From Olivibacter domesticus (GTDB lineage: Bacteria; Bacteroidota; Bacteroidia; Sphingobacteriales; Sphingobacteriaceae), in assembly GCF_900109575.1 (NCBI RefSeq), contig NZ_FOAF01000001.1, positions 1,025,662 to 1,089,661 on the forward strand: 64,000 nt of DNA, read 5' to 3'. Every line of letters begins with the position of its first letter. Positions within the stretch are counted from its first letter, which is position 1. Shown one piece after another: positions 1 to 64,000 of the stretch. The notes under the pieces are model-generated. The model made no database searches. It saw only the letters and a list, made by a program, of their open reading frames with translations, and was not told where the DNA came from. The position numbers and the translations under genes were made by a program.

Positions 1-1648
1 CTATAAAATCCTTACTGATGGCTAAGCCAAGTCCTGTTCCTGATTTACTACTTCCCGGAATTTGGAAATATCTTTCAAATATGCGTTCTTGATAACGTTT
101 GTCAATGCCCTGACCATAATCCCTTACTGAAAACACCAAATAATCATTATCTTTTGTTAAGGATAGGGATATTTCGCTTTGCTCGGGGGCATAGCGTATC
201 GCATTACTCAAAAAGTTAGTTAGTACCCAAGCGGTCTTTTCCACATCAGTTTTAATTCGCGGTGAATCCTCGGTAGTGATAACTTTAATATGAATATTTT
301 TTTGCCCGGCCGATATTTTTGTTGCTTCAATGGCATAGTTGATGATTTGCATAGGGTCACACGTTTGCAAGTTCAATTGAATATTTCCAGTTTCCACTTG
401 CGACATGTTCAATAATTCCCCCGTAATCCGCAATAAACGGTCGCTATCTTCCTTTATACTTTCTAACAAATATTTCTGGTCATCATTTACTTGTCCGGTC
501 TTTTCGTTATTAAGTAACTGCAAACTCATCTTTATAGAAGCAATTGGTGTTTTAAGTTCATGTGATACAGTTGCAATAAAATTCGTTTTCGCCAGATCTA
601 ATTCTCGGAAAGGGGTGATATTTTTAAGTAGGATAACGTAACCAATATGTTGCTTTATTAGCTCTCCAGCGGGAGTGATACTAATATCTAGTAGCTCTTT
701 TTCAAAATAACTCTCTTTTCCATTCGCAAATATTTTGATAGGTTCGTGTACAATCTTTTTGGCCGACTGATTATTGATATCCTTAATCAATAATCTGGTA
801 AGATCATTATATGAGGCAACATCTGTAATGAACTTACCAACTATTTTTTCTTTTTCTAAACCTAATACTTTTAACGCTTCGTCATTCGCAAATAATACTG
901 TTAATTTTTCATCTAAACCAATCACAACATCCTGCATGTTATTTATCAACGTATCAATGCGCCTTTTCTCCATTAATATTTTAGATAAATTGCTACCTGC
1001 ATATTCTTCCAATTTACTGGCCATGGTGTTAAAGGATCTCGCCAGTTCTCCAAATTCACTATGGCTTTCAAAATGTACGCGCTCTCTATAATTATGAGAG
1101 GCAATTTGCTTGATACTTGCCGTCAATTCGCCTATTGGATTTGCTATATTTCCTGGTAAATTAATCAGCAGTGTGAAAGCAATAATAAAGCAGGTGGCAC
1201 CCGTAACACCAGCCCATACCATAGCTTTATCAGCAGTATCGGTTGCAATATTGCTTTTTCTAATAATTGCGTTCATATTTAAGCGCATAATTTCCATAAT
1301 ATCACTACGTATGAGCGGTAAAAGAATTTTGTCCTTTGGGCGTTTTTCAAATGCGTTAAAATGTTCACTTAATTGGACGGTTAAATCGCCCTCTCCTTCT
1401 TCCGTTAAATTTACTTGCTGTTTAGCAAGATTACTCTTGAAAATAGTCAAGGCATTTGACTGAGAGTCAAGCTCATCAAGGGCTCTTAGCATATTACCTG
1501 AATAAAGAAGTGTATTATAATTCGCTGCTAATATTTTTTTTGTATCTCTTTTTAAAGTGTGAATATACCATACGCTTAACCCAGAAAGCAATGTAATGAG
1601 TAGAAATAATACACCTATTCCCAACGTTAATTTTGTTTTAATATTCAT
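1..1648 (-). CDS. Sensor histidine kinase paired with split KdpD (partial, C-terminus beyond left edge)
   Basis: About 549 residues are visible and the frame is open at base 1, so the end of the ATPase domain is missing. I translated this strand directly. In order it shows an N-terminal membrane helix (residues about 7-28), an extracytoplasmic stretch, a second helix (about 145-165), a HAMP linker, a PAS domain (about 225-330), a HisKA H-box with SHELKTPIASI (His near residue 365), an N-box (LSNAIRYAP), a G1 box (DYGQGID) and a G2 box (GTGLGLAIS). In Bacteroidota the KdpD input domain and the kinase are separate proteins, and this is the kinase half. Its ATG overlaps the upstream kdpD stop by four bases (ATGA at 1645-1648), which implies translational coupling. 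The plus-strand open frames across this stretch are shadows. Confidence 0.9.
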   Translation of the reverse strand, partial: MNIKTKLTLGIGVLFLLITLLSGLSVWYIHTLKRDTKKILAANYNTLLYSGNMLRALDELDSQSNALTIFKSNLAKQQVNLTEEGEGDLTVQLSEHFNAFEKRPKDKILLPLIRSDIMEIMRLNMNAIIRKSNIATDTADKAMVWAGVTGATCFIIAFTLLINLPGNIANPIGELTASIKQIASHNYRERVHFESHSEFGELARSFNTMASKLEEYAGSNLSKILMEKRRIDTLINNMQDVVIGLDEKLTVLFANDEALKVLGLEKEKIVGKFITDVASYNDLTRLLIKDINNQSAKKIVHEPIKIFANGKESYFEKELLDISITPAGELIKQHIGYVILLKNITPFRELDLAKTNFIATVSHELKTPIASIKMSLQLLNNEKTGQVNDDQKYLLESIKEDSDRLLRITGELLNMSQVETGNIQLNLQTCDPMQIINYAIEATKISAGQKNIHIKVITTEDSPRIKTDVEKTAWVLTNFLSNAIRYAPEQSEISLSLTKDNDYLVFSVRDYGQGIDKRYQERIFERYFQIPGSSKSGTGLGLAISKDFI

Positions 1649-2769
1649 GATAGAATAATCAAATCTATATTTTCTTTAGTTAACTGTTTTAATAAACGGT
1701 TAAATACTCCAGTTGCTAAAATGATACGAAATAAGTTCAATCGCGGTTTACCAATGCAGACAGTGGTAGCTTTGTATTTAACAGCCTGCTCAGAAATCAT
1801 TATAGGAACATTCTTTGCCTGTACCTGTAGCACTGTACCGCCAAGCTCAGTCGCTAATTTAAAGTTGTTAATCAAGAACCTTTGTTTGTACAATGCTATT
1901 TTGTCGCTACTTTCTTGAGGAGTTTGTACATATAAAACGAACCATTTACCACTATAATAGCTCGCTAAGCGGGCGGTCTTTCGTATAACATCCTTTGCCT
2001 TATTTTCGTTAGAACTTATACAAGCAAGAAAACGCTCATGACGCATCCCAGCAGATTTTGACATAATGATATCAACTTTTCTTTCAACATGTGAAGCTAC
2101 TTCCTTTAAAGCTAGTTCTCTTAACTGTAGAATATGTTCATTTTTGAAAAAATTCTCCAACGCCCCCTGTATTTTGTCGGCAGTATAAATTTTTCCCTCT
2201 TTCAGTCGTATAATTAGCTCTTCTGCAGTTAAATCAATATTAACCACTTCATCAGCCATACCAATAACTCTGTCAGGTACGCGTTCTCTTACCGTTATGC
2301 CGGTTATATTATTAATCTCATCATAAAGACTTTCAATATGTTGAATATTAACCGCACTTATAACATTGATCCCTGCTTCCAGGATCTCAACAACATCTTG
2401 CCAACGTTTTTCGTTCTTACTTCCTTCAATATTCGTATGTGCTAACTCATCTACGATAACTACTTCCGGGTGCTGGTTGATTACTGCTTGTACATCTAGT
2501 TCTTCTAGTTCCTTCCCCTTATAGAAAATTTTTCTGCGTAAAATTATTGGCAGTCCTTCCAATAAGGCCTCTGTCTCTTTTCTATTATGCGTTTCTATGT
2601 AGGCAATCTTAACATCAATTCCGTTTTTTAAAAGCGTATGTGCCTCTTGTAGCATCCGGAAACTTTTGCCAACACCGGCACTCATACCAATATAAATTTT
2701 AAATTTCCCTCGTCTAGATTGCTGAACTAAATGAAGAAAATGTTGCGTATTATAGTCTTTATCTTCCAT
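1645..2769 (-). CDS. kdpD: KdpD N-terminal potassium sensor protein (KdpD domain plus Usp domain)
   Basis: This 374-residue cytosolic protein matches the N-terminal half of KdpD. The KdpD domain (about 18-225) contains the Walker-A-like GMSAGVGKS and the Walker-B-like VVIVDELAHTN. A universal-stress-protein-like domain follows (about 245-374). It lacks the membrane helices and kinase of enterobacterial KdpD; those functions are in the next gene, which overlaps it by four bases. In family context the pair senses K+ limitation or turgor and controls the KdpFABC K+ pump. No pump gene lies upstream: 2770-3176 is followed by a divergent operon. The start ATG at 2769 matches the family N-terminus (EDKDYNTQHFLHLV). 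Confidence 0.93.
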   Translation of the reverse strand: MEDKDYNTQHFLHLVQQSRRGKFKIYIGMSAGVGKSFRMLQEAHTLLKNGIDVKIAYIETHNRKETEALLEGLPIILRRKIFYKGKELEELDVQAVINQHPEVVIVDELAHTNIEGSKNEKRWQDVVEILEAGINVISAVNIQHIESLYDEINNITGITVRERVPDRVIGMADEVVNIDLTAEELIIRLKEGKIYTADKIQGALENFFKNEHILQLRELALKEVASHVERKVDIIMSKSAGMRHERFLACISSNENKAKDVIRKTARLASYYSGKWFVLYVQTPQESSDKIALYKQRFLINNFKLATELGGTVLQVQAKNVPIMISEQAVKYKATTVCIGKPRLNLFRIILATGVFNRLLKQLTKENIDLIILS

Positions 2770-2899
2770 AATTTATACGGCTTCCAAAACCAACTGTTGG
2801 TGCAATAATCTGGCTATTATCCCGATCAGTAAAGATATATTCTTTACGTTGCAAATCTATAATCTTTACGCACGACAAACATCTTGCAGTTGATACCAT
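2759..2899 (-). pseudogene. Possible relic of an outer-membrane protein C-terminus abutting kdpD
   Basis: An open frame on the minus strand ends with a TAA inside the first codons of kdpD, an 11-base overlap typical of a real upstream operon partner. Its last 27 residues (ending TVGFGSRINYGR) look like the terminal strand of an outer-membrane beta-barrel. Just upstream, a second frame gives RKDYRFAT before a stop, as if one base shift separates two parts of the same strand-turn-strand region. Many Bacteroidota kdp loci carry a porin-like gene between kdpC and kdpD, so this may be what remains after deletion of the pump genes. It could equally be a chance 46-codon frame. Confidence 0.35.
2852..2882 (-). 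promoter_or_regulatory. Candidate promoter for the kdpD-kinase pair
   Basis: On the minus strand TAGATTTG (2859-2852) matches the Bacteroidota -7 box TAnnTTTG, with a TTTG about 16 bases upstream as a -33 element. It would give a leader of about 75 bases before kdpD. It lies inside the apparent relic. Confidence 0.35.
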
Positions 2900-3105
2900 T
2901 TTGATTATTTACGAAATACAATTTCATCTATCAATTCCTTTTTGCGATACATTATTGATAACGAATGAAGTGCCAAAGAAAAATTATTTCACACAATTAA
3001 TTGATTAATAACACTTTAACCAGACACTTTCAATAACAGAATGCGATGCCTTTTTACCATAATGAGAAGTTTTTATCAAAATGATAAAATAACATTAAAT
3101 TGCGA

Positions 3106-3142
3106 AACCAGAAGGTTTCGTTACATTTGTAACCATATAGTT
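3106..3142 (+). promoter_or_regulatory. Promoter with two ArsR-type operators, VOC/SRPBCC operon
   Basis: A -7 box TACATTTG (3122-3129) lies between two 12-bp inverted repeats of the form AACCnnnnGGTT: AACCAGAAGGTT at 3106-3117 and AACCATATAGTT at 3131-3142, centres 25 bp apart. The same arrangement recurs upstream of the arsR gene at 7305-7342, so both are probably bound by that repressor. Confidence 0.65.
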
Positions 3143-3176
3143 TCAGATAGTTAATAATTTAATAAAGAATCTTGTT

Positions 3177-3572
3177 ATGAGCAACAACATCACACCTTTC
3201 TTAATGTTCGAAGGGAAAGCAGAGGAAGCAATGAACCTTTATATCTCTTTATTTAGCCATAGCTCCGTTATAAAGCTAGAAAGATATGGCGTTAATGACG
3301 GAGAGATGGCAGGAAAAATCAAAATTGCTTATTTCGAACTAAATGGCCGAGAATATATGGCTATTGACAGTAACGTAAAACATGCATTCACCTTTACGCC
3401 CTCTTTCTCCTTATTTGTGGAGTGTGAAACGGAAAAAGAACTAACGCATTTCTTTAATAGTCTAACTAAGGAAGGAGAAGTGCTGATGCCACTTGATCAT
3501 TACGGTTTTAGTAAGAAATTTGCTTGGGTTAACGATCAATTCGGCATTAGCTGGCAATTAAATTTATCATAA
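3177..3572 (+). CDS. VOC-family (PhnB-like) protein
   Basis: A 131-residue protein of the PhnB / 3-demethylubiquinone-9 3-methyltransferase-like group of the vicinal oxygen chelate superfamily. The family start pattern is clear: ITPFLMFEGKAEEAMNLYISLF, followed by ELNGREYMAIDS and, at the C-terminus, a segment ending in GFSKKFAWVNDQFGISWQL. Such proteins are one- or two-module metal-binding or small-molecule-binding folds. Most lack a proven reaction, and I cannot assign a substrate. It is first in a two-gene operon (12-base gap) with an SRPBCC protein. It lies behind a promoter bearing the same palindromes as the arsR operon, so it is probably repressed by that regulator. Confidence 0.85.
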   Translation: MSNNITPFLMFEGKAEEAMNLYISLFSHSSVIKLERYGVNDGEMAGKIKIAYFELNGREYMAIDSNVKHAFTFTPSFSLFVECETEKELTHFFNSLTKEGEVLMPLDHYGFSKKFAWVNDQFGISWQLNLS

Positions 3573-3584
3573 AATAATAGTACT

Positions 3585-4430
3585 ATGAGTTTACAACCAT
3601 TAATAATCGAAAAGACGTATCAAACGTCCTTAGAAAGTGTATGGAAAGCGCTTACTGACAAAGATCAGATGAAAGAATGGTACTTTGAGTTGCAAGAATT
3701 TAAACCTGAAGTGGGTTTTGAATTTCAGTTCTACGGAGGAAGCGACGATAGGAAATTTTTACATATGTGTACGATAACGGAGGTTGAATTTCTTGCGAAG
3801 TTATCATATACATGGCGGTACAAAGATTATCCGGGTCAATCGATCGTCACGTTCGAACTCTTCAAGGAGTCGAAAAATAAAACTAGGCTAAAGCTAACCC
3901 ATACTGGCTTGGAAAGTTTCCCTCAAGACATAGAGAATTTTGCTATCGACAATTTTAGGACTGGTTGGAATTTTATTTTGGGAGAATCCCTTCCAAATTA
4001 TGTTGAAACGGCAACGGTCTCTAAATCCATTTCCATAAAAGCATCGGCACAATCGGTATGGAACATTTTATTGCATCCCAACAATCAATGGGGACAGGCA
4101 TTCGGAGAAGGAGCATTTATAGAAACAGATTGGCAGAAAGGGAGTCCAGTTATCTGGAAAGATATTGAAGGTAATATCGGTGCTAATGGAATCGTAATGG
4201 TAAATAATATTAATGACTACTTACAAGTTGGGTTTTACGATGAAGTTAATCCACCACAAGGCACACCACTAGGAAGTTATGTTGAGAAATTTAAAATCAC
4301 CGAAAATGAAGCTAATGAATGTATACTTCATATAGAGGCTGGCTTATTGTCTAAGAAGGATGTTTCCTTTCATAGTCAAATGTGGGATAAAGCATTAGAA
4401 ATTATGAAGACGCTCTCTGAAAAAAAATAA
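3585..4430 (+). CDS. Two-domain SRPBCC/AHSA1-like protein
   Basis: A 281-residue protein made of two START/Bet v1-like (SRPBCC, activator of Hsp90 ATPase homologue 1 type) modules. Residues about 5-140 begin IIEKTYQTSLESVWKALTDK and carry MKEWYFEL; residues about 145-280 begin SKSISIKASAQSVWNILL. The fold forms a hydrophobic ligand cavity, and bacterial members are often encoded beside ArsR regulators and PhnB-like proteins, as here. The reaction or ligand is unknown. It follows the VOC gene by 12 bases and a hairpin terminator follows it, so the two form one transcription unit. Confidence 0.88.
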   Translation: MSLQPLIIEKTYQTSLESVWKALTDKDQMKEWYFELQEFKPEVGFEFQFYGGSDDRKFLHMCTITEVEFLAKLSYTWRYKDYPGQSIVTFELFKESKNKTRLKLTHTGLESFPQDIENFAIDNFRTGWNFILGESLPNYVETATVSKSISIKASAQSVWNILLHPNNQWGQAFGEGAFIETDWQKGSPVIWKDIEGNIGANGIVMVNNINDYLQVGFYDEVNPPQGTPLGSYVEKFKITENEANECILHIEAGLLSKKDVSFHSQMWDKALEIMKTLSEKK

Positions 4431-4456
4431 AATTACTTTTAAATACATTCTTGTGT

Positions 4457-4485
4457 AAGGTGCCTCGATGGCACCTTTAATTTTA
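4457..4485 (+). terminator. Rho-independent terminator after the VOC/SRPBCC operon
   Basis: Inverted repeat AAGGTGCC (4457-4464) and GGCACCTT (4470-4477) with a 5-base loop, followed by a T-rich run. It lies 27 bases past the SRPBCC stop. Confidence 0.7.
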
Positions 4486-4768
4486 TAATATCTGTTGCCA
4501 ATCAGATTCACCATAATTAAAAAAACTTCTCGAAGGATATTGTCAGCCATTGCATTAAAAAAAAGAAATATTTTTTTGCAACGTTTTACAGTTTAAAGCG
4601 TCTATCCTATTAATAAGCGAACTAAATTGCCGTTTATTTAAATATAATTAATTCAGGATGCAGTTTTTATTCGTTAAAAAATATTTAAATGTTTTTCACC
4701 TAAATCTCATCTTACTCAAGTAGAACACGAGCTACTTTTAACTAAATCAAAAACAACAAAAACTTTAT
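4486..4768 (+). other. AT-rich gene-free stretch before the TonB-dependent receptor
   Basis: Very AT-rich leader region for the receptor at 4769. I find no clear TAnnTTTG box on the plus strand and no copy of the AACC/GGTT palindromes seen at the flanking SRPBCC operons. I see no credible gene in it. Confidence 0.5.
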
Positions 4769-7237
4769 ATGATCCACGTATTTTTACCTAAACCCACAAC
4801 AAATTTAAAATGCTTTACATACAGCTGCGCGCTTGCTATCATTTTAATGACGAGTTTCAGCTATAAAAGAACTTTCGCTCAGGAAAATCATATCATCAAC
4901 GGTCAAGTAAAAGATGAAACTAACGCACCGATAGATCTAGCGACCATTTCTCTCCTTAATCCTAAAGATTCCTCCTATATCCGCTCGGTATTTTCCAATG
5001 AGAAAGGGGTGTATGCGTTAAAATCCATACCACAAGGTAAGTATATTTTAGCTGCGACTATGATAGGCTACAGAAAAACCTATGTGAAAGTAGAAGTAAA
5101 CCAAGAACAAAATATAAATGCTTCCGATTTAGTACTTCCACTTGAAGCGAAAGCACTGGGAGAAGTCACCATAACAGCCAAAACCCCACCTGTGGAGAGA
5201 AAAGACGGTGCATTAGTGGTAAACGTTGAAAATTCAGCATTGGCAGCGGGGAATACAGCTATGGACATATTACAACGTTCGCCTGGCGTCAGCGTCGATA
5301 AGGATGGAAACATAAGTTTGATGGGAAAACAAGGCGTAACAGTTATGTTAGATGGAAAACAAACCTACTTATCTGCAGAACAATTGGCTAATATGTTACG
5401 TGCAATGGATGGCAATAATATACAATCTATTGAATTAAACACAAATCCTTCAGCTAAATACGATGCGGCAGGCACTGCTGGTATCATTAATATCAAGTTA
5501 AAAAAGAACAAATTAGAAGGCACAAATGGAACACTTAGTTTAAGTGCAGGATACGGTAAAACGCATAAGTCTAACAATTCTTTACAAATCAATCATAAAG
5601 TAGGAAAAGTCAACTTGTTTGGTAATTACAGCTATGTTAATAATGGCTTTAATAGTGGTTTAGAGCTTTATCGGACCATTGGTCAAGGTGAAGATGCTAA
5701 AGTTTTTGATCAATATGCCCAATTTGAAAACAGGCGTGCAAGCAGTAATGCGCGGTTGGGCATTGATTATCAAACAAGTGATAGAAATACCCTCAGCGCA
5801 TTGTTCTCTGGCTTTTTCATGAATGGGAAAGACGAATCAAACAGTAACAACTATATCTCAGATATCGGCTCATCGCTTGATTCTACATTAACAACATTGA
5901 ATAGAGGAAATAATAAATATAATAGTTTAACATTTAACATCAATAATACTTTCAATATAGATACCTTAGGAAAGAAGCTTGTGATAGAAGCAGATATATC
6001 TCGTTTTAATGATAAAACGAAAAACTTTTACGATAATTTTTTTTACAACCCTTCCGGCGGTTATATTCGTGATCCAGAATTTATCTTAAATGATATGCCT
6101 TCCACCATTAATATTCAAACAGCTAAAGCTGATTATACACATCCTTTTAGTAAAAAAAACAAGTTGGAAGTTGGCGCAAAATACGGCAATGTAAAAAGTG
6201 ATAATAACATGGGTTTTCTTAATCTTATTGATGGAAATTGGCAAAACAACGAGGGGCGTTCCAATCATTTTGTATATACCGAACGTGTCACAGCTGCATA
6301 TGCAATATTTAGTCAACAATTGAATAAAACAGAAGTTAAAACAGGTTTACGTATGGAACATACCTACTCGGATGGTAATTCTATTACAATGAACGTTCGA
6401 AATAAACGCGACTATCTCAATTTTTTTCCCAACATAAGTATCAATCAAGAACTATCTAATAAACATAGTTTAGGTATTTCTTATAGTAGACGTATTAATC
6501 GACCAAATTATAGTAATTTAAATCCATTTCTATATTATGTAGATCCTTATAGTTATCAGCAAGGGAATCCATTTTTGAATCCTTCTTTTACCAATTCGTA
6601 TGAGCTAACCTACACGTTATTGAAAAAGTACAATGTTACAGCGGGCTACCAAAAAACAAAAGATATGGTAGGAGAAATCATGTATCAGAATGACGAAACA
6701 AATGTATTGTACGTTACCAGAGAAAATATTGCTAGTGAGAACGTGTACTTTGTAAACATAAATGTGCCAATAGCAATTGGAGAGTTTTGGAGTAGTAATA
6801 CAAACCTAAATGCATTGCATTTGGGATATAAAGCCGAAATTCCAACCGCTCCAATAGATTATGGCCAGTTTGGCTTACAGGCAAATAGTAACCATACATT
6901 TAATATTAGTAAAAGTCTACGCGTAGAGGCGACGGCACAATACCAATCCCCATTGAGGTGGAGTATTTACCAAATCGGTTCATATTGGGGCTTGGATCTT
7001 GGTGTAAATAAGTCTTTTTTGGATAAAAAAGCACAAATAAAATTAGCTATAACCGATATTTTTAGCACAATGCCAAATACTGTACGAACTAACTATGCCA
7101 ACCTTAATGTACGAATTATAAATAATTATGAAAGTCGTGTAGCTCGTTTAACGTTCACTTACAACTTCGGAAACCAAAAGTTAAAAACATCACAACGTAA
7201 CCTAGATAGTACCGAAAAAAACCGAGTGGGTAAATGA
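4769..7237 (+). CDS. TonB-dependent receptor, outer-membrane beta-barrel family
   Basis: An 822-residue outer-membrane protein. After a signal peptide (cleavage near TFAQE, about residue 38) comes a carboxypeptidase-regulatory-like beta-sandwich (about 40-120, with VKDETNAPIDLATISLLNP), then a plug-like region (about 135-240, with RSPGVSVDKDGNISLMGKQG and the NPSAKYDAAGTAGIINIKL signature), then a large C-terminal barrel (about 250-800). The plug/barrel type matches the OMP_b-brl_3 group rather than SusC: no SusD partner follows and the length is shorter. Ligand unknown. It sits between the two SRPBCC operons but lacks their operator and has its own terminator. Its unusually long n-region is the first ATG in frame, and the start may be a little downstream. 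Confidence 0.88.
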   Translation: MIHVFLPKPTTNLKCFTYSCALAIILMTSFSYKRTFAQENHIINGQVKDETNAPIDLATISLLNPKDSSYIRSVFSNEKGVYALKSIPQGKYILAATMIGYRKTYVKVEVNQEQNINASDLVLPLEAKALGEVTITAKTPPVERKDGALVVNVENSALAAGNTAMDILQRSPGVSVDKDGNISLMGKQGVTVMLDGKQTYLSAEQLANMLRAMDGNNIQSIELNTNPSAKYDAAGTAGIINIKLKKNKLEGTNGTLSLSAGYGKTHKSNNSLQINHKVGKVNLFGNYSYVNNGFNSGLELYRTIGQGEDAKVFDQYAQFENRRASSNARLGIDYQTSDRNTLSALFSGFFMNGKDESNSNNYISDIGSSLDSTLTTLNRGNNKYNSLTFNINNTFNIDTLGKKLVIEADISRFNDKTKNFYDNFFYNPSGGYIRDPEFILNDMPSTINIQTAKADYTHPFSKKNKLEVGAKYGNVKSDNNMGFLNLIDGNWQNNEGRSNHFVYTERVTAAYAIFSQQLNKTEVKTGLRMEHTYSDGNSITMNVRNKRDYLNFFPNISINQELSNKHSLGISYSRRINRPNYSNLNPFLYYVDPYSYQQGNPFLNPSFTNSYELTYTLLKKYNVTAGYQKTKDMVGEIMYQNDETNVLYVTRENIASENVYFVNINVPIAIGEFWSSNTNLNALHLGYKAEIPTAPIDYGQFGLQANSNHTFNISKSLRVEATAQYQSPLRWSIYQIGSYWGLDLGVNKSFLDKKAQIKLAITDIFSTMPNTVRTNYANLNVRIINNYESRVARLTFTYNFGNQKLKTSQRNLDSTEKNRVGK

Positions 7238-7256
7238 TAAAACAATCCATTCATTT

Positions 7257-7288
7257 AGCTGACATTAATAAGGTGTCAGCTTTTTTTT
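7257..7288 (+). terminator. Strong rho-independent terminator after the TonB receptor
   Basis: Perfect 8-bp stem AGCTGACA (7257-7264) with TGTCAGCT (7274-7281), 9-base loop, followed directly by a run of eight T. Confidence 0.9.
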
Positions 7289-7304
7289 AAAAAATAATTT
7301 GCGT

Positions 7305-7342
7305 AACCGAATGGTTTCTCATATATTTGAAACTAAATGGTT
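7305..7342 (+). promoter_or_regulatory. Promoter with two operators, arsR-SRPBCC operon
   Basis: A -7 box TATATTTG (7322-7329) is flanked by AACCGAATGGTT (7305-7316) and AACTAAATGGTT (7331-7342), centres 26 bp apart. The preceding four bases (TGCG, 7300-7303) also match the 3101 copy. The predicted transcription start near 7336 rules out the longest open frame's start at 7299. Confidence 0.7.
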
Positions 7343-7358
7343 ACTAATTAAAACAATA

Positions 7359-7670
7359 TTGGAAACGAGAAGAGATGTATTTCAGGCAATAGCCGATCCT
7401 ACTAGAAGGGCAATTATTCATTTGATTGCTCAACAACCACTTAATTTAAATGCCGTGGCTGATAATTTCGACATCAGTCGTCCAGCTGTTTCGAAACATA
7501 TCCGAATTTTAACAGAATGCGGACTGATTATAATAAAAAAACAAGGACGAGAACGTTTTTGTAATGCTAATTTAAAATCGCTGCGTGAAGTAGCCGATTG
7601 GGTAGCACATTATCAATTATTTTGGACCGATCGTTTAAATGCATTAGAAGATCTATTAAAGAATGAATAA
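7359..7670 (+). CDS. ArsR-family winged-helix repressor
   Basis: A 103-residue regulator, beginning at a TTG codon. The reading frame is open further upstream to 7299, but that part overlaps the promoter and operator, and family members start right at this point (METRRDVFQAIADPTRRAII). The winged helix spans about residues 8-85, with the recognition helix in ISRPAVSKHIRILTECGLI and the wing in IIKKQGRERFC. No cysteine pair typical of metal sensors is seen, as in the ArsR subgroup linked to SRPBCC proteins. It is first in a three-gene operon with two SRPBCC genes and probably represses its own operon and the one at 3177. Confidence 0.9.
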   Translation: METRRDVFQAIADPTRRAIIHLIAQQPLNLNAVADNFDISRPAVSKHIRILTECGLIIIKKQGRERFCNANLKSLREVADWVAHYQLFWTDRLNALEDLLKNE

Positions 7671-7691
7671 ATATTATAAGCACCTTAAATT

Positions 7692-8120
7692 ATGTATCAA
7701 ATAACAACTATGAATTATATTAATTCATCTATTGAAACCGTTTATAAAAGTTTAACCAGTAATGAAGGGTTATCAGCAGTATGGACTACAGATTGCCAAG
7801 TTAAAAATAAGGTAGGTGAAACTTCTATTTTCGGTTTTGGCAATGAAGAACCTACCGTATTTAGAATTGTGGAATTAATTCCCAACAAGGAGATAACTTG
7901 GATCTGTACAGATTCTGATCCTGAATGGATCGGTACTCAAGTATCTTTTGAACTTAAATACCATAATGGAAAAACAGCAATAACACTTGTACATAGTGGA
8001 TGGAAGAGTCCAAGTGAGTTTTTTTGTTGGTGTAGTTATAACTGGTCGTTCTTTCTCTACAGCTTAAAATTATTTTGTGAAGATGGCAAAGGAATTCCCT
8101 TTCAAGAACGTAGATTTTAA
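7692..8120 (+). CDS. SRPBCC/AHSA1-like protein
   Basis: A 142-residue single-domain SRPBCC (AHSA1-type) protein. It begins ITTMNYINSSIETVYKSLTS, has the central GLSAVWTTD segment, and ends with the aromatic-rich helix SYNWSFFLYSLKLFCEDGKG. The fold binds hydrophobic ligands; the reaction is unknown. It sits 21 bases after arsR and 13 bases before another SRPBCC gene, so it is co-transcribed. A second in-frame ATG six codons in is an alternative start. Confidence 0.85.
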   Translation: MYQITTMNYINSSIETVYKSLTSNEGLSAVWTTDCQVKNKVGETSIFGFGNEEPTVFRIVELIPNKEITWICTDSDPEWIGTQVSFELKYHNGKTAITLVHSGWKSPSEFFCWCSYNWSFFLYSLKLFCEDGKGIPFQERRF

Positions 8121-8133
8121 CTAGTTAAAGATT

Positions 8134-8664
8134 ATGAATAATCAAGGAGAAATTATTGCACCAGGCACATTGCGTTTTAAGCGATTATTACCTGGATCTA
8201 TCGAAAAAGTGTGGTCATATTTAACCGATTCCGAAAAAAGAGGTAAATGGTTAGCAAAAGGCAGTATGGAATTATATGTTGGAGGTAAAGTGGAGTTACA
8301 TTTTTTCCATGCAGATCTCTCACCCCATAAAGAAACACCCCCAGCTAAATACAAGTGCTATGAGACGGGAGATAGCATTTCTGGAGAGGTAATTGCCTGC
8401 TTCCCTCCTAGGCTGCTGAGCTTTACTTGGGGAGACCATTCTGAAGTGACCTTTGAATTAAGCGAACAGGAAAATAATTTAATACTTTTAATCCTGACTC
8501 ACCGTAAGATAGAAGATAAAATAGATACGCGCATTAGTATTGCAAGCGGGTGGCACACGCATTTGGGAATTTTAGATGCTCATTTAAATGACCGCATACC
8601 CGATGGCTTTTGGGAAGTTCACAACAAAATGGAAAAGGAATATGGCACGCTATTTTCAAAATAA
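8134..8664 (+). CDS. SRPBCC/AHSA1-like protein
   Basis: A 176-residue SRPBCC-family protein. The family pattern is visible as LRFKRLLPGSIEKVWSYLTD, KRGKWLAKGSMEL, then PRLLSFTWGDHSEVTFELSE and a C-terminal helix beginning SIASGWHTHLGILDAHL. It resembles the ATPase-activator-like proteins often encoded with ArsR regulators. It is the last gene of the arsR operon (13-base gap) and may act on the same unknown compound as its neighbours. Confidence 0.87.
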   Translation: MNNQGEIIAPGTLRFKRLLPGSIEKVWSYLTDSEKRGKWLAKGSMELYVGGKVELHFFHADLSPHKETPPAKYKCYETGDSISGEVIACFPPRLLSFTWGDHSEVTFELSEQENNLILLILTHRKIEDKIDTRISIASGWHTHLGILDAHLNDRIPDGFWEVHNKMEKEYGTLFSK

Positions 8665-8743
8665 TATTAGAAGCAAATAAAGCTTAAAGAATTAATATTT
8701 ACTTTGGATTATTTGCATATTTTAGGATAGTATCACTATCTTT

Positions 8744-8760
8744 AGAACTTATAGCGGTAG
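8744..8760 (+). promoter_or_regulatory. Weak promoter candidate for the sulfatase
   Basis: TATCTTTA upstream of the sulfatase differs from TAnnTTTG only in its last base. No good -33 element is seen. Confidence 0.2.
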
Positions 8761-8805
8761 GCACGTCGATATGGACACATCATACTGATCAAAAGGCAAT
8801 AACTT

Positions 8806-10362
8806 ATGAATAAACCACTTCTATTTATTCTTACCACATGTTTAGCAATAGGAATGTACTCCTGCCAACAGTCCGCTAATCAGAAGAAGAAACACAAAAA
8901 GCCTAATATCATATTCATTTTTTCTGACGATCATGCTTATCAGGCGATCGGTGCTTACGGCAATAAAATCGCAAAAACACCGAATATTGATCGTATAGCT
9001 CAAGAAGGAGCTATTTTTAAGAATTTTCTAGTAACAAATTCAATATGTGGTCCCAGTAGGGCAAGCTTACTTACAGGAAAATATAGTCATAAAAATGGCT
9101 ATAAAGGAAACGAAGGCAAATTTGATGTTAATCAACAGCTTTTTACCCGGCTGTTAAAAGAGGGCGGTTATCAAACCGCTTGGATTGGCAAATGGCATCT
9201 TGGCACGCTTCCAGGCAATGCCTTTGATTACTGGAATATTCTTCCTGGCCAAGGGCATTACTATAACCCTGATTTCATCAATCAGGAGAATGATACAATA
9301 CATATCGAAGGATATGTATCAAATATTATTACGGAGCTAGCCACCACATGGTTAGATAAACGTAAAGAAGGTGAGCCGTTCTTTTTGGTAGTAGGAGAAA
9401 AAGCCACGCACCGGGAATGGCTACCGGACTTACAAGACTTAGGTGCCTATGATGACAAAGACCTACCCATTCCTGAAACTTTTTATGATAAGTATGAAGG
9501 AAGACAGGCTGCCGCCGACCAAGATATGACCGTTGACAAAACGATGCGTTTGAAAGAGGACTTAAAGGTGCATGCCGATTATGAAAAAAATGGCATCTAT
9601 AATCGTTTTACTCCAGAACAGAAAAAAGTATTCACCGACTATTACGAAAACAAAATCAGTAAAGATTTTGACAGTAAAAAACTAAGTGGCAAATCTCTTG
9701 TTGAATGGAAATATCAGCGTTACCTTAAAGATTATTTGGCAACCGCAAACGGATTGGATCGCAATATTGGCAAATTGCTGGATTATTTAGATCAAAATGG
9801 CTTAGCGGAAAATACTATTGTAATTTATGGCTCCGATCAGGGTTTTTATTTAGGCGAACATGGTTGGTTTGACAAACGTTTTATTTATGAAGAATCCTTA
9901 CGTACGCCATTTGTGATTCGCTATCCGGGCGTTGTCCAAGCGGGTACAAATATCGATCAGCATGTCCTAAATATTGATTGGGCACCTACACTACTTGAAA
10001 TCGCTGGAGTAAAAGTACCTGAAGATATTCAAGGAAAATCTTTTTTACCTGTTCTTAAAGCAAATGGTCAAAATGTAACTACTAGGAAAGCAAGTTATTA
10101 TCATTATTACGAATTCCCACAACCTCATCATGTCTATCCACATTTTGGTTTACGTACAGAACGTTATAAGTTAATTCGATTTTACGGTGGTAAAGATTCC
10201 TGGGAGCTCTATGACCTTCAGCACGATCCACATGAACTTCATAATTTATATGGGCAAGATGCGTACAACACACTTACAGACGATCTTAAGAAGGAGCTTA
10301 ACTTGCTAATAAAGCAATATCAGGATGAAGAAGCTGCGTCGGTTTTATCCAAACAAATTTAA
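8806..10362 (+). CDS. S1-type sulfatase lipoprotein, GlcNAc-6-sulfatase-like
   Basis: A 518-residue formylglycine-dependent sulfatase. The signal peptide ends in a lipobox (GMYSC, Cys near residue 20), so it is probably membrane-anchored and may face the surface. Metal-binding Asp pair: FSDDHAYQAIGAYGN. The maturation motif CGPSRASLLTGKY gives Cys81 as the residue converted to formylglycine. The C-terminal part shows GSDQGFYLGEHGWFDKR. The SDDHAYQAIGAYG start is characteristic of the group holding characterised N-acetylglucosamine-6-O-sulfatases, so a role in host or mucin-type glycan desulfation is likely. It stands alone between the SRPBCC operon and the M1 peptidases. Confidence 0.88.
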   Translation: MNKPLLFILTTCLAIGMYSCQQSANQKKKHKKPNIIFIFSDDHAYQAIGAYGNKIAKTPNIDRIAQEGAIFKNFLVTNSICGPSRASLLTGKYSHKNGYKGNEGKFDVNQQLFTRLLKEGGYQTAWIGKWHLGTLPGNAFDYWNILPGQGHYYNPDFINQENDTIHIEGYVSNIITELATTWLDKRKEGEPFFLVVGEKATHREWLPDLQDLGAYDDKDLPIPETFYDKYEGRQAAADQDMTVDKTMRLKEDLKVHADYEKNGIYNRFTPEQKKVFTDYYENKISKDFDSKKLSGKSLVEWKYQRYLKDYLATANGLDRNIGKLLDYLDQNGLAENTIVIYGSDQGFYLGEHGWFDKRFIYEESLRTPFVIRYPGVVQAGTNIDQHVLNIDWAPTLLEIAGVKVPEDIQGKSFLPVLKANGQNVTTRKASYYHYYEFPQPHHVYPHFGLRTERYKLIRFYGGKDSWELYDLQHDPHELHNLYGQDAYNTLTDDLKKELNLLIKQYQDEEAASVLSKQI

Positions 10363-10484
10363 TTATTGATAATTGGTTATATCTTTAAAATAACAAAAGA
10401 CATATTATCTCAGGCGTATAAAACATATGGAATCTTAAGACCTCTAAGGTTATGTTTCATTATTTAGTAAGATCTGCCAGATAA

Positions 10485-10492
10485 TAATTTTG
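10485..10492 (+). promoter_or_regulatory. Weak promoter candidate for the M1 peptidase pair
   Basis: TAATTTTG matches TAnnTTTG about 100 bases before the peptidase start. No clear -33 element. Confidence 0.25.
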
Positions 10493-10595
10493 AATGCATA
10501 TTCTAAATACCATTTTCCTTTAGGTGTTTTGGTAAATATTGTGCTTTTTTCTATCTTAGTTGTCAAATTCACCTCGATCATTTCATCGTTTAAGT

Positions 10596-12464
10596 ATGAA
10601 CTACTTTTATTTATTCACTACATTATTTTTTTTAATTATACAGACCGGTCAAGGACAAGAACTTTATCAACCTCGTAATATAAAAGCTGCCTTCGCACAA
10701 GGAACACGTGCTAAAAGCGGTGCTCCCGGCGAAAATTACTGGCAAAATCATGGAAAATATGATATGGATATTAAAGTCGACCCACAAAGTAAGTTAGTGA
10801 GTGGCAAAGAAGATATTTATTACAGCAATAATAGTCCAGATACACTGCACAAAATAGTCATTCGTTTTGTCAATAACCTTCATAAACCTGGCGCTATTCG
10901 ATCGAGTAATGCTTCTGAAAATTTTTTAACTAGTGGATTAAATATCCTTCAACTCCGCATCGGAAACAACACATACCCTATTGATGCCAAATCTTGGGGA
11001 ACAGAGGCAGAGATTACACTGAAACAACCTTTACTACCGAAAAGCCAAACCAAACTGTATATCGAGTGGGAATACCCGTTATCCAAAGAAAGTGGTCGCG
11101 AAGGACAAATAGATAGTACAACGTTTTTCGTGGCTTACTCCTATCCGCGCGTATCTGTCTACGACGACTATAATGGTTGGGATATATTGCCTCACAATGG
11201 ACGGCAGGAGTTTTACAACGATTTTAACGATTATTCCTTCCGCGTATCAGTCCCTAAAAATTTTGTTGTTTGGGCTACTGGGGATTTCCTAAATCCAGAA
11301 CAAGTATTAAAACCGGCAATCGTCAAACGTCTTAAGAAGTCCTATACAAGTAATAAACTAATTAAGATTGCCTCTACAGAAGAAATGAGGAAGAGGCAAG
11401 TGACACTCACAAAAGATTGGAATACTTGGGCATTTAATGTTAAAAACATACCTGACATCACGTTTGCAGTTAGTAACCATTATCAATGGGATGCCAGTAG
11501 CGTTGTGGTCGATAGTAAAACAAAACGACGAGCTAGTACGCAGGCAGCATATAGCAGCAATGCTAAAGATTTTGAGCATTCTGTTGAATGGAATAATTAT
11601 GCGTTAGCTTGGTTTTCTAACAATTGGCCAGGCGTGCCCTACCCTTATACTAAAATGACTGCCGTTCAAGGCTTTGCCGATATGGAGTTCCCCATGATGG
11701 TAAATGACACACCTGTACCTAATGATTTCCGACTTGCTAGATTAATTCAAGATCATGAAGTAGCACATACTTATTTCCCTTTTTATATGGGTATTAATGA
11801 AACACGTTATGCATACATGGACGAAGGATGGGCGACCACTCTTGAATATTTAATTGGTATAGATGAATTCGGAAAAGAACAAGCAGATGACTTTTATAAA
11901 AAGTTTCGAATAAGTCCTTACATCACCAATTCATCCTCCGAAGAAGATCAACCCATCATTACCATGTCATCACAGGTATCAGGTTATGGCTATGGGCATA
12001 ATGCGTACGGAAAACCATCTTTGGCCTACTTAGCGTTAAAAGATTTACTGGGTGATGAGCTATTCAAAAAAGCGCTGCATCACTATATGAACCTGTGGAA
12101 TGGTAAACACCCTATTCCATGGGATTTTTTTAATGCTATCAATACCGGCGCGGGTCAAGATTTAAACTGGTTTTGGCAGAATTGGTTCTTTTCTAACCAT
12201 TATATTGATCTCACCGTTACTAACGTAGAAAACGACAAGATAATCTTGCAAAATATAGGCGGTTTTGCTATTCCTTTTGATATTCATATTGAATATGAAG
12301 ACGGAAATATGGGAAGCATTCACCAATCCCCTTCTATTTGGAAAACAGACATCCAAAAGGCTATAGTTTCTCTTAAAAATAAAAAACCGATCAAAACCTT
12401 AAAGGTCGACGGCAGACTCTTCATGGATGCAACACCGAATAACAATAGTTGGAGTAAAAAATAA
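10596..12464 (+). CDS. Secreted M1-family zinc metallopeptidase (first of a tandem pair)
   Basis: A 622-residue gluzincin. I chose the ATG at 10596 rather than a TTG 36 bases upstream because a typical signal peptide begins there (MNYFYLFTTLFFLIIQTGQG). The catalytic motif is HEVAH (first His at residue 387), with the third zinc ligand in MDEGW 18 residues later (HEXXH-X18-E). The usual GXMEN exopeptidase motif is replaced by DMEFPMMVND, so classical aminopeptidase activity is uncertain. An N-terminal M1 beta-domain precedes it (YDMDIKVDPQSKLVSGKEDI). It is followed after 12 bases by a close paralogue, so both are co-transcribed. Confidence 0.9.
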   Translation: MNYFYLFTTLFFLIIQTGQGQELYQPRNIKAAFAQGTRAKSGAPGENYWQNHGKYDMDIKVDPQSKLVSGKEDIYYSNNSPDTLHKIVIRFVNNLHKPGAIRSSNASENFLTSGLNILQLRIGNNTYPIDAKSWGTEAEITLKQPLLPKSQTKLYIEWEYPLSKESGREGQIDSTTFFVAYSYPRVSVYDDYNGWDILPHNGRQEFYNDFNDYSFRVSVPKNFVVWATGDFLNPEQVLKPAIVKRLKKSYTSNKLIKIASTEEMRKRQVTLTKDWNTWAFNVKNIPDITFAVSNHYQWDASSVVVDSKTKRRASTQAAYSSNAKDFEHSVEWNNYALAWFSNNWPGVPYPYTKMTAVQGFADMEFPMMVNDTPVPNDFRLARLIQDHEVAHTYFPFYMGINETRYAYMDEGWATTLEYLIGIDEFGKEQADDFYKKFRISPYITNSSSEEDQPIITMSSQVSGYGYGHNAYGKPSLAYLALKDLLGDELFKKALHHYMNLWNGKHPIPWDFFNAINTGAGQDLNWFWQNWFFSNHYIDLTVTNVENDKIILQNIGGFAIPFDIHIEYEDGNMGSIHQSPSIWKTDIQKAIVSLKNKKPIKTLKVDGRLFMDATPNNNSWSKK

Positions 12465-12476
12465 AAGAATAAAAAA

Positions 12477-14363
12477 ATGAAGAAGAATATCCTATTACTC
12501 CTTCTTTGGCTAGTAAATACTTGCCCTTTAATAGCTCAAGATCTTTACATACCCAGAAATATCAGAGCAGCAATAAATAAAAGATCACGAACAGAAAATG
12601 GCTTGCCAGGTCAACATTATTGGCAAAACCATGGAAAATATGATTTAAATATCCAATTGGATCCAAAAACAGGCATCATTCATGGAGAAGAAAAAATCAT
12701 TTATTCTAATAACAGCCCTGACACACTAAACAAGTTGGTTTTCAATTTTGTAAATAATGTCCATAAGCAAGGGGCATTTAGAAATACAATTCCAGAGGAG
12801 GGGTTCATTACACGAGGACTTCAAATAAGAAAACTAGCAATTGATGGTGAGATTTACGATATAGACGGAAAAGAATGGGGTACCGTGGCTGCAATTCAAC
12901 TAAAAAAGGCACTTCGTCCAGGTAGTAAAGTAGACGTTTTACTTCATTGGGATTATCCCTTATCAAAAAAAAGTGATCGAGAAGGTCGGATTGACAGCAC
13001 CACCTTTTTTGTTGCATATGCTTACCCACGTATTGCGGTATACGATGATTATAATGGCTGGGATATGCTTCAACACAATGGTCAGGTGGAATTCTACAAT
13101 GACTTCAATGATTATAACTTAAAGGTAACTGTACCCAACAATTATGTTGTTTGGGCTACCGGTGAATTTCAGAATCCAGATGAAGTATTGCAACCGCCCA
13201 TTGTTGAACGCTTAAAGCAGTCGATGCAAAACGAACAAGTTATTAAGGTCGCTTCTAGAGAAGAAATGGCCGCTGGCAAAATCACCAAACAAAATAATTG
13301 GAATCAATGGAGGTTTACGGCGCAACACATTCCTGATGTAGCTTTTGCTGTAAGTAATCACTATGAATGGGATGCAAGTAGTACTATAGTGGACACTAAG
13401 ACAGCAAGAAGAGCAAGTACACAGGCAGCTTATGGTCCCGATGCTGAAGATTACCCTAATTCTGTAAAATGGAATAACTATACTTTGAATTGGTACTCAA
13501 CAGTATGGCCTGCTATTTCTTATCCTTATAGTAAAATGACTATATTTCAAGGTTTTTCAGCCATGGAATTCCCGATGATGGTTAATGACATCAGTATTCC
13601 TGATACATATAATGCCATGCGGGTACAGAATCATGAAATAGCACACACTTATTTTCCTTTTTATATGGGAATAAATGAAACCCGTTACGCTTTCATGGAT
13701 GAGGGCTGGGCAACCATATCAGAATACATGATTGGCAAAAGTTTGTACGGAGAAGAGAAAGCCGACAGTATATTTAAAATCTATCGTGTTAAAGATTATA
13801 TTAAAGATCCTTCTGCTGAACAAGATCAGTCTATCATTTCTCAATCTTCCCAAGTCTCTGGAAGTGCATATCGTACAAATGCCTACAGTAAATCTTCCTT
13901 AGCATTGCTAGCCTTACAGGATTTACTAGGTAAAGAAAAATTTAAAATCGCCTTTCAAAAATATGTAGAAATATGGAATGGTAAGCATCCCAATCCTTGG
14001 GATTACTTTTATTGTATCAATGCTGCAACGGAGCAATCATTAAACTGGTTCTGGAATAATTGGTATTTTAGTAATAACTATATAGACCTTAAAATTAAGG
14101 ATATACAAGATAAAAGTGTGGTAATAGAGAATATAGGCGGATTTGCTATTCCCTTCGATTTAGTTATTCATTATGTGGATGGTTCTCAGAGCAGGCAACA
14201 TCATTCTCCAAAAATTTGGCAGTCATCTCCAAACAACATTTCCCTTTCCATTGTTGGTGAAAAAAAAATGGCCACTGTAGAGCTTGATAACGGAATATTT
14301 ATGGATGCAACTCCGGCAGATAATTTTCAACAGATCGAGGACGTGACAGCGACTAAACATTAG
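12477..14363 (+). CDS. Secreted M1-family zinc metallopeptidase (second of a tandem pair)
   Basis: A 628-residue paralogue of the gene just upstream, alignable over its whole length (for example HTYFPFYMGINETRYA is identical in both). It has a signal peptide ending near LIAQD. Zinc site: HEIAH (first His at residue 386) with Glu in MDEGWATISEY. The substrate-anchoring motif is AMEFPMMVND instead of GAMEN. Residues about 20-230 form the N-terminal beta-domain. The pair arose by tandem duplication and has clearly diverged, so the two may differ in peptide preference. An inverted repeat before purL may end the transcript. Confidence 0.9.
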   Translation: MKKNILLLLLWLVNTCPLIAQDLYIPRNIRAAINKRSRTENGLPGQHYWQNHGKYDLNIQLDPKTGIIHGEEKIIYSNNSPDTLNKLVFNFVNNVHKQGAFRNTIPEEGFITRGLQIRKLAIDGEIYDIDGKEWGTVAAIQLKKALRPGSKVDVLLHWDYPLSKKSDREGRIDSTTFFVAYAYPRIAVYDDYNGWDMLQHNGQVEFYNDFNDYNLKVTVPNNYVVWATGEFQNPDEVLQPPIVERLKQSMQNEQVIKVASREEMAAGKITKQNNWNQWRFTAQHIPDVAFAVSNHYEWDASSTIVDTKTARRASTQAAYGPDAEDYPNSVKWNNYTLNWYSTVWPAISYPYSKMTIFQGFSAMEFPMMVNDISIPDTYNAMRVQNHEIAHTYFPFYMGINETRYAFMDEGWATISEYMIGKSLYGEEKADSIFKIYRVKDYIKDPSAEQDQSIISQSSQVSGSAYRTNAYSKSSLALLALQDLLGKEKFKIAFQKYVEIWNGKHPNPWDYFYCINAATEQSLNWFWNNWYFSNNYIDLKIKDIQDKSVVIENIGGFAIPFDLVIHYVDGSQSRQHHSPKIWQSSPNNISLSIVGEKKMATVELDNGIFMDATPADNFQQIEDVTATKH

Positions 14364-14400
14364 TCTAATATCGCTTAGTTTAACCATAAAAAGGGCTATA

Positions 14401-14447
14401 AAAATTGCTTTTATATGTTTCATTTAATTGGATATAAAAGCAATTTT
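14401..14447 (+). terminator. 16-bp inverted repeat between the peptidase operon and purL
   Basis: AAAATTGCTTTTATAT (14401-14416) pairs perfectly with ATATAAAAGCAATTTT (14432-14447), 15-base loop. There is no T-run after it. It may end the peptidase transcript, or act in purL control, since the purL -33 element lies in its loop. Confidence 0.5.
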
Positions 14448-14458
14448 ATCTAAATTTG
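14428..14458 (+). promoter_or_regulatory. purL promoter
   Basis: TTG (14428-14430), 20-base spacer, TAAATTTG (14451-14458), matching the Bacteroidota sigma pattern TTG-N20-TAnnTTTG. The start would be near 14464, 13 bases before the purL ATG. Confidence 0.6.
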
Positions 14459-14476
14459 TGACTTCTAAAGAACAAC

Positions 14477-17400
14477 ATGATTTTTTTCTTTCAAACCCCT
14501 CAACGTAACATTTTTGCTTTACAAATAGAGCGACTATTAACCCCCGAAGAAATTGCTAAACTAAACTGGTTATTCGGAGGTTCATCATTACTCCAAGAAA
14601 GCATATTGACAAGCTTTTATATCGGCCCTCGTGCAACAATGGTTACTCCTTGGAGTACTAATGCCGTAGAAATCACGCAAAACATGGCAATTTCTGGTAT
14701 TATAAGGATAGAAGAATTTCAACCAGTGGAATCAACTTTTGAAGCCTATGACCATATGCTTTTTCAAAAGTATCCAATACTAAATCAAGAAATATTCACC
14801 ATAAATATTCAGCCTGACCCTATCTTAGAGATCGCGGATATTGCTGTATACAATAAACAAGAAGGCCTATCCTTAAGTGAAGAAGAAGTAGTGTATCTTG
14901 ATGAGCTTGCAAAGAAGCTGGGGCGAAAACTTACCGATTCAGAAGTATTCGGTTTTTCACAAGTAAACTCCGAGCATTGTCGCCATAAAATATTTAATGG
15001 CACATTCATCATAGATGGTGACAAAAAGCAGCTTTCATTATTCAAATTAATTCGTAAAACTTCTGAGGAAAACCCTAACACAATTGTCTCCGCTTATAAA
15101 GACAATGTTGCCTTCATAAAGGGGCCAAAGGTTCAGCAATTTGCACCTAAAAGAGCTGATGAGCCAGATTATTATCAAGTAAAAGAGTTCGATTCAGTTA
15201 TCTCATTAAAAGCAGAAACACATAATTTCCCCACCACTGTAGAACCTTTCAACGGTGCCGCGACAGGATCAGGTGGAGAGATTCGTGATCGTCTGGCAGG
15301 AGGTCAAGGATCCTTGCCTCTAGCAGGTACAGCCGTTTATATGACTTCCTTCTCTAGACTAGAGAAAAATAGACCTTGGGAAGAAGCAATGGAAGAACGG
15401 CCTTGGTTATATCAAACGCCTATGGACATTCTTATTAAAGCTTCTAATGGGGCCTCCGATTTTGGTAATAAATTTGGGCAACCGCTAATTACAGGTTCGG
15501 TACTTACCTTTGAACACGAAGAAGATGCTCGTAAACTTGGTTTTGATAAGGTTATCATGTTAGCAGGTGGAGTGGGATATGGAAAGGCCGATCAATCAAA
15601 AAAACAAGAGCCTTCTTCAGGTGATAAAATTGTTGTACTTGGTGGCGAAAACTATAGAATTGGTATGGGAGGTGCTGCAGTTTCCTCAGCAGATACAGGT
15701 GCCTTTGGTTCCGGAATAGAGTTAAATGCTATTCAACGTTCTAATCCTGAGATGCAGAAACGGGCAGCAAATGCCGTTCGTGGCTTAGTAGAAAGTGATC
15801 ATAATACCATTGTTTCTATACATGATCATGGAGCTGGAGGACATTTAAATTGTCTTTCGGAACTCGTTGAAAGTACAGGAGGCAAAATTGACCTGGATAA
15901 ACTTCCTGTAGGTGACCCTACCCTATCCGCTAAAGAAATTATTGGTAATGAATCGCAGGAGCGAATGGGACTTGTAATTAGAGATCAGGATATCGATGTT
16001 TTAAAGAAAATTGCTGATCGAGAAAGAGCTCCTATGTATACCGTTGGGGAAGTAACCGGTGATCATCGTTTTACCATTGCTTCTCAAAAAAACGGAACTG
16101 CTCCAATGAATCTTGCCTTGGAAGATATGTTTGGCAGCTCCCCGAAGATGGTGATGGAAGATAAGACTATTAATCGTACTTATGAAGAGATAACTTATAA
16201 TATACAAGATCTCAATATTTATCTGGAACAGTTACTACAATTAGAAGCTGTAGCCTGTAAGGATTGGTTAACAAACAAAGTTGACCGTTGTGTTGGCGGT
16301 CGTGTCGCAAAGCAACAATGTACAGGGCCGCTACAATTACCATTGAATAACTGTGGTGTAATGGCTCTTGATTTTCAAGGTAAAGATGGGATTGCAACAT
16401 CAGTAGGCCACTCCCCCTTATCGGCGTTAATTAATCCCGCGGCAGGCAGCCGTAACGCCATCGCGGAGTCTTTATCTAATATTATATGGGCGCCTCTTAA
16501 CGAAGGTTTACAAAGTGTATCACTCTCAGCCAATTGGATGTGGGCATGTAAAAACGAAGGTGAAGATGCCCGCCTTTATGAGGCAGTAAAAGCATGTTCT
16601 GATTTTTCAATCGCGTTGGGAATTAACATTCCTACTGGAAAAGACTCGCTTTCCATGAAGCAGAAATATTCAGATCAGGAAGTAATAGCTCCGGGAACGG
16701 TTATTATTTCTGCTGGGGGGCATTGTAATGATATCAGAGGAGTGGTAGAACCTGTTTTACAAAAAGATGGAGGCTCCATTTTTTATATAAATTTATCAGC
16801 AGATGACTATAAATTAGGTGGCTCTTCCTTTGCTCAAATCCTTAATCGCATTGGCTCGGAGGCACCAGATATTTTAGACGCCCTTCAATTAAAAAACACA
16901 TTTAATACCATACAGGAACTTATAAAATCTGGCCGTATTCAGGCGGGTCACGATATTGGCAGTGGAGGTTTGATTACTACGCTCTTAGAAATGTGTTTTG
17001 CAGATCGTGATTTGGGAGCTACTATTGATCTAACGGGCTTAGGAGAAGAAGACACTATTAAAGTATTATTTTCAGAGAATATTGGCTTGGTATTTCAAGC
17101 AGATAACAACGTAGCGGATATACTTACTGCAAAAGGCCTAGTATTTCATAAAATTGGAGAGGTGACCAATCGCGCCAGCCTTCAATTAAAAAATAATGTA
17201 GAAACTTTTAACTTTGATATTGATCATCTACGTGATACTTGGTTCAGAACATCTTATTTGTTAGATCAAAAACAAAGCGGGCAAACAAAAGCAAAAGAAC
17301 GTTTTGAACATTATAAACACCATGTTCTGAAATATACATTTCCAAATCACTTTAATGGAAAAAAACCCGTAATAGATAATAGTAAACCAAGGCCAAAAGC

Positions 17401-18136
17401 AGCTATTATTCGAGAAAAGGGAAGTAATTCTGAAAGGGAACTTGCTAATGCTATGTATTTAGCAGGGTTTGATGTAAAAGACGTACACATGACTGATTTA
17501 ATTTCCGGGAGAGAAACCTTAGAAGATATTCAGTTCATTGGTGCTGTAGGTGGTTTCTCTAATTCGGATGTATTGGGCTCGGCAAAGGGCTGGGCAGGTG
17601 CCTTTCTTTACAATGAAAAAGCACGCATAGCATTGGAAAAATTCTTTAATAGAAAGGATACCTTGTCTGTTGGTATTTGTAATGGTTGTCAGCTTTTCGT
17701 AGAATTGGGTCTTATAAATCCCGATCACCAAGAAAAACCTAAAATGCTCCATAATGAGAGTCACAAGCACGAAAGTGGTTTTACATCTTTGAGCATACAA
17801 GAAAACAATTCAATCATGTTATCAAGCCTTGCTGGGTGCACTTTAGGTGTCTGGATATCGCATGGAGAAGGAAAGTTTCAACTTCCGTATAGTGAAAATC
17901 AGTACCGTATCGTGGCTAAATATGGTTATGAAACCTATCCTGCCAATCCGAATGGCTCTGATTATAACACTGCGATGCTGTGCGATGAAAGCGGTCGTCA
18001 TTTAGTGATGATGCCACATATTGAACGCTCGCTCTTCCAATGGCACTGGGCCAATTACCCAAAAGGAAGGAAGGATGAAGTATCACCATGGATAGAAGCA
18101 TTCGTAAATGCTAGAAAATGGATTGAAAAGCAATAA
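14477..18136 (+). CDS. purL: Phosphoribosylformylglycinamidine synthase (large, single-chain PurL)
   Basis: This 1219-residue protein catalyses the fourth step of de novo purine synthesis: formylglycinamide ribonucleotide + glutamine + ATP to formylglycinamidine ribonucleotide. It is the long form in which the N-terminal, AIRS-like ATPase and glutaminase domains are fused. Visible motifs include FGFSQVNSEHCRHKIFNG, AETHNFPTTVEPFNGAATG, and a C-terminal class I glutaminase (about 960-1219) with Cys1068 in GICNGCQ and a catalytic His region ISHGEGK. Length fits the family (about 1200-1300). It has its own promoter and terminator, so it is a single-gene unit with no other pur gene nearby. Confidence 0.98.
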   Translation: MIFFFQTPQRNIFALQIERLLTPEEIAKLNWLFGGSSLLQESILTSFYIGPRATMVTPWSTNAVEITQNMAISGIIRIEEFQPVESTFEAYDHMLFQKYPILNQEIFTINIQPDPILEIADIAVYNKQEGLSLSEEEVVYLDELAKKLGRKLTDSEVFGFSQVNSEHCRHKIFNGTFIIDGDKKQLSLFKLIRKTSEENPNTIVSAYKDNVAFIKGPKVQQFAPKRADEPDYYQVKEFDSVISLKAETHNFPTTVEPFNGAATGSGGEIRDRLAGGQGSLPLAGTAVYMTSFSRLEKNRPWEEAMEERPWLYQTPMDILIKASNGASDFGNKFGQPLITGSVLTFEHEEDARKLGFDKVIMLAGGVGYGKADQSKKQEPSSGDKIVVLGGENYRIGMGGAAVSSADTGAFGSGIELNAIQRSNPEMQKRAANAVRGLVESDHNTIVSIHDHGAGGHLNCLSELVESTGGKIDLDKLPVGDPTLSAKEIIGNESQERMGLVIRDQDIDVLKKIADRERAPMYTVGEVTGDHRFTIASQKNGTAPMNLALEDMFGSSPKMVMEDKTINRTYEEITYNIQDLNIYLEQLLQLEAVACKDWLTNKVDRCVGGRVAKQQCTGPLQLPLNNCGVMALDFQGKDGIATSVGHSPLSALINPAAGSRNAIAESLSNIIWAPLNEGLQSVSLSANWMWACKNEGEDARLYEAVKACSDFSIALGINIPTGKDSLSMKQKYSDQEVIAPGTVIISAGGHCNDIRGVVEPVLQKDGGSIFYINLSADDYKLGGSSFAQILNRIGSEAPDILDALQLKNTFNTIQELIKSGRIQAGHDIGSGGLITTLLEMCFADRDLGATIDLTGLGEEDTIKVLFSENIGLVFQADNNVADILTAKGLVFHKIGEVTNRASLQLKNNVETFNFDIDHLRDTWFRTSYLLDQKQSGQTKAKERFEHYKHHVLKYTFPNHFNGKKPVIDNSKPRPKAAIIREKGSNSERELANAMYLAGFDVKDVHMTDLISGRETLEDIQFIGAVGGFSNSDVLGSAKGWAGAFLYNEKARIALEKFFNRKDTLSVGICNGCQLFVELGLINPDHQEKPKMLHNESHKHESGFTSLSIQENNSIMLSSLAGCTLGVWISHGEGKFQLPYSENQYRIVAKYGYETYPANPNGSDYNTAMLCDESGRHLVMMPHIERSLFQWHWANYPKGRKDEVSPWIEAFVNARKWIEKQ

Positions 18137-18180
18137 TAAACAAGAAGAGTCCTACACAGTAATAGGGCTCTTCTTGTTTA
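18137..18180 (+). terminator. Terminator after purL
   Basis: Perfect 13-bp stem TAAACAAGAAGAG (18137-18149) with CTCTTCTTGTTTA (18168-18180), 18-base loop, starting directly after the purL stop. Confidence 0.75.
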
Positions 18181-18271
18181 TTATCAACATATAGTATTTA
18201 ATCTGTACCTAAAAACTATAGTTAAACAATGCGCGTAGCTAACCGATTAATACTGTGTTCCAATAAGGTTT

Positions 18272-18502
18272 CTATAATCCAAAATAGTTCTTTAGTGCGT
18301 CTCCAATATTATCAACGCTTTCTTGATCAGCAACTCCATTTACTAAACTCCATTCATTGCCACCCTTTCGTATAATGGACAATTGGTCTCCCTTTATATT
18401 AACTACAAACACATCTCCTTGTCGTAACACATCGAGTGTTTCTATTTTGCCAGTGCCAGACACATCTATGTTAATTTTGCTATTTTTATTAGAAAGCATC
18501 AT
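18272..18502 (-). CDS. Small protein of unknown function
   Basis: A 76-residue protein that I do not recognise. It has no signal peptide or membrane helix. It reads as a compact mixed alpha/beta domain: an N-terminal beta-rich part (INIDVSGTGKIETLDVL, then DVFVVNIKGDQLSIIRKGG) and a C-terminal helix (DQESVDNIGDALKNYFGL). It stands alone between purL and the phosphatase. Base composition and regular codon use argue that it is real. Most likely a conserved cytosolic small protein of this lineage. Confidence 0.6.
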   Translation of the reverse strand: MMLSNKNSKINIDVSGTGKIETLDVLRQGDVFVVNIKGDQLSIIRKGGNEWSLVNGVADQESVDNIGDALKNYFGL

Positions 18503-18765
18503 TTCCTTTACTTAATTTTTCTGCAATTATCTAAAATGTGTAGAGCCTATACCATCCTTGAGTAATAATTTGTCATCCATCCTTTGTATAATTACAATCA
18601 TATTAACGTAACAAATCATTCAGTAGGTAGTTTTATAAATCTTTTCAAAACCGATACTATCCTATCATTTCCCATCATACATCGAAAAATCAATTCTCTT
18701 TCACCACAGCACACAACCTTTTTAAAATTAAAGTACTATACTCGTCAATTTAGGAAATTAACAGC

Positions 18766-19434
18766 TTAATGATTTAACGATATGGTAGTGATGCCATTTT
18801 TCAACCAGTATACAAAATCTTCAAGGTGAAAAAAGATATGCTCTGGTGCAAGTGGTATTAATTTCTTCGGTTCTGCAGTTTCAGCCCATGCTGCAGCAAC
18901 AATTGGTATACCTACTATTTTACAGGCCTCAATATCACTAGGCGCATCGCCCACATATATTACCTCTTCCGTTTTTATATTTGGGTAATGAGACATAACA
19001 GCCTTAATACCATCTACTTTTCGTGGCCCAACTGATGAACCTGTTTCTATATGTTGAAAAAAATGCCTGATACCAAAACGTTTGAGCGAAATTTCTGTGC
19101 TATACAATCCTTTTCCAGTAACAAGCGCTATTGGAAACTTCTTTTCATTCAGCCATTCAAGCAAGTCCCGAATACCTTCGAAAGGTTCAGGACACATTTC
19201 ATGTAAGTTCTCATACAAGCTTAAATAATCGGCTACACCTCTATCATAATAATCCGGAGCTAATTGCTTAATAGTGCCTTCTTCCGAAGGGCCAAAAGTT
19301 GCAATAATCTCACTATCTGTAATAGATCGGTTAATCAATGGCTCTACAGATTGTCTAAATGCTTGAATACACAAAGGAAGCGTATTGGCAAGCGTTCCGT
19401 CTAAATCAAAAATAACTAACTTAATGGTTTGCAT
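18766..19434 (-). CDS. HAD-family phosphatase (phosphoglycolate-phosphatase-like)
   Basis: A 222-residue haloacid-dehalogenase-superfamily hydrolase from the ATG at 19434. The frame extends 13 codons further up, but the family start MQTIKLVIFDLDGTLA is at this codon. Motif I is DLDGT, motif II is LVTGKG, motif III Lys is in GPRKVDG, and motif IV is VGDAPSDIEAC. A helical cap (about residues 18-85) puts it in cap class C1, as in phosphoglycolate phosphatase and pyrophosphatase PpaX. The substrate cannot be read from the sequence. It is a single gene convergent with a stretch lacking clear genes. Confidence 0.88.
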   Translation of the reverse strand: MQTIKLVIFDLDGTLANTLPLCIQAFRQSVEPLINRSITDSEIIATFGPSEEGTIKQLAPDYYDRGVADYLSLYENLHEMCPEPFEGIRDLLEWLNEKKFPIALVTGKGLYSTEISLKRFGIRHFFQHIETGSSVGPRKVDGIKAVMSHYPNIKTEEVIYVGDAPSDIEACKIVGIPIVAAAWAETAEPKKLIPLAPEHIFFHLEDFVYWLKNGITTISLNH

Positions 19435-19588
19435 AAATTCTTTTATTAAAATTGCTTGCTTTTGCTGTTCCAACCAACATAATGAAGCCCAATTGAATAA
19501 AATTATATATCAAATGATTTTCTTCTAAAATAAAAAATATTCTGGAAAGAGTTCGTTTTTCAAGACCCTCCAATCCTTTTAAATTATT

Positions 19589-19619
19589 TTGGACAGCGGT
19601 TTAAATAGACATATCTTTG
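19589..19619 (+). promoter_or_regulatory. Consensus promoter of the MFS exporter, implying a leaderless transcript
   Basis: TTG (19589-19591), 20-base spacer, TATCTTTG (19612-19619). The predicted start falls at about 19624-19626, on the ATG itself. Confidence 0.55.
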
Positions 19620-19624
19620 AATAC

Positions 19625-21004
19625 ATGGAAGAAATAACAGATTGCATAACCAAAGAAAAATTACCCTCTTTTGGTTTTGTTGTTGGTACTACAAGTCTAG
19701 CCTTTGTAGTATCGCAACTGGACGTATCAATAGTCAATATAGCACTTCCCCAAATTGCCCAAACATTTTCCGCAGATATCAGTGCATTACAATGGATTGT
19801 AGACGCTTATACTATTGCTTTTGCAGTGTTAATGCTGTCAGCAGGCGGTATGGGCGATTTACTAGGCTCCAAACAAATTTTTCAATTAGGCCTATTTGTA
19901 TTTGGAATAGCTTCATTAGGATGTGGTTATGCATGGAACGTTCCTAGTTTGATATGTTTCCGTGTTTTACAAGGCGTCGGTGCAGCCACTATGATTCCCA
20001 GCTCATTATCAATTTTAAATCAAACCTTTTCGCATGACAAAAAGCAACGTGCCCGTGCAGTAGCACTTTGGACGGCCGCGGGTGGTGTTTCCATTGCCGC
20101 CGGCCCCATTTTGGGTGGCTTACTTATCCATATCAGTAGCTGGCGAATGATTTTTCTCGTCAATATCCCTATCTGTCTCGGAGGACTTTTATTAAGTCGG
20201 CATTTACATGAAAGTGATCGTCATCCGAATAAAGGATTTGACATTCTTGGTCAGTTCTTATGGATGTTTACGTTAACAGCCTTCATAGGAGCTATTATTG
20301 AATGGCATGATTTAGGCTATAAACATCCTTTTATCATCAGTAGTTTGCTTTTTAGTGTCATCACGTTTTGCTTGTTTATCATTACAGAAAAAAGGGCAAT
20401 TGCTCCTATACTACCGTTGGATTTATTTAGATCAGCAAATTTTAATGTATTGATTTTACTTGGTATTATCTTAAATAATGCCTATTACGGAACTGTATTT
20501 GTGCTAAGCCTATACTTACAGGATGTATTGCTATATTCATCATTACATGCAGGTCTTGCATTTATTCCATTAACGGCGGGGTTTATTGTTTCCAACCTAA
20601 TAAGTGGAAAATTAATGGCACATTATGGTATCCGCCTACCCGTTTTATTGGGTACTTCTATTGCTTTGATTGGTTTTACGGCACTTTTAATTGCAGACAC
20701 AGATACGCAGTATTGGCAACTATTTTTCCCGTTCATAACTATTCCGCTTGGCATGGGACTTGCTGTGCCAGCCATGACCACCGGCATTCTGGCAAGTGTA
20801 ACAAAAACGAGGTCCGGCACAGCTTCAGCAGTATTAAACACTACACGGCAGGCTGCGGGAGCGCTCGGAGTTGCAATATTCGGCGCTATGGCAAATGGAG
20901 GCTCCGCAGCAATAGTCCATGCCATCAGCGTCAGTTCTATTATTTCGGCATGTAGCCTTTTCTGTTGTGCAATACTTATTTTCAAATATCTAAAGGCGGT
21001 TTAA
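19625..21004 (+). CDS. MFS transporter, DHA2 (EmrB/QacA, 14-helix) family
   Basis: A 459-residue inner-membrane drug/H+ antiporter. The ATG at 19625 is preferred over a TTG at 19589, because the latter is the promoter -33 element. Fourteen hydrophobic segments can be counted. The DHA2 motif C-like region is in GGVSIAAGPILGGLL, motif A-like GDLLGSKQIF follows helix 2, and the first-helix signature LDVSIVNIALPQIAQ is clear. Such proteins export hydrophobic or cationic compounds. No membrane-fusion partner (EmrA) or regulator lies beside it, so the substrate is open. Confidence 0.92.
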   Translation: MEEITDCITKEKLPSFGFVVGTTSLAFVVSQLDVSIVNIALPQIAQTFSADISALQWIVDAYTIAFAVLMLSAGGMGDLLGSKQIFQLGLFVFGIASLGCGYAWNVPSLICFRVLQGVGAATMIPSSLSILNQTFSHDKKQRARAVALWTAAGGVSIAAGPILGGLLIHISSWRMIFLVNIPICLGGLLLSRHLHESDRHPNKGFDILGQFLWMFTLTAFIGAIIEWHDLGYKHPFIISSLLFSVITFCLFIITEKRAIAPILPLDLFRSANFNVLILLGIILNNAYYGTVFVLSLYLQDVLLYSSLHAGLAFIPLTAGFIVSNLISGKLMAHYGIRLPVLLGTSIALIGFTALLIADTDTQYWQLFFPFITIPLGMGLAVPAMTTGILASVTKTRSGTASAVLNTTRQAAGALGVAIFGAMANGGSAAIVHAISVSSIISACSLFCCAILIFKYLKAV

Positions 21005-21031
21005 AGAATATACGTCTCGCATAATTAGCTA

Positions 21032-21062
21032 TTGAAAAGCTAAAACGTTTTATATATATTTG
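21032..21062 (+). promoter_or_regulatory. Promoter of the first GH92 gene
   Basis: TTG (21032-21034), 20-base spacer, TATATTTG (21055-21062), giving a leader of about 95 bases. Confidence 0.55.
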
Positions 21063-21162
21063 TGTGCATATACGAAATGCGGTGTATGCAGACTAAGTCG
21101 TATTATAAAACCAGTTTTTAATAACCAATTGAAATCGAAATTTAACTATAGCCAAGAATCTA

Positions 21163-23430
21163 ATGAGACTTAAAACCTTTTTCTCCCTATTGTTAATAGG
21201 ATTGAGCTATCCATCCTTAGCCCAGAAAAAAGAACTTGTAAATTATGTTAATACACTTCAGGGCACTAATTCTAAACATGAACTTACACGTGGAAACACC
21301 TATCCAACAACGGCGCTTCCCTTCGGAATGCATACCTGGACACCGCAAACTGGAAAAAATGGCGACGGCTGGAAATATCAATATTTTAAAAAGAAATTAA
21401 GAGGTTTTCAACAAGCACATCAATGCAGTTCTTGGACAAGGGATTATGCAGTACTTTCTTTTTTTCCAACACTTGATAGCCTTCAGGTTGATGAAGAAAA
21501 ACGTGCTACCGGTTTTAACCACAAACAAGAGATAGCCAAACCTCACTATTATAGCGTTAAGATGGACAATGCCATACAAACAGAGATTGCTCCAACCGAA
21601 CGAGGGGCACATCTTCGTTTTTCTTTTCCAAAAGGGCATAAAGCTTTTCTAGTATTAGATGGTTATACAGGTATAAGTATGGTGAAGATCTTACCAAGAG
21701 AACGAAAAATAATTGGATACGTAAATAATGGAGAGGGTTTTAAAGAGGGTTTCAAAAGTTTCTTTGTAGCACAGTTTGATCAAGACTTCACAGATTACGG
21801 TACTTGGGAAAACAAAAAGAATACCGTTTCTCCAAAATCTATTACAGCCACCGGAGACGGAAAGGGCGCTTACATTGCTTTTAAAAATGGTGCAAAAGTG
21901 CAAGTAAAAGTTGCATCTTCTTATATTAGCTTAGTACAGGCAGAACTAAACTTAGCACGAGAATTAGGTGAGCATAAAAACTTGGAAGCCACAAAGGAAA
22001 AAGCTGCAAATGTATGGAATAGTCATTTAAGAAAAATAGAAGTAGAGGGTGGCAGCGAGGAAGATAAAGCTACTTTTTACAGCTGTTTTTTCAGAGCGAG
22101 CCTATTTTCGCGTCAATATTTCGAGTATGATAAAGATGGGAAACCGTATTATTTCAGTCCCTACGACGGAAAGATATATCCCGGCTACATGTTCACTGAC
22201 ACCGGTTTTTGGGATACCTTTCGAGCACAATTCCCTTTAAATGCACTTCTCCACCCCACTATGCATGGTAGGTACGTCCAAGCCCTATTGGAGGCTTATG
22301 ATCAATGTGGCTGGTTACCGTCTTGGTCTTTTCCAAGTGAAGCAGGAAGTATGATTGGTAATCATGCAATTTCGTTATTAGCAGATGCGTGGGCAAAGGG
22401 CATACGTACATTTGATCCGCAAAAAGCGCTGAAAGCCTATTTACATGAGGCCACTAACAAAGGACCATGGGGCCCATCAAATGGTAGAGACGGTTGGAAA
22501 GATTATTATCAGCTTGGGTACGTTCCCTACCCCGAAGTGAGAGAAGCTACAGCAAAGACCTTAGAATATGCTTACGATGATTTCTGTGCCTACCAATTGG
22601 CCAATATGACTAACCAACCCTTCTACTCCAACATTTTCAAAAAACAGATGTATAACTATAAAAATGTATTTGATCATCAAACAAAATTCATGAGGGGTAG
22701 AGACCGTAACGGTAATTGGAGTAGTAATTTTGATCCTATGGAATGGGGTGGTCCTTTCACAGAAGGAAATGCCTGGCATTGGGTATGGTCTGTCTTTCAT
22801 GACCCTGACGGACTTGCAGATTTGCTGGGCGGTGAAAATGCCTTTGCGACTAAGCTTGATTCCGTATTCACAGAGCCGAATCGTGTGAATGTGGGTAGCT
22901 ACGGTGGTATGATCCATGAGATGACAGAAATGGTGATGGCTAACATGGGGCAGTATGCACATGGAAATCAACCCATTCAGCACATGGTTTATCTTTATAA
23001 CTATATTGGACAACCATGGAAAACACAGTTTCATACCCGAGAGGTGATGTATAGGTTGTATAATAGCACCGAAAACGGTTACCCAGGCGATGAAGATCAA
23101 GGACAAACCTCTTCTTGGTACGTATTGAGTGCTTTAGGATTTTATAGCGTTTGCCCAGGAACCGATCAATATGTTCTAGGAAGTCCAATGTTCGATAAAA
23201 TAACTATCAATCTAGAAAATGATAAGAAATTTATCATACAGGCTCATAATAACAGTAAAGAGAATGTTTACATACGAGAGGCTAAGCTAAATGAAAATCC
23301 TTATACAAAAAACTTCGTTACTTATAAAGATATTACCGAAGGGGGCAACCTGATTCTTGAGATGGCCGATAGGCCCAACAAGGAAAGAGGGGTCAACGAT
23401 GAAGATAAACCATTTTCAGTAAGTCGATAA
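21163..23430 (+). CDS. GH92 exo-alpha-mannosidase
   Basis: A 755-residue secreted enzyme with a signal peptide cleaved near SLAQK (about residue 20). It follows the classic GH92 pattern: N-terminal beta-domain with GNTYPTTALPFGMHTWTPQT and GDGWKYQY, then an (alpha/alpha)6 catalytic domain. Key residues known from the family are visible: the acid Glu in FTEGNAWHW and the Asp pair of the Ca2+/base region in PGDEDQGQTSSWYVLSALGF. GH92 enzymes are Ca2+-dependent inverting alpha-mannosidases that trim alpha-1,2/1,3/1,6 mannose. It is alone in its transcription unit, far from the other two GH92 genes of the window. Confidence 0.95.
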   Translation: MRLKTFFSLLLIGLSYPSLAQKKELVNYVNTLQGTNSKHELTRGNTYPTTALPFGMHTWTPQTGKNGDGWKYQYFKKKLRGFQQAHQCSSWTRDYAVLSFFPTLDSLQVDEEKRATGFNHKQEIAKPHYYSVKMDNAIQTEIAPTERGAHLRFSFPKGHKAFLVLDGYTGISMVKILPRERKIIGYVNNGEGFKEGFKSFFVAQFDQDFTDYGTWENKKNTVSPKSITATGDGKGAYIAFKNGAKVQVKVASSYISLVQAELNLARELGEHKNLEATKEKAANVWNSHLRKIEVEGGSEEDKATFYSCFFRASLFSRQYFEYDKDGKPYYFSPYDGKIYPGYMFTDTGFWDTFRAQFPLNALLHPTMHGRYVQALLEAYDQCGWLPSWSFPSEAGSMIGNHAISLLADAWAKGIRTFDPQKALKAYLHEATNKGPWGPSNGRDGWKDYYQLGYVPYPEVREATAKTLEYAYDDFCAYQLANMTNQPFYSNIFKKQMYNYKNVFDHQTKFMRGRDRNGNWSSNFDPMEWGGPFTEGNAWHWVWSVFHDPDGLADLLGGENAFATKLDSVFTEPNRVNVGSYGGMIHEMTEMVMANMGQYAHGNQPIQHMVYLYNYIGQPWKTQFHTREVMYRLYNSTENGYPGDEDQGQTSSWYVLSALGFYSVCPGTDQYVLGSPMFDKITINLENDKKFIIQAHNNSKENVYIREAKLNENPYTKNFVTYKDITEGGNLILEMADRPNKERGVNDEDKPFSVSR

Positions 23431-23579
23431 CAAGCAATTTCCCTCAAGGTAAACGTCCCGTTATTTTCATTTGGTTAATAAATGTTAAAACGTATTTGTT
23501 ACTGGGGTAATGGAACATTTTTTGTTTCAAATCGCAAAAGCCTTGTAAAACAATTTACGTAGGAAAGTGATCTAGCTGA

Positions 23580-23876
23580 ATGAAACATATAATCGTTTTT
23601 TTTATTTTGAGCATGTTATTTTCATGTAGTAAAGATGAAATAGATTTTGCGACAGAAGATGGAAAACATGCTTGGAACAGGGAGTTATATAAGGTAACAC
23701 CTACTTATAAGTATGTTAACAATATTAGGATTGAAAGCGATCCTACAGAAAAATTCATATCCTATGATATTGTTCATTTAAGTTCTATAGAAGCGCAAAA
23801 CCAACAAGATAGTTTATATAAAACATCAGCAGGCAAGTATCTCTACCGTTTTAAAATGATCAAAGAGGACAAGTAA
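23580..23876 (+). CDS. Small predicted lipoprotein, unknown function
   Basis: A 98-residue protein with a lipoprotein signal peptide (hydrophobic residues 4-15, lipobox LFSCS, Cys at 16). The mature part is short and polar, with no family I recognise (NRELYKVTPTYKYVNNIRI, then YLYRFKMIKEDK). It lies 150 bases after the GH92 gene on the same strand and could be a late part of that transcript, though no promoter or terminator decides this. Confidence 0.6.
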   Translation: MKHIIVFFILSMLFSCSKDEIDFATEDGKHAWNRELYKVTPTYKYVNNIRIESDPTEKFISYDIVHLSSIEAQNQQDSLYKTSAGKYLYRFKMIKEDK

Positions 23877-24245
23877 ACAACTAATACTCCCGTAAATAAT
23901 AGTAACTATTTATTGTTTATTTTACTCGCCGCGGGATTTAAATCAATGTGTCCCGTTAATTTTCTTTTAATTCTATAATGTTTCATTTAGTACTTCCGCG
24001 CCTTCTTGAAATAGTTTTTGTTAAATTGTCTTCTCATCATACGAGAAAAACAGCGAAAGGGTTTTCAAAAATTAATAAAAGGTCAGTCGTTTAGGCAAAT
24101 TAATATTCGATGGAAACGACATACTTCTCCATAGATTTGATTATGAATTCTCTGGAGAATGAAAATATTTCCATTTTTGATTTTGGTGTCCAAATTTTTT
24201 AGTATACTTAGAAACACATTTTTATCCTTAATATTCAATGCAAAC
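23877..24245 (+). other. Gene-free stretch before the two-component system, with promoter candidate
   Basis: No credible gene. TAGATTTG (24132-24139) fits the -7 box. It sits between the arms TTCTCCA (24125-24131) and TGGAGAA (24153-24159), and ATTCTC-TG-GAGAAT (24147-24160) is a second palindrome over the predicted start, both possible sites for the response regulator downstream. The response regulator frame is open back to 24159 but that part is unlike the family. Confidence 0.4.
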
Positions 24246-24932
24246 ATGAAAATCTTAGTCATAGAAGATGAGCAGGATTTAATTGATATCATAGCCGTTT
24301 CTTTAGAAAAAGAAGGATATTTAGTTGAATGCGCTAACAATTTTAATAGTGGATTGCAAAAGATAATAGATTATGAGTACGACTGTGTTTTGTTAGACAT
24401 CATGTTGCCAGACGGTAATGGTCTTACCTTGATCGAAGAGGTAAAAACACAGGGTAAAGAAGTAAACATCATTATCATATCAGCGAAAGATTCATTAGAT
24501 GATAAGGTTTATGGTCTTAATCTGGGAGCAGACGATTATCTGTTAAAACCTTTTCACATCGCTGAATTAACTGCTCGGATTAACTCTGTGGTACGAAGGA
24601 AAGTGCTGAATGGTTCATCCGTATTGGAGTTTTGCAATCTTAAATTAGATCTCCAAAATCGAACAGCTTCAACAAACAATACGGGTATTCCGCTCAATCG
24701 AAAAGAATTTGATATTATCACTTACCTTGTACTAAATAAAAACAGACTGGTAAATAAAGCAGCATTAGCCGAACGGGTTTGGGGCAATTACATCGACGAA
24801 TCAGATGATTTTGAATTCATGTATGCACAAATTAAAAATTTACGAAAAAAATTGCGTCAACATTGCATACAGCTGGAAATTCAATCTATTTATGGTATAG
24901 GTTATAAAATTACTGCTAATGAAGCTACTTAA
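24246..24932 (+). CDS. OmpR/PhoB-family response regulator
   Basis: A 228-residue response regulator. I chose the ATG at 24246 because the receiver domain begins there (MKILVIEDEQDLIDII). The frame is open 29 codons further, but that segment is hydrophobic and unlike the family. Phospho-acceptor Asp51 lies in VLLDIMLPDGNG, and the conserved Lys101 is in LLKPF. The C-terminal winged helix (about 130-228) shows NRKEFDIITYLVLNKNRLV and the recognition region ESDDFEFMYAQIKNLRKKL. It overlaps the kinase start by 14 bases. The pair may sense an envelope or metal signal, but nothing in the sequence identifies the stimulus. Confidence 0.95.
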   Translation: MKILVIEDEQDLIDIIAVSLEKEGYLVECANNFNSGLQKIIDYEYDCVLLDIMLPDGNGLTLIEEVKTQGKEVNIIIISAKDSLDDKVYGLNLGADDYLLKPFHIAELTARINSVVRRKVLNGSSVLEFCNLKLDLQNRTASTNNTGIPLNRKEFDIITYLVLNKNRLVNKAALAERVWGNYIDESDDFEFMYAQIKNLRKKLRQHCIQLEIQSIYGIGYKITANEAT

Positions 24933-26175
24933 TTATATGTCGCTCTATTTGGCTGTAGCAATATTATTAATAGTCAGCGTCTGGGGAACGATCTATTATT
25001 TTATTATGCTTGGCGATGTAAAAAGAGATGTAGACGAGGGTTTAGTAAATTCAAAATATATTATATTACGAAATGTCGCCGCCAATCCCCATATTTTAGA
25101 CAAATCTGCATTTTTTGGAAACAATTATTCCATTCGAGCAATTAGTAAAGCAAATAACCTGGCAAAAGACCACTATCAAGATACAACACGATTTATACAG
25201 CATGAAATAAAATATGAACCCGTTAGAATGCTTAAAACTGTATTTAAGCATAAGAACAAACTTTATGAATTAAGGGTTTTTGCTTCTATGGTTGAAGAAG
25301 ATGACCTAATATCAAGTTTATTTAAAGGACTTATCGGACTATATATGGCTATTATAATCAGCAGTTTAATTGTACAACAACTACTTGTACGAAGAATCTG
25401 GCAGCCCTTTCGTCAATTACTTGATAAGTTACGGGATTTTCAATTAGACAGCCACCAAGACATCCTTCCTATCTCCACTAAAATAACAGAGTTTAAGGAA
25501 ATGAATGACGTTATTACTTCACAGATGAAGCAGGCAATGGAAACCTATAATAGTCAGAAACAATTTCTTGAAAACGCGGCTCATGAATTGCAAACACCCC
25601 TAGCCGTTAGTATTAATAGACTTGAGCTGCTTATTGAGGAAGATCTCAAAGAAGAAGATAGAAAACACGTTGCACAAGTAATACGCACATTAGAACGTTT
25701 AAGTAGGTTAAACAAATCATTATTACTGCTCACTAAGATTGAGAACCGTCAATTTATCAGAAAAAGTCCCGTTTCGATCAATGATATTTTCCGATATTTA
25801 CTTACCGAATTTAGAGACCTTATTGAACAAAAAGCACTGACTTATTCCTTGCATGAAGAGCAAGAATTACAGTGGACGATGAATAGAGATTTAGCCATTG
25901 TACTCATTAGCAATCTGTTAAAGAATGCCATCGTTCATAATCATCAACATGGAAAAATCAACATATATATTTATGACCAATTATTTGCCATTGAAAATAG
26001 TGGTGAGAGCACTGCTTTAGATGAAAAAGAACTTTTCAAGCGATTTAAGAAGCAAGGCAAAAACAAAAACAGTATAGGGCTTGGTTTAGCCATCACTAAA
26101 GCGGTTGTTAATACTTATGGTTTAGGAATCAAGTATCGTTTTTCAACAACGCATCAGTTTATTGTTTCCTCCTAA
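24919..26175 (+). CDS. Two-helix sensor histidine kinase
   Basis: A 418-residue membrane kinase, partner of the overlapping response regulator. Helices at about 4-31 and 132-155 flank a periplasmic domain of roughly 100 residues. The H-box has His222 in NAAHELQTPLAVSI, the N-box is LLKNAIVHN, and the G2 box is SIGLGLAITKAVV. The G1 box is degenerate (IENSGES). The periplasmic part shows no domain I recognise. It lacks an obvious HAMP signature, although the linker 156-205 occupies that place. The next operon has its own promoter 40 bases later. Confidence 0.93.
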   Translation: MKLLNYMSLYLAVAILLIVSVWGTIYYFIMLGDVKRDVDEGLVNSKYIILRNVAANPHILDKSAFFGNNYSIRAISKANNLAKDHYQDTTRFIQHEIKYEPVRMLKTVFKHKNKLYELRVFASMVEEDDLISSLFKGLIGLYMAIIISSLIVQQLLVRRIWQPFRQLLDKLRDFQLDSHQDILPISTKITEFKEMNDVITSQMKQAMETYNSQKQFLENAAHELQTPLAVSINRLELLIEEDLKEEDRKHVAQVIRTLERLSRLNKSLLLLTKIENRQFIRKSPVSINDIFRYLLTEFRDLIEQKALTYSLHEEQELQWTMNRDLAIVLISNLLKNAIVHNHQHGKINIYIYDQLFAIENSGESTALDEKELFKRFKKQGKNKNSIGLGLAITKAVVNTYGLGIKYRFSTTHQFIVSS

Positions 26176-26190
26176 CACAGCTATTCCCAA

Positions 26191-26218
26191 TTGTTTTCAG
26201 ATTTCTCATTTATATTTG
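26191..26218 (+). promoter_or_regulatory. Promoter of the cysteine-synthase-like/PanD cluster
   Basis: TTG (26191-26193), 17-base spacer, TATATTTG (26211-26218). Predicted start near 26225, about 40 bases before the first ATG, so the cluster is transcribed separately from the sensor kinase gene. Confidence 0.55.
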
Positions 26219-26263
26219 ATTTATATCGTTTAACCGCCCTCTGGGCCTGCCCTAAATAAGAAC

Positions 26264-27259
26264 TTGTTGATGATAGATCAAATAGGCAATACACCCCTTA
26301 CCAAATCTGAAACACTCTCAGATCAATACCAGTGTCAAATTTACATAAAAGAAGATTTTCACAATCCAGGCATGTCTTCAAAAGACAGAGCTGCTTTGTA
26401 TATGATTCGCGATGCAGAAATTAAAAATTTTCTGAAACCTGGATATACTATCATAGAAGCCAGCAGTGGCAATACAGGTATTGGGCTGGCCTTACTGGCT
26501 AAAGAACTCGGATATAAGTGCCACATATTTATGAGTAGCAAAGGCTCATCAGAAAAAGTTAACCTCTTAAATAGTATTGGTGCAGAGGTTACCATTTGCC
26601 AAAATTCAAACGGGCCTAAAGATCCGGCCTCCAGTCAAGCTCGAGCAAAAAGCTACCATGAACGTCACCCGCACTCCTTCTTCTGCAATCAATATTTCAA
26701 TCAAGCAAACATAGATGCTCATTATTATATGACGGGTCCCGAAATATGGAAACAAAGCGAGGGCAAAGTATCTCATATCATTGCTGGAGTAGGCACTGGA
26801 GGGACAATATCAGGTTTAGGAAGGTATTTTAAAGAAAGGAAAAAAAACGTAAACATTTTAGGTGTAGATCCCGAAGGATCTATTTTAACGGATTACCACC
26901 TTAAGGGTGTTGTGAATACAAGTCCAGGTAAATATCTCATTGAGGGAATTGGGCGTCACTTTATACCCGGAGCATTAGATTTTTCGGTTATTGACCAATT
27001 TATACAGGTAAGCGATCAAGAAACCGTTACCGCTGCATATAATTTCAAAGAAATGACTGGTTATCTAAGCGGTTTTTCGAGTGCTGCCGTCCTAGCTGCT
27101 CTTAATAAATTAGATCAACAACAACATTTTAAAACAACTGATTTTGTTGTGTTGTTCTTTGCCGATCACGGTAGCCGCTACATTAGTAAATTATATAATA
27201 GTGACTGGCTCAAAAAAGAACTTGGTTATAAGTATATTAATCGCAGTGAACTAACCTAA
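26264..27259 (+). CDS. Cysteine-synthase-family PLP enzyme
   Basis: A 331-residue fold-type II PLP enzyme of the O-acetylserine sulfhydrylase / cystathionine beta-synthase group. Lys40 in NPGMSSKDRAA is the PLP lysine. The substrate loop is EASSGNTGIG and the phosphate-binding loop is GVGTGGTISGLG. These enzymes replace the beta-substituent of serine derivatives with a nucleophile: sulfide gives cysteine, sulfite cysteate, amines diaminopropionate-type products. Its altered loops and its neighbours (a papain-like protein, PanD, an acyl-CoA dehydrogenase) argue that ordinary cysteine synthesis is not the only possibility. Its last base is the first base of the next start (27259), so translation is coupled. 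Confidence 0.88.
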   Translation: MLMIDQIGNTPLTKSETLSDQYQCQIYIKEDFHNPGMSSKDRAALYMIRDAEIKNFLKPGYTIIEASSGNTGIGLALLAKELGYKCHIFMSSKGSSEKVNLLNSIGAEVTICQNSNGPKDPASSQARAKSYHERHPHSFFCNQYFNQANIDAHYYMTGPEIWKQSEGKVSHIIAGVGTGGTISGLGRYFKERKKNVNILGVDPEGSILTDYHLKGVVNTSPGKYLIEGIGRHFIPGALDFSVIDQFIQVSDQETVTAAYNFKEMTGYLSGFSSAAVLAALNKLDQQQHFKTTDFVVLFFADHGSRYISKLYNSDWLKKELGYKYINRSELT

Positions 27260-28311
27260 TGATGGCAATAGACAAATATGAAGATCTAGCAATTGTTCTC
27301 GCTTGGCCTGAGCAAACTGCCCGGGGTGATGAGGGTTGGATGGCATTTTTTAAAAAATTAGGCATTGTAAAGAATCTAAATTTTAAAGTGGGTCATTCGG
27401 CTATCATGCTAGTAGAAAAGAGAACGGGCAAATTGGCTTATTTTGATTTCGGAAGATATATTTCACCTAGAGGCTATGGTCGTGCTCGCTCAGCGCTAAT
27501 AGATCCTCGGTTGAGAATTGAAAATACTGCACGGATAGCAAACGGAGAAATTGAAAATCTTTTAGAGTTGTTAAATGAACTTAAATCTATTGAATATGCA
27601 ACTCACGGCAGTAAAAGTTTATATTTCTCCATTGCCAAGCATTTGTCGTTTACAAATGGAATAAAATTTGCACAATCAGTTGTACAACAGGGCCATATTT
27701 TGTATGGGGCACTGGCTCGAAACAACAATAGTTGTTCTAGGTATGTGGCGCAGATCTTATTGGCCGCTCTAAAGCCAAAACACCCTTCACGCCGAAGTAT
27801 TTATCTTCCTGAGAGTTTTAAAGCAAGCCCAATGAGCAATGTAGTCAATGCAGTTCCAGATCGTACGATTTACTGTTTTGAAAATGGAAATCTTCGAAAA
27901 TTTAGCATGACCAGATATCAGTCGCTTACTTTTCAGCTCTCTCTCCTATTCCATAATATTATTCCTAAAAAGGCTGCTCTTTTACCATGCGATAGACAGG
28001 CTGGGTTTATGATTGAACCGATGCGACCAACAACTATTCCTGATCACGCTCAGTGGCTCGGTGGCATTGGTGAAGGAGTTTGGTATTCACTTAGATTAGC
28101 CTCATTGAACACCTATCTTATTACCCGATACAACAGTAAAGGAGAAGCAGAATATCATGAGTACTGCCAATCGGAAGAGTATCTTGATCCAAAAAAAGAT
28201 TATCAATTTACTTATAACTGCCATTACGGAAGCTACACACTTAAGTTTCAACAAAAGGAAATTAAGTTAACAGCCACTGATAAAACAATTACACACGCAA
28301 TTAAGAATTAA
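27259..28311 (+). CDS. DUF6695-like protein with a permuted papain-like (YiiX/NlpC-type) core
   Basis: A 350-residue cytosolic protein (no signal peptide). It resembles a Bacteroidota family I recall as DUF6695. The N-terminal half has the hallmarks of permuted NlpC/P60 (YiiX/LRAT-like) enzymes: His46 in KVGHSAIMLV followed later by Cys159 in NNNSCSRYVAQILL, the order His-then-Cys being that of permuted papain folds. A separate C-terminal beta domain (about 245-350, with GGIGEGVWYSLRL) may bind substrate. Activity, if any, would be an amidase, peptidase or acyltransferase. It is joined to the upstream PLP gene by a one-base overlap and lies 16 bases before panD, so all three are one operon. 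Confidence 0.7.
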   Translation: MMAIDKYEDLAIVLAWPEQTARGDEGWMAFFKKLGIVKNLNFKVGHSAIMLVEKRTGKLAYFDFGRYISPRGYGRARSALIDPRLRIENTARIANGEIENLLELLNELKSIEYATHGSKSLYFSIAKHLSFTNGIKFAQSVVQQGHILYGALARNNNSCSRYVAQILLAALKPKHPSRRSIYLPESFKASPMSNVVNAVPDRTIYCFENGNLRKFSMTRYQSLTFQLSLLFHNIIPKKAALLPCDRQAGFMIEPMRPTTIPDHAQWLGGIGEGVWYSLRLASLNTYLITRYNSKGEAEYHEYCQSEEYLDPKKDYQFTYNCHYGSYTLKFQQKEIKLTATDKTITHAIKN

Positions 28312-28327
28312 ACAAATCCTTGAAAAT

Positions 28328-28696
28328 ATGTCTATCAATATATTAAAATCGAAAATACATACTGTCAAAGTAACAGAGGCAAACGTAGCTTATAATGGGT
28401 CTATCACAGTAGATGTTGATTTACTGGAAGCAGCGAATATCAAAAAGTATGAACAGGTATATGTAAATAATGCAGTTAACGGAAGTCGCATTATGACTTA
28501 TGTATTGCCCGGAGAACGAGGGAGCGGTGAAGTCTGCATGAATGGTGGTGCAGCTTTACATGCCCAAGTAGGAGACATCGTTCATATTTTGAGTTTCTTT
28601 CAAATACCTGAAGACGAAGCAGATGAATACCAACCTATCTTAGTATTTACCAAAGATGAAAATGTTATTGAGTCTGTAGATTATTATAAATATTAG
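28328..28696 (+). CDS. panD: Aspartate 1-decarboxylase (pyruvoyl enzyme)
   Basis: A 122-residue PanD homologue. Self-cleavage would occur between Gly24 and Ser25 (AYNGSITVD) to give the pyruvoyl group. All the residues I can align to the E. coli enzyme are kept: Lys9, His11, Tyr22, Ser25, Arg54, Tyr58, Asn72 and Ala75 (MNGGAA). PanD makes beta-alanine from aspartate for pantothenate and CoA. It is not next to panB or panC; it sits in the cysteine-synthase/papain-like operon instead. It may be the cell's only PanD or a second copy working on another acidic amino acid such as cysteate. Confidence 0.9.
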   Translation: MSINILKSKIHTVKVTEANVAYNGSITVDVDLLEAANIKKYEQVYVNNAVNGSRIMTYVLPGERGSGEVCMNGGAALHAQVGDIVHILSFFQIPEDEADEYQPILVFTKDENVIESVDYYKY

Positions 28697-28810
28697 CACG
28701 TTCTCCGTAACGATAAAAAACAAATTTCGGCATAATCAATGTCAGCCAATAGCTAATGTTTATAGGCTGTCAAGATTAGAGTCATATAATAAGTACGTAA
28801 TAATAAATAA

Positions 28811-28957
28811 GTGCGTATTTTTGCTGATACAGCATCAATATCGATACAAATAAAAGGTAACAATGAATATTTAGTTTCGAAAGTCTTTGAAAAGATTCTA
28901 AATAATATTAAGTTTACAAAAATCAACAAAAACATATACATCTCTCTTGAAAACTGA
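28811..28957 (+). CDS. Possible small gene between panD and the acyl-CoA dehydrogenase
   Basis: A GTG-initiated frame of 48 residues (starting VRIFADTASISIQIKG, ending NIYISLEN) whose stop overlaps the TTG start of the next gene by 11 bases, as operon partners often do. Composition is plausible for a small protein but I recognise no family. A TATTTTTG box (28816-28823) overlaps its start and could instead be the promoter of the dehydrogenase. Weak case. Confidence 0.25.
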   Translation: MRIFADTASISIQIKGNNEYLVSKVFEKILNNIKFTKINKNIYISLEN

Positions 28958-30446
28958 AAACACCCATAGTCTTACTGCTTTCATCAATAACTTTGAACGA
29001 ACATTAAAAAAGGTCTTTTATGAACAAGCTGATATTAATCAGCTCAGCTTGGAACGAGGCTTACCCCCTGCTCTATGGAAAAATATTATGGATGCCAAAC
29101 CACTTTCAGTGGCGATACCTGAAAAATTCGGGGGGCGAGGATGCATTGTTAAGGAATGTTTAGCGTTGCTTTCAGCAGCTTCATATGAATCACTACCACT
29201 TTCTTTGACCTTTGGAATCAACATTGCACTATTTTTAGAACCAGTGGCCAAATATGCTGATGAAAGTATAAAAGCAAATATATTCCACCGATTTTTGGAA
29301 CAGCAGAGTATGGGTGGCCTGATGATTACTGAACCAGATTTTGGCAGTGATGCTTTGAATATGCGAACAGCCTTTAGAGAAGAGCAAGAAAATTTCCTAA
29401 TACAAGGAAAAAAACATTGGCAGGGCCTCACTGGGCAAGCGGATTTCTGGATAGTAGCTGCCCGAAAGGAACTGGAAAACGGTGACTTGGCTAGAGATAT
29501 AGATTTTTTTGTCACCGATAATACCATCACGACGCAACATATCCAAGTTGAGTCTTATTACAATAATTTAGGCCTTTATATGATTCCGTATGGTTTAAAT
29601 AAAATAAATATTACCATTCCAAAAAATCAACGGCTAAAGGTAGAAAGCACTGGAATCAAGATGATGCTAGATATTTTGCATCGAAGCAGAATGCAGTTTC
29701 CTGGCATGGGTATGGGCTTTATCAAGCGCATGCTCGACGAAGCATTAGGCCATTGCAAAAATAGGATCGTCGGTTCAGGTAATCTTTTATCCTTCGATTC
29801 TGTACAATTCCAGCTGTCGAGAATTCAATCTGCTTTCACTATCTGTTCTGCTATGTGTAGCAGGAGCAGTAATATCAGTGGTATTACAAATAGCTTGGCG
29901 ACAGAAGGCTTAGAAGCGAATAGTATGAAAGCCTTTGTTACCGATTTAATGCAAGAGTCGGCGCAACTATGCCTGCAAGTTTCTGGAGCTAATGGTTATA
30001 AAATAAGCCATATAGCAGGCAGAGGAATAGTAGATAGTAGACCTTTTCAAATCTTCGAAGGATCCAACGAGATGCTTTATTCCCAAATTGCTGAAATCAT
30101 TTCAAAAAAAATGAAAAAAGAGAAAGAAATGAATCTCTATAGTTTTCTCGCTTCCTTTAACTTGGCCCAAAGAGCGTCAGAGCATTTCAAAGATCAATTG
30201 AATTTTATTCCAGGTGAAATGATTACGCAAAGAAAAATGGTAGATCTTGGTAAGATCATCAGCAGAGTAATTTGTATAGGCTATGTACTTGATATGTTTG
30301 ATAAAGGTTTTAGAAAGGACCTAATCGAGAATTGTATTAATAATATAAAAATGGATATCGCTCACCTGGCTTCTAACTTGTCTTTAAACAATCGCACAGA
30401 GGTGGTTTATGATTATGCAGAAAACAGTAATTGGCTTGGATATTAA
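28947..30446 (+). CDS. Acyl-CoA dehydrogenase family protein
   Basis: A 499-residue FAD-dependent acyl-CoA dehydrogenase-fold enzyme starting at TTG (no ATG is available near the family N-terminus). Domains in order: N-terminal helices (about 1-120), the beta domain with GGLMITEPDFGSDALNMRT and QGKKHWQGLTGQAD (about 130-260), and C-terminal helices with SGANGYKISH. The catalytic-base region QIFEGSNEMLYSQI is intact. An extra C-terminal tail of about 110 residues goes beyond the usual 380-residue length. It lies 250 bases after panD; whether it belongs to that operon is not proved. The acyl substrate is unknown. Confidence 0.87.
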   Translation: MKTENTHSLTAFINNFERTLKKVFYEQADINQLSLERGLPPALWKNIMDAKPLSVAIPEKFGGRGCIVKECLALLSAASYESLPLSLTFGINIALFLEPVAKYADESIKANIFHRFLEQQSMGGLMITEPDFGSDALNMRTAFREEQENFLIQGKKHWQGLTGQADFWIVAARKELENGDLARDIDFFVTDNTITTQHIQVESYYNNLGLYMIPYGLNKINITIPKNQRLKVESTGIKMMLDILHRSRMQFPGMGMGFIKRMLDEALGHCKNRIVGSGNLLSFDSVQFQLSRIQSAFTICSAMCSRSSNISGITNSLATEGLEANSMKAFVTDLMQESAQLCLQVSGANGYKISHIAGRGIVDSRPFQIFEGSNEMLYSQIAEIISKKMKKEKEMNLYSFLASFNLAQRASEHFKDQLNFIPGEMITQRKMVDLGKIISRVICIGYVLDMFDKGFRKDLIENCINNIKMDIAHLASNLSLNNRTEVVYDYAENSNWLGY

Positions 30447-30486
30447 TCTTATAGCCATCGATAATATTCTCAATGAAGCAAAACAA

Positions 30487-30512
30487 AAAAGCTATCCGTA
30501 AAGATAGCTTTT
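30487..30512 (-). terminator. Bidirectional terminator between the dehydrogenase and the cold shock gene
   Basis: AAAAGCTATC (30487-30496) with GATAGCTTTT (30503-30512), 6-base loop, A-run before and T-run after, so it can serve both convergent genes. Confidence 0.8.
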
Positions 30513-30547
30513 GCTAAATAAATCAGAAATTTATTTTAAAGACCTAA

Positions 30548-30739
30548 TTAGATTACGCGAACGTTAACGGCATTTGGTCCCTTTTTACCTTGTTCTACCT
30601 CGAAAGAAACATCATCATTTTCGCGGATACGATCCACAAGACCAGACGAATGAACAAAGATTTCTTTCCCGCCACCTTGCGGGGTAATAAATCCGAAACC
30701 CTTGGTTTCATTGAAGAATTTTACTACTCCTTCTTGCAT
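30548..30739 (-). CDS. cspA: Cold shock protein (CspA family)
   Basis: A 63-residue cold-shock domain protein, an OB-fold RNA chaperone. RNP1 is KGFGFI and RNP2 is IFVHSSG. It starts MQEGVVKFFNETKGFGFI as family members do and ends in VNVRVI. It is a single gene with a 277-base gene-free region upstream, which fits the long structured leader of cold-shock mRNAs. The downstream hairpin is shared with the acyl-CoA dehydrogenase gene. Confidence 0.97.
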   Translation of the reverse strand: MQEGVVKFFNETKGFGFITPQGGGKEIFVHSSGLVDRIRENDDVSFEVEQGKKGPNAVNVRVI

Positions 30740-31016
30740 TGAATTAAAATTTAAATATTAATAATATGCAATGATAACTATAAAATATTGTTAATCAAAG
30801 GCTTTTATTCCAAGATTGGTTTTTTTTTATAAAATCACCACTATTGATTTTGTAACTTAAAACAGATCAATGATCTAAACGATTTATTTCATCTAAAAAT
30901 TCAACTTTTACATACGTTTCGATAGGTTTCATAGCCTTTACTTCATCATATTAGTGTCTTCATAAATTGAAAACATAGTGCAATATCATGTGATTCCCAT
31001 GAGAGTTAACGATGTT
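30740..31016 (-). other. Gene-free leader region upstream of cspA with a 21-codon open frame
   Basis: Probably holds the cspA promoter and long 5' leader. On the minus strand 30867-30932 encodes a short coding-like peptide (MKPIETYVKVEFLDEINRLD and one more residue), which could be a small protein, a leader peptide or a relic. I find no clear TAnnTTTG box. Confidence 0.35.
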
Positions 31017-34000
31017 CTATGTACGGCTTCGTTTATAACGCATAAAAGATACACCAGCTAATATAAAAATACTAACTACCGTAATATAAACCCAAACAGG
31101 AATAGGTACTGGATCTCCCTGTGCATAAGAGTGTAAACCAGACAAATAATAATTTACACCAAAATAAGTCATGATTACACTTGAATAGCTCAATAAAGAC
31201 AACAGATTAAACAGGTATTTTCCCTGCATTTTAGGAATCAATCGTATATGCAAAACAAAAGCATATATTATAACGGAAATAAAAGCCCATGTTTCCTTTG
31301 GATCCCAACTCCAATAACGTCCCCAGCTTTCGTTTGCCCATATTCCACCCAGAAATGTACCGATAGTTAACAAAAATAAACCTACCGTAAGCGACATTTC
31401 ATTTACTAAAGTTAGTTCGTTGATAGATGCAAGTACTTTCCTTTCTATTTTGCGATTATTTATAATATACAAAATTAAAACCACCATACCTAGTAGTGCA
31501 CTTAAGCCAAAGAAACCGTAACTGGAAGTAATAATGGCAACATGAATCATAAGCCAATAGGATTTAAGTACCGGAACAAGTGGCGTAATCTGAGGGTTCA
31601 TCTGAGAACCTCCATGTGCAAACCCCATTAATATAACGGCAATAAGGCATCCTGCTGCCGGTATAAAAGCGTTGCTGTTTCGATACATCAGTAAACCTGA
31701 AACAATGCCAATCCAGCTAATAAACATAACAGCTTCATAGCCATTACTCCATGGTTCATGACCCGAGATATACCACCTGATCCCTAGGCCTGTCGCCTGT
31801 ATAATGGCTCCAATAGTAACCAAAACCAATAGTAAAGCAATAGATTTATCAACCCATTTTAAATTGATAAAAAGTTTGGTGAATGCCAGTGCCAATATCA
31901 AGGTACCAAGCAAAGCATAGCCCATCATGAGTTTAAAAAAGATATTCCAGGAGTTATAGCGTATTTCCCATTCAATTTTAGACCGAGAGGGTATCACATC
32001 ATTCCCCCAGCGATATTGAAGATCTTTAATTGCCTGTAAATGCCGGTCTGCTTGGGGCCAGGCTCCAGTCGTTTGAGCACTAATAACTCCTCTAAAATAA
32101 TCTTCGACAGGATTAGACTTACTACCTCCATCATGGTTATGGCCACTTTCCCAAGCAATCCAAGTGTTATTAGGATCATTTGGAATAGGAAGTATTCGCA
32201 AATACTGACCACTTATTAATAGTTGCATTACCTGCAATTTGTCATTTAGCTCAATGACATCCTTATCATAACTATTTTGCTCGGCTGGCTTTTTTGCAAA
32301 GGCTTTTTGATAATCTGCTTCGAGTATAAAGTGCGGACTGTTATCATTGCCAAATTTTAATAAATTGATAAGTGAGGTGTATCCTTGCGTATTTGCTCGA
32401 GTCGCCTCTGCAAGCTGAGCACCTCCTTTTGTCCCTACCTTAATCATCGGAATCTGTGCCCAGGCAAAAGGTTGAGTTGAAACTGCAAGAAGAAACTGAT
32501 TGGCATCTAACTGATAAAACTGATCCTTATGATATAGTTTTCGAAGAATTTCAAGTGCTAACGTATTTATAGGTTCAATTCTGCCATCAAAATTTTGTAC
32601 TAGCAGCGAACCGAACCTTGTCGCATGGCTTTTGTCTATTTTAATGGAACGCGCAAACTGTTCAGCATCTTTTGTTTGGAGAGAGAGGAGCCCTTTAATT
32701 TCATTGTTACCGATTGTTTCTTTGTTGTGCTCTTCATGATCGTGTGTATCGTGTTGGTGCACATCCTCTTTCAATTGATTTCCCTGAGAAGGCCCGTGCA
32801 TATCTATTTGTTGTGCAAAAGTAGTGCTTAAGGGCAAAAATAATAAAAGAAGTACCGCGAGCTTTTGTTTTGAAAGCGCCTTCAATTGACTGTTCAGTTT
32901 TGAAAAACGGGTCCCTTTCCAGAATAAAGTAACAAACATACCAAAGAATAAGAAAGTGTAACCTATGTACGTAATCGTTGTTCCCCAGTAATCATGATTT
33001 ACCGAAAGAACGGTTCCCTTTTCATCATGATCAAAACTCGATTGAAAAAACCGGTAACCGCCATGGTCTAATACATGGTTCATGAAAATAGTGTAAGGTA
33101 CTTCCCTACCGCCATCAACAATAGAAACATCAGAAGAATAAGATGCTGGACTATCACTACCTGGGTATTTTTCCATTTTAAATTTGCGCAGTTTGAGATC
33201 AAAAGGAGTGTAGTATATTTTAGACCCATAACCTAGCGAAATAGTAAGACCATCAATTTCAGATTGATGTTGAAAACTTGTTATCCCTTTCCCGCCATAA
33301 AATGAAACGGTATCAGCCACATTAGCAGTAGCCAGCTCAAGTTTTACAAGGTCGGCATCATTTTCATGTGTTCTCTTATCTCCTTCAAAATGTACAATTT
33401 CACCAAGCATCGGCGCTTGAGGTACAACGAAGGTCAGCCCAGGTAATGTATATAAACTCCTTAAATAAAACGGTTGCTTTTCATTTGATCCCTTAACTGT
33501 CTCTTGTGTCTGGGTAGCCATCACCATATAACTGCCATCTCCGGGAGAAGAAATCACGAGCCCTTCACCCTCATCTAGGATATTGATAGCGCCGGCAGTT
33601 TCTTTGTTATAGCTTACAAGCATATTCTGTATCAGTTGCACGCTACCAGAACTAATATACTTGTTCTCTCTATTGCCGTTTATCAGTGCGACCAGATGCA
33701 AAATGGGTTTTCCCGACGATGATTGAATAAGTGAATCCTGTGCTCTGGGAATAAAGTCGATCACTTTCATCTTTACCCGTTTCCCCATAAAATCATATTC
33801 TGCCGAATAATCCTTCTTGAAGGGTTTAAGGTAAATTGGAATCTGCTGAGAGGTAAGTATAACAGGCACATCGTCATATGCCAGTGCTTCATTACCATTT
33901 GTTATTTGTACTTTGAAAAAAGACGCATCAGAAATAATCTCATTATTCGAATCACCTTCACGAATATGCATGGATCCTTCAAAGCTTACATACCGGGTAA

Positions 34001-34280
34001 TACATCCGCCAACAAATATTAATATAAAAGCAAGGTGAAAAACTAGTAGCGGCCATTTATTTCGCTTAAATAATTGATACCGTTTAATATTTCCTATAAA
34101 GTTTAACACGAGTATTAGCATAATTAGCTCAAACCACCAGTTATTGTAAATAAGCGCCTTCGCAACCGGTGTACCATAGTCATTCTCGACAAAGGTGGCA
34201 ACCGCCATTGACAAAGCATATAATAATAACATAAGACCCATCGTGCGGGTAGAAAACAGTACTCTTCCAATAACTTTCAT
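31017..34280 (-). CDS. ResB-CcsA fusion cytochrome c biogenesis protein (CcsBA)
   Basis: A 1087-residue inner-membrane protein joining the two System II cytochrome c maturation factors. The N-terminal ResB/CcsB part (about 1-470) has helices near residues 12-30, 45-60, 80-98 and 435-455 around a large periplasmic domain. The C-terminal CcsA part (about 790-1087) carries the haem-handling WWD-type motif WGRYWSWDPKETW. It delivers and attaches haem to apocytochromes c on the periplasmic face. The linker region contains a His-rich stretch (VHQHDTHDHEEHNKE, near 510). Fused CcsBA of this length is usual in Bacteroidota. It is a single gene; no thiol-disulfide partner (CcsX/ResA) lies beside it. 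Confidence 0.95.
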   Translation of the reverse strand: MKVIGRVLFSTRTMGLMLLLYALSMAVATFVENDYGTPVAKALIYNNWWFELIMLILVLNFIGNIKRYQLFKRNKWPLLVFHLAFILIFVGGCITRYVSFEGSMHIREGDSNNEIISDASFFKVQITNGNEALAYDDVPVILTSQQIPIYLKPFKKDYSAEYDFMGKRVKMKVIDFIPRAQDSLIQSSSGKPILHLVALINGNRENKYISSGSVQLIQNMLVSYNKETAGAINILDEGEGLVISSPGDGSYMVMATQTQETVKGSNEKQPFYLRSLYTLPGLTFVVPQAPMLGEIVHFEGDKRTHENDADLVKLELATANVADTVSFYGGKGITSFQHQSEIDGLTISLGYGSKIYYTPFDLKLRKFKMEKYPGSDSPASYSSDVSIVDGGREVPYTIFMNHVLDHGGYRFFQSSFDHDEKGTVLSVNHDYWGTTITYIGYTFLFFGMFVTLFWKGTRFSKLNSQLKALSKQKLAVLLLLFLPLSTTFAQQIDMHGPSQGNQLKEDVHQHDTHDHEEHNKETIGNNEIKGLLSLQTKDAEQFARSIKIDKSHATRFGSLLVQNFDGRIEPINTLALEILRKLYHKDQFYQLDANQFLLAVSTQPFAWAQIPMIKVGTKGGAQLAEATRANTQGYTSLINLLKFGNDNSPHFILEADYQKAFAKKPAEQNSYDKDVIELNDKLQVMQLLISGQYLRILPIPNDPNNTWIAWESGHNHDGGSKSNPVEDYFRGVISAQTTGAWPQADRHLQAIKDLQYRWGNDVIPSRSKIEWEIRYNSWNIFFKLMMGYALLGTLILALAFTKLFINLKWVDKSIALLLVLVTIGAIIQATGLGIRWYISGHEPWSNGYEAVMFISWIGIVSGLLMYRNSNAFIPAAGCLIAVILMGFAHGGSQMNPQITPLVPVLKSYWLMIHVAIITSSYGFFGLSALLGMVVLILYIINNRKIERKVLASINELTLVNEMSLTVGLFLLTIGTFLGGIWANESWGRYWSWDPKETWAFISVIIYAFVLHIRLIPKMQGKYLFNLLSLLSYSSVIMTYFGVNYYLSGLHSYAQGDPVPIPVWVYITVVSIFILAGVSFMRYKRSRT

Positions 34281-34500
34281 TGGTATATATTTGAACGTAA
34301 TTTATAAGGGCCGATGGTAATATTCGGCATAAAAAGGCTGATGCGTTTATCTTGCAAAATCGAAGTATTTCTATTTTGTTGTGGATTGATTAATTAACCA
34401 AAAATTGGTCAAACTTCCCCTTTTTTAAACGCAGAATGGTAATATGAATATAATTTTTTTGTAAAAAAAATGTGAATAATTGCTAGTTAACTTGCAACAC

Positions 34501-35082
34501 TTAATTTCCCAACGCCTTATTCAACAGCATGCTTCCCTTATCGCTGTATTGAAGTGCCAATGCGGCTTCTTGCCCTTCCCTGCTCATTTTCGCCCATGTT
34601 TTTTGAAGGATACCTACCATTTTCTCTTCCGAATGTTTTTGAAGTAAGTCATCATATTGAAATTCAAGAAAAACCAAGCAAAGCGCATTTTCTATAGTCT
34701 GGACGTCTTGATCTCTTTTTATTCCCTTCTTTAAAACAATTTCCTTAACTTTTGCAATCACATCAGCTTCATAGTTTAATGAGTCCATTATTTCGGTAGC
34801 TTTCTGAGCATGGTGTTTCGCAAGATCACTTCTCCATTTCAAATACCCTACCCTACCTTCAGGATAGGTTTTCCTTTCAATTTCCCATCTTCCAATGTGT
34901 TGGCACCTAGAAGCCAGCAACAATGCTTCGCTAGCATGTTGGTCAAGATTTCTCACCCACTCATACAATTTGATAGCATAAAAATACTCCGAAGGGTAAT
35001 CCTGCCCTTTCCAAGTAATTCTTTCGGGCGATTGCTGGTTGTATTTATCAAATAATGTAAAAGCTTGTTCGAGTTTTGTCAT
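34501..35082 (-). CDS. DUF4202 family protein
   Basis: A 193-residue cytosolic protein of the DUF4202 family. It is mostly helical and looks HD-domain-like: ASRCQHIGRWEIERKTYP with conserved His, KWRSDLAKHHAQKATEIM with a His pair, and ENALCLVFLEFQYDDL. The His/Asp pattern suggests a metal-dependent phosphohydrolase fold, but no reaction is known. It is divergent from the outer-membrane barrel gene. Confidence 0.82.
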   Translation of the reverse strand: MTKLEQAFTLFDKYNQQSPERITWKGQDYPSEYFYAIKLYEWVRNLDQHASEALLLASRCQHIGRWEIERKTYPEGRVGYLKWRSDLAKHHAQKATEIMDSLNYEADVIAKVKEIVLKKGIKRDQDVQTIENALCLVFLEFQYDDLLQKHSEEKMVGILQKTWAKMSREGQEAALALQYSDKGSMLLNKALGN

Positions 35083-35107
35083 GGAGAATAAAAATAATTT
35101 CTGGTAG

Positions 35108-35115
35108 CAAACTTA
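35108..35115 (-). promoter_or_regulatory. Promoter candidate for the DUF4202 gene
   Basis: On the minus strand TAAGTTTG (35115-35108) matches TAnnTTTG and would give a leader of about 20 bases. Confidence 0.4.
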
Positions 35116-35294
35116 AATAAAATGGCCTTCATATGCAAAGCACCGAGAATCAAATTAATTCACTCATTAACAGCATATTAAAATATATTTATTTATTTCG
35201 GCGTTATTATTGCAGCAAAAAGATCAAAACAATTTCGCTCCTTTTAGGTTTAGAAATTTGCAATCGTATATTAAAGTATTTAAGCGAATTGAAA

Positions 35295-36659
35295 TTGAAA
35301 TTTAACTCTTTATTCCCTATACCCGCACTACAGGTTAATCGCTGTAATATTTATGTAGTTTTCAGAACATTATTACTAGTTGTGTTATTAAGTTTACATA
35401 ACAAGGGATTTGGCCAAGCAACCGTACCTACCGACTCACTGAAGGCTGATTCAATAAGAGCAGATTCTTTAAAGGTCCAACAGGATCTTCTCTCCACAAG
35501 TGGTCAATACGATATCAGTGATTTGATCCGGAACGTTATCCATCCCAAAAGAAAACCAGATTCACTTCGAAAACCATCGGGAATAACGCCTATGCCTAAT
35601 ATAGCTTACAATCCTAGCATTGGAGCACAGATCGGAATTAAGGCAGTAGCTGGTAAAGTACTAGGCAATGACCCAAATACCTTGATGTCGGTCGCTGCGA
35701 CCTCAGCTTCCATTACTACAAAAGGTATTATTTATTTTTACCTCAGCCACAACATTTATACACCTGGAAATAAGTGGAATTTTCAAGGAAGTCTGGTTGC
35801 AGCAAAAACAGTTTCTCCCGATTATGGGTTGGGCATTGGCCATGTTGCAGGAAATACCGAAGCGGATCGTATATTAACGAATCCAGATCGTAAAGTATAT
35901 GTACAACGGGCACAGTTTTATAATTTTCGAGAAAAGGTGTACAAACAAATTCAAGAGAACTTATTTGTTGGAGCAGGTGTTTCCATTGATATCAGAAGGA
36001 AAATTGACGAGAGAGTGGAAGAAGATGTATTAACTCCCTATAAAATTTATAATCAAAAATATGGCTTTGACGGAGAAGACTATATGTCAAATGGTTTCCT
36101 CTTCAATGTACAATACACAACACGCGATAATCAAAACCGTCCCTATAACGGTATCTATTCGGATGTTGGTATTCGGGTAAATCAAACGTGGATTGGAAGT
36201 ACAAAAAGTGCCGTACAACTCAGCACAGACTTTAGAAAATATTGGAGCCTATCCGAACGTAATCCAGAACATGTAATTGCCTTTTGGAACTGGGGTTCAT
36301 ATTTAGTAAGCGGAGCCCTGCCCTACTTGGAATTACCTGGAACGGGTAAGGACATGAACTTTCGCAGCGGCAGAGGTTATACCGTAGCTTATTTTAGAGG
36401 CCCTTTATATTTCTATTCAGAAGTAGAATATCGTTTTCCCATTACACGAAACAAATTTCTAAGTGGTGTTACATTCTTTAATATACAAACAACTAATGAT
36501 GAACTTGGCACCAAACTATTCGAACGGTGGCAGCCAGGAGGAGGTGCTGGCCTACGTGTACTCTTTAACAAAAATACACGTACAAATCTATGCCTCGATT
36601 ATGCTTTTGGTAAATACGGCGCAAGGGGCTTTTTCCTAGGTTTAAACGAGGCCTTCTAA
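35295..36659 (+). CDS. BamA/TamA-type outer-membrane beta-barrel protein lacking POTRA domains
   Basis: The frame is open from an ATG at 35133 (508 residues), but the signal peptide (RTLLLVVLLSLHNKGFGQA) only begins near residue 77 of that version. In-frame TTG codons at 35289 and 35295 give a more normal length (about 454 residues). The mature protein starts with a Ser/Asp/Lys-rich spacer, then a surface-antigen (D15/Omp85 C-terminal) barrel ending in an aromatic Phe (LGLNEAF). Barrel strands such as NIAYNPSIGAQIGIKAVAG and RPYNGIYSDVGIRVNQ are visible. No POTRA repeats are seen, so it is not BamA itself. Its role in assembly or lipid transport is unproved. Confidence 0.75.
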   Translation: MKFNSLFPIPALQVNRCNIYVVFRTLLLVVLLSLHNKGFGQATVPTDSLKADSIRADSLKVQQDLLSTSGQYDISDLIRNVIHPKRKPDSLRKPSGITPMPNIAYNPSIGAQIGIKAVAGKVLGNDPNTLMSVAATSASITTKGIIYFYLSHNIYTPGNKWNFQGSLVAAKTVSPDYGLGIGHVAGNTEADRILTNPDRKVYVQRAQFYNFREKVYKQIQENLFVGAGVSIDIRRKIDERVEEDVLTPYKIYNQKYGFDGEDYMSNGFLFNVQYTTRDNQNRPYNGIYSDVGIRVNQTWIGSTKSAVQLSTDFRKYWSLSERNPEHVIAFWNWGSYLVSGALPYLELPGTGKDMNFRSGRGYTVAYFRGPLYFYSEVEYRFPITRNKFLSGVTFFNIQTTNDELGTKLFERWQPGGGAGLRVLFNKNTRTNLCLDYAFGKYGARGFFLGLNEAF

Positions 36660-36670
36660 ATAGAAAATTA

Positions 36671-36907
36671 CCTTTTCTGCCATCAGGTTAGTTCGTCTAT
36701 CACAAAAAGTCCCAAAGAATCACATACATCTAAAAAACGACTGTCGGGCGGATGGTGCGACATCCTAACCGCATTCATATTCATATCTTTAATCAGGTTT
36801 ACATCCAACTCACTTTTTGCCTTACTCATCGTCCTTCCGATGGTAAGCCATGCGCTGTGTCGATTTACACCTTTAAATTTTACTTTAATTTCGTTGACAA
36901 AGAATCT
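36671..36907 (-). pseudogene. Relic of a GH2 beta-galactosidase gene
   Basis: The minus strand reads as an uninterrupted piece of a family 2 glycoside hydrolase: FFVNEIKVKFKGVNRHSAWL, then GRTMSKAKSELDVNLIKDMN, MNAVRMSHHPPDSRFLDVCD and SLGLFVIDELT. The next codon, Gly in intact relatives (DELTGWQ), is TGA here (36683-36685), and Trp-Gln-Lys follows before homology stops next to the barrel gene's stop codon. Only about 80 of some 900 residues remain, without the catalytic Glu. The well-kept sequence suggests recent decay. It is not a piece of the intact GH2 gene at 45650, which differs here (GKARKIKGVCLHHDL). Confidence 0.8.
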
Positions 36908-36945
36908 AATACCTTTCTTAAAAACATTAGCATAAAATGCAAAGT

Positions 36946-37626
36946 CTACTGAAGTAATGGCTCCAGCACCTTCCAGACGTTTTCTGCTAAAATTTTTTGC
37001 CCAGCACTGGTGGGATGGATTCCATCTTTTTGGTTCAGTTCAACTTCCCCACCTACACCCTCTAGTAAAAAAGGAATAAGAAATAACCGATATTCCTTCG
37101 CCAGAGCAGGAAATATCGCTTGAAATTTTTTCACATAAGTACTTCCCATACTCGGCGGAACCATCATACCTGCTAGCACAATCTGGCAATCGGGATTGAT
37201 AGCCCTTACTTTTTTTATAATGCTTGCTAAGTTCTGGTATGTTGCTTCAGTAGCTAATCCACGAAGACCATCATTGGCACCAAGTTCCAGCACAAAGATG
37301 TCAAAAGGCTGTTTTAGTACCCATTCAATACGCTCATTTCCACCTGCACTCGTTTCTCCACTTAAACCTGCACCAATTACTTTATATGGTAATTTCAAGG
37401 AATCTATCTTCTGTTGAATCCTCGCGGGAAAGGCTTCTTCTGGACTTTCTAACCCATAGCCCGCAGTAAGGCTGTTGCCAAAAAACAAAATATTCTTACG
37501 AGTAGATGTAGATACTTCTTTTTCGTTCTTATTTTCCTGTTCCGCTGATGCTTTTTCTTTACTGCTGTTTGAGCAAGATATGGAAAGCAATGTAACAATT
37601 GTTGATATAATCAATCTTATCTGCAT
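36946..37626 (-). CDS. Arylesterase / SGNH-hydrolase lipoprotein (TesA-like)
   Basis: A 226-residue GDSL/SGNH hydrolase with the start at 37626, where a lipoprotein signal begins (MQIRLIISTIVTLLSISC, Cys at 18). Block I is FFGNSLTAGYG with the nucleophilic Ser, block III is ELGANDGLRG, and block V has the Asp-His pair in DGIHPTSAGQ. It is the size of E. coli TesA/arylesterase (about 200 residues). It is divergent, with about 50 bases between starts, from a LolD-like ABC ATPase and FtsX-type permease. This is the same gene order as tesA-ybbA-ybbP in Proteobacteria. Confidence 0.92.
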   Translation of the reverse strand: MQIRLIISTIVTLLSISCSNSSKEKASAEQENKNEKEVSTSTRKNILFFGNSLTAGYGLESPEEAFPARIQQKIDSLKLPYKVIGAGLSGETSAGGNERIEWVLKQPFDIFVLELGANDGLRGLATEATYQNLASIIKKVRAINPDCQIVLAGMMVPPSMGSTYVKKFQAIFPALAKEYRLFLIPFLLEGVGGEVELNQKDGIHPTSAGQKILAENVWKVLEPLLQ

Positions 37627-37677
37627 AATTAGAGCTAATTTAAACAAAAAATTCATTAGCTCGTCATTTGTAGGACA

Positions 37678-38334
37678 ATGCTCAGCGTTAAAAATATTTC
37701 AAAGATTTATCAAAGTGGTTTCAACAAGTTAACAGTGTTGAACAATATCAGTTTCGAAGTAGCACCCGGAGAAACCGCTGCAATCGTTGGCCCTTCTGGA
37801 AGCGGCAAGACCACCCTATTGGGTCTCTGCGCCGGACTTGATCGCTACGATGCAGGAAGTATTACCCTATATGATTCATTACTTAGTGAACTTGATGAAG
37901 ATGGGCTGGCACAAATCCGTAATCAACATGTTGGTTTTGTATTCCAAAATTTTCAGTTGTTACCTACCTTAACTGCGCTAGAAAATGTAATGGTTCCTAT
38001 GGAGCTTCAAGGAGCTTTAAACGCTAAAAAGAAAGCCTTAGCTTTGCTTGATAAGGTAGGATTGGCCGACAGAGCCACGCATTACGCCAGTGAATTATCT
38101 GGTGGCGAACAGCAGCGTATCGCTTTGGCAAGAGCTTTTTCTAATAATCCTAAAATTTTGTTTGCTGATGAACCAACGGGCAATCTTGATACAGAGACAG
38201 GCCAAAAAGTGGAGCAGTTGCTCTTCAACTTAAATAGAGACGCTGGTACTACGCTCGTGTTGGTAACTCACGATCTAGAACTTGCAAACAAAACAGAACA
38301 TATCATTCGCTTAAAAGGAGGAGTCTTAGTGTGA
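37678..38334 (+). CDS. ABC transporter ATPase, LolD/YbbA-like
   Basis: A 218-residue ATPase of the MacB/LolD/FtsE class. Walker A is GPSGSGKTTL, the signature is LSGGEQQR, Walker B is ILFADEPTGNLD and the switch His is in LVTHD. Its stop overlaps the permease GTG start by four bases (GTGA), so both subunits are made together. Given the divergent esterase, it is the counterpart of YbbA. Such mechanotransmission-type transporters move lipids or lipoproteins rather than import solutes. Confidence 0.95.
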   Translation: MLSVKNISKIYQSGFNKLTVLNNISFEVAPGETAAIVGPSGSGKTTLLGLCAGLDRYDAGSITLYDSLLSELDEDGLAQIRNQHVGFVFQNFQLLPTLTALENVMVPMELQGALNAKKKALALLDKVGLADRATHYASELSGGEQQRIALARAFSNNPKILFADEPTGNLDTETGQKVEQLLFNLNRDAGTTLVLVTHDLELANKTEHIIRLKGGVLV

Positions 38335-40871
38335 ACGGATGGTGGATAATCAAAATGGCTTGGCGCGATAGTCGTAAGAATAGATCTCGACTGCTGTTTT
38401 TTATCTCGTCCATTGTGTTGGGTATAGCGGCATTAGTGGCAATAGCTGCCTTCGGTAAGAACCTTAAACAAGAAATCGATAATCAAGCTGCAAGCCTAAT
38501 AGGTGCAGATTTAGAAATAAGCAGCGGCAAGCCGTTGACGGTTTCCGCTCACAAGCTGATCGATTCGTTGATAAACCTTAGTCAATCGCACGCAGAGGAA
38601 CATCAGTTTGCTTCTATGGCAAATTTTATAAAAAATGGTGGCACGCGTTTAGTACAAATACGAGCATTAACGGGTGCTTATCCATTTTATGGGGCTTTGG
38701 AAACCTCACCAGCAGCAGCTGCCTTCACTTTTCTTGATGATCAAAAGATACTTGTAGATAAAACATTGCTTCTGCAATTTAATGCCGCAGTGGGTGATAC
38801 CGTCAAACTTGGCGATTTGAACTTTCAGATTGCTGGGTCATTAATTAATACTCCTGGAAAAACAGTCATTTCCGGATCGGTGGCCCCTACCATCTTTATG
38901 CCACTGTCACTTCTTGAAAAAACAGGGCTTTCACAGAAAGGTAGCCGTATTAATTATAAATATTATTTCCGTTTTTTAGATAATTATCCGGTAGATAAAC
39001 TTGTCGAACATTTAGACGATCAATTTGAGCAGCTAAGTCTTCGAACCGAAACCATTGCTAGTACGAAAGAAAATACCGGAAGGTCCTTTACAGATCTCAC
39101 TGACTTCCTTGGATTAGTAGGATTCATTGCCTTAATGTTGGGCTGTTTGGGAGTGTCCAGTTCCATCCATGTGTACGTAAAAGAGAAATTACCTAGCGTA
39201 GCTATCTTGCGATGTATAGGTGCTCGTTCACACCAAACCTTTCTTATTTATTTGGCGCAGATTATAGGTATTAGCACCATTGGAGCCCTTTCAGGGGTTA
39301 TATTAGGTGCCATAGTACAGCAAGTGTTACCTTGGATATTAAAAGACTTTTTACCAGTAAATGTTCGTAGTGACATTTCATGGTCGGCCATTGTACAAGG
39401 CATCTTAATTGGCCTTTCTATGTCCCTTCTATTTTCGCTTATTCCCTTGCTTAGTGTACGGAAAGTATCACCACTCTACACATTAAGAATTCAAAGTAAT
39501 GATCGTTTAAGCATTAGTAAAGGTGACGCTCTTAAAAACTTAGTTTACTTGTGTATAATTATCTTTATTACAATATTTTCCCGTTTCCAATTAAATAGTT
39601 GGTATCAAAGCATAGCCTTTGTAATGGGCATTTCCATGGCCTTTGTTGTCCTCTATGGAACAGCCGTTCTCCTAATGAAAGCGTTAAGACAGTATACGCC
39701 ACTTTCCTGGCCCTATGTATGGAGGCAGGGTTTAGCAAATCTATACCGCCCCAATAATCAGACAGTGATGCTGATAGTTGCTATTGGCCTTGGTACAGCT
39801 TTAATTGCTTCACTCTTTTTCATACAAGGGATTCTTCTTAATCGCGTTACCTTATCTTCTTCTAAGAATCAACCCAACATGGTGTTATTTGATATTCAAT
39901 CTTCACAAAAGGATGAAGTCGCCGCTCTTATAAAGCGATCTAAGCTTCCAGTATTGCAAAAAACACCTATAGTAACCATGCAGTTAACAGCCATAAACAA
40001 TTATACTTTAGAAGATGTAAGAAAAGATAGCACCTTAGGTTTTTCCACGCGTGCCTTTGGAGGAGAAATTAGAGCCACCTATAAAAGTACATTAGATCCA
40101 TCTGAAAAAATAACTGATGGTCAATGGATTGAAAAATCTATGGTGGGAGATACCGCTAAAATATCCTTAGATCAAAGCTATGCCAAACGATTAAAGGTAA
40201 AGGTAGGTGATCGTTTACAATTTAATGTGCAAGGGGTAGTTATACCTACTATAATTGGGAGCTTAAGAGAGGTAGATTGGAATAGGATGCAAACAAATTT
40301 CAGGGTGCTCTTTCCTCTTGGCGTAATTGATAATGCGCCGCAATTTCATGTAATTATGACAAGAGTACCAAATGATAGGGTCTCTGCAGATATACAGCAA
40401 TTGCTAGTTAAACGATTTCCAAACATATCTATAATCGATTTAGATTTAATATTAAGCGTGTTAGATAGCATTTTAGATAAAATAGGTTTTGTAATCAAAT
40501 TTATAGGGGCCTTCAGTATACTTACCGGTATTGTTGTATTGATTGCCGCTATTATGATCAGTAAATACCAACGTATACAAGAAAACGTATTATTAAGAAC
40601 ATTGGGTGCTTCTCGCCGCCAGCTATTTACCATTACAGGCTGCGAATATTTATTGTTAGGTTTATTGGCATCTATAACCGGAATTATATTGGCATCAATT
40701 GCTAGTTTTTTGTTAGCATTTTTTATTTTTGAAGCATCGTTCAAACCTTCTATTTCAGTTATCTTGTTGTTATTATTCGGTGTGTCGGGCCTAACTTTAT
40801 TTATTGGGCTATTTAATAGTCGCTCTGCTTTAAATCAACCACCCTTAGTCGTACTGAGAAAAGAAGTTTGA
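38331..40871 (+). CDS. FtsX-like ABC transporter permease, YbbP-type
   Basis: An 846-residue permease starting at GTG. It has the two-copy layout of YbbP: a first helix near 22-45, a periplasmic domain (about 50-250), three helices (about 262-380, FtsX domain 1), a further pair (about 405-455), a helix near 480-500, a second periplasmic region (about 505-735) and C-terminal helices (about 745-840, FtsX domain 2, LRTLGASRRQLFTITGCEYL). The LRCIGARSHQTFLIYLAQI segment is the matching motif in domain 1. Its neighbours are the overlapping ATPase and the divergent esterase. Confidence 0.93.
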   Translation: MNGWWIIKMAWRDSRKNRSRLLFFISSIVLGIAALVAIAAFGKNLKQEIDNQAASLIGADLEISSGKPLTVSAHKLIDSLINLSQSHAEEHQFASMANFIKNGGTRLVQIRALTGAYPFYGALETSPAAAAFTFLDDQKILVDKTLLLQFNAAVGDTVKLGDLNFQIAGSLINTPGKTVISGSVAPTIFMPLSLLEKTGLSQKGSRINYKYYFRFLDNYPVDKLVEHLDDQFEQLSLRTETIASTKENTGRSFTDLTDFLGLVGFIALMLGCLGVSSSIHVYVKEKLPSVAILRCIGARSHQTFLIYLAQIIGISTIGALSGVILGAIVQQVLPWILKDFLPVNVRSDISWSAIVQGILIGLSMSLLFSLIPLLSVRKVSPLYTLRIQSNDRLSISKGDALKNLVYLCIIIFITIFSRFQLNSWYQSIAFVMGISMAFVVLYGTAVLLMKALRQYTPLSWPYVWRQGLANLYRPNNQTVMLIVAIGLGTALIASLFFIQGILLNRVTLSSSKNQPNMVLFDIQSSQKDEVAALIKRSKLPVLQKTPIVTMQLTAINNYTLEDVRKDSTLGFSTRAFGGEIRATYKSTLDPSEKITDGQWIEKSMVGDTAKISLDQSYAKRLKVKVGDRLQFNVQGVVIPTIIGSLREVDWNRMQTNFRVLFPLGVIDNAPQFHVIMTRVPNDRVSADIQQLLVKRFPNISIIDLDLILSVLDSILDKIGFVIKFIGAFSILTGIVVLIAAIMISKYQRIQENVLLRTLGASRRQLFTITGCEYLLLGLLASITGIILASIASFLLAFFIFEASFKPSISVILLLLFGVSGLTLFIGLFNSRSALNQPPLVVLRKEV

Positions 40872-40887
40872 AGTCAACGCGCACGCT

Positions 40888-41094
40888 TTAACCTTCCATC
40901 TCTAGAAACCATTCTTTCGCTTTAGCAACAGCCTTATCGTATAACAAATCCCCCTCCGGCTCTCCTTCCTCATAAAGTTTATTAGCAATTTCTACTGCTT
41001 TTTCCTGAACATTCGGGTTTAAATTACTCTCATTAAATGGAAAATTATTTACGGTCCATTTTCCATGGTCGTCGTCATATCTATAAATTTTCAT
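40888..41094 (-). CDS. Small acidic protein of unknown function
   Basis: A 68-residue cytosolic protein with no family I can name. It starts MKIYRYDDDHGKWTVNN and continues as amphipathic helices rich in Glu/Lys/Ala (EKAVEIANKLYEEGEPEGD, AVAKAKEWFLEMEG). It lies 17 bases from the convergent permease gene end. The high share of charged residues and the coding-like codon pattern argue for a real gene. Confidence 0.6.
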   Translation of the reverse strand: MKIYRYDDDHGKWTVNNFPFNESNLNPNVQEKAVEIANKLYEEGEPEGDLLYDKAVAKAKEWFLEMEG

Positions 41095-41332
41095 AACACT
41101 TCAGTTTAGTAGCCTATCATTTTGTTTTGCTTTAATTTCTAACAACTCAATTTATTCAGATTTTTCGTCCCTACTGCTATTCTTCGATGTCTATTTAATA
41201 ACAGCTGAGGATGCTAAGGGTTTTAATCTGTTAAATAAAATTCATTGATTTTTAAATATTTAAACATATCCATCTCAACAAGTCATATTCAAAGGCAGAC
41301 TTCAATATTTATCTATTTTTTTAAAAAAAATT
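41095..41332. other. Gene-free stretch between two small genes
   Basis: AT-rich, holding the divergent upstream regions of the 68-residue protein and the PAS protein. I see no TAnnTTTG box, hairpin or further open frame of note. Confidence 0.5.
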
Positions 41333-41734
41333 ATGCTAACAAAAACAAGGCATAATTGTTATAAAGTAAAAAACAAAGACATGCGTACAGCACATAACAA
41401 ATATCGCGGCATTAGATATAATGGTATTCCTTCATTTAATCCTATCCAGACATCTGGGTATTTAAAGACGAATTTGCAAAACGAAATAATTTCTGTTGAC
41501 GAAAGAGCCGCTCAGTTGTTGGGATATGATGCCAAGACATTACTAGGACATAATTTTTGGGATATTATATGTGTGAGTATACCCGCCCATTGTCATCAAG
41601 CTATTAATGCAAGTATTATGCAGCGAAAAAACACGGTTATAAAGATGAATTCATTGAAAACAGGTGCACTGATTCATTTTACTATCAGTCACACGGAATT
41701 CGATTCAACCATAAAAATTGAAGGATTAGTGTAA
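41333..41734 (+). CDS. Single PAS-domain protein
   Basis: A 133-residue protein, mostly one PAS domain (about 38-125): GYLKTNLQNEIISVDERAAQ, LLGYDAKTLLGHNFWDII and a C-terminal strand HFTISHTEFDSTIKIEG. No output domain is attached, so it probably signals through another protein or is a sensor fragment. An internal ATG at codon 17 (41381) would still keep the domain. It has no close same-strand neighbour. Confidence 0.7.
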   Translation: MLTKTRHNCYKVKNKDMRTAHNKYRGIRYNGIPSFNPIQTSGYLKTNLQNEIISVDERAAQLLGYDAKTLLGHNFWDIICVSIPAHCHQAINASIMQRKNTVIKMNSLKTGALIHFTISHTEFDSTIKIEGLV

Positions 41735-41766
41735 AGCACAGCCCAATTAGGGCAGATAGAGGCATT

Positions 41767-42363
41767 TCATATCAATTTGCTTTCTAATTGAGCTTTGATG
41801 GCCTCGTGCCATTCCTCTTTTAGTATACTTAAAACAATGGAAGTTCTTCTACTTCCATTTTCTTTTTTCAGATGATTTCTCAATACACCCTCTACTGTAC
41901 AGCCAATACTTTTCATCGCGGCAATACTTGCTTCATTATCCACGTCTGCCCTAAACTCTACCCTTTCAGCGCCTAATTTTTCAAAGGCATATCGTAATAG
42001 CAAATACTTGCAGTGCTTATTTAGCCCCGTTCTTCTAAAGTTTTCGCCATACCAGGTATAGCCGAGCTGGAGCGTCTTGTGGTCATGCTGTATATCATAA
42101 AACCTGGTACTACCAGCATACTTATTCGCAAGTTTATCAAAAATAATAAAAGGGTATTCCCTACCTGCCTCCCTAGCGCTGAGAGCAGTATCAATATAAT
42201 TTTTGATGCCTAGTCCACCTGCAACGGAGGTAATCGAATACCTCCAGATATCTGGTTCATTCAATGCAAAGGGTAAAAGATGATCATAATCCTCCAGCTG
42301 TAACGGACGTAATAAAACACGTTCATTCTCTAAATGCACATTATTTACCAGATTGAAGTTCAT
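41767..42363 (-). CDS. GNAT-family acetyltransferase (RimJ/RimL-like)
   Basis: A 198-residue acetyltransferase. It starts with the RimL-type pattern LENERVLLRPLQLEDYDHLL. The motif A region is QLGYTWYGENFRRTGLNKHC and motif B is KLGAERVEFRADVDNEASIAAMKSIGC. Such enzymes transfer acetyl from acetyl-CoA to an amino group of a protein, ribosomal protein or small molecule; the acceptor is unknown. It is a single gene. Confidence 0.88.
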   Translation of the reverse strand: MNFNLVNNVHLENERVLLRPLQLEDYDHLLPFALNEPDIWRYSITSVAGGLGIKNYIDTALSAREAGREYPFIIFDKLANKYAGSTRFYDIQHDHKTLQLGYTWYGENFRRTGLNKHCKYLLLRYAFEKLGAERVEFRADVDNEASIAAMKSIGCTVEGVLRNHLKKENGSRRTSIVLSILKEEWHEAIKAQLESKLI

Positions 42364-42480
42364 AAATTTAGATCTATAATAGTAACCGATTATCGTTAGC
42401 TAGAGCCCAATATACGACTAACAATAACAACTTCCGAATTTTCACTATAATTAAACAAAAGCTTTCAATACACTCCGTTG

Positions 42481-43866
42481 CTATTTATGCTCTTCTGGAA
42501 AAGCATTGAAGAGCGCTTTCAGTTCTTTAGCTTTATCTGGAAATTCTTCTATTACATTTGTACGTTCGCTTGGGTCATAAGCAGTATTAAACAATTCTTT
42601 AGCAGCATCATATGGTTTTCCTGAATTATTATTGATACCAGCCGGTAGCTCTCTATATTTCCAATTCCCACTTTTTACGGCTTCCACTTTACCATGATTT
42701 ACCAAATAAATAGGTCGATGCTCATACCCGTTACTATTCACTTCCCCAGTTAATAAAGACGCGATCGACTGTCCATCCAAGATACGATTTTTCGGTAATG
42801 GAGCCCCGGTCCATTCTGCCAGTGTCGGTAATATATCCAGGTTGCTGATGGCATTTCTCAGGAGCCCTCCATCAAGTGTATGACCTTTCCAATATACTAT
42901 AAAAGGCACGCGTACTCCTCCCTCATAAGTTTGCGCTTTTGAGCCTTTGAAAACGCCAGCTGTGCCCGCATGCCAGTTTTTAGTAGCGCCATCGCCACTC
43001 ATACGCACCGGATACTCTATCCATGGGCCATTATCGCTAGAGAAAAATAAAATGGTATTATCCGCTAAGCCTTGTTCTTCCAATACTTTCCACAACGCAG
43101 CAATACGTTTATCCAAATCTTCTACTACTGCTCCCAATGGCCCAGCTTCCTGCATATTTTTCATTGCATCCGCCTGCGCAGCAAATGCAACAGGCAAATG
43201 GGGCATATTATGGGCATAATATAGAAAAAAAGGTTGATCCTTACGTTGGGCTTTGATAAAGCGTATAGCCTCCTCATTATAAATACGGCTAAGCGAAGAG
43301 TCTGCCGGGCGCACAACTTCCGGTGTACGATTTCTGAAAATTTTAATGGTGATATCCGTTTTTACGTAAGGGTCTCGGTAATCATGACTATACAGCATGC
43401 CAAAAAATGAATCAAAACCTTGCGCAGTAGGATAATTATAGTCATGCTTTTCTCCTAAGTGCCACTTTCCTATAAGTGCGGTACGGTAGCCAATTTCCTT
43501 TAACATCTCTGCAATAGTTATTTCTTCATCAGGCAGTCCAAGCGGTGAGCCAGGCCCAATGGGATCAGGTAAGTTATAGCGTGAAGCATACCTGCCCGTT
43601 AATAACGACGCACGTGAAGGCGTACAAGAAGGGCTTGATACAACATAATCAGTTGCTCTAACTCCCTTGGCGGCCATCTCGTCTAAAAAAGGTGTCGATA
43701 TACTTGGATTCCCGTAACAGCTTAGATCTGAGTATCCCATGTCATCTGCCAATACAAAAATAATATTTGGTTTATCCTGTGCACTAATGTTTGTTAATGA
43801 ACAGATAAGAAACAAACTAACTAAAAGGACTTTATCGAATGGAGCAACTGACTTTTTCACAATCAT
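42481..43866 (-). CDS. Arylsulfatase-type S1 sulfatase
   Basis: A 461-residue secreted sulfatase (signal peptide ending near NISAQ, about residue 30). Metal-binding Asp pair: VLADDMGYSDLSCYG. Maturation motif SCTPSRASLLTGRY, so Cys81 becomes formylglycine. The later conserved segments FFSSDNGPW and HAGTAGVFKGSKAQTYEGGV are present, the last being typical of arylsulfatase-A-like enzymes. It differs from the sulfatase at 8806, so the two probably have different substrates. No maturation enzyme lies in the window. Confidence 0.92.
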   Translation of the reverse strand: MIVKKSVAPFDKVLLVSLFLICSLTNISAQDKPNIIFVLADDMGYSDLSCYGNPSISTPFLDEMAAKGVRATDYVVSSPSCTPSRASLLTGRYASRYNLPDPIGPGSPLGLPDEEITIAEMLKEIGYRTALIGKWHLGEKHDYNYPTAQGFDSFFGMLYSHDYRDPYVKTDITIKIFRNRTPEVVRPADSSLSRIYNEEAIRFIKAQRKDQPFFLYYAHNMPHLPVAFAAQADAMKNMQEAGPLGAVVEDLDKRIAALWKVLEEQGLADNTILFFSSDNGPWIEYPVRMSGDGATKNWHAGTAGVFKGSKAQTYEGGVRVPFIVYWKGHTLDGGLLRNAISNLDILPTLAEWTGAPLPKNRILDGQSIASLLTGEVNSNGYEHRPIYLVNHGKVEAVKSGNWKYRELPAGINNNSGKPYDAAKELFNTAYDPSERTNVIEEFPDKAKELKALFNAFPEEHK

Positions 43867-44010
43867 TAATTTAATTTTCAGTAAGAGGGTTAAGCAAGCA
43901 AGATATAAAAATATTTCTCAAGCATACCTACTTTCAAGCTTGGTTTTTAAATTATTTTCTCACCTAAACCTACAAAAACATTAGCAGACAGTTAAAATCA
44001 TAATATTCAT

Positions 44011-44916
44011 TTAATAACCTTCAGTAATAAGCTCATGGTTAATAAAAGCTCCTGCAACGGTGCCTGCCCCTACCGCCATTGATACGCCCCTAAACATAGT
44101 GGTGTTATCTCCCGCAGCAAAGACACCAGGAATACTTGTTTTCTGAAAATTATCTACTTGTAAATGTCCTGTATCAGTTAAAACGCATCCCATGCTCGCC
44201 GGTATCTGACAATGTTGCACAAATGGAACCTGCGCATAAAGCGCTGTAAGCGGAATAGAACTGTCGTCCGTAAAATGAAGACGACTGAGATAACCATCTT
44301 TATGTTCAATCTTTTTTAATGGTATTTCAACTATATTTATGTTCATAGTTGCTAATTTTTCTTCCTGCACAGCACCAATCGTAGAACTGCCATTCGTAAA
44401 AATGGTAAGCTGTTTCGTCCAATTACGAATCAGCCGTGCCTTTTCAAAGGCCATTTCTCCATTCATGAACAAACCTGTACGTTCTTCCCGATACTCATAA
44501 CCATGACAATAAGGGCAATGGATAACAGAAATCCCCCAACACGCAGCAAAGCCGGCTATCAACGGCATTTCATCTTTAATACCCGTCGCAAAAATTACTT
44601 TTTTAGCCTGTATTCGTTTTCCGCTAATAGTCTCAATACGAAACTGAAGGTTTTCACCTTGCACTGAAGTCACCTCGTCATCAACCAATTGCACCGTTGG
44701 ATAAGCAAGCACCTGTTCGCGCCCCAGTCTAGTAATTTCAGCAGGAGTGTTACCGTCTTGCGTAAGGAAATTATGCGAATGTGGTGTTTGTTGATTACAA
44801 GGTTTACCCCCATCAATAATAAGTACTTTACGGATTGCGCGTCCTAGCGCCATTGCTGCCGACAAACCAGCATAGCTACCACCTATAATGACTACTTCAA
44901 AATTGTTGTTTTCCAT
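44011..44916 (-). CDS. Thioredoxin-reductase-like FAD/NAD(P) oxidoreductase
   Basis: A 301-residue flavoprotein with the start at 44916, where the FAD-binding motif begins (NFEVVIIGGSYAGLSAAMAL). A redox CPYC pair sits in HCPYCHGYEYR, as in thioredoxin reductases and related flavoproteins. The second FAD motif is TSIPGVFAAGDNT. Low-molecular-weight members of this group often act on small disulfides or quinones rather than thioredoxin. It follows a TetR gene on the same strand (88-base gap that holds a large hairpin), so the regulator probably controls it. The longer frame up to 44997 starts inside the hairpin and is unlikely. Confidence 0.9.
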   Translation of the reverse strand: MENNNFEVVIIGGSYAGLSAAMALGRAIRKVLIIDGGKPCNQQTPHSHNFLTQDGNTPAEITRLGREQVLAYPTVQLVDDEVTSVQGENLQFRIETISGKRIQAKKVIFATGIKDEMPLIAGFAACWGISVIHCPYCHGYEYREERTGLFMNGEMAFEKARLIRNWTKQLTIFTNGSSTIGAVQEEKLATMNINIVEIPLKKIEHKDGYLSRLHFTDDSSIPLTALYAQVPFVQHCQIPASMGCVLTDTGHLQVDNFQKTSIPGVFAAGDNTTMFRGVSMAVGAGTVAGAFINHELITEGY

Positions 44917-44960
44917 ATGATATTGCTTAAATTTTTTATACCTGTTTTGTGAGATCACCC

Positions 44961-44994
44961 ACCACCCATGTCTCAAAATTGAGACATGGGTGGT
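44961..44994 (-). repeat. 16-bp perfect inverted repeat between tetR and the oxidoreductase gene
   Basis: ACCACCCATGTCTCAA (44961-44976) pairs with TTGAGACATGGGTGGT (44979-44994), two bases between arms. On the coding (minus) strand no T-run follows; on the plus strand one does. It may be an operator, an attenuator or a processing site. Confidence 0.6.
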
Positions 44995-45003
44995 CAAATT
45001 TTT

Positions 45004-45555
45004 TTAAATTCCGATTCCCTTACTAAAAGAAAACCATGCAAATTGCTTTAAACTTTGCTTAGCTACCGTACCCATTGAATCTGCTTTAACTGTTGCACTA
45101 ACAACCCCTGTGAAAAACATAAATATCCATTCGTTGGTTAGTTGTTTACTAACCTTTCCCTCATCCTGTAACTTTAAAATAACCGCTTGATAATGCTGAT
45201 ACATGGCATCATATTCTGCACAATCTTTGTTCTGATGATGATGCTGATGCCCCTCCTTATTATGCATTTTATGAAAAAATGAATATTTAGCGCCGCAATC
45301 CACTCCTGCATATAACATCTGCTCCAACTGCTCTAAAGGATTAGTAGAGCTATTTAACGCATTCGCCATAGCTTTACTACAACGTCTTCGCATATCCGTG
45401 GCACAGGCGGCTACCAATTCACTTCTATCTTTAAAATACCGATGAAGTGTTCTTCTTGTTACCATCGCCTTATCTGCCACCTTCTCCAGTGATGCCGAAA
45501 GATCATCGTTGAAAACCAAAATGGCCGAATCGATTATATTTTGTTGCGTATCCAT
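45004..45555 (-). CDS. TetR-family transcriptional regulator
   Basis: A 183-residue regulator. The start at 45555 has a good ribosome site (GGAGG seven bases upstream, rare here) and is outside the operator, unlike the longer frame to 45615. The DNA-binding domain (about 5-50) contains SASLEKVADKAMVTRRTLHR and YFKDRSELV. The ligand domain includes a His-rich segment (KEGHQHHHQNKD), which might bind metal. It is cotranscribed with the flavoprotein and probably represses both through the palindrome just upstream. Confidence 0.9.
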   Translation of the reverse strand: MDTQQNIIDSAILVFNDDLSASLEKVADKAMVTRRTLHRYFKDRSELVAACATDMRRRCSKAMANALNSSTNPLEQLEQMLYAGVDCGAKYSFFHKMHNKEGHQHHHQNKDCAEYDAMYQHYQAVILKLQDEGKVSKQLTNEWIFMFFTGVVSATVKADSMGTVAKQSLKQFAWFSFSKGIGI

Positions 45556-45593
45556 CGTACTACCTCCGCACAATTGTATGACTAATTTCTCAG

Positions 45594-45619
45594 ATTTGTG
45601 ACATATATTTGTCACAAAT
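45594..45619 (-). promoter_or_regulatory. Likely TetR operator
   Basis: ATTTGTGACA (45594-45603), 6-base spacer, TGTCACAAAT (45610-45619), a perfect 10-bp inverted repeat about 40 bases upstream of the tetR start. Confidence 0.7.
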
Positions 45620-45649
45620 AAGCAAGCATTATCGAAAACAGGCAGCGCA

Positions 45650-48085
45650 CTATTTGACAGCCAATGCCATTCCCTTGCTTTTAATGCCTTTGCCTTCTAT
45701 ATTAAGATGAACTATCCCCGCTTTTTTATCCGCTTGTATAATCACCACTAACTTTCCGTTAAATGTTTTCATCATCGGTTCGTGAAACAATTCTAATGAG
45801 GTGGGATCACCATTACAAACCGCTTTAAAAGCCCCTGCGCCTTTTGCTTTAAAAGTAAGTGGAAGGTTCGCTTGAGGGCATAAATTACCGTCTTTATCTA
45901 CCACCTCCACCGTTACAAAGGAAAGGTCATTCCCATTGGCAACCAGCTCCTCCCTATCAGCCGTTAATCTTAAACCAACAGGCTTTCCGGCAGTATGTAT
46001 TTGTCGCTCCTCTGCCACTGTTCCGTTTTCATCATAAGCCACCACCCTGAGGGTACCTGGTTGATAGACAACGTTATTCCATCGCAGTCGATAGCGATCC
46101 AATTTCGAATCACGGTTCTTCTTAATTTTACCCTGACTGATACCATTCACAAAGAGTTCTGCCGAAGGATAGTCTGTATAACAATATACGGGTATGGTAT
46201 CCCCTTCGTGCCCTTCCCAATTCCAATGTGGCAAAAGATGTAAAGTATGAGTCACCTTGTTCCATTTGCTTCGGTAAAGGTAATAACGATCTTTAGGCAA
46301 CCCGGCCAAATCGCATATGCCAAAATAAGAACTTCGTGCAGGCCAATATTCATCATAAGGAGTAGGCTCACCCAAATAATCGAAACCTGTCCAAACGAAT
46401 TCACCTATAACCCAAGGTTTATCATCCTGTAATTGCCAATCATCTTCTGGCAAATTGGACCAACTACAGCTTTCCAGATCATATGAAGACGACTGCCCAT
46501 CCGAATAAGTTTTTTGTTTTAACACTTCCACCGGCAACTTATAAACGCCTCGCGAACTTACAGTAGAAGCCGTTTCAGATCCCAATATAAATCCTTGCGG
46601 CAACTTATCATAAGCAAGTTCGTATTTTTGTGTTCTATAGTTAAGTCCAGGCACATCTAAAATAGCAGCAAAACCGCTCGCAATAGCGTTATCCACTCTA
46701 TCCATTCCGCAGGTTACCGGTCGTGTCGGGTCTTCGCGATGACAAATATCCTGTAAACGCTTGGCAATACGATTTCCGCCTGCTATACTCTGTTCCGGCA
46801 CTTCATTACCTATACTCCACATGATAATGGAAGGATGATTACGATGAAGACGAATGAGATTAATCAGATCGCGTTCGGCCCAATCCTCAAAGAAACGATT
46901 ATAACCATTTTTACATTTTGCAGCTTTCCATTCATCAAAGCTTTCAGCCATCACCATAATACCCATTTCATCGCACAGATCCATTTGCCAAGGCGCGGGC
47001 ATGTTATGCGCGGTACGGATAGCATCCGCACCCATCTCCTTCATGATCAATAACTGCCGTTTTAATGCGGCCTTGTTAATGGCAGTTCCCAAAGGCCCCA
47101 GATCATGATGTAAACACACACCCTTAATCTTCCTTGCTTTTCCGTTTAAGATGAATCCCTTTTCGGCATTTATCTGTACCTCTCGAATCCCAAAACGTAC
47201 TGAATCCACGTCCAATAAATCCGTCCCTTCATAAATAGACACCCTAGCATAATATAGACTAGGGCTTTCGGGAGACCATAAGCTGGGGTTTTCCAATTCT
47301 ATATTGTCTTCGAATAGGCGACCAATCATTTCTACATCTCTTTCGTGGTTCTTGATCACTTTCCCCTGATTATCTAGGATAGCTGTTTTGATCCGTAACT
47401 TTCTATGCTGTGCTTCTTCCAACGCAGCTTTTATGTTGATCTTGGCATACGTTTCCGACACTACGGGTGTGCTCACTGCTAATCCCCAAGTAGCGATAGC
47501 CGTTGTATTCGTTAATAACAAACGTACCGGGCGATAGATTCCCGCTCCAGGGTACCAACGGGACGATTCCGGCGTATTCTGCAACCGAACTGCTAGTATA
47601 TTTCCACCCTGCTTGTTCAAATAAGGCGTAATATCGAAATAGAAGGAGTTATAACCATAAGGCCAATACCCCACCTTTTTACCGTTCACAAAAACGGTGG
47701 CTTCACTCATTGCACCATCAAAAATCAGGGTAGCTTTTCGGCTGTCAAAAGATTCTTTTGGTAGATCTGTTCGATACCAGCCAACCCCTACATAAGGCAA
47801 GGCACCTGTTCTTCCTGTTTTTTCGGTTGGTATTGTTTCACCATTTTGCGTTATTGCTACTGTCTGTTTATCAACCTCTTTATCGAAAGGACCTGTAATC
47901 GCCCAATCGTGTGGCACTTTTACATCCTGCCACGCCTTGTCATCATAACTAGGCTGCTCAGCGCCAACCTGCTCTCCCTTTATAAAGCGCCACCCTTCTT
48001 CTAGCATTAGTTCTTTTCTACTCTGAGCCGATACAAAACAGCTATAAAAACAACATAAAATCGTAAAAACGGTACGTATATTCAT
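45650..48085 (-). CDS. GH2 beta-galactosidase-type glycoside hydrolase
   Basis: An 811-residue secreted enzyme with a signal peptide ending near FVSAQS. Domains in order: sugar-binding jelly roll (about 25-190), immunoglobulin-like GH2 domain (about 195-300), TIM barrel (about 305-600), then a DUF4982-type domain (about 625-690) and an Ig/invasin-like C-terminus (about 705-800). The acid/base Glu is in WSIGNEVPEQ and the nucleophile Glu in VIGEFVWTGFDYLGE. This architecture matches Bacteroidota exo-beta-galactosidases. Base composition is a little richer in G+C than its neighbours. It lies between tetR and the dinB-like gene, both on the same strand. Confidence 0.92.
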   Translation of the reverse strand: MNIRTVFTILCCFYSCFVSAQSRKELMLEEGWRFIKGEQVGAEQPSYDDKAWQDVKVPHDWAITGPFDKEVDKQTVAITQNGETIPTEKTGRTGALPYVGVGWYRTDLPKESFDSRKATLIFDGAMSEATVFVNGKKVGYWPYGYNSFYFDITPYLNKQGGNILAVRLQNTPESSRWYPGAGIYRPVRLLLTNTTAIATWGLAVSTPVVSETYAKINIKAALEEAQHRKLRIKTAILDNQGKVIKNHERDVEMIGRLFEDNIELENPSLWSPESPSLYYARVSIYEGTDLLDVDSVRFGIREVQINAEKGFILNGKARKIKGVCLHHDLGPLGTAINKAALKRQLLIMKEMGADAIRTAHNMPAPWQMDLCDEMGIMVMAESFDEWKAAKCKNGYNRFFEDWAERDLINLIRLHRNHPSIIMWSIGNEVPEQSIAGGNRIAKRLQDICHREDPTRPVTCGMDRVDNAIASGFAAILDVPGLNYRTQKYELAYDKLPQGFILGSETASTVSSRGVYKLPVEVLKQKTYSDGQSSSYDLESCSWSNLPEDDWQLQDDKPWVIGEFVWTGFDYLGEPTPYDEYWPARSSYFGICDLAGLPKDRYYLYRSKWNKVTHTLHLLPHWNWEGHEGDTIPVYCYTDYPSAELFVNGISQGKIKKNRDSKLDRYRLRWNNVVYQPGTLRVVAYDENGTVAEERQIHTAGKPVGLRLTADREELVANGNDLSFVTVEVVDKDGNLCPQANLPLTFKAKGAGAFKAVCNGDPTSLELFHEPMMKTFNGKLVVIIQADKKAGIVHLNIEGKGIKSKGMALAVK

Positions 48086-48360
48086 TTTATTTACTTAATA
48101 TTATTCTAACCAAATTGCGCCAACATCCCAACTAAACGTTGTACCAGCGGGCATTTATCGTGTGCTATGAACAGCTGCAATTTATCCAATTTTTTTAAAT
48201 TGATGCTTATATATATAGAATAGCATGAGGGTAAATCCTGAGTATAGATAGGTAATAATAACAACCCGCCCAATTCTAGAAGAACAATCGGAATTCTTAT
48301 GGGCACTTTTTATCAGGTATGGAAGATTCCTGATAGCGCAGATGCGCTCCATAAACGATA
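48086..48360 (-). other. Gene-free stretch between the DinB gene and GH2
   Basis: Two overlapping open frames of about 60 codons exist on the minus strand but look like chance (no family, poor composition). A 17-codon piece ending TTFSWDVGAIWLE reads like protein but is too short to support. Confidence 0.4.
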
Positions 48361-48876
48361 TCAATCTTCCTTCGCTAATTGTAGCATCTGTTTTAATTGT
48401 TTCACATGGCGCATAGTATGATAAGTATCAAACCATAGCCACTCTAGACGCGTAAATTCACCATATTCCGGAATAGCAAAGTCAGTACAAATAACAGCAA
48501 GATCCTGATGCAAAAGCACTTCTTTATAGGCAACAACCCTTTCCTCTAACCCTTTGAGCAGTCTTCTCTTCTGCACCGGCGCACCTGTTGGAATAACTTC
48601 TACGGGTGCCTCATAGCTGTTATCGAAATTCAGTAAGACACCTTTAATTTTTGCTACTTTTTGATCGATGGGCCTGTTGGCAGGCTTCGTATTTCCCTTT
48701 AAAATATAGATTGCAGCGTATGCCTTATAAAGATGCAGACCTAGCTGACCAGGTGTCCATTTACCAGGAATAAGTACGCCATTCAATTGCCCCTCCGTTA
48801 AAGAATGAAGTAATTGTAGCAATTCGTTGGTAATTCCATCAAATGCTTGTATCAACTCATTATATTGGTTTTTCAT
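48361..48876 (-). CDS. DinB-family protein
   Basis: A 171-residue four-helix-bundle protein of the DinB/YfiT-like metalloenzyme superfamily. His residues at the usual positions are visible in GQLGLHLYKAYAAIYILKG and FDTYHTMRHVKQLKQML, consistent with the metal-binding site. Members include thiol transferases, but the reaction here is unknown. It has a promoter candidate on the same strand 40 bases upstream and stands alone. Confidence 0.88.
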   Translation of the reverse strand: MKNQYNELIQAFDGITNELLQLLHSLTEGQLNGVLIPGKWTPGQLGLHLYKAYAAIYILKGNTKPANRPIDQKVAKIKGVLLNFDNSYEAPVEVIPTGAPVQKRRLLKGLEERVVAYKEVLLHQDLAVICTDFAIPEYGEFTRLEWLWFDTYHTMRHVKQLKQMLQLAKED

Positions 48877-48912
48877 AAAATAGCCTCTTTATAACCATAA
48901 CTTTATAGTAAA

Positions 48913-48920
48913 CAAAAGTA
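48913..48920 (-). promoter_or_regulatory. Promoter candidate for the DinB gene
   Basis: On the minus strand TACTTTTG (48920-48913) matches TAnnTTTG and gives a leader of about 30 bases. Confidence 0.4.
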
Positions 48921-49021
48921 TAACATTCCGTCCATTGCTTTCTGGTGTAAATACGACAGAATATGAGTGATTTACGACTATACCCCTTACTTTCTATCGC
49001 TAAGTACATAGTTAGAACCAA

Positions 49022-49050
49022 AATCTTTCTTATCAGAAAGATTATATTTG
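49022..49050 (+). promoter_or_regulatory. Promoter with overlapping palindrome, gene at 49071
   Basis: TATATTTG (49043-49050) is preceded by AATCTTTCT (49022-49030) and AGAAAGATT (49035-49043), a 9-bp inverted repeat with a 4-base spacer placed between the -33 and -7 positions, as expected of a repressor site. Confidence 0.5.
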
Positions 49051-49070
49051 TGAAAACATATCAATGAAGA

Positions 49071-49622
49071 ATGGAAATTATTGTTGCACAAAAAAAAATA
49101 GCAATAGGCGGCAAATATAGTATATTTACGAATGGTCAGCCTACGCACAAAGCCTCTAGGCAGCTTTTACAACTGTTGGCAAAAATTCTTCTTTTCGAAA
49201 GTAGTGGCGTTACGCCGCATTTGATCATCAACAGAAAATTCACTTGGTTAAAGCCTGCATATGATATTACCAAAAAGGATCACCAGGTCTTAGCATTCAG
49301 AACAAAATCATTCTGGAAACGACATTATCAATGTCGATCTAACGCCGATATATACGATATATATAGGCACAGGGGGCTAAAATACTCGATTTTTAAAAAC
49401 AATCAGCAAGTTGCATGGTGGGAAAAAAGCATCATTACCTGGTTTGAAGGAGATAGTTATAAGATTATCGCTAATGACGATTGCGATGTCGATTTAATGA
49501 TTTCTTTTTGTCTAATCATTGATAATGTATCAGGCCACCACGATACCCAGGTGATGACCATCAACATAGGCAACATAGGTTTTCAAGCAAAAAAATTTGA
49601 TTCCCAATGGCAAGCAAGGTAA
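49071..49622 (+). CDS. Hypothetical protein, possibly Tubby/LURP-one-like
   Basis: A 183-residue cytosolic protein. It reads as an all-beta fold with repeated short strands: KKIAIGGKYSIFTNGQPT, RGLKYSIFKNNQQVAWWEK and GDSYKIIANDDCDVDLMISF. The paired YSIF segments recall the Tubby C-terminal/LURP-one fold, but I would not claim membership. It has its own promoter with a palindrome and no same-strand neighbour close by. Confidence 0.6.
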   Translation: MEIIVAQKKIAIGGKYSIFTNGQPTHKASRQLLQLLAKILLFESSGVTPHLIINRKFTWLKPAYDITKKDHQVLAFRTKSFWKRHYQCRSNADIYDIYRHRGLKYSIFKNNQQVAWWEKSIITWFEGDSYKIIANDDCDVDLMISFCLIIDNVSGHHDTQVMTINIGNIGFQAKKFDSQWQAR

Positions 49623-49892
49623 AGCGTTCGATGCGCGCGTAAGGCCTCGACTGGAATAACAACTATAAAAATAAAATAGATCATCCGATAGATCACGAAC
49701 TGCTTCTTTATACATTATTTTTAGTTTTAAAAGCTTAGTTTTGTCTGGCATATATAATCGTATGTAACAATTTTAACCATATCCCTTGTTTTTCAGCTAA
49801 AAAAACTTGCGATAAAAGGATAATCTAAGCATATTAGCTAAATCAATTTAGCTATAGAATAATCGATAAAAACTAAAACAACAGCACATATT
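49623..49892 (+). other. Gene-free stretch before the phosphatase/GH92 operon
   Basis: Contains TAGCTAAAT (49835-49843) and ATTTAGCTA (49846-49854), a 9-bp inverted repeat 39 bases before the start of the EEP gene and a possible operator. A TAGTTTTG box lies at 49736-49743, rather far upstream. No gene is credible here. Confidence 0.4.
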
Positions 49893-50828
49893 ATGTATTT
49901 ATTCAAAGAAAAATTCTATTTATTACTTATTGGTCTATCCTTATTTTCATCCGTATTACAGGCGCAACGTCTCAATATCGCCACCTACAACATTCGTAAC
50001 GACAATAACAAAGAAGATGCTGCGAGAGGTGATGGTTGGCAACAGCGTTATCCGGTTATAAGCGACTTGATACGTTTCCACGATTTTGATATTTTCGGCA
50101 CGCAGGAAGGTCTTCATCATCAATTGGAGGATCTCAAAAAAAATCTTCCCCATTACACGTATACCGGTCGCGGTCGCGATGATGGCAAAGAAGCAGGTGA
50201 ATATTCAGCAATTTTTTATAATACCGATAAATTTCAGTTAATAGACCATGGTGATTTCTGGCTATCCACCCAAACAGATAGACCTAATAAAGGCTGGGAT
50301 GCCGTGTTGCCACGTATCTGTAGCTGGGCAAAATTGCAATTGAAAGAGAACGGGAAGACACTTTATTTTTTCAATGTTCATTTTGATCACGTAGGTACTA
50401 CAGCTCGAAAGGAAAGTGCAAAGCTTATTTTAAGCAAAGTAAAAGAACTAGCCGGTAATCATACAGCTATTCTAACGGGAGATTTCAATGTAGACCAGCA
50501 TAGCGACAGCTATCAGGTGTTAGAACAATCTCATATTATGGAAGATGCTTATGGAAAAGCGAATATTAAATACGCCACCAACGGTACTTTTAACAATTTT
50601 AATCCAAATAGTAAAACCGATAATCGTATCGACCATATCTTTCTCACAACTGATTTTAAGGTATTCAGGTATGGTGTCTTAACGGACAGTTATCGATCCC
50701 CTTTGAAAAATCCTGCAGAGGCCTACCAGTCGGGCAACTTTCCAAAAGAGGTGAGCTTAAAAGACTATCGCGCTCGTGTACCGTCCGATCATTTTCCAGT
50801 GATGGTAAGTATTGAAATGCCTGAATAG
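49893..50828 (+). CDS. Secreted endonuclease/exonuclease/phosphatase-family protein
   Basis: A 311-residue EEP-fold protein with a signal peptide ending near LQAQR (about residue 25). The fold's metal and catalytic residues are visible: ATYNIRNDN (Asn), GTQEGLHHQ (Glu), LTGDFNVDQHSDSY (Asp/Asn), RIDHIFLT and PSDHFPVMV (Asp-His). Secreted members of this group hydrolyse phosphodiesters. In Bacteroidota they are often encoded with GH92 mannosidases, as here: GH92 follows after 57 bases with no terminator. It may remove phosphate groups from mannan or N-glycan chains, but that is inference. Confidence 0.9.
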   Translation: MYLFKEKFYLLLIGLSLFSSVLQAQRLNIATYNIRNDNNKEDAARGDGWQQRYPVISDLIRFHDFDIFGTQEGLHHQLEDLKKNLPHYTYTGRGRDDGKEAGEYSAIFYNTDKFQLIDHGDFWLSTQTDRPNKGWDAVLPRICSWAKLQLKENGKTLYFFNVHFDHVGTTARKESAKLILSKVKELAGNHTAILTGDFNVDQHSDSYQVLEQSHIMEDAYGKANIKYATNGTFNNFNPNSKTDNRIDHIFLTTDFKVFRYGVLTDSYRSPLKNPAEAYQSGNFPKEVSLKDYRARVPSDHFPVMVSIEMPE

Positions 50829-50885
50829 TAAGTTAAATATGAATTTTTAAAAAACAAGTCAGTAAACCCTTTCTAAAGAAACGAA

Positions 50886-53186
50886 ATGAATTTACCAATA
50901 AGCCTTAAAAGGGCCTTTCTTATTATTTTTTGTACAGCTATCTCTTCAATAGTTATTGCACAGGAGCAAGCAGATCCAGTTTCTTACGTCAGTACATTGG
51001 TTGGCAGTCAGTCTAAGTTTGAACTTTCTACAGGTAACACCTACCCAGCTATCGCGATGCCATGGGGTATGAATTTTTGGGTGCCGCAAACAGGAAAAAT
51101 GGGCGACGGCTGGGTGTATACCTATGCAGCCGATAAAATTAGAGGTTTTAAACAAACACATCAGCCAAGCCCGTGGATGAATGACTATGGGCAATTCTCA
51201 TTAATGCCATTAACTGGCAAGCCAATATTTAATGAAGATGAGCGTGCTAGCTGGTTTTCACATAAAGCGGAAGTAGCGAAGCCTTATTATTACAAGGTCT
51301 ATTTAGCCGATCATGATGTGCTCACCGAAATCACACCAACAGAAAGGGCAGCAATGTTTCGTTTCACTTTTCCAAAGGCTGACCATTCTTATGTTACGAT
51401 AGACGCCTTTGATAAAGGTTCTTATATCAAAGTAATCCCTGAGGAACGTAAAATTATCGGCTATACTACCAAAAATAGTGGCGGAGTGCCAGCCAATTTC
51501 AAAAACTACTTTGTTATTGTTTTTGATAAGGACTTCACCTACAAAGCTACTGTAGCACAGCAGCAAATACAAGAAAATCAGTTAGAAGTCGATGCCGATC
51601 ATAGTGGTGCTATCATCGGTTTTACCACAAAAAAAGGTGAACAGGTACATGCTCGTGTGGCATCATCCTTTGTCAGTTTCGAACAAGCAACCACTAATCT
51701 TAAAGAATTGGGGGTGCTGAACTTCGATCAATTGGTAGAAAACGGCAAACAGACTTGGAACAAAACCTTGGGGAAAATTGAAGTAGCTGACAGTAATATC
51801 GATAACCTGCGTACTTTTTATTCATCTCTTTACCGTTCTGTACTTTTTCCAAGAAGCTTTTATGAGGTCGATGCTCAAGGAAAAATTATACATTATAGCC
51901 CATATAATGGAAAAGTGTTACCCGGTTATATGTTCACCGATACCGGATTTTGGGACACCTTTCGCTCACTATTCCCTTTCCTTAACCTCGTATACCCATC
52001 CATGAATACCAAGATGCAGGAAGGTTTAGTGAATGCCTATAAAGAAAGTGGTTTCTTACCAGAATGGGCCAGTCCCGGGCATCGTAATATTATGGTGGGT
52101 AACAACTCCGCCTCTGTGGTGGCAGATGCTTACATTAAGGGTCTGAGAGGTTATGCTATTGACACTCTTTGGGAAGCATTGAAGCATGGAGCCAATAATG
52201 TACACCCTACTGTAGCGGCTTCAGGCCGTAAAGGATACGAAGAATATAACAAATATGGTTATATTCCGAATGATGTAGATATTAGTCAGAACGTTGCCCG
52301 CACGTTGGAATACGCTTATGACGATTGGGCCATTTATTCTTTGGGGAAAAAGCTAAACAGACCAAAAAAAGAAATTGCTATTTACGCAAAAAGAGCCTTA
52401 AATTATAAAAACGTATTTGATTCCACCTATAAATTGATGCGTGGCAGAAAGGCAGATGGCAGTTTTCAATCCACCTTTGATGGTACTGATTGGAGCAGAG
52501 ATTTTACGGAAGGTAATAGTTGGCATTACAGCTGGTCTGTTTTTCATGATCCACAAGGCCTAATCGATTTGATGGGTGGTCAACAATCGTTTAACCAGAT
52601 GCTCGACTCGGTGTTTATCATTCCAGGTGCAGAAGGTATGAAAAGTCGCTCTGTAATTCATGAAATGCGTGAGATGCAGGTAGTGAATATGGGGCAGTAT
52701 GCGCATGGTAATCAACCTATTCAACATATGATTTACCTTTATAACTATTCTGGTCAACCATGGAAGTCGCAATACTGGGCACGAGAAGTGATGGATAAGC
52801 TTTATGCCGCAGGTCCTGATGGTTATTGTGGTGATGAAGATAACGGACAAACATCTGCTTGGTATGTGTTTTCAGCACTAGGTTTCTACCCTGTTTGTCC
52901 AGGTACTGATCAATATGTAATTGGCTCTCCCCTTTTTAAGTCGGTAAAACTTAACTTAGAAAATGGCAAAGAGGTAACAATAGAAGCCCCTAATAATGGC
53001 AAAGACAAGCGTTACATCAAAGGCTTAACAGTAAACGACAACGTCTACACCAAGAATTTCTTTCTCCATCAAGATCTTAACAATGGGGCAAAGATCAAGT
53101 TCGATTTAAGCGCAGAACCAAACAAAGAGCGAGGCGTAAATCTCAAAGATGCGCCCTACTCGTTTAGCAGGGAAATTTCCGAATAG
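50886..53186 (+). CDS. GH92 exo-alpha-mannosidase
   Basis: A 766-residue secreted enzyme (signal peptide ending near VIAQE). It matches the classic GH92 layout closely: N-terminal GNTYPAIAMPWGMNFWVPQT and GDGWVYTYAADKIRGFKQTH, acid Glu in FTEGNSWHYSWSVFHD, and the Asp region CGDEDNGQTSAWYVFSALGF. It is closer to the 21163 gene than to the 54616 gene. It is co-transcribed with the EEP protein just upstream, and a strong hairpin follows. The expected products are mannose and trimmed mannooligosaccharides. Confidence 0.96.
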   Translation: MNLPISLKRAFLIIFCTAISSIVIAQEQADPVSYVSTLVGSQSKFELSTGNTYPAIAMPWGMNFWVPQTGKMGDGWVYTYAADKIRGFKQTHQPSPWMNDYGQFSLMPLTGKPIFNEDERASWFSHKAEVAKPYYYKVYLADHDVLTEITPTERAAMFRFTFPKADHSYVTIDAFDKGSYIKVIPEERKIIGYTTKNSGGVPANFKNYFVIVFDKDFTYKATVAQQQIQENQLEVDADHSGAIIGFTTKKGEQVHARVASSFVSFEQATTNLKELGVLNFDQLVENGKQTWNKTLGKIEVADSNIDNLRTFYSSLYRSVLFPRSFYEVDAQGKIIHYSPYNGKVLPGYMFTDTGFWDTFRSLFPFLNLVYPSMNTKMQEGLVNAYKESGFLPEWASPGHRNIMVGNNSASVVADAYIKGLRGYAIDTLWEALKHGANNVHPTVAASGRKGYEEYNKYGYIPNDVDISQNVARTLEYAYDDWAIYSLGKKLNRPKKEIAIYAKRALNYKNVFDSTYKLMRGRKADGSFQSTFDGTDWSRDFTEGNSWHYSWSVFHDPQGLIDLMGGQQSFNQMLDSVFIIPGAEGMKSRSVIHEMREMQVVNMGQYAHGNQPIQHMIYLYNYSGQPWKSQYWAREVMDKLYAAGPDGYCGDEDNGQTSAWYVFSALGFYPVCPGTDQYVIGSPLFKSVKLNLENGKEVTIEAPNNGKDKRYIKGLTVNDNVYTKNFFLHQDLNNGAKIKFDLSAEPNKERGVNLKDAPYSFSREISE

Positions 53187-53196
53187 TTTAGTCGGC

Positions 53197-53238
53197 AATA
53201 ACATGGCCCTACAAAATGATAGGGCCATGTTATTTTTC
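53197..53238. terminator. Bidirectional terminator after the EEP-GH92 operon
   Basis: Perfect 15-bp stem AATAACATGGCCCTA (53197-53211) with TAGGGCCATGTTATT (53220-53234), 8-base loop, T-run on the plus side. It also lies at the end of the convergent gene. Confidence 0.9.
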
Positions 53239-54474
53239 CCATATTTTTATCGCGGTAATTTCACCCGTTGCGATATTCCAGTTGTATTCTACAATCTCTG
53301 CATAACCAATAGCCTGCACTTTCCAGACATCTTGCATATCACTAGGTGCTGCCCGGTGCTGAAACCCTACTATAGCATTATGCCGCAGTTTTTTGCTTAC
53401 GTTTGCTTGATCGAAATGCTGAGATGAATTTACGAATATATAGGCATTCATTGTGAGGTCTTCTGGCTCCATGACAATAGGGTTCAAATTAGACAATTGC
53501 TCTTCAACATCTTTAAAGTCAGATCCTTCATAAAGTGAATGATACATAACCGGAATAGGAATAGGCAATTCTTTCTCGGCCAAGAGCTGCTTTCTTATAC
53601 GCACGTACTGCTGTTTATTTTCTTTAAAAAAATCTTGCAGACGAATTGCTAAATCATTGTTAATAACATAATACGCATTTTCCTCTACCTGCATGCTGTC
53701 GTATAAGTTCCATTGGTATTCTCTTAAATGTAGTGAAAGTGAATCCGCTAGTGTAACAGGTTGGATAAAAGGAAAAAATTTAATATCACCTATCATTCGA
53801 GTATTCGGTGGTGTATAACCAAAGTCGCTCAACACACCCGTTTTAATATTCCAAGAAAAACGAATAGCGTACAATCTATTCACGCTCCATATTTTCCATT
53901 CATACAGGTCTTGCTGCTTTACGTATGTTTTTGTGCCATACAATTGAGATATGCTAAGCTGCTTTCGGTAATCCTCTCCGCTAGCATTTAATATTTGAGG
54001 TATCAGCAAACTGCCTACGATAGAAGCGATGTCTACCGGGCGTAATGCGCGAATAAATAATAAGCGGGCAATTTCTGGCGTTTTATAAAAATTCGACAAA
54101 CCCTCATCCATCGGTATAGATTTATATGATAGTTCCACCAACTGTTTGGGAGGAGCAAGCGATTTGGCCAATTCTTGCTGCCTTAATGTCAAGTACTCAT
54201 GCTCGTGCCGATGAAGAAAATCAGTTAGTTTAATAAAAAAAGATGTCTGCTTTAAAGCGATCCTCCGTTGTTCTTCACTGAGTTTTTCCAATGAATCACT
54301 AGCGCTGTCAAAAGTTACGAGGTCTCTTGCAATTTCAAGCATGAATGTCGTCGTTTCTTTCTTTAAGGAAGATTTTATGAAGGTATTATCTTGAGCATGC
54401 AAATAAGATCCGCATATCACCAGCGAGATGGCCAGTAAGATTTTTCCAAAACAAGCTTTAATATTCATTATCAT
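53230..54474 (-). CDS. Secreted protein of unknown function
   Basis: A 414-residue protein with a signal peptide (LLAISLVICGSYLHAQ, cleaved near residue 28). I recognise no family. The first part is helical and charged (RDLVTFDSASDSLEKLSEEQ, then FLHRHEHEYLTLRQQELAKS). The later part alternates beta-like segments (WKIWSVNRLYAIRFSWNIKT and WKVQAIGYAEIVEYNWNIAT), which look like two copies of one motif. It lies convergent to GH92 and divergent from another GH92, but nothing else ties it to glycan use. Confidence 0.75.
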   Translation of the reverse strand: MIMNIKACFGKILLAISLVICGSYLHAQDNTFIKSSLKKETTTFMLEIARDLVTFDSASDSLEKLSEEQRRIALKQTSFFIKLTDFLHRHEHEYLTLRQQELAKSLAPPKQLVELSYKSIPMDEGLSNFYKTPEIARLLFIRALRPVDIASIVGSLLIPQILNASGEDYRKQLSISQLYGTKTYVKQQDLYEWKIWSVNRLYAIRFSWNIKTGVLSDFGYTPPNTRMIGDIKFFPFIQPVTLADSLSLHLREYQWNLYDSMQVEENAYYVINNDLAIRLQDFFKENKQQYVRIRKQLLAEKELPIPIPVMYHSLYEGSDFKDVEEQLSNLNPIVMEPEDLTMNAYIFVNSSQHFDQANVSKKLRHNAIVGFQHRAAPSDMQDVWKVQAIGYAEIVEYNWNIATGEITAIKIWEK

Positions 54475-54615
54475 TTCAACAAAACTATCAACATATCATG
54501 AACAAGGCAATAGCGATAAACAGGGATTCCATTATAACAAGTCGATTTATGCTAAAACAAATTAGCTCATTATAAATCAAGAAATATGCTTTAGTTTTAA
54601 TACTTTTACCTTATT

Positions 54616-56877
54616 ATGAAGCAGCCAAATTTTTCAACCCTACTACTCTCATTCCTGTTAACGACAACAGGCTTATGTGCACAAGCTTTAAAAGAACCCG
54701 TCGATTATGCAAATCCATACATTGGCAATATCAGCCACATGCTGGTGCCCACCTACCCTACGGTTCATTTACCAAATAGTATATTGCGCGTGTATCCAGA
54801 AAGAGAAAATTTTACTGGCAATATCTTAAACGGACTGCCGTTAATTGTAACCAGTCACCGCGGGAGCTCGGCATTTAACCTGAGTCCATTTCAAGGAGCA
54901 GTGCATGATATTAAAAATATCATTCCCTTAGGTTACGACAACGAAGTGATCAAGCCCAACTATTACAGTGTAGATTTAGACGATCAGGATATTGCTGTTC
55001 AATACGCGCCATCTCATCAATCAGGTATTTATGAGTTTGATTTTAAAGCGGCACAGGGCTCCCCCTATTTAGTGTTAAACACCCGTAATGGTGCACTGAC
55101 AATCGATGGTAATGCCATTAGTGGCTACCAACAACTTGATAACAATACGAAGGTTTATATTTATTTTGAAACAGAAAGCAAGCCGTTGGAAATTGGCACA
55201 CATCAAGGTAATCAACTAAACACAAAAGAAAAAACAACAGAAGGAAAAAATGCCTACTTCGTTATAAAATTCCCAGCTAATACCAAGCGGCTAAACGCAC
55301 GTTACGGCGTATCATTTATCAGTGCAACACAAGCGAAAAAAAATTTATATCGTGAGATTAAGCACTATGATTTAGCTTCTGTAGCAAAAGAAGGACGCGA
55401 TATTTGGAACAGCACTCTAAGCAAAATTAAAGTCTCTGGTAGCGATGAAAATGCAAAAACCGTATTCTACACTTCCCTATACCGCACCTACGAACGGATG
55501 ATTTGTATATCAGAAGACGGGCAGTACTTCAGTGCCTATGACGGCAAAGTACATAGCGATGAAGGAAAACCTTTTTATACCGATGATTGGATCTGGGATA
55601 CCTACCGTGCTACCCATCCCTTACGCGTGCTTATTGAGCCTAAAATGGAAAGCAATATGATTAATTCTTATATTGTGATGACACGTCAGATGCCACGTGC
55701 TTGGATGCCTAACTTTCCTGAAGTAACGGGTGATAGCCGTCGAATGAATTCCAATCATGCAGTAGCCATGGTGGCCGATGCCTATAGCAAGGGTTTAAGT
55801 GGTTTTGACCTAGCGGAGGCATATAAGGTTTCAAAAGCTGCCATCACTGAGAAGACATTAGCACCGTGGTCATCAAAACCAGCAGGCGTATTAGATCAAT
55901 TTTATAAAGATAAAGGCTATCTCCCTTCACTGGCTCCGAACGAAAAGGAAACTGTTCCCGAAGTTCATTCCTGGGAGCGCCGCCAACCGATAGCGGTAAC
56001 CCTCGGTACGGTGTACGATGAATGGTGTTTGTCGGTTATTGCCAATGCACTTAAAAATAAAGAAGAAGCGCAGTATTTTTCCGAAAGAAGTCTCAACTAT
56101 CGGAAGGTATTTAATCCAGAAACAAAATTCTTCCATCCAAAAGACACACTTGGTGCATTTATGCCTAACCTCGATTACCGTTTCCCTCCGGGCATTGGCG
56201 GACGCGATGCTTACGATGAAAATACCGGGTATGTATATCGTTTTGATGTACCCCATAATGTGGCTGACCTTGTACAGCTCATAGGTGGCAAACAGGCGTT
56301 CGTAGATGCTTTGGAAGACATGTACAGCACGCCGCTTGGTAAAGGCCGACCAGATTTTTACCATATTTATGCAGATCATACCGGTAACGTTGGTCAATTT
56401 TCCATGGGTAATGAGCCAGCCATGCATGTTCCTTATCTCTATAACTATGCTGGTCAACCTTGGCGTTCACAAAAGAGAGTGCGTAACTTGTTAAATCAAT
56501 GGTTCCGAAACGACCTCATGGGAATCCCTGGCGATGAAGATGGTGGAGGACTCACCTCTTTTATAGTATTTTCACAATTAGGGTTTTACCCTATAACACC
56601 TGGACTTCCCATGTATGTAATAGGTAGTCCTACTTTTGAAAATGCTACCCTATCCCTAGGAAATGGAAAAACGTTTAGCGTTGTTTGTCAGAACTATTCG
56701 CCCGACCACAAATACATTCAATCTGCCAAGCTAAATGGTAGAGATTGGAATAAATCATGGTTTAGTCATGAAGAATTAATGAAAGGCGGAACATTGGAGC
56801 TAGTCATGGGTAAACATCCTAATAAAACATGGGCTTCAGGGGACGATGCCATCCCTCCATCTTTTAAAATGGACTAA
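54616..56877 (+). CDS. Divergent GH92-family glycosidase
   Basis: A 753-residue secreted protein (signal peptide ending near GLCAQA). It belongs to GH92 by the N-terminal domain (IGNISHMLVPTYPTVHLPNS), the catalytic-domain segment FYTDDWIWDTYRATHPL and the C-terminal PGDEDGGGLTSFIVFSQLGF. It differs from the two other GH92 copies: the GNTYP/PWGMNFW block is replaced, and the acid region reads DENTGYVYRFDVPHNVADL instead of EGNSWHYSW, so the Glu is retained in a new setting. It probably represents a separate specificity subgroup. It is a single gene with its own terminator. Confidence 0.88.
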   Translation: MKQPNFSTLLLSFLLTTTGLCAQALKEPVDYANPYIGNISHMLVPTYPTVHLPNSILRVYPERENFTGNILNGLPLIVTSHRGSSAFNLSPFQGAVHDIKNIIPLGYDNEVIKPNYYSVDLDDQDIAVQYAPSHQSGIYEFDFKAAQGSPYLVLNTRNGALTIDGNAISGYQQLDNNTKVYIYFETESKPLEIGTHQGNQLNTKEKTTEGKNAYFVIKFPANTKRLNARYGVSFISATQAKKNLYREIKHYDLASVAKEGRDIWNSTLSKIKVSGSDENAKTVFYTSLYRTYERMICISEDGQYFSAYDGKVHSDEGKPFYTDDWIWDTYRATHPLRVLIEPKMESNMINSYIVMTRQMPRAWMPNFPEVTGDSRRMNSNHAVAMVADAYSKGLSGFDLAEAYKVSKAAITEKTLAPWSSKPAGVLDQFYKDKGYLPSLAPNEKETVPEVHSWERRQPIAVTLGTVYDEWCLSVIANALKNKEEAQYFSERSLNYRKVFNPETKFFHPKDTLGAFMPNLDYRFPPGIGGRDAYDENTGYVYRFDVPHNVADLVQLIGGKQAFVDALEDMYSTPLGKGRPDFYHIYADHTGNVGQFSMGNEPAMHVPYLYNYAGQPWRSQKRVRNLLNQWFRNDLMGIPGDEDGGGLTSFIVFSQLGFYPITPGLPMYVIGSPTFENATLSLGNGKTFSVVCQNYSPDHKYIQSAKLNGRDWNKSWFSHEELMKGGTLELVMGKHPNKTWASGDDAIPPSFKMD

Positions 56878-56891
56878 ACTTAATTTTAGAA

Positions 56892-56927
56892 AAACATAGC
56901 TATCTAATGTAGTAGATAGCTATGTTT
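56892..56927. terminator. Terminator after the third GH92
   Basis: Perfect 15-bp stem AAACATAGCTATCTA (56892-56906) with TAGATAGCTATGTTT (56913-56927), 6-base loop. It can serve the convergent LysE gene too. Confidence 0.8.
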
Positions 56928-56959
56928 CTAAAAACTTATGAAAACAAGATTATTTGCTT

Positions 56960-57592
56960 TTACGTGTTTTTTCCCGAGAAGAGTAATTTTATCCCCAAAG
57001 AAACATACACCAGTCCTAAAATCTTATGCAATTTATTTTTAAAAAAATTACTGGAAAATACTTTGTCCTTCACACGGCTTAATAGCGTAATTAGCATTAA
57101 ATCCCAAAGTAGGCATAACATAGCTATTATAGATCCAAGCACAATAAATTGCAAGGCAGGAGATGCTTTAGCAGGATTTACAAACTGCGGTAAGAAAGAA
57201 ACAAAGAATAGCGCTACTTTAGGGTTTAAGATTCCGGTATATATACCCTGAGCAAATGTCCTTTTCAAGGATTGCAAAGTAACGTTTTCAAGTTCTTGCT
57301 TATTTTCTTTCCTTTGAAAGCTGCTTATTCCCAAATAAATCAGATACAATGCCCCAGCAAATTTTATCACCTCATAAGCAATGGCAAAAGTGGAGAGTAA
57401 CGCCGATAAACCAATCGCCATACACAGTGCATGAAATAAGGTACCAACATTTAATCCAAGCGTTGTCATCAGGCCATGACGCTTTCCATTACAAACAACT
57501 TGAGAGAGCACCAATGCTTGACCAGGCCCGGGTATTAACACAATAATCATAGCAGCCATTAAAAAGGCAATAAAGGTAGTAGGATCGAACAT
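56960..57592 (-). CDS. LysE/RhtB-family amino-acid exporter
   Basis: A 210-residue inner-membrane transporter with about six helices. The start at 57592 gives the normal family N-terminus (MFDPTTFIAFLMAAMIIVLI, then PGPGQALVLSQ), and the frame above it is a chance extension. The family region GLNVGTLFHALCMAIGLSAL and the C-terminal NPKVALFFVSFLPQFV are clear. Such proteins export amino acids or homoserine lactones in exchange with protons; the substrate is unknown. It is a single gene with a promoter candidate upstream. Confidence 0.92.
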   Translation of the reverse strand: MFDPTTFIAFLMAAMIIVLIPGPGQALVLSQVVCNGKRHGLMTTLGLNVGTLFHALCMAIGLSALLSTFAIAYEVIKFAGALYLIYLGISSFQRKENKQELENVTLQSLKRTFAQGIYTGILNPKVALFFVSFLPQFVNPAKASPALQFIVLGSIIAMLCLLWDLMLITLLSRVKDKVFSSNFFKNKLHKILGLVYVSLGIKLLFSGKNT

Positions 57593-57805
57593 AACTAGAA
57601 TAAATAAAATACTAACCAAGAAAGAAAGCTCTTTACCCAAAATATTATAATGCCCCTTGGCCTCTAACGCAAATATAATTATTTTAAAAATATAACCATT
57701 TTAAAATATGCGGCTTATGGTTCGTTCAAGTCATAGATTTACAGCTTGCACAGCGGGGCGATGCAGAATGAGATTCAAAATAGATGACGGCTAACGAATT
57801 TTACT

Positions 57806-57840
57806 GTTCGAAAATGAACGAAAAGTGTCCGAATACGAAC
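57806..57840 (+). promoter_or_regulatory. Two tandem activator palindromes (GTYC-N6-GAAC)
   Basis: GTTC-N6-GAAC (57806-57819) and GTCC-N6-GAAC (57827-57840), centres 21 bp apart, that is two helical turns. They lie about 70-90 bases upstream of a sigma-54-like promoter, where enhancer-binding activators sit. Confidence 0.6.
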
Positions 57841-57893
57841 AGAGACGGCGAAACCCCATAGCATAGGAACTAACAAAGTAAGATTTAAACCTT

Positions 57894-57909
57894 TGGCAGC
57901 TTTATTGAT
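57894..57909 (+). promoter_or_regulatory. Sigma-54-type promoter of the permease gene
   Basis: TGGCAGC-TTTA-TTGAT fits the -24/-12 pattern TGGCACG-N4-TTGCW, with GG at 57895-57896 and TTGA in place of TTGC. Start predicted near 57920, about 35 bases before the ATG. Confidence 0.6.
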
Positions 57910-57955
57910 TTAAAATAGTACAACAATTATATTTATAAGCACAAAACACCTGTTT

Positions 57956-60343
57956 ATGTTTACTAATTATCTTAAATCAGCCTGGCGCAATCTTTTGAAA
58001 GATAAGTATTATGCGCTCATGAATGTATTCGGACTAGCTATTTCGATTACCGTTTTTCTGCTGATCATCAATTTTGTTAAGTTTGAGTACAGTTATGAGC
58101 AACATATAAAAAATGCAGACGATCTGTACCGGATCACCCTCGATCACTACAAAGGATCAGAATATATAGATACAGACTGTGAGACCTATCCTCCATTGGG
58201 TTCCTTCCTTAAAAATCAGTTACCTGAAGTGGTTGATTTCACTCGCATACAGATGCTGGAAGACAATAATGAAATTCAATATCATAACCGGGCCTTTAGA
58301 ATGGAATACATTTACGCGGTTGATCCTTCTACCTTCCACCTTTTGGACGTTCCGTTCGTACGTGGCAATGCCGCTAATTTCGACAAGCCCTATCAGGCTG
58401 TGTTAACTGAGACCCAAGCGAAACGCATCTTCGGAAACGAAGATCCGATAGGGAAAACAGTAAAAGACGACGACATGCTGCTAACGATCACGGGCATTAT
58501 TAAAGACTCACCAACCAATACCCATCTTAAATTTGACTTCTTGCTCTCCTTTTCTACCCTTACTGCACTGGGGTGGTCAATGGATAATTGGGGGGGAAAC
58601 AATAACTACTTATATGTGCAACTGAACCCCGGAATAGATTGGAAAAAATTCAACAGCAAATTACAAACCTTAACAAAAGAAAAGCTCAGCGATAAAATTG
58701 CGAAAGGCAATCGTTTTACTGCTGAGCCAATTAAGTCAATACACCTTTATTCGCATAAATTTTTTGAACCGGAAGTAAATGGCGATGCCAAAACAGTTAA
58801 ATTCTTAACAGTTATAGCCCTTTTGATCTTATTGGTCGGTTCAATCAACTATGTCAACCTAACAACTGCGAGGGCAACGGAAAGGATAAAAGAAATTGGT
58901 ATGCGAAAATTACTGGGTTCTTCCAGATCACTACTCATTATCCAGTTGATGATCGAAACCTTACTAATCAATATCGCAGCAATGGGCCTAGCACTTCTGC
59001 TAATCTGGGGGTCTCTGCCCTTTTACATGCAGTTGATTGGCAGACCTATTGCACTTGATTTTTTTAGCTCGGGAACCTTCTGGCTAATAGTATTGACACT
59101 TTTGGCATTCAACTGCCTGATTTCCGGAATTTATCCTGCCTTTAGTCTATCTGCTACTAAACCCATTAAAGTAGTTGGTAGAACATTTACTTCCAATAAC
59201 AAGGGTAATTTATTTAGGCGATCATTAATCGTCGCACAATTTATTGCCGCTATTGTTGTCCTTTCGGCCACCTTAATTGTTTTTAAACAGTTAAACTTCA
59301 TGAAAAAACAAGACCTGGGCTTAAATCCTTCCGAGGTACTCGTGATAAGAGGTCCCAAGTCGGGCACTGATTCTTTACGGAATCAAAAAGGATTCAGCTT
59401 TAAAAACAGTCTTCTGCAAATGCCTGAAGTAGAAAAAGTAGCTATCTCTGGAGCAGTACCCACTATACTATATGATGTGAGCACCACCGTTGGCGTTACG
59501 CGATATGGATCGGACGAAGGGAAAGATTACAATTATACCCTCTATGGTATCGATGAGGATTTTATTCCAACCAATGGCATGACATTAGTAGCTGGGCATA
59601 ACTTCGAAAAAGGATCTTCAAATGGCGGCAAAGTTATTATTAATGAAACCACGGCCCGACTATTAGGTTTCACGAAACCGGAAGAAGCTATAGGTCAGCG
59701 GATAACTTTATGGCAAGGATACACTATTATCGGTGTCATGAAAGATTTTCGCCAGCTATCCTTGAAAGAAGCTGTGCTGCCCATGATCCACTGGTATGGA
59801 AGTGCATCCGATTTTTTTTCTATTAAATTACAGACAAAAAATATCCATCATAGTATTCAAACAATAGAAAAGCTTTGGAAAATCACCTATCCAGAGTATC
59901 CCATGAACTACCATTTTATGAATGAGCTAGTTGATAAACAATACTTCGCTGATCGTCAATTCGGTAAAGTGGTAGGTGCCTTCTCCATTTTTGTTTTATT
60001 TATCACCTGTTTAGGTATTTTAGGATTAACCGCCTATAACATCAATAAGCGCAGCAAAGAAATAGGTATCCGTAAAGTATTAGGTGCAACTATAGTCGAA
60101 ATTTTCAAGTTGATATCATTCGACTTTGTAAAACTTATATTGATAGCATTATGTATTGCTGCCCCCATAACCTGGATAGTCATGAGCAGTTGGTTGGAAA
60201 ATTATGCCTTGCACATCGAAATTAAATGGTGGATATTTGTATTCGTTGCTTTCGTAGCCATTCTGGTTACCTTAATTGCCTTAAGTTATCAATCCATTAA
60301 AGCCGCTCTTGTGAATCCGGTAAAGTCGCTTCGGTCAGAATAG
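57956..60343 (+). CDS. FtsX/MacB-type ABC permease (unlinked to an ATPase gene)
   Basis: A 795-residue inner-membrane protein of the Bacteroidota antimicrobial-peptide-type permease group. It has a first helix (about 21-41), MacB periplasmic domain (about 45-245), three helices (about 280-400), a helix near 425-445, a second periplasmic region (about 450-670) and three C-terminal helices with the FtsX signature EIGIRKVLGATIVEIFKLIS. No ATPase is adjacent, so it must share one from elsewhere. Multiple copies of such genes, often under sigma-54 control, are usual in this phylum. A hairpin-like inverted repeat follows. Confidence 0.92.
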   Translation: MFTNYLKSAWRNLLKDKYYALMNVFGLAISITVFLLIINFVKFEYSYEQHIKNADDLYRITLDHYKGSEYIDTDCETYPPLGSFLKNQLPEVVDFTRIQMLEDNNEIQYHNRAFRMEYIYAVDPSTFHLLDVPFVRGNAANFDKPYQAVLTETQAKRIFGNEDPIGKTVKDDDMLLTITGIIKDSPTNTHLKFDFLLSFSTLTALGWSMDNWGGNNNYLYVQLNPGIDWKKFNSKLQTLTKEKLSDKIAKGNRFTAEPIKSIHLYSHKFFEPEVNGDAKTVKFLTVIALLILLVGSINYVNLTTARATERIKEIGMRKLLGSSRSLLIIQLMIETLLINIAAMGLALLLIWGSLPFYMQLIGRPIALDFFSSGTFWLIVLTLLAFNCLISGIYPAFSLSATKPIKVVGRTFTSNNKGNLFRRSLIVAQFIAAIVVLSATLIVFKQLNFMKKQDLGLNPSEVLVIRGPKSGTDSLRNQKGFSFKNSLLQMPEVEKVAISGAVPTILYDVSTTVGVTRYGSDEGKDYNYTLYGIDEDFIPTNGMTLVAGHNFEKGSSNGGKVIINETTARLLGFTKPEEAIGQRITLWQGYTIIGVMKDFRQLSLKEAVLPMIHWYGSASDFFSIKLQTKNIHHSIQTIEKLWKITYPEYPMNYHFMNELVDKQYFADRQFGKVVGAFSIFVLFITCLGILGLTAYNINKRSKEIGIRKVLGATIVEIFKLISFDFVKLILIALCIAAPITWIVMSSWLENYALHIEIKWWIFVFVAFVAILVTLIALSYQSIKAALVNPVKSLRSE

Positions 60344-60371
60344 AATAAGCAATTTGCCAGCGTTCAGATTT

Positions 60372-60413
60372 AATAACTATAGCCAGCATAATATCATGCT
60401 GGCTATAGTTATT
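60372..60413. repeat. 18-bp perfect inverted repeat after the permease
   Basis: AATAACTATAGCCAGCAT (60372-60389) pairs with ATGCTGGCTATAGTTATT (60396-60413), 6-base loop. No T-run follows, so it may end transcripts from both convergent genes or act in RNA stability. Confidence 0.6.
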
Positions 60414-60436
60414 GAAGCCTATTAAAGGTAAAAACC

Positions 60437-61405
60437 CTACTTAACAGGTGTAATTTCGATTTTCTTGAATTCAATCGGACCGTGGTCTCCCTGTATATAG
60501 ATCGGACCAGGGTCTCCTTCATTACTGTTTAAAGCTCCACCCGTGATGCCCGGTATTTCCTGGTTAGCAATAATAGTTTTGCCATTAGCTACAATGGTAA
60601 CCATACGGCCAACCAGTGTAATATCGTAGGTTTGCCATTCATTAGGACCTAAAGTAGGCATTTCGCTCGGCACCAAAAAACCATATACACCGCCAAATAA
60701 ATGACTGTTGGGATGATCTGTTTTCGGATTATCAATAATTTGCACTTCATAACGTCCTCGTAGATAAACACCACTGTTACTCTCTTCTTTATACCTAAAC
60801 TCAACGTGCAACTTAAAATCCGTAAACTCTTTTTCAGAAACCAGGTTGGCACCCGATTGTGCACTTGTCAAGACACCATCCTTTACAATCCACTGATTTT
60901 CACCCAATGCTTTCCATCCTGTCAAGTCCTTTCCATTAAATAAGGCGATCGGTTTTCCCCATTCTGGTTTATTAGTTCGCGCAAGATCAGGCGCTTTAAC
61001 TCCTGTAAATGAATAGGTATCACCGGCGCTGGTAGTAATAGAACCTTGAATTCGATCGTCCTTTACCGTTCCTTCCAAAACAAGGTCCCGATCTTCTTTT
61101 TCCCATTGTGGTGGAATAGCAAAACCGAACTTACCATTTTCAAAATTGACTTTAGATACTGGTCGTGCACTTCCACCTGTACTTACAAAACGTCCTACCA
61201 ACGTTTTAAAGCCCGACAATTCCACTTCCAACCAAGAAGGAGCTGGCTTACCATTTTCATCAACAGTGATATCCCAGCGACCAATAAGCTCACCTCCGTG
61301 AACGGCATTAGAATGAATAGGCGCTACTTGCGCCTGTGTACTGAAAGGTTGCGTTAACGCAATTATTAAACAACATGCAAAACCTAAAAAAAAATTCTTC
61401 TTCAT
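60437..61405 (-). CDS. DUF1080 (3-keto-disaccharide hydrolase-type) secreted protein
   Basis: A 322-residue secreted protein with a signal peptide ending near STQAQ (about residue 26). The N-terminal beta domain (about 35-135) begins GELIGRWDITVDENGKPAPS, and the DUF1080/LamG-like jelly roll (about 150-320) has ALFNGKDLTGWKALGENQW, NSGVYLRGRYEVQII and HPNSHLFGGVYGF. Characterised DUF1080 enzymes cleave 3-keto-glycosides. No oxidoreductase that makes such substrates is next to it, so activity is unproved. It lies on the same strand as the SusD/SusC genes but is separated from them by a terminator. Confidence 0.88.
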   Translation of the reverse strand: MKKNFFLGFACCLIIALTQPFSTQAQVAPIHSNAVHGGELIGRWDITVDENGKPAPSWLEVELSGFKTLVGRFVSTGGSARPVSKVNFENGKFGFAIPPQWEKEDRDLVLEGTVKDDRIQGSITTSAGDTYSFTGVKAPDLARTNKPEWGKPIALFNGKDLTGWKALGENQWIVKDGVLTSAQSGANLVSEKEFTDFKLHVEFRYKEESNSGVYLRGRYEVQIIDNPKTDHPNSHLFGGVYGFLVPSEMPTLGPNEWQTYDITLVGRMVTIVANGKTIIANQEIPGITGGALNSNEGDPGPIYIQGDHGPIEFKKIEITPVK

Positions 61406-61527
61406 AAACGTTGGTCTTCAAAATAAATTAATAAGGAGAAATAAAGGTATTGTTTTTTTACCATTAATTAATTTTTGAATGCGAACTTATACAATCACGT
61501 CAACAACCTCTGGCTATACGAAAGAAA

Positions 61528-61563
61528 AAAAGGCTCTGCCTGATCCATTAAGCAGAGCCTTTT
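61528..61563 (-). terminator. Rho-independent terminator of the SusC/SusD operon
   Basis: AAAAGGCTCTGC (61528-61539) with GCAGAGCCTTTT (61552-61563), 12-base loop. On the minus strand a run of seven T follows. Confidence 0.9.
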
Positions 61564-61580
61564 ATAAAAATTAACACACT

Positions 61581-63071
61581 TTACAATGGATTTTGCGTTA
61601 CAACGCCATTAGTATTGTTAATTTCATCTTGCGGAATTAAAAACTGCCATCTTTTATCTCCGACAGGTACCTCCATCACACTATTGGCATAGGTTGCATT
61701 GTGGTTACCACCCGTCCTATCTAAAGCGGTATCTGTTCTTTTCAAATCATAAAAGCGAAAACCTTCACCCCATAGTTCCACGCGACGTTGTACAATAATT
61801 TCATCAATCAAGGCTTGGCCACTGTTCATCGACAATTGATAAGAAGGATCTCGGTTCACCGCAAAGGTCCGTAGCACCTCTGCAGCAGCGGCATCACTAC
61901 CACTCCTTGCTAACGCTTCCGCTTCGATCAGGTACATCTCTGCTGCGCGCATATACGGCACATCTCCAATACTCAAGCTTTCATCGGCCACTAAAAATTT
62001 ACGGCTTATATACGGATATCGTGATCCGTTATTTGGTACCGGAAATTCTGCTGTATTTTTACCCGTCGGATCCCACCATTTTTTCCTGACATCAGTTTCA
62101 GAAATTTTATCATATAAAACCGAGAAGATCGATTTGGGGTTTGTACGAATAGCTGTAGAATTATAATTGGCAGACATATATGCAAAAAAAGAATAAAAAT
62201 AACTTGTCTGATCAGACTGAATGCGAGATGCCCACATCCATTCTGTATTATCATAATTATTAAATCCTTCCAGCATTGCGTTATTATTCATCAAGTTAAA
62301 ACCTTCGCGTGCTTGCTTTGCGTTTTCTGCAGCCGCATTCCAGTCGCCCTGTGTCAGTGCTACTCGTGCTTTTATGCCCTTTGCAACATGCACATCTAAA
62401 TGTGATTTATTTGCCCGACTATAACCTTCCAACAATGTAACGGCTTGCGTTAAATCAGTATTAATTTGGGCATAAACCTCTGCGACAGTATTTCTCGGTG
62501 TAGCTGTAAGTTTCGGATCTAGCACCAAGGGAACACTCAAACCATCATTAGCAGCACCTGCCACATAACGCTCACCGAAAAGCTGCACCATCTGAAAATA
62601 CGACCAAGCCCGATAAACGAGGGCTTGCCCCTTCAAGATATCTTTATCTTCCTGCGGTCCTTCCGCTTGATCCACATTAGCCAGGATCTTATTAGCATTT
62701 CCTATAATGACATAATAGAATTGATAATTATAAAAGAGCATGCGATTTGTGGGATTTCGATGGCCTATCCATTGATATTCATCCCGTAACCAGGCATTTG
62801 CTGTGCTATTAAAAACCATATCTTCACCTATAATATCCATATAAAGTATATTCCCGCTTTGGCCACCTTGCGATTGGACACCGAAAATCTGCGAATACAT
62901 AATGCGATGGATACCATTTAAAGCCGCCCACACATTTGTTGTCGTGCTAAAAACCTCCTCCTCCGAAACTTCGTCGGTTGGCCTTGTCTCCAAATAATCC
63001 TTACCACAGCTACTTAAACACAGCAAAAAGATAAGTATTAAGGTATTATTATTGTTTAAAAAATTTTTCAT
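61581..63071 (-). CDS. SusD/RagB-family nutrient-binding lipoprotein
   Basis: A 496-residue surface lipoprotein (signal peptide with lipobox LSSCGK, Cys near residue 22). It follows the SusD pattern: KDYLETRPTDEVSEEEVFS, the TPR-like helices with GQALVYRAWSYFQMVQLFGE and MRAAEMYLIEAEALARSG, and the C-terminal VELWGEGFRFYDLKRTDTAL. SusD proteins cap the SusC channel and bind glycans on the outer surface. It lies 70 bases downstream of SusC in one operon; the ligand is unknown. Confidence 0.95.
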   Translation of the reverse strand: MKNFLNNNNTLILIFLLCLSSCGKDYLETRPTDEVSEEEVFSTTTNVWAALNGIHRIMYSQIFGVQSQGGQSGNILYMDIIGEDMVFNSTANAWLRDEYQWIGHRNPTNRMLFYNYQFYYVIIGNANKILANVDQAEGPQEDKDILKGQALVYRAWSYFQMVQLFGERYVAGAANDGLSVPLVLDPKLTATPRNTVAEVYAQINTDLTQAVTLLEGYSRANKSHLDVHVAKGIKARVALTQGDWNAAAENAKQAREGFNLMNNNAMLEGFNNYDNTEWMWASRIQSDQTSYFYSFFAYMSANYNSTAIRTNPKSIFSVLYDKISETDVRKKWWDPTGKNTAEFPVPNNGSRYPYISRKFLVADESLSIGDVPYMRAAEMYLIEAEALARSGSDAAAAEVLRTFAVNRDPSYQLSMNSGQALIDEIIVQRRVELWGEGFRFYDLKRTDTALDRTGGNHNATYANSVMEVPVGDKRWQFLIPQDEINNTNGVVTQNPL

Positions 63072-63142
63072 TTCTGTTCATTATTAGCGTCAAAGCGCGT
63101 TGATAATCTTTTTATTTATCCTTATCCCTACAAATACAGACA

Positions 63143-64000
63143 TTAAAAAGTCAGGTTTACCCCAACAGATACAATACGGTTCAGGTTATATGTATTGTCA
63201 ACTGTTCCATTGAAAGCACCAACCGTATTCATACCTTTTCTTTTTGTCCACAATGCTAAATTCTCAGCGCTGCAATAAATATTCGCATTTTGTGCTTTCA
63301 AATGGTTTAACCATTTCTTTGGAATCGAATAGCTTAAAGACACGGTATTTAGCTGAAAATAGGAAGCATCTGTTAAAAAGCGATCGCTAATACCAGCATA
63401 GTTAGCAACCTGACCGTTGTCTAATCGCGGTACGTCTGTGATATCTCCAGGATTCTGCCAACGTTTAAGCGCATCAACATGCATAGCTGTTCCATAAGTA
63501 CCTCCATGCATGAGAGAACGGTAGGCATTATCGTACACCTTACCACCTACCTGATAAGTAAATTGCACGAACAACGAGAAATTCTTACAACTAAAATTAT
63601 GACTCATCGCACCATGAAAGTCAGGGATGGCTGATTCTCCCGTATAAGTGTAATTTGCCTCTGCAATCTGGTTGGTTACTGTATCCTGACCAATGATTCG
63701 TGTATTATTAGTTTGCTGATTGGTATAGTACAATGCCTCTCCATTGTCTGGATCTACCCCATAAAAGCGTCTCATATAAAAATCATATACAGAATGCCCT
63801 ACACTGTAGGCTTTGGTACCATCCTGAATCAATGGTTGGTTATCCGGCATTTTCGTTATTTCGTTCTTGAAAGTTGTCCAATTCAGTGTAGCCGAATATT
63901 TAAAATCACCGGTATTAACGATCTGTCCGGTCAACTGAAGTTCAACCCCTCGATTATACAGGTTACCGATATTACTATTAATTTTAAAGTAGCCTTCGCT
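63143..64000 (-). CDS. SusC-type TonB-dependent transporter (partial, C-terminal part)
   Basis: About 285 residues of the C-terminal barrel are in the window. The frame is open to the right edge (NSNIGNLYNRGVELQLTGQI), and the internal TTG near 63934 is not a start. Typical SusC segments are KWLNHLKAQNANIYCSAENL and the end VSVGVNLTF with terminal Phe. With the SusD gene it forms the outer-membrane uptake system for an unknown oligosaccharide. Confidence 0.93.
   Translation of the reverse strand, partial: SEGYFKINSNIGNLYNRGVELQLTGQIVNTGDFKYSATLNWTTFKNEITKMPDNQPLIQDGTKAYSVGHSVYDFYMRRFYGVDPDNGEALYYTNQQTNNTRIIGQDTVTNQIAEANYTYTGESAIPDFHGAMSHNFSCKNFSLFVQFTYQVGGKVYDNAYRSLMHGGTYGTAMHVDALKRWQNPGDITDVPRLDNGQVANYAGISDRFLTDASYFQLNTVSLSYSIPKKWLNHLKAQNANIYCSAENLALWTKRKGMNTVGAFNGTVDNTYNLNRIVSVGVNLTF

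Follow-up and report, generated by a model that had tools for sequence, protein, structure and literature searches.

Matched double operators at two AHSA1/SRPBCC operons of Olivibacter domesticus, their recurrence in Bacteroidota and the probable part of an ArsR-type repressor

Two promoters of the window (the whole 64,000-nucleotide stretch of Olivibacter domesticus DNA that was analysed, with positions counted from its first letter), at 3101 and 7300 (P1 and P2), carry the same pair of palindromic operators around a TAnnTTTG box, and this observation was confirmed. The ArsR-type protein encoded at 7359–7670 (ArsR1) quite probably represses its own operon and the operon at 3177–4430 through these double operators, and the paralogues of this protein would be partly separated by residues 42, 43 and 46. 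The earlier interpretation, in which a single ArsR repressor linked both operons, was probably right on the link and too narrow on the repressor.

Both promoters lie on the forward strand and were read directly on the sequence. In P1 the -33 element TTG (3100–3102, identified with the consensus) is followed by operator 1, GAAACCagaaGGTTTC (3104–3119), which lies within the -33/-7 spacer, by the -7 box TACATTTG (3122–3129) and by operator 2, GTAACCatatAGTTTC (3129–3144). The corresponding elements of P2 are the -33 element TTTG (7298–7301), operator 1, GTAACCgaatGGTTTC (7303–7318), the -7 box TATATTTG (7322–7329) and operator 2, GAAACTaaatGGTTAC (7329–7344), both operators being also returned by the operator finder. 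The 12-bp dyad cores are AACCagaaGGTT (3106–3117) and AACCatatAGTT (3131–3142) in P1, with centres 25 bp apart, and AACCgaatGGTT (7305–7316) and AACTaaatGGTT (7331–7342) in P2, with centres 26 bp apart; the full dyad of both promoters is 16 bp long and reads GnAACY-N4-RGTTnC. In both, dyad 1 fills the spacer and dyad 2 has the final G of the -7 box as its first base. This near identity, with two palindromes around the box, had been described in the earlier note, and the centre spacings took the same values on re-reading; the box said to follow 5–6 bases later does so if the count is made to its first base, the gap itself being 4 bases in P1 and 5 in P2.

Promoters of Bacteroidota have a -33 TTG or TTTG and a -7 TAnnTTTG, with a spacing of about 19–21. 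Both elements are present at P1 and P2, with spacers of 19 and 20 bases as counted on the sequence, and they are predicted promoters of this type. The TGCG common to the two can be read as the last bases of the -33 element together with the operator's outer G, with no separate element. The half-sites of P1 are GAAACC, GAAACC, GTAACC and GAAACT, with A or T at base 2 in all four. The relaxed pair (AACY-N4-RGTT twice, 8–20 apart) was found at 2 places in the window; 40 first-order resamplings gave an expectation of 0.025.

The operon behind P1 consists of a gene for a VOC-type protein (PF06983; 3177–3572, +), assigned by profile match, and one for an AHSA1/SRPBCC protein of 281 aa (3585–4430, +), assigned by profile match and by its context in relatives; the latter has an N-terminal AHSA1 domain and a second half with a weak Polyketide_cyc2 match. 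Behind P2, ArsR1 (103 aa, TTG start; 7359–7670, +; profile match and structure model) is followed by two genes for AHSA1/SRPBCC proteins (7692–8120 and 8134–8664, both +; profile matches). The three AHSA1 products passed the PF08327 cut-off of 22.1 bits, with 78.4 (3585), 43.7 (7692) and 49.6 (8134). The statement that both promoters drive AHSA1/SRPBCC genes stands in so far as both operons contain them; the first genes are the VOC-type gene at P1 and the arsR gene at P2. As previously noted, the regulator occurs in one operon only. Between the operons lies a gene for an outer-membrane beta-barrel protein (4769–7237, +; profile match), which is not counted in the regulon and at which the window scan returned no operator pair. 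Terminator-like hairpins behind the P1 operon (4457–4477, +) and just 5' of P2 (7257–7281, +) separate both operons from this gene; they are weak consensus matches, since the region contains 4 such hairpins where shuffled sequence gives 2.6. Upstream in the window, on the reverse strand, 1645–2769 encodes a 374-aa protein whose sole Pfam match is the KdpD sensor domain (PF02702), and by eye the adjoining gene resembles a histidine kinase gene.

ArsR1 passed the ArsR/SmtB cut-offs of NF033788 (70.7 bits vs 55), PF12840 (45.4 vs 27) and PF01022 (43.7 vs 22). Its structure model (mean pLDDT 90.7) has the helices 14–25, 30–34 and 41–53 and the strands 57–62 and 65–70 of a winged helix-turn-helix fold; the recognition helix is 41–53, with P42, A43 and K46, and the best PDB match was 3f6o (TM 0.75 by query length). 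Inspection by eye did not reveal a CxC motif in the third helix. Cys54, just past the recognition helix, is present in 242/272 relatives and Cys68 in 153/272, and the two form a possible candidate sensing site.

The genome (6.78 Mb, 23 contigs) contains four matches to ArsR1, namely itself and three at 64, 53 and 50% identity, and all four paralogues carry the same promoter design. The dyads of ArsR3 read GTAGT (one arm GTAGC) where the others have GnAAC, and in ArsR2's own promoter base 2 is C in each of the four operator arms. A loose pair searched over the 6.8 Mb matched 3 places, as did the reversed-pattern control, so that the loose pair alone is not distinctive and was dropped as evidence without the -7 box; a TAnnTTTG box lay between the dyads at all 3 real places. 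The genome-wide search for operator pairs flanking the box, as proposed in the earlier note, recovered P1, P2 and the promoter of ArsR4 without mismatch, that of an AHSA1 gene on contig C17 with 1 mismatch and that of ArsR2 with 2. The corrected patterns at up to 3 mismatches were no commoner than their reversed controls (13 and 12 vs 15 and 11; 9 and 8 vs 11 and 11), and the follow-up was therefore limited to matches with 0–1 mismatch or lying before an ArsR or AHSA1 gene.

The AHSA1 gene on C17 (G000:C17:133576-133613; L014:1501-1538), with no ArsR gene in the fetched 3 kb, is a candidate third member of the regulon of ArsR1 type. The downstream dyad of its promoter, GTAACCaaatGGTTTC, is a perfect one of ArsR1 type and the upstream one is degenerate; the site scored 24.9 bits with the matrix of the ArsR1 class, 13.4 with that of ArsR4, 8.0 with that of ArsR2 and -15.0 with that of ArsR3.

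The arrangement recurs in relatives. The strict pattern TTTGnnnAACn6GTT-N4-6-TAnnTTTGnAACn6GTT was present in 77/301 family genomes, from 14/25 genera, and the reversed pattern in 0/301. Among the 30 strict-pattern loci with fetched DNA, 27 lay directly before an ArsR gene, two (L127 and L153) had the ArsR gene about 0.4 kb downstream, and one (L138) preceded an AHSA1 gene with no ArsR; the pair stood before unrelated genes, the case that the earlier note had given as contrary to its proposal, at none of these 30. In L127 (1501–2000) the usual gene order is reversed: the double operator is followed first by an AHSA1-like gene, recognised by eye, and then by ArsR. A search for regulator-less targets with a fixed 4-base gap, which is narrow and was kept out of the prevalence, matched 3/301 genomes.

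A promoter-anchored finder was applied to ArsR upstream regions, which places dyad 2 within 0–2 bases of the -7 box end and dyad 1 2–7 bases before the box and uses no protein information. It replaced a simple dyad finder, which had returned a pair in 60/84, several of them mis-paired, including the window's own. Of 205 upstream regions, taken from all sources with duplicates included, 180 had an operator pair whose score exceeded the 99th percentile (18.5) of first-order resamplings; 29 of the 205 were obtained through the operator pattern in family genomes and lean to AAC operators. The full TAnnTTTG box was present in 181/223 ArsR loci, and 26 bp was the commonest distance between dyad centres (174/223), a count partly shaped by the finder limits. 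First downstream ORFs were found at 70 of the 80 loci of named relatives, the other 10 giving none; 69 were scanned, two of these being the ArsR frame itself, and 59/69 matched AHSA1. Over all scanned downstream proteins, three of which are the window's own, the proportion was 62/72. ArsR-AHSA1 operons thus recur across the Bacteroidota genomes examined. One locus left unpaired by the finder, L105, has an ArsR helix SRPTISEHI (about 5940–6000) and, by eye, a different dyad, gtcgggatttgccgac; it possibly represents a further specificity class with E46.

Within the half-site 5'-G1 n2 A3 n4 n5 n6, residues 42, 43 and 46 of the ArsR helix covary with bases 2, 4 and 5: Q42 goes with C at base 2, T43 with G at base 4, and L or Q46 with G at base 5. 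The rule was derived from the upstream regions of the 80 named relatives and the four own genes, with the helix motif S-R-42-43-[VI]-S-46-H, and was written down before the helices and upstream regions of the remaining sets were read. In the family hold-out (operator in 68/79 loci), which was partly not blind, as the operator strings, but not the helices, of some of the same genomes were already out and L156–L184 had already been retrieved, but not read, when the rule was set down, half-sites with P42 had T 96, A 11 and C 1, and those with Q42 had C 136, A 23 and T 1; A43 had A in 160/160 and T43 had G 103 and A 1; A43 with K46 had C 96, T 10 and A 2, and L46 had G in 44/48. The phylum hold-out (operator in 57/88 loci) gave T 113 and A 3 for P42, C 96 and A 16 for Q42, A in 172/172 for A43, G 50 and A 2 for T43, G 15 and T 1 for Q46, G in 4/4 for L46, and C 114, T 13 and A 1 for A43 with K46. 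R46 behind A43 had C in 24/24 there, and the one R46 locus of the family set had T 3 and C 1; the rules for R46 and for V46 (one locus) are tentative. Q42 together with Q46, a combination first met in the phylum hold-out at one locus, had GCAAG as the rule says. Among the 31 of 88 phylum loci that were dropped, several distant ones (e.g., with SLAAVSKHL helices) had no pair and some P42 loci had the downstream dyad only.

The three-position class agreed in 221/223 loci, the two exceptions (L218 and L228) being TRQAISKHL proteins with an A-rich base 2. These 223 loci are what remains of 281 deduplicated ArsR loci after removal of 58 with no operator pair above threshold or no recognised helix motif; L098 and L114, which have no recognised helix motif, do have GTAAC pairs. 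The association of Q42 with C is good for the inner arms, and the outer arms of the TRQxxSKHL class have mostly A (19/23 and 16/23). In the 38 genomes with several paralogues, 97/99 paralogues matched; when the operators were shuffled within genomes 2000 times, the number that matched averaged 45.9 and never exceeded 64.

The covariation is observed; that residues 42, 43 and 46 contact bases 2, 4 and 5 we infer from it. The correlation might instead be inherited clade structure, operators and helices having been fixed once in a few clades, which we consider rather unlikely. On a tree built with the helix removed, the best tree had 6, 1 and 7 changes for positions 42, 43 and 46, branch support was weak and independent pairs on well-supported branches numbered 2, 1 and 1, for which a sign test was not significant (222/223 rows; a further tree was built on 165 rows from 193 deduplicated); with so few changes, the correlation of position 43 could be a single inherited event, and N31 and W81 correlate with base 4 almost as well (0.78 and 0.72 of the entropy, against 0.86 for position 43, the best column). 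Inheritance of this kind accounts less well for bases 2 and 5, for which the best columns are P42 (0.67; next 0.39) and K46 (0.44; next 0.37), and for the combinations PAK, QAK, PAQ, QAL, PTK, QTK and, once, QAQ, each found with matching bases. The wider reading, that Bacteroidota hold a branch of ArsR proteins with a near-discrete code of three residues and three bases, by which several paralogues use one promoter scaffold with reduced cross-talk, is given an even chance. The separation is partial by class, as ArsR2 and ArsR4 share one three-position class, and so do pairs of paralogues in G042 and G025, two genomes with five ArsR paralogues with operators each.

Because this promoter design is common to four paralogues, the matched pair is not enough to identify the repressor of the 3101 operon, and the proposal that one ArsR links both operons cannot be carried by that pair. 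With the class matrices, P1 scored 36.5 bits for ArsR1, 32.2 for ArsR4, 28.0 for ArsR2 and -7.2 for ArsR3, so that ArsR1 appears as the best fit of the four, by a modest difference of about 4 bits over the ArsR4 class. Control of the 3101 operon by a paralogue, most likely ArsR4 and otherwise ArsR2, or by several ArsR proteins jointly, in which case the two operons would not form one regulon, is unlikely. The score for the ArsR4 class and the common design speak for it, and the 12-bp core of P1 operator 2, AACCATATAGTT, is the same as that of ArsR2's operator 2; base 2 of the arms differs, as P1 has none of the C that ArsR2 has in its four arms. The inner arms of the ArsR4 class have C at base 2 in 22/23 and 21/23 loci, where P1 has A and T.

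The context of the 3585 gene also points to the ArsR1 lineage and away from a paralogue. A homologue of this gene was present in 46/121 genomes including G000, and among the best 29 of the 47 matches outside G000, 17 lay directly behind a same-strand ArsR gene. The operators of these 17 ArsR genes were of mixed types (GnAAC in 7, GCAAG in 5, GTAAG in 1 and no pair above the cut in 4), and therefore the gene is linked to the ArsR lineage and not to the P42 class alone. Of the full-length homologues, 5/7 adjoin ArsR, and the other two (L274 and L278) have no ArsR gene or operator pair in the fetched flanks. These data suggest a split, in this genome, of an ancestral ArsR-AHSA1 operon, with the detached part under a double operator of its own. 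Regulation of both operons by the ArsR encoded at 7359, to which base 2, the bit scores and the gene context point, is thus retained as the probable link.

A second regulator-less target was found in G140. There an operator pair precedes a gene for a 142-aa AHSA1 protein that shares 50% identity with the first half of the protein encoded at 3585, and the 3 kb fetched around it contain no ArsR gene. The single family ArsR match of this genome has T42 and Y45, and our guess of a P42 repressor was wrong. The arms are ACAACC, GTAACC, GAAACC and GTAACC at the ArsR gene and GAAACC, GTAACC, GAAACC and GTAACC at the target, and these near-identical letters support regulation in trans in G140. Three other loci with A or T at 42 and Y45 carry GAAAC, unlike the mixture of G140.

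Most likely, ArsR1 is a winged-helix repressor that acts as a homodimer and would bind two 16-bp dyads at each promoter. With the dyads tied to the -33 and -7 elements, a dimer on each would shut out the polymerase on either side of the -7 box; at a centre distance of 26 bp, about two and a half turns, the two would lie on roughly opposite faces. ArsR1 would thereby repress its own operon (ArsR and two AHSA1 proteins) and act in trans on the VOC-AHSA1 operon at 3177–4430, with the AHSA1 gene on contig C17 as a possible further target, until released by a small molecule or a stress signal; the three other paralogues, of the same design, would be told apart at least partly by residues 42, 43 and 46. 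The bracketing of the -7 box by an ArsR-type protein, proposed in the earlier note, is supported on the sequence as regards the placement of the double operator; binding, occupancy by dimers, repression and action in trans are what we infer. That the dyads are activator sites, or sites of a different factor, with ArsR1 not acting there, is very improbable, because the dyad sequence goes with the helix residues of the adjacent ArsR, both in 221/223 loci and within genomes, and the sites overlap the core promoter, in general an unusual place for an activator. A chance match of the two promoter regions, to which the equal genome-wide counts of the loose pair and its control would lend some colour, is practically negligible in view of the 0.025 relaxed pairs expected per window and the absence of the reversed strict pattern from all 301 genomes, 77 of which have the strict one.

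These results extend the observation on two promoters to the phylum, as a double operator embedded in the promoter together with a code linking residues to bases. They yield candidate operators for a branch of ArsR proteins, a rule of help in deciding which paralogue an orphan promoter belongs to, and a compact natural data set on how winged helices recognise DNA. If the code held true in vitro, the operators of uncharacterised members, and the genes they regulate in trans, could be predicted from sequence and orthogonal repressors selected. Among titles and abstract openings of the open-licence literature, no operator study of ArsR-AHSA1 operons was found, nor a residue-base code for ArsR, which is weak evidence of absence.

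ArsR1 resembles the ArsR/SmtB repressors (NF033788, PF01022, PF12840) in its profile scores, its size, its winged-helix fold and its place next to likely target genes; the system differs from them in that its two dyads stand in register with the -33 and -7 elements of a promoter of Bacteroidota type and in that no CxC was seen in the third helix. In SdpR systems the partner is an SdpI-type immunity protein. The SdpR-type autorepressors (NF033789) are the second-best NCBIfam match of ArsR1, at 63.4 bits under the curated cut-off of 100, and the partner genes of ArsR1 encode AHSA1 proteins instead. NolR (4omy, 4omz) matches the fold of ArsR1, with 18% identity over the fold alignment. In the passages of PMC8960804 on NolR and RexT, Gln56, at the N-terminus of helix 4 of NolR, makes contact with A or T, Lys50 of RexT is its counterpart, and the NolR motif is (A/T)TTAG-N9-A(T/A); unlike here, a family-wide residue-base code does not appear in those passages. 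Residue-base correlations derived from genomes are in print for the MerR and IclR families (PMC8222616, PMC5045206), with the word ArsR occurring once in the available text of PMC8222616 and not in that of PMC5045206, and a code for the LacI family was obtained by comparative genomics (PMC4052901). As far as the available parts of these papers go, the LacI, MerR and IclR codes are the same kind of correlation as the one described here, in other families.
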